Assembly: GCA_003695455.1 (NCBI GenBank)
Contig: RFJF01000115.1
Coordinates: 1-10,500 of the forward strand
Reading direction: 5' to 3'
DNA: 10,500 nt
Source of the DNA: Chloroflexota bacterium
GTDB lineage: Bacteria; Chloroflexota; Anaerolineae; 4572-78; J111
Shown here: in pieces, positions 1 through 10,500 of the stretch
How positions within the stretch are numbered: the stretch's first letter is position 1
Layout of the letters: every line of letters begins with the position of its first letter
Notes under the pieces: model-generated
What the model was told of the DNA's origin: nothing
Seen by the model: the letters and a program-made list of their open reading frames with translations, nothing else
The model's database searches: none
Translations under genes and position numbers: made by a program

Positions 1-1740
1 GGGCGGCAGGCATTGCGAGATGCACTGTACGCCACCAGCGGATTTGACGGCATCACAGGCAAGCTGAGCTGCAATGAAATGGGCGACTGCGCAGACCCGC
101 AGATTGCCGTGAACCAGATACAAAACGGCGAATATGTGCCCATCTACCAAAGCGGTAAAATGATTGGCGAAATGGCCGGCGGCGAATCTGGCGGTGGCGA
201 AGCCATGGCCGATGATGAAGCCTGCGCTTACGGCGGCCTGTTCAAGAGCATTGAAGCCGTTGACGATATGACCGTCAAATTCAGCCTCTGCTCGCCGGAC
301 GTGGCCTTCCCCTCAAAAGTGGCCTTTACCGCGCTGAACATTCACCCCAGCGAATACCTGGAAGCCACCGGCGGCACCGGCGACATTCTGGAAAAACCGA
401 TTGGCACCGGCCCGTACGAACTGGTTGAATGGAACAAAGGCGACAGCATTGTCTTCAAGCGCAATGAAAACTACTGGGGCGAAAAGGCCAAAACCGAAAA
501 CCTCATCTTCCGCTGGAGCTCCGAAGGCGCGCAGCGCCTGCTGGAACTGCAAAGCGGTGCGGTTGACGGCATTGATAACCCCACCCCCGATGACTTTGCC
601 GTCATCGAAGGCGACGACTCGCTGGCGCTCTACCCGCGCGAAGGTCTGAACATTTTCTACCTGGGTATGACCAACACCCACCCGCCGTTTGACAACGAAC
701 TGGTGCGCCAGGCCATTGCCATTGGCATTGACCGGCAGCGGATTGTTGATAACTTCTACCCGGCCGGGTCGGTGGTAGCCAGCCACTTTACCCCGTGCGC
801 CATCCCCGGCGGCTGCGAAGGCCCCGAATGGCCGGCATACGACCTGGAAAAAGCCAAACAAATGTTGGCCGATGCCGGATACCCGGATGGATTTGACACC
901 ACCATTGCCTACCGCGATGTGGTGCGCAGCTACCTGCCGGAACCGGGCGTGGTGGCCCAGGATATTCAGGCCCAGTTGAAAGATTTGGGCATCAACGCCG
1001 AAATCACCGTGATGGAAAGCGGCGCGTTTCTGGATGCCGCCGACCGCGGCGAACTGACCGGCTTCCACATGCTGGGCTGGGGCGCCGACTACCCGGATCA
1101 GACCAACTTCCTTGATTTCCACTTTGGCGCCGGCGCCAGCGACCAGTTTGGCGAAGGCTTCCCGGACATCCACGAAACCCTGGCCGAAGCCGCCAGCCTG
1201 CCGGATCAGGCAGAACGGAATAAACTGTACGCCAAAGCCAACGAACTGCTGGCCCAGCACGTACCGATGATTCCGATTGCCCACGGCGGTAGTGGCACGG
1301 CCTTCAAAGCCACAGTAGAAGGGGCGCACGCCTCTCCGCTGGGCAACGAATACTTTGCCGTGATGGAAGTGCCGGGCCAGGATACCCTGGTCTGGATGCA
1401 GAACGCCGAACCGATCAGCGCCTACTGCGCCGACGAAACCGACGGCGAAACCTTCCGCCTGTGCGAACAGGTACAGGAAAGCCTGCTGGGTTACGAAGTG
1501 GGTGGCACGGCAGTAGTGCCCGCGCTGGCCGAAAGCTACGACGTGAACGACGACCTGACCGAGTGGACCTTCCACTTGCGCCCCGGCGTCACCTTCCACG
1601 ATGGCAGCGCCCTGGATGCCCAGGACGTGGTAACCAGCTACATGGCCCAGTGGGATGCGGCCAACCCGCTCCACACCGGCCGTGACGGCAACTTTACCTA
1701 CTTCAGCGCCTTCTTTGGCGGCTTCAAAAACGCCGAATAA
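1..1740 (+). CDS. ABC transporter substrate-binding protein, 5'-truncated; LivK-type tail joined to a circularly permuted family-5 (DppA/OppA-like) domain
   Basis: The frame is open from base 1, so the true start and any signal peptide lie outside the window. Residue numbers count from the TTG at 13. Residues ~1-46 (YATSGFDGITGKL, then NEMGDCADP, then NGEYVPI) match the C-terminal end of branched-chain amino acid binding proteins; E. coli LivJ has the same ending around TWDEKGDLKGF. A Gly/Glu-rich linker (~47-68) follows. From ~78 the protein is family 5: IEAVDDMTVKF, the PIGTGPYELVEW motif (129-140), NENYWG (151-156), VRQAIAIGIDR (231-241), and the LGWGADYPD region (354-362). Residues ~457-572 are the part that normally comes first in DppA: VVPALAES, TFHLRPGVTFHDG, DAQDVV, then NP-H. 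Eight cysteines form plausible exported disulfides. The role is extracytoplasmic capture of peptide or similar solute for permeases like those at 2087-4126. The exact ligand cannot be read. Codon use looks uniform across the join. Confidence 0.88.
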   Translation, partial: GRQALRDALYATSGFDGITGKLSCNEMGDCADPQIAVNQIQNGEYVPIYQSGKMIGEMAGGESGGGEAMADDEACAYGGLFKSIEAVDDMTVKFSLCSPDVAFPSKVAFTALNIHPSEYLEATGGTGDILEKPIGTGPYELVEWNKGDSIVFKRNENYWGEKAKTENLIFRWSSEGAQRLLELQSGAVDGIDNPTPDDFAVIEGDDSLALYPREGLNIFYLGMTNTHPPFDNELVRQAIAIGIDRQRIVDNFYPAGSVVASHFTPCAIPGGCEGPEWPAYDLEKAKQMLADAGYPDGFDTTIAYRDVVRSYLPEPGVVAQDIQAQLKDLGINAEITVMESGAFLDAADRGELTGFHMLGWGADYPDQTNFLDFHFGAGASDQFGEGFPDIHETLAEAASLPDQAERNKLYAKANELLAQHVPMIPIAHGGSGTAFKATVEGAHASPLGNEYFAVMEVPGQDTLVWMQNAEPISAYCADETDGETFRLCEQVQESLLGYEVGGTAVVPALAESYDVNDDLTEWTFHLRPGVTFHDGSALDAQDVVTSYMAQWDAANPLHTGRDGNFTYFSAFFGGFKNAE

Positions 1741-1786
1741 ATCAACGCTGGTCTATTCGCTAAACGCGAATGTTTGATGTAAAATG

Positions 1787-1816
1787 GGCGGGGTGATTTT
1801 CACCCCGCCTTTTTTT
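1787..1816 (+). terminator. Rho-independent terminator after the substrate-binding protein gene
   Basis: A perfect 10-bp GC-rich stem (GGCGGGGTGA at 1787-1796 with TCACCCCGCC at 1800-1809) closes a 3-nt loop and is followed at once by seven T residues (1810-1816). It lies 46 bp after the stop codon. A terminator between a binding protein and its permeases is a common way to keep the binding protein in excess, with the permease genes expressed by read-through or from a second promoter. Confidence 0.93.
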
Positions 1817-1993
1817 GCCCAGATATATCCGGCATCCGGGCCGTGATTGGTCGTAGTAACGGGCTTTGTGCCTGCTTGCTCACAGGGCCATAACTGCGCC
1901 ACCCCGATGCCCTGCCTGCCACCTGCTGTATTTTCAGGGGAGTTGGATAGCCTCCTGATGGCACAGCAACAAAAATGAAAACCCGATAGTCAC

Positions 1994-2035
1994 GGCATCC
2001 TCATGCCGGGACTACCCGGCGGGCATCGGGATGCC
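1994..2035. repeat. Nested inverted repeat (stem-loop) in the permease leader
   Basis: An outer pair, GGCATCC (1994-2000) with GGATGCC (2029-2035), encloses an inner hairpin GCCGGG (2005-2010), loop ACTA, CCCGGC (2015-2020). No T-run follows, so it does not look like an intrinsic terminator. It could be a leader RNA structure or a REP-like repeat. The right outer arm overlaps the start of leader copy 2. Confidence 0.6.
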
Positions 2036-2037
2036 CT

Positions 2038-2065
2038 GCCTGCCGTCTACCGATTACCATCTACC
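2038..2065. repeat. Degenerate heptamer array, four units, upstream of the first permease gene
   Basis: Four consecutive 7-bp units all end in CC on the plus strand: GCCTGCC, GTCTACC, then units at 2052-2058 and 2059-2065 ending TTACC and CTACC. On the opposite strand each unit begins with GG. The array stops 9 bp before the GAGGAG ribosome-binding site. Related period-7 arrays occur at 7682-7709 and 10077-10111. Confidence 0.65.
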
Positions 2066-2086
2066 GAATTTTCAGAGGAGTAACTT

Positions 2087-3169
2087 ATGGGCCAATACAT
2101 TGCGCGTCGAACGATGCTGGCCGTTCCGGTGCTGATTGGCATTTTGTTTGTCACCTTTGCCCTGGCGCGGCTCATCCCCGGCGACCCTTGCCGGGCCGTC
2201 CTTGGTGAGCGCGCCACCGATGAAATTTGCGATGCGTTTATGGAACGCAACGGTCTCAATGAACCTATTCCGGTTCAATTTGGCGTGTATCTCAAACAGA
2301 TTCTGATTGATTTTGACCTGGGCGAGTCGTTTCGCTTTGGCCGCCCGGTAATGGATATCATTGTTGAACGACTGCCGGTAACGGTTGAACTGGCCTTTTC
2401 AGCCATGATATTTGCCACTTTTTTTGGGATAATCTTTGGGGTAGTGTCGGCCTACTGGCATAACTCTTCTATTGACGTGGCAACCATGATGGGGGCCAAT
2501 CTGGGGGTGTCGGTTCCGGTATTTGTGCTGGGGTTGTTACTGCAATATGTTTTTGCCCTGCTGCTCAAAGATACGTTTCTGGCTTTGCCGCCATCGGGGC
2601 GCATCAACCCGGTTATTCCCAACCCCCCGTTTTACGAGGTCTGGGGCTGGACCGTGGAAGAAGGAACCGGCTGGCACACTTTTCTGGAATTCCTTTCAAA
2701 CTTTGTCTTTTTTAACACGTTCATTACCTTCAATTGGGAAGCATTTTGGGATGCCGTGCAGCACATGATTTTGCCGGCGGTAGCGGTGGGAACCATTCCG
2801 CTGGCCATTATTGCCCGCATCACCCGCTCCAGCTTGCTCGAAGTGCTCAGTCTCGATTACATCCGCACGGCCCGGGCCAAAGGGCTGGCAGAAGTGGGGG
2901 TGGTGATGCGCCACGGCCTTTCTAATGCGCTGCTGCCGGTGGTCACCATTGTGGGCTTGCAGCTTGGCTTTTTGCTGGCCGGCGCCATTCTCACCGAAAC
3001 TATTTTCAACCTGACCGGGTTGGGCAAAACCCTGTTCGATGCCATTACCTCGCGGGACTACATTATTGTGCAGGGCTTCACCCTGATTGTGGCCGTGAGT
3101 TTTGTGCTCATCAACCTGCTGGTTGATATTTCTTACGCATTTTTAGACCCGCGAATCCGTTTGAGTTAG
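2087..3169 (+). CDS. ABC transporter permease, DppB/OppB type
   Basis: This 360-residue inner-membrane subunit of a peptide-type (DppBC/OppBC) importer would form half of the translocation channel. TM1 lies at ~9-29, followed by the family signature LIPGDP (29-34). The main hydrophobic segments are at ~97-123, 138-160, 228-245, 283-305 and 331-352. The EAA-like cytoplasmic loop that docks on the ATPase is DYIRTARAKG (257-266), ending in NALLP (280-284). The protein ends in LDPRIRLS, as is typical of the family. The ATG is set by GAGGAG at 2075-2080, 6 bp upstream. The only two cysteines seen, C35 and C48, both fall in the extracytoplasmic stretch after TM1, where typical members lack them. 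The DppC-type gene starts 9 bp after its stop, so the two are surely cotranscribed. Substrate specificity cannot be deduced; the generic symbol is withheld for that reason. Confidence 0.95.
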   Translation: MGQYIARRTMLAVPVLIGILFVTFALARLIPGDPCRAVLGERATDEICDAFMERNGLNEPIPVQFGVYLKQILIDFDLGESFRFGRPVMDIIVERLPVTVELAFSAMIFATFFGIIFGVVSAYWHNSSIDVATMMGANLGVSVPVFVLGLLLQYVFALLLKDTFLALPPSGRINPVIPNPPFYEVWGWTVEEGTGWHTFLEFLSNFVFFNTFITFNWEAFWDAVQHMILPAVAVGTIPLAIIARITRSSLLEVLSLDYIRTARAKGLAEVGVVMRHGLSNALLPVVTIVGLQLGFLLAGAILTETIFNLTGLGKTLFDAITSRDYIIVQGFTLIVAVSFVLINLLVDISYAFLDPRIRLS

Positions 3170-3178
3170 GGAGAAATT

Positions 3179-4126
3179 ATGGCAACCGCTGATTCAACAC
3201 TGTCTAACGCACCGGCTCTGCTCAAAACCAAAGAACCGAGCAGCCTCTTTAAAGACGCCTGGCGTCACCTTATTCAAAAACGGTCGGCTGTGGTGGGCAT
3301 GACTATTTTGGCAATTCTGGCCGTGGTAGCTGTACTGGCCCCGGTGATTGCCCCGTTTGACCCGGAGCAGCAACTTATTGGTAAAGAGGACGGCATCAAA
3401 AAACGCTCCGGCCCGTGCATTCACATGTTGGGTTGTCCGGAAGAACAGCCGCAACACATTTTTGGCGTTGACGCCAATTTCAGAGATTTTTTCAGCCGGG
3501 TGCTGTACGGCGCACGACTGTCGCTGGTAGTGGGCTTTGCCTCGGTGACCATTGCTATTGTCACCGGCACTATTCTGGGGTCGCTGGCCGGTTTTTTGGG
3601 GGGATGGGTTGATAACCTGATTATGCGCCTCATGGACGTGCTGCTGGCTTTTCCGGCCCTGATTCTGGCAATTGCCATTGTTACGGTGCTGGGGCCGGGG
3701 CTGATTAACGCCCTGATTGCCATCAGCATTGTCACCATTCCGGCGTATGCCCGCGTTATCCGGTCCAGCGTGCTCACGGTCAAAGAGCAGGATTACGTGC
3801 TGGCGGGTCGTTCGATTGGCGTGCCGCAGTTCCGCATTTTAACCCGCGATGTGCTGCCCAACGCCATCACTCCGTTGATTGTGCAGGGCACGCTGGGCAT
3901 TGGCACGGCCATTGTTGAAGTGGCTGCGCTATCATTTTTGGGGCTGGGCGCGCAACCCCCCACCCCGGAATGGGGGCTAATGATCAGCGCCGAGCGCAAC
4001 CAGATTTTTACCGCACCGTATCTGGTGTTAATTCCCGGTATTTGCATTGCGCTGGTGGTGCTGGGCTTTAACCTGCTGGGCGATGGGTTGCAGGATGCGC
4101 TCAACCCGCGCCTCAATCGCCGTTAA
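3179..4126 (+). CDS. ABC transporter permease, DppC/OppC type
   Basis: This 315-residue partner of the preceding permease completes the membrane channel. It has a hydrophilic N-terminal tail (~1-35), with KRSAVVGM leading into TM1 (~37-59), then a long external loop (~60-105). The loop contains a cysteine pair, C80 and C86, before the HIFGVDANFRD region (93-103), which is the family's HPFGTDxxGRD site in variant form. Five further hydrophobic segments follow from ~114. The EAA-type docking loop is DYVLAGRSIG (205-214) and ends in DVLPN (224-228). LSFLGLGAQPPTPEWG (251-266) and the end GDGLQDALNPRL are highly typical. An AGGGAGA ribosome-binding site overlaps the intergenic gap after the upstream stop. 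No ATPase genes follow: a terminator comes next, so the nucleotide-binding subunits must be encoded elsewhere or upstream. Confidence 0.95.
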   Translation: MATADSTLSNAPALLKTKEPSSLFKDAWRHLIQKRSAVVGMTILAILAVVAVLAPVIAPFDPEQQLIGKEDGIKKRSGPCIHMLGCPEEQPQHIFGVDANFRDFFSRVLYGARLSLVVGFASVTIAIVTGTILGSLAGFLGGWVDNLIMRLMDVLLAFPALILAIAIVTVLGPGLINALIAISIVTIPAYARVIRSSVLTVKEQDYVLAGRSIGVPQFRILTRDVLPNAITPLIVQGTLGIGTAIVEVAALSFLGLGAQPPTPEWGLMISAERNQIFTAPYLVLIPGICIALVVLGFNLLGDGLQDALNPRLNRR

Positions 4127-4148
4127 TCGCTTTGAATTGAACACAGAG

Positions 4149-4179
4149 AACCCCCGAAGACACCCGTCGGGGGTTTTTT
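4149..4179 (+). terminator. Rho-independent terminator after the permease pair
   Basis: A 9-bp stem, AACCCCCGA (4149-4157) with TCGGGGGTT (4167-4175), has a 9-nt loop and a T-rich tail (TTTTTT, A, TTTT). It lies 22 bp after the DppC-type stop codon and closes the transporter operon. Confidence 0.9.
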
Positions 4180-4181
4180 AT

Positions 4182-4210
4182 TTTGCACTCCGGGTGTACC
4201 CGGCTACAAT
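4182..4210 (+). promoter_or_regulatory. Candidate sigma70-type promoter for the LLM oxidoreductase gene
   Basis: TTTGCA (4182-4187, 4 of 6 to TTGACA) is separated by 17 bp from TACAAT (4205-4210, 5 of 6 to TATAAT). It sits just after the upstream terminator and ~157 bp before the GTG start at 4368. The spacer contains a dyad, CCGGGT-GT-ACCCGG (4190-4203), which could be an operator or coincidence. This is a pattern match only. Confidence 0.45.
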
Positions 4211-4353
4211 CACTGGCGTGATGTTTGCACCTCTCAACAACCGCCCCGGCCCAAAAATTACAGCCAGCTTGCCGCATATTCGCTAACACTGCACACCCAT
4301 TGCCGCGCCCAATTCAACAAACTCACACATTCTATCAACCCTCAAAGCCAAAA

Positions 4354-4370
4354 AAGGAGACAAAACTGTG
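4354..4370 (+). promoter_or_regulatory. Ribosome-binding site that fixes a GTG start
   Basis: AAGGAGA (4354-4360) lies 8 bp (from GGAG) before GTG at 4368-4370. The codons that follow, KLGLQIVQF, are the conserved first beta-strand of the family. No in-frame ATG lies nearby that would preserve it, so GTG is the start. Confidence 0.85.
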
Positions 4371-5261
4371 AAACTCGGTTTGCAAATTGTGCAGTTCAAC
4401 TGGCCCGGAACGCCGGAAAACACCGGCCCTAAACTGGCCGAGATGGTCCGCGCCGCCGATGAGGCCGGCTTTGCCAGCATTTGGGTGATGGACCATTTTT
4501 TCCAGATGGATATGCCGCAGATGGGGCTGAATCCGCACCAGCCTATGTTCGATGGCTACCTGGCGCTGGGCTTTATTGCCGCCAACACCCAGCGGGCGCA
4601 AATTGGAACAATGGTCACCGGAGTCAACTACCGCCACCCGGGGCATCTGGTTAAAATTGTGACCGGGCTGGATGTGCTTTCCGGGGGGCGGGCCATTTTT
4701 GGCATTGGCGCCGGCTGGTACGAACGCGAAGCGCGCGGGCTGGGCTTTCCGTTTCCGCCGCTGAAAGAACGGTTTGAGCAGTTGGAAGAAACGCTGCAAA
4801 TTGCCCAACAGATGTGGTCCGGGCAGGTGACGCCGTACCACGGCAAACATTTTAAGCTGGAAGAACCCATCAACCTGCCGCTGCCGCTGGCGCGACCCCG
4901 CCCACCCATTTTAATTGGCGGCTCCGGCGAAAAGAAGACCCTGCGGTTGGTGGCCCGGTACGCCGACGCCTGCAACCTGTTTGCCTACGGCGAAGCTGCC
5001 GACACCATTCCCCACAAGCTTGACGTGCTCAAACGTCACTGTGAAGATGTGGGCCGGGATTACGCCGAAATCGAACGGACTGCGCTGGGGTTGGTTTATC
5101 TGGGCCAGGGCGGTATGTCTGTGCCGGATGTGATTGGCCTGTGCCGCAAGCTGGCCGGCATGGGCATTCAGCAGTTTATTTTCAGCATGCCCAATGTTCA
5201 CGATATTTCACCCATCGAAACCATTGGCCGCGAGGTTATCCCCGCGGTGGCTGAATTTTAA
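4368..5261 (+). CDS. LLM-class (luciferase-like) F420-dependent oxidoreductase, Rv1855c-like family
   Basis: This 297-residue cytoplasmic TIM-barrel enzyme belongs to the bacterial luciferase-like superfamily, which uses reduced F420 or FMN. It starts with KLGLQIVQFNWPG. DEAGFASIWVMDHFFQ (31-46) is the second strand and helix with the conserved Asp-His. GTMVTGVNYRHPGHL (80-94) and LDVLSGGRAIFGIGAGW (101-117) are cofactor-site segments. ERFEQLEETLQI (134-145) and RPPILIGGSGEKKTLRLVARYAD (178-200) are hallmark stretches. The last two regions closely resemble the family named after mycobacterial Rv1855c, whose members are predicted to be F420-dependent but whose substrates are largely unknown. 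Cofactor choice is inferred from family resemblance; FMN use is possible. The gene has its own promoter and terminator and appears monocistronic, with no functional link to the neighbouring transporter shown by spacing. Confidence 0.9.
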   Translation: MKLGLQIVQFNWPGTPENTGPKLAEMVRAADEAGFASIWVMDHFFQMDMPQMGLNPHQPMFDGYLALGFIAANTQRAQIGTMVTGVNYRHPGHLVKIVTGLDVLSGGRAIFGIGAGWYEREARGLGFPFPPLKERFEQLEETLQIAQQMWSGQVTPYHGKHFKLEEPINLPLPLARPRPPILIGGSGEKKTLRLVARYADACNLFAYGEAADTIPHKLDVLKRHCEDVGRDYAEIERTALGLVYLGQGGMSVPDVIGLCRKLAGMGIQQFIFSMPNVHDISPIETIGREVIPAVAEF

Positions 5262-5290
5262 CCCAACCGATACGCCCGTACCCGTACATC

Positions 5291-5329
5291 AAAAAAGGGA
5301 CGCACGATAGTGCATCCCTTTTATTTTTT
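5291..5329. terminator. Bidirectional terminator between the convergent LLM and ppk genes
   Basis: Arms 5293-5305 and 5310-5322 pair with one C-A mismatch around a GATA loop (inner GCAC/GTGC, outer AAAAGGGA/TCCCTTTT on the other side of the mismatch). An A-run on the left (5291-5296) and a T-run on the right (5319-5329, broken by one A) give a U-tail in both directions. The plus-strand gene ends at 5261 and the minus-strand gene at 5341, so it serves both. Confidence 0.9.
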
Positions 5330-5340
5330 CAGCCGTCTGC

Positions 5341-7599
5341 CTACAGCCGAATGGCTTTTTTGGTGCGTTTGGCCGCCTGTTTCATCAAAATTTTATGAAA
5401 GTCGCGTTCATCATCCGGGTCCGTTGGGCAGCGCAGGGTGTAGGTTCCGTCCGCCGCCAAATCCCAGGCCAGCCGGTTGTCGGTGAGCGCGTTTTCCAAA
5501 ATTTCAATGAGCCGTTGTTGCAGGGCCGGTTCCTCAATGGGGGCAATCAGTTCAACCCGTTCATCCAGGTTGCGCCCGCGCCAGTCTGCGCTGCCAATGT
5601 AGGTTACAGGTTGGCCGTTGTTGTGAAAGTGGTAAATGCGGTCGTGCTCCAGAAAGCGGCCCAAAATGCTGATAATGCGAATGTTATCGCTGTAGCCGGG
5701 CAGGCCGGGCCGCAGCCGGGTGTGTCCACGGATAATCAGGTCAATCTTCACCCCGGCCTGCGAGGCCTGATAGAGCCGCCGGATAATTTTAACATCATCC
5801 AGCGCGTTCATTTTGGCAATGATGCGGCCGTTGCCGTGCTGTTGCTGCATTTCAATTTCACGGTCAATGAGCTGGTTAAAGGTTTTGCGCATATTCTGCG
5901 GCGCAACCATCACTTTTTTGTACTGCTGGTTGAGCGCGTAGCCGGTGAGGTAGTGGAACAGGTTCACAATATCGTGGCCCAGTTCAGGGTTGCAGGTGAG
6001 CAGCCCCAGGTCGGTGTAGAGGCGGGCGGTTTTGGGGTGGTAGTTGCCGGTGCCAATGTGGCAGTAGGTTTTCAGGCCGTCGCTTTCTCTGCGAACAATC
6101 AGCGTGGCTTTGGTGTGGGTTTTTAAACCCACCAGCCCGTAAGCCACGTGAACGCCGGAGTTTTCCAACATTCTGGCCCATTCAATATTGTTGGCTTCGT
6201 CAAAGCGGGCCTTGACTTCAACCAGCACAGCCACCTGTTTGCCCTGTTCGGCGGCCTGCACCAGCGCCTTGACCACCGGTGATTCTGCCGAGGTGCGGTA
6301 CAGGGTTTGTTTGATAGCCAGCACGTGCGGGTCTGCGGCGGCTTCTTCAATGAGTTGCAGCACGCTGGCGGTAAAGGATTCATACGGATGGTGAACCAGA
6401 ATATCGCCCTGCCGGATGATGGCAAAAATGTCCCGGGTGTCTTTGGTTGCACCCTCGTTGAGCAGCCGGTCCGGAATGACCGGCGACCAGGGCGGGTATT
6501 TCAAATCCGGCAGGTTGAGGTCTGCAATCTGAAAACAGCCGGTTAAATCCAGCAGGCCGTCAACGCGGTACACGTCGGCGTTTTCCAGCCCCAGTTCCCG
6601 CATGAGCAGTTGGCACTCTTCCTGCGGCATATCGTGCGCTACTTCAAGCCGCACCACCGAGGCAAAACGGCGCTCGCGAAGTTCTTCTGAAATCATTGAC
6701 AACAGGTCCAGCGCTTCTTCTTCATCGCGGCGGATATCGGCGTTGCGGGTTACGCGGAAGGGGTTGACGCTTTCAATTTGCAGGCCGGGAAAAAGCTCAT
6801 CTACGTGATGGGCAATCAGTTGTTCGATAGGTAAAAAATGAGACGGCAGCCGGCCACTGCCATCCGGCACGGGTAAAAATCTGGGATGGTTGGGTGGCAC
6901 CTTGAGCCGGGCAAAGTGCGTGGTTCCGAGTGTGGGGTGGCGCATAATAATGGCCAGTGAGAGGCTGAGATTTGAGATAAACGGGAACGGGTGGCCCGGG
7001 TCAACCGTGAGTGGCGTGAGAATGGGATAAATCTGATCCCGGAAGTAGGCGTGCATGCCCTCTTTCTGGGTGTTGTTCAGCGCGTCGTAATCCAGAATGT
7101 GGATGTTGGCCTGCCGGCTGATGGCCGGTTTGAGCGTGTGTTCCCAGGTGCGGGTCATGGTTTGGTGCATGGTTTTAATAGCCTGCCGCAGCAGGTTGAG
7201 TTGCTGGGTAGGGGTTCGGCCATCCGGCGAAAGGGAACGCACCCCGGCCGCTTTTTGCCGTTTCAACCCGCCCACGCGCTTCTGCACAAATTCATCCAGG
7301 TTGCTGGCAGTTATGGCAACAAAGCGCACCCGTTCCAGTAGCGGGGTGCGTTCGTCGAGCGCCAAATGCAGCACGCGCCAGTTAAAATCAATCCAGCTCA
7401 ATTCCATGTTGAAATAGAGCGACGGGTGCTTTAAGTTTGAACCGTCCGGAACGGGTTGGGGAGATACGGCTTTGGGGATGGGAACCCGGTGTGACTCTGG
7501 TTTTTGAGCGGGTGGCTGGCCTTCGACGGGTGGCCCGGTGGAATTGTCTGCTGCCGGCGGGGGGGCAACAGCTACTTCAACAGCGTCCTGCTCCGGCAT
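5341..7599 (-). CDS. ppk1: Polyphosphate kinase 1
   Basis: PPK1 reversibly transfers the gamma-phosphate of ATP onto a growing inorganic polyphosphate chain. At 752 residues it is a little longer than the usual ~690-720 because of a ~57-residue Pro/Ala/Glu-rich leader. The N domain begins at LYFNMELSWIDFNWRVL (61-77) and ASNLDEF (98-104). The middle domain includes HPFPFISNLSLSLA (203-216). QTLYRT (431-436) supplies the conserved Arg of the nucleotide site, and VEVKARFDEANNIEWA (460-475) is near-invariant. KTHTK (493-497) gives H495, equivalent to the autophosphorylated His435 of E. coli. FLEHDRIYHF (649-658) gives H652, equivalent to His592. GSADWRGRNLDERVE (669-683) closes the second phospholipase-D-like domain. 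All key residues are present. The ATG at 7599 has GAGG 8 bp upstream. A start at M65 would lose the leader but would cut into the conserved LYFNMELSW block, so 7599 is preferred. Confidence 0.96.
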   Translation of the reverse strand: MPEQDAVEVAVAPPPAADNSTGPPVEGQPPAQKPESHRVPIPKAVSPQPVPDGSNLKHPSLYFNMELSWIDFNWRVLHLALDERTPLLERVRFVAITASNLDEFVQKRVGGLKRQKAAGVRSLSPDGRTPTQQLNLLRQAIKTMHQTMTRTWEHTLKPAISRQANIHILDYDALNNTQKEGMHAYFRDQIYPILTPLTVDPGHPFPFISNLSLSLAIIMRHPTLGTTHFARLKVPPNHPRFLPVPDGSGRLPSHFLPIEQLIAHHVDELFPGLQIESVNPFRVTRNADIRRDEEEALDLLSMISEELRERRFASVVRLEVAHDMPQEECQLLMRELGLENADVYRVDGLLDLTGCFQIADLNLPDLKYPPWSPVIPDRLLNEGATKDTRDIFAIIRQGDILVHHPYESFTASVLQLIEEAAADPHVLAIKQTLYRTSAESPVVKALVQAAEQGKQVAVLVEVKARFDEANNIEWARMLENSGVHVAYGLVGLKTHTKATLIVRRESDGLKTYCHIGTGNYHPKTARLYTDLGLLTCNPELGHDIVNLFHYLTGYALNQQYKKVMVAPQNMRKTFNQLIDREIEMQQQHGNGRIIAKMNALDDVKIIRRLYQASQAGVKIDLIIRGHTRLRPGLPGYSDNIRIISILGRFLEHDRIYHFHNNGQPVTYIGSADWRGRNLDERVELIAPIEEPALQQRLIEILENALTDNRLAWDLAADGTYTLRCPTDPDDERDFHKILMKQAAKRTKKAIRL

Positions 7600-7640
7600 A
7601 ATTTGAACCTCAACCTGACTGATTGCGGATATTATTCATC

Positions 7641-7669
7641 AGCATAAAGCAGTTCAGGGCCAGAGTCAA
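7641..7669 (-). promoter_or_regulatory. Candidate sigma70-type promoter for ppk1
   Basis: Read on the minus strand, TTGACT (7669-7664, 5 of 6) is followed after 17 bp by TATGCT (7646-7641, 4 of 6). The expected start of transcription is ~7634, giving a short leader before the ATG at 7599. The position between the small membrane protein gene and ppk1 suggests that ppk1 can be expressed on its own. Confidence 0.5.
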
Positions 7670-7676
7670 GTACTTT

Positions 7677-7744
7677 ACAATGGATTAGGGAGCAGGGAGT
7701 AAGGATGAGGCAAAATAACCTTGTTTCTAACCCTTATCCATTGT
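7677..7744. repeat. Fold-back element with 13-14 bp inverted ends and heptamer units
   Basis: CAATGGATTAGGG (7678-7690) and CCCTTATCCATTG (7731-7743) are inverted copies with one mismatch, extended by one A-T pair on the outside, with a 40-bp interior. The left half is a run of GG-initial heptamers; the right half contains CC-final heptamers (7726-7732 and 7733-7739). There is no T-tail, so termination is not indicated. The element lies between the small gene and the ppk1 promoter. It may be a non-autonomous repeat or arise simply from oppositely oriented heptamer runs. Confidence 0.6.
7682..7709. repeat. Degenerate heptamer array, four units, upstream of ppk1
   Basis: Four consecutive 7-bp units on the plus strand all start with GGA and fit GGAKNAR: GGATTAG, GGAGCAG, then the units at 7696-7702 (GGAGTAA) and 7703-7709 (GGATGAG). 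On the strand of ppk1 the units read as C-rich and end in TCC, the same orientation as the arrays upstream of the permease and fbp genes. Confidence 0.65.
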
Positions 7745-7763
7745 TTGCAAATGGGGCACGGTG

Positions 7764-7919
7764 CTATTCGGCCGGCACAACCTGAATGATTCCGGGCTGT
7801 GATAGCTGGTTGGTGTGAGATGCGGCGTTGGTTTCTTCAAATACCATGGCCAGCAAAATGACAGAAATGATAACGGCAGCCCCAAAAAATTTTACAGCGT
7901 ATTCACCACGGCGACTCAT
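7764..7919 (-). CDS. Small hypothetical membrane protein, 51 residues
   Basis: I do not recognise the family. The protein starts MSRRGEYAVKFFG, has a single hydrophobic segment at ~11-27 (FFGAAVIISVILLAMVF), then a short polar tail rich in Asn, Gln, Ser and Pro (28-51), ending VVPAE. The RR/K residues before the segment predict an N-in, C-out topology; an uncleaved anchor or a very short secreted peptide are both possible. A strong ribosome-binding site, AAGGAG (7931-7926 on the minus strand), lies 6 bp before the ATG, and this is the best evidence that it is real. It lies between fbp and ppk1 in the same direction, 169 bp after the fbp stop and 164 bp before the ppk1 start. A perfect 16-bp palindrome sits just upstream. 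An opposing plus-strand frame over the same bases has no ribosome-binding site. Confidence 0.68.
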   Translation of the reverse strand: MSRRGEYAVKFFGAAVIISVILLAMVFEETNAASHTNQLSQPGIIQVVPAE

Positions 7920-7944
7920 GCTCAACTCCTTGATGATTTGGATT

Positions 7945-7960
7945 GACTATTTAAATAGTC
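7945..7960. promoter_or_regulatory. Perfect 16-bp palindrome upstream of the small membrane protein gene
   Basis: GACTATTTAAATAGTC has 8-bp arms without a spacer, centred ~33 bp upstream of the ATG at 7919. Its AT-rich core could overlap a -10 region (TTGCGT at 7977-7972, then 17 bp, then TTAAAT at 7954-7949), but that promoter match is weak. A dimeric-repressor operator is possible; no regulator can be named. Confidence 0.4.
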
Positions 7961-8088
7961 GGCGGCGAGTTACGCAAAATGATACTCAGGCTGAAAATGC
8001 AGGGAGAATCGCAACAAGAATCCATCGGATTGGTAAAATTTTAAGGTAATTCTCTCCTTCAAGGTTTGGCTGTGGCAGTGAACAGCAG

Positions 8089-10053
8089 CTAACCTTCTTT
8101 GATGTAGCCTTCGCGGAAGGCTTGCAGCAGGGCCTGCAAATCACTCACGTCTTGCTGTAATTCTTTGCCCAGGTCTGTGTCTTTTACCCGAATGCGGGTG
8201 TAATTTTTCTCAAGAATCTGGGTTTCGGAATGAATATCAAGTTCTTCGCTGATGGCTTTTTCTGTGGACTCAAATGGATGGTGCGAAGCCAGCAACAACC
8301 CGTACGAGTTGAACACCAGCGTGTACCCGGCAATGCCGGTTTGAGTCTGGTATGCCTTTGAAAATCCACCGTCAATGACCACCAGCTTGCCGCCGGCCTT
8401 GACCGGGCTTTCGCCTTTTTTGACTTTAACCGGCACGTGCCCGTTAATGATGTGTCCTTTGCCGTTGGGCAGGCCAAAGGCTTTGAGAATTTCTGTGGCT
8501 ACATTGGCCCGGTCACGGTAGGTGTAGTAGGCGTTGGTAATTTCCTTGTGGGTTGATTTGTCATCAATAAAATAGCGTTCAAAGGTTGCCATTTTATCTT
8601 TGCCAAACAGCGGCGAGTTGGCTCCGCACCACAGGTACCACATCATATCCAGCCCTTCCAGCTTTTGCGGCGAACCTTCCGGGGCAAAGTAGGCTTGCCG
8701 CACCAGCCGTTCCACCCGGTCAAGCATGGCGCGCGGTCCAAGTTGCTGCCCGTTGACCGTGAAATTCTTGATTTTGCCATCGTCGGTCATCAAAATACAG
8801 CCGTGGTACAGCAGATTACCGTTGTAAACCAGATACATGCTGCCTTTGGAGTAGAGAAAGCGCACATGCCGCTGCAGCCGTTCGCTGTGCATAAATGAGA
8901 GGCGCAGTTTTTTTACTACAGAGTGTTCAGCGTCAGTGAGGGCAAAGGGGTTTTTGGGGTTGATGGTGGGAAAATAGGTGTCGTTGAGGGGATAGGTGGT
9001 ATCGCCAATTTGAATGGTGCCGTTTTTGAAGTCAATTTTGTCCAGCAGCAGGCGGTCGTTCATTTCATATTCTGCCCGGCGATGGATGATTTCGGCTTCA
9101 ATTTTAAATTGAATGATGGCAATGGCTTTGTGCATTTTTGCCATCAACTTTACTTCGTTGTTGTCAAATTCACGCTCACCCGAAAGTTTGGGCATGAATT
9201 GCAGGCACGCGTCATCGCCGTAGGTTTCCATGGCAAAGGTAGCCAACGGCAGCAGACTGATGGCATAACCATCTTCAATGGTGGTCATATTTGAGTAGCG
9301 CAGCCCCACCCGAATAACGTTGGCAATACAGGCATCGCTGCCGGCGGCGGCGCCCATCCACAGGATATCGTGGTTGCCCCACTGAAAATCCAGCGAGTGG
9401 TAATCCATAAGTGTGTCCATGATAATGTGCGCGCCGGGGCCGCGATCGTACACATCGCCAATCAGGTGCAAGTGGTCAATGTTGAGCCGTTGAATCAAGT
9501 ACGACAGGGCGATAATAAACGGCGCGGCGCGGCCGGTATCAATAATGGTGTCCACAATGGATTTGTAATATTCCTGGCGGTTGATAATGCTTTCCTGCTC
9601 GTGGAGTAGTTCTTCAATGACGTAGGCAAAATCATCGGGCAGGGCTTTGCGCACTTTGGAGCGCGTGTACTTGGAGGAGACCACCCGGCAAATTTTAATC
9701 AGACGAAACAGGGTAATTCTGAACCATTCCCGTTGGTCTTCCACATCACGGAGCAGCATGGGCAGTTTGCGTTCCGGGTAGTAGATGAGCGTGGCCAGCG
9801 CCCGTTTTTCTTTGGCCAGCAGGGTATCGGCAAAGGTTTCTTCAATTTTGCGTTTGATGGAGCCGGAGCCGTTTTTGAGAACGTGCAGAAAGGCCTCGTA
9901 CTCGCCGTGAACGTCAGACAGGAAATGCTCGGTGGCTTTGGGCAGGTTGAGAATGGCGTTGAGGTTGATGATTTCTGTGGATGCGGCCTGAATGTTGGGG
10001 TACTGCCGGGCCAGCAATTTGAGGTACCGGAAATCTTGTTCCGCATTTGTCAT
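8089..10053 (-). CDS. fbp: Fructose-1,6-bisphosphatase, class III (Firmicutes type)
   Basis: This cytoplasmic gluconeogenic enzyme hydrolyses fructose 1,6-bisphosphate to fructose 6-phosphate and phosphate. At 654 residues it has full family length (~640-670). It belongs to the calcineurin-like metallophosphatase fold rather than the classical FBPase fold. Metal-site motifs appear in order: SDVHGEYEAF (46-55, Asp47 and His49), GDVYDRG (199-205), GNHD (226-229), and INGHVPVK (536-543). Family-specific stretches include KNGSGSIKRKIEE (60-72), NLLYHGCI (413-420), VIDGGFSKAYQ (559-569), and ASHHPFES (589-596). All catalytic motifs are intact. The ATG at 10053 has AAAGGAGA 8-9 bp upstream. A good promoter lies at 10166-10194 and its leader carries a palindrome and heptamer array. 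No T-tailed terminator is visible after the stop, so read-through into the small gene downstream is possible. By eye the gene is slightly less GC-rich than ppk1. Confidence 0.97.
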   Translation of the reverse strand: MTNAEQDFRYLKLLARQYPNIQAASTEIINLNAILNLPKATEHFLSDVHGEYEAFLHVLKNGSGSIKRKIEETFADTLLAKEKRALATLIYYPERKLPMLLRDVEDQREWFRITLFRLIKICRVVSSKYTRSKVRKALPDDFAYVIEELLHEQESIINRQEYYKSIVDTIIDTGRAAPFIIALSYLIQRLNIDHLHLIGDVYDRGPGAHIIMDTLMDYHSLDFQWGNHDILWMGAAAGSDACIANVIRVGLRYSNMTTIEDGYAISLLPLATFAMETYGDDACLQFMPKLSGEREFDNNEVKLMAKMHKAIAIIQFKIEAEIIHRRAEYEMNDRLLLDKIDFKNGTIQIGDTTYPLNDTYFPTINPKNPFALTDAEHSVVKKLRLSFMHSERLQRHVRFLYSKGSMYLVYNGNLLYHGCILMTDDGKIKNFTVNGQQLGPRAMLDRVERLVRQAYFAPEGSPQKLEGLDMMWYLWCGANSPLFGKDKMATFERYFIDDKSTHKEITNAYYTYRDRANVATEILKAFGLPNGKGHIINGHVPVKVKKGESPVKAGGKLVVIDGGFSKAYQTQTGIAGYTLVFNSYGLLLASHHPFESTEKAISEELDIHSETQILEKNYTRIRVKDTDLGKELQQDVSDLQALLQAFREGYIKEG

Positions 10054-10076
10054 TGAGTGGCTCTCCTTTAAAAACA

Positions 10077-10111
10077 GGATTCAGGGGTTGGGAGTCAGGA
10101 ATTAGGGGGTG
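10077..10111. repeat. Degenerate heptamer array, five units, in the fbp leader
   Basis: Five consecutive 7-bp units start with GG on the plus strand: GGATTCA, GGGGTTG, then units at 10091-10097 (GGAGTCA), 10098-10104 (GGAATTA) and 10105-10111 (GGGGGTG). On the fbp strand they are C-rich and end in CC. The array ends just upstream of the fbp ribosome-binding site (10062-10069). Confidence 0.65.
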
Positions 10112-10119
10112 GTGACTCT

Positions 10120-10148
10120 GTAGAGACGTCCAATTTGGACGTCTCTAC
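10120..10148. repeat. Perfect 29-bp palindrome between the fbp promoter and its start codon
   Basis: Arms GTAGAGACGTCCAA (10120-10133) and its exact reverse complement (10135-10148) flank a single T. Hairpins beginning GTAGAGACG and ending CGTCTCTAC are, from memory, a recurrent intergenic repeat in cyanobacteria and some Chloroflexota. No T-tail follows on either strand. In an fbp transcript from the promoter at 10166-10194 it would form a strong hairpin in the 5' UTR. Confidence 0.8.
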
Positions 10149-10165
10149 TCTTTGTTGCTCCGTGA

Positions 10166-10194
10166 AATATAGCATTGGATGGATTTGAGGGCAA
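10166..10194 (-). promoter_or_regulatory. Sigma70-type promoter for fbp with extended -10
   Basis: On the minus strand TTGCCC (10194-10189, 4 of 6) is followed by a 17-bp spacer and TATATT (10171-10166, 5 of 6). TG one base upstream of the -10 (10174-10173) makes it an extended -10 element. The expected transcript begins ~10159, giving a leader of ~105 nt that includes the palindrome and heptamers. Confidence 0.6.
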
Positions 10195-10246
10195 CACGGC
10201 GTTTATTTTTTGTCTGCACCGGCAGGGTTGGCGGATGGTTTTGCCA

Positions 10247-10280
10247 AAATAAAAACAGGCCGCGCATTGGGCGCGGCCTG
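10247..10280 (-). terminator. Rho-independent terminator after the DsbA-like gene
   Basis: A perfect 10-bp stem (CAGGCCGCGC at 10256-10265 with GCGCGGCCTG at 10271-10280, loop of 5) is followed on the minus strand by TTTTT, A, TTTT (10255-10246). It lies ~26 bp after the stop at 10306 and separates this gene from fbp. Confidence 0.9.
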
Positions 10281-10305
10281 CTGATTTTTGGTGCGGTGAT
10301 TGTTG

Positions 10306-10500
10306 TTACTGCGCCAGCAGTGGTTCGATGACGCTTTTGAAGGCATCGTACCCCTGCGCACCCACCACCAGTTGCCCGTTGATGTCGAACGTGGGCCGGG
10401 TGCGGATGCCGGTGGCCCGGCGGGTTTCATCCTGCTGTTGCAGCAGGTCGGCGTAGCGTTGGTCAGCCATGCAGGCGCTGAAGGCGTCGGTGTCCAGCCC
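10306..10500 (-). CDS. DsbA-family thioredoxin-fold protein, C-terminal 64 residues only
   Basis: The coding frame runs off the right edge of the window; only the last 64 codons and the TAA stop (10308-10306) are present. The visible part begins GLDTDAFSACMADQRYADLL, then a helix rich in Gln, and GIRTRPTFDINGQLVVGAQ (31-49). The TRPTF stretch contains the cis-proline that faces the active site in thioredoxin-fold proteins. The NGQxxxGAQxYDAF pattern near the end is typical of the DsbA-like thiol:disulfide oxidoreductases with the Thioredoxin_4 domain (as in BdbD). The CXXC active site and any signal peptide would lie outside. The likely role is disulfide formation or isomerisation outside the cytoplasm; membership of the family is clear, but redox activity cannot be judged without the CXXC. 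Confidence 0.85.
   Translation of the reverse strand, partial: GLDTDAFSACMADQRYADLLQQQDETRRATGIRTRPTFDINGQLVVGAQGYDAFKSVIEPLLAQ

Follow-up and report, generated by a model that had tools for sequence, protein, structure and literature searches.

A conserved, circularly permuted SBP_bac_5 domain in a probable Dpp-type importer lipoprotein of Chloroflexota

Can the receptor of a peptide importer be opened in one of its loops, joined at its old ends and still serve its permeases? This question is raised by the first gene in a 10,500-nucleotide stretch of Chloroflexota DNA (hereafter the window), which starts at the first base of contig C411 of a fragmented metagenome-assembled genome (929 contigs, 87% complete). 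Very probably, as argued below, this gene encodes the lipoprotein of a Dpp-type (PepT) ABC importer, and its SBP_bac_5 domain is a natural circular permutant that works as a receptor.

Rotated block order and its conservation

The ORF occupies positions 1–1740 of the plus strand and is open at its 5' end, its true start lying beyond the assembly. By score it belongs to SBP_bac_5 (Pfam PF00496; 292.7 bits against a curated cut-off of 32.4), and it does not reach the cut-off of the DppA equivalog model (NCBIfam NF043070; 225.4 versus 1005 bits). The Pfam match falls into two stretches, of 230.7 and 61.5 bits against the same 32.4, whose profile positions are not linear in the ORF: residues 71–379 correspond to profile positions 50–365, and only downstream of these do residues 505–556 (nt 1513–1668) correspond to positions 2–53. 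When the translation of positions 211–1737 was aligned to E. coli DppA (1dpe), query residues 10–384 matched chain residues 123–503, and query residues 422–500 matched chain residues 33–117. The initial annotation had described each block as present once, in rotated order, and all the blocks it named are indeed arranged in this way; its residue numbers were about four too low, SPLGNEYFAVMEV lying at 445–457, TLVWMQNAEP at 462–471, VVPALAES at 505–512 and YFSAFFGG at 567–574.

Along the plus strand, the ORF comprises the probable C-terminal tail of a LivJ-type (Peripla_BP_6) domain (1..171, residues 1 to about 57, the remainder lying beyond the contig start), a low-complexity linker, the GGESGGGEAMAD region (172..207, its boundary set by eye from the relatives' alignment), the middle and C-terminal part of SBP5, which is the first part of the permuted core (208..1371), the joint PGQD between old C-terminus and old N-terminus (1372..1383, from the sequence and the DppA alignment), and the SBP5 N-terminal segment relocated to the C-terminus (1384..1737, residues 462–579, placed by the second Pfam and DppA stretches).

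Relatives were collected from 61 near genomes and from GTDB contigs (the best 80 of 438 candidates encoding a relative). Taking as collinear any match with a query start ≤ 20 and end ≥ 480, we obtained 111 matches, or 98 distinct cores after identical ones were removed; left out or unclassified were, among others, L026 (internal stop), L031 and L037 (partial), and L096 and L097 (at a contig start). Because both stretches lie far over the cut-off and the order is kept in 98 distinct relatives, the rotated order is beyond chance. Around the joint, the 77/98 cores readable by motif search span 11 or 12 residues between the GNE-type motif and the first strand of the N-segment. Among the 3,779 distinct ORFs of the loci collected, 109 had the M-N order and 20 the canonical one.

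The impression recorded in the initial annotation, that similar proteins occur in other Chloroflexota, proved sound: by our own reading, a row spanning the whole rotated core (query ≤ 81 to ≥ 574) is found in 29 of the 61 near genomes, and a survey with a 169-aa query across the joint gave a joint-spanning row (query ≤ 7 to ≥ 159) in at least 56 of the 400 genomes sampled from the phylum, counted by eye. Such a row also occurs in six of 396 genomes sampled around an Acidimicrobiales bin (seed included), and the order was checked in two of these six (L162, L163). Close to the window, presence is patchy. The one same-genus genome examined (G001) has the LivJ-like end alone, with no core at E 1e-30 among the matches listed, and four genomes of the same family (G004, G005, G007, G009) have no full core among the matches listed.

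A wrong contig join could mimic a rotated order, and the fragmented assembly offers some ground for suspecting one, as do two contigs of the source genome, C30 and C411, that both begin at the same LivJ sequence; the latter indicates that the assembly was interrupted at this repeat. However, the interruption falls outside the core, and the same order recurs in the 98 distinct cores, in an isolate and in single-contig genomes (G034, G050, G053), which argues that it is not an assembly fault. We therefore regard an artefact as ruled out for the core and as vanishingly improbable overall.

The open 5' end raises a second alternative, namely a canonical N-segment further 5', outside the window, which would make the gene a partial tandem duplicate rather than a permutant, and a fused tandem of canonical SBP5 domains does exist in the source genome (L120). 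A closed 5' end, with an in-frame stop upstream, is present in 86 of the 98 distinct cores, the 12 open ones being skipped in this test, and none of these 86 N-terminal extensions held a second SBP5 N-segment (N-segment HMM, E 10); a second N-segment match in L044 was weak (E 5.9). Most of the extensions are short (≤ 220 aa in 66 of 86, > 280 aa in the other 20), and that of Bellilinea caldifistulae (L113) consists of a signal peptide and a linker. Moreover, the close relatives of the window protein (77–78% identity) carry a LivJ domain at the place in question. An upstream N-segment is thus highly improbable, and from these relatives we infer that the window's own truncated gene has no SBP5 sequence upstream. 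With the pieces failing to match SBP5 in normal order, the circular permutation proposed in the initial annotation stands.

Several other SBP5 genes were noted in the course of this search. Two candidate permutants in the source genome were rejected, C385 because it has a canonical N-segment behind a LysM-looking domain (by eye) at a contig edge, and C455 because it is a tandem of canonical SBP5. Three loci (L158, L159, L160) hold divergent permuted SBP5 genes, each with a canonical SBP5 neighbour encoded on the other strand, and two ORFs of about 285 aa (L166:1924–2784, plus strand; L167:2022–2870, minus strand) contain nothing of SBP5 but the N-segment and the beginning of the middle region, L166 also by Pfam.

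Predicted fold, clamp residues and adjoining permeases

AlphaFold2 predicts the rotated chain as a confident DppA-like fold (pLDDT 95, pTM 0.91), and the model matches solved members of the cluster C substrate-binding proteins structurally. The VIA-align rows cover model residues 5–391 and do not address the fold of the last 120 residues; sequential aligners cannot place the moved N-segment, for whose position the support is pLDDT and pTM. Among the best 60 of 103 PDB matches, none was collinear across the joint. On our reading, the old C-terminal strand is linked to the old N-terminal strand through about four residues, the new termini lie in the loop near DppA residue 120, and the chain would adopt the usual Venus flytrap fold of cluster C.

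Two residues of the core suggest what the flytrap may bind. Published work on DppABCDF assigns two DppA residues to the ends of the dipeptide, R383 (mature 355) to the carboxyl end and D436 (mature 408) to the amino end, and has the DppB scoop contact them through E41 and R42 (PMC12136057). By alignment to DppA, Arg309 of the window protein (925..927, plus strand) is the equivalent of mature Arg355, the carboxylate clamp, and Asp363 (1087..1089, plus strand) that of mature Asp408, the amino-group clamp. Their counterparts in the structure alignment (R240 and D294), which took 64 of the 98 distinct cores, are invariant in 64/64.

The operon continues downstream on the plus strand with a DppB-type permease (2087..3169; best matches to NCBIfam DppB/Opp families, under the curated cut-offs), which has E41 and R42 at the scoop-loop positions, and a DppC-type permease (3179..4126; GsiD/DppC families, likewise under the cut-offs). 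Across the locus rows, in which some genomes appear twice, 98/98 have E at position 41 of the DppB scoop and a basic residue (R, K or H) at position 42. As in the window, DppB and DppC lie 3' of the receptor on the same strand in 58 of the 61 loci with at least 2.5 kb downstream, and adjacent DppB/C are absent in the other three (L044, L069, L123). Between the receptor gene and dppB lies an intrinsic-terminator-like hairpin (1786..1810, plus strand; 11 pairs, eight of them GC, and a T run), a consensus match from a scan that found eight sites versus 4.9 in shuffled sequences. DppD and DppF are not adjacent in the window. At their place after dppC stands an LLM-class F420-dependent oxidoreductase (4368–5261, plus strand; TIGR03560, over its cut-off), and oligo_HPY ATPases are found elsewhere in the genome, as six matches on contigs C718, C825 and C575.

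Taken together, the clamp residues, the scoop and the adjacency of DppB and DppC lead us to read the protein as the peptide receptor of a PepT importer, a ligand class and a docking partner that we infer from sequence. A small peptide would be held at its charged termini by Arg309 and Asp363 and passed to DppB/DppC via the conserved DppB scoop. It could be argued instead that the permuted SBP5 has become a structural or sensory domain while uptake proceeds through other fused heads, given that some fused copies have no adjoining permease (L142, L143, L123). The invariance of both clamp residues, the retention of basic scoop residues and the adjacent permeases at nearly all loci speak against this, and we consider it distinctly unlikely.

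Binding domains fused to the permuted receptor

Residues 1 to about 57 of the window ORF are not SBP5; they align with the Peripla_BP_6 end in full-length relatives. Such relatives (in G011 and G008) align from query residue 1, and ORFs of this kind have Peripla_BP_6 upstream (L040). The 85-residue start of the window ORF gave no Pfam match by itself, and its full-length homologue L040 does have Peripla_BP_6. Judged by these first residues, the window protein probably belongs to the Peripla_BP_6-fused kind, and the relocated N-terminus would bear the lipid anchor and, in this lineage, a LivJ-type binding domain as well. At L040, a Uma2-family gene (7308–8201, plus strand) lies between the fused receptor and dppB. 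On contig C30 of the source genome, a copy of this LivJ tail, 94% identical in DNA to window positions 1–184, is joined to an NMT1/THI5-like domain (L121, 3842–5080, minus strand).

Other binding domains are fused in 22 of 29 scanned proteins with the window's rotation (type 1), a proportion that is not a frequency, since the 29 were picked mainly for long N-termini. The fusions comprise Peripla_BP_6 in four, two Peripla_BP_6 in one, SBP_bac_3 in 13, a heme-binding piece with SBP_bac_3 in three, and Peripla_BP_6 with SBP_bac_3 in one (L033). In L047, L018 and L019, the heme-binding piece (a PF09098 match) lies ahead of SBP_bac_3 and the permuted SBP5. A single ancestral SBP_bac_3 fusion was rejected, as a tree of 27 places fused domains among stand-alone ones and requires at least four changes. 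For a full LivJ-fused relative, AlphaFold2 gave a mean pLDDT of 74.8 and a pTM of 0.55, at which the placement of the domains is unusable.

Some fused receptors stand in composite operons. In L047/L145, a Peripla_BP_6 protein, two BPD_transp_2 permeases and two ATPases are encoded 5' of the fused receptor, and DppC, one BPD_transp_1 permease and one ATPase 3' of it. In L183 and L186, read by eye, the genes that come after the receptor are those for DppB and DppC, then an amino-acid-type permease and a single ATPase. The receptor of L183 (4621–8016, minus strand) is a 1132-aa protein with LivJ-type, SBP_bac_3 and permuted SBP5 parts.

Origin, further permutations and relation to known receptors

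How did the rotated order arise? A tandem duplication with loss of both ends, the origin suggested by the initial annotation, is plausible. L120 (625–4638, minus strand), a 1338-aa ORF with two tandem canonical SBP5 domains behind a long AAA/TPR-like N-terminal region (by eye), indicates just that an intermediate of the proposed kind can exist. The C-terminal segment might alternatively have been captured from another SBP gene, as its authors considered for TpMglB-2 (PMC4990184), and for an old event this is conceivable. Against it, the canonical proteins ranking highest with the N-segment HMM are among those ranking highest with the middle-part HMM, so that the two sets largely coincide (L148, L149, L150, L154, L155, L156, L161, L164), which favours rearrangement of one gene and leaves capture quite unlikely.

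Two further rotations, with other cuts, were found in Chloroflexota. Type 2 is represented by L153 (L180:7374–9071, minus strand, genome G033), a 572-aa lipoprotein whose residues 176–569 correspond to B. subtilis OppA 17–416 and residues 69–158 to OppA 419–507, placing the cut near OppA 417. In type 3, residues 234–573 of L170 correspond to OppA 19–356 and residues 68–195 to OppA 366–493, with a cut near OppA 360. The four genomes in which type 3 occurs (G097, G239, G299, G313; loci L170, L174, L175, L169 and L178:7052–8719, plus strand) are single contigs and belong to one genus, and the proteins of L170, L174 and L175 start with a Tat-like signal. Both types adjoin genes for a DppB-type permease and an oligo_HPY ATPase (L180, L178), with two ATPase genes beside type 2.

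When 64 sequences, de-permuted or canonical, were placed in a tree, the 39 type-1 rows (34 of the 98 cores and five divergent ones) fell together, save that the canonical L154 stood beside the basal L036 (96/71), and one clade of type-1 rows was not rejected (p-AU 0.311). Type 2 was sister to the canonical L171 (100/99), and a single clade of types 2 and 3 (p-AU 0.0003) as well as one of all permuted rows were rejected, in a tree whose groups were named after the sequences had been viewed and in which several rows are long branches. With a single origin of the three types thereby rejected, rotation seems to have occurred on more than one occasion. Anchoring alone was considered as the cause of permutation and rejected, as 11 of 86 permuted ORFs are without a lipobox-like motif (a loose pattern, scored on permuted ORFs only).

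A broader scenario is conceivable, if on balance rather unlikely: cluster C receptors of Chloroflexota would have been permuted at least three times independently, the freed N-terminus would have allowed one lineage to become a modular receptor stacking LivJ-type, SBP_bac_3 (amino-acid) and heme-binding pieces on one lipid anchor, and in some operons such multi-headed receptors would serve Dpp-type and amino-acid-type permeases where just one ATPase gene, of GlnQ type, is visible nearby, so that two permease families may share one motor. A widespread, conserved permuted family and two more independent cuts in the same phylum make it testable whether topology is tuned to the site of the lipid anchor or fused partner, and the fused multi-class receptors raise the equally testable question of receptor and motor sharing among several importers. 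For annotation, profile searches split permuted proteins, and the family name conceals the altered topology.

Published natural circular permutants of ABC receptors are few. The open-licence papers yielded one, TpMglB-2, of another fold class, and in them we found no permuted SBP5 described. TpMglB-2 (Tp0684) is a glucose-binding lipoprotein of Type I/cluster B with a circular permutation ('Type Ic/Cluster Bc'), and its authors suggest that permutation is linked to membrane anchoring (PMC4990184). It resembles the window protein as a natural permutation of an ABC lipoprotein receptor, with function kept in TpMglB-2; it differs as a sugar receptor of another fold class with a different cut and no SBP5, whereas the window domain is SBP_bac_5/cluster C. 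GlnPQ (PMC8025302) likewise has several substrate-binding domains per chain, two related domains in tandem fused to the permease, whereas here the Peripla_BP_6, SBP_bac_3 and SBP_bac_5 classes occur on one lipoprotein separate from the permeases. The nearest known receptors are those of the DppA/HbpA type (PF00496, cluster C; 1dpe, 3tpa), which share with the window family the fold (predicted here), about 29–34% identity, the clamp Arg and Asp and the DppB/DppC operon. Unlike them, the window family is rotated, with its ends at about DppA residue 120, and a subset has extra N-terminal binding domains. It thus gives a known receptor family a new and conserved topology, and two more cases have arisen independently of it.
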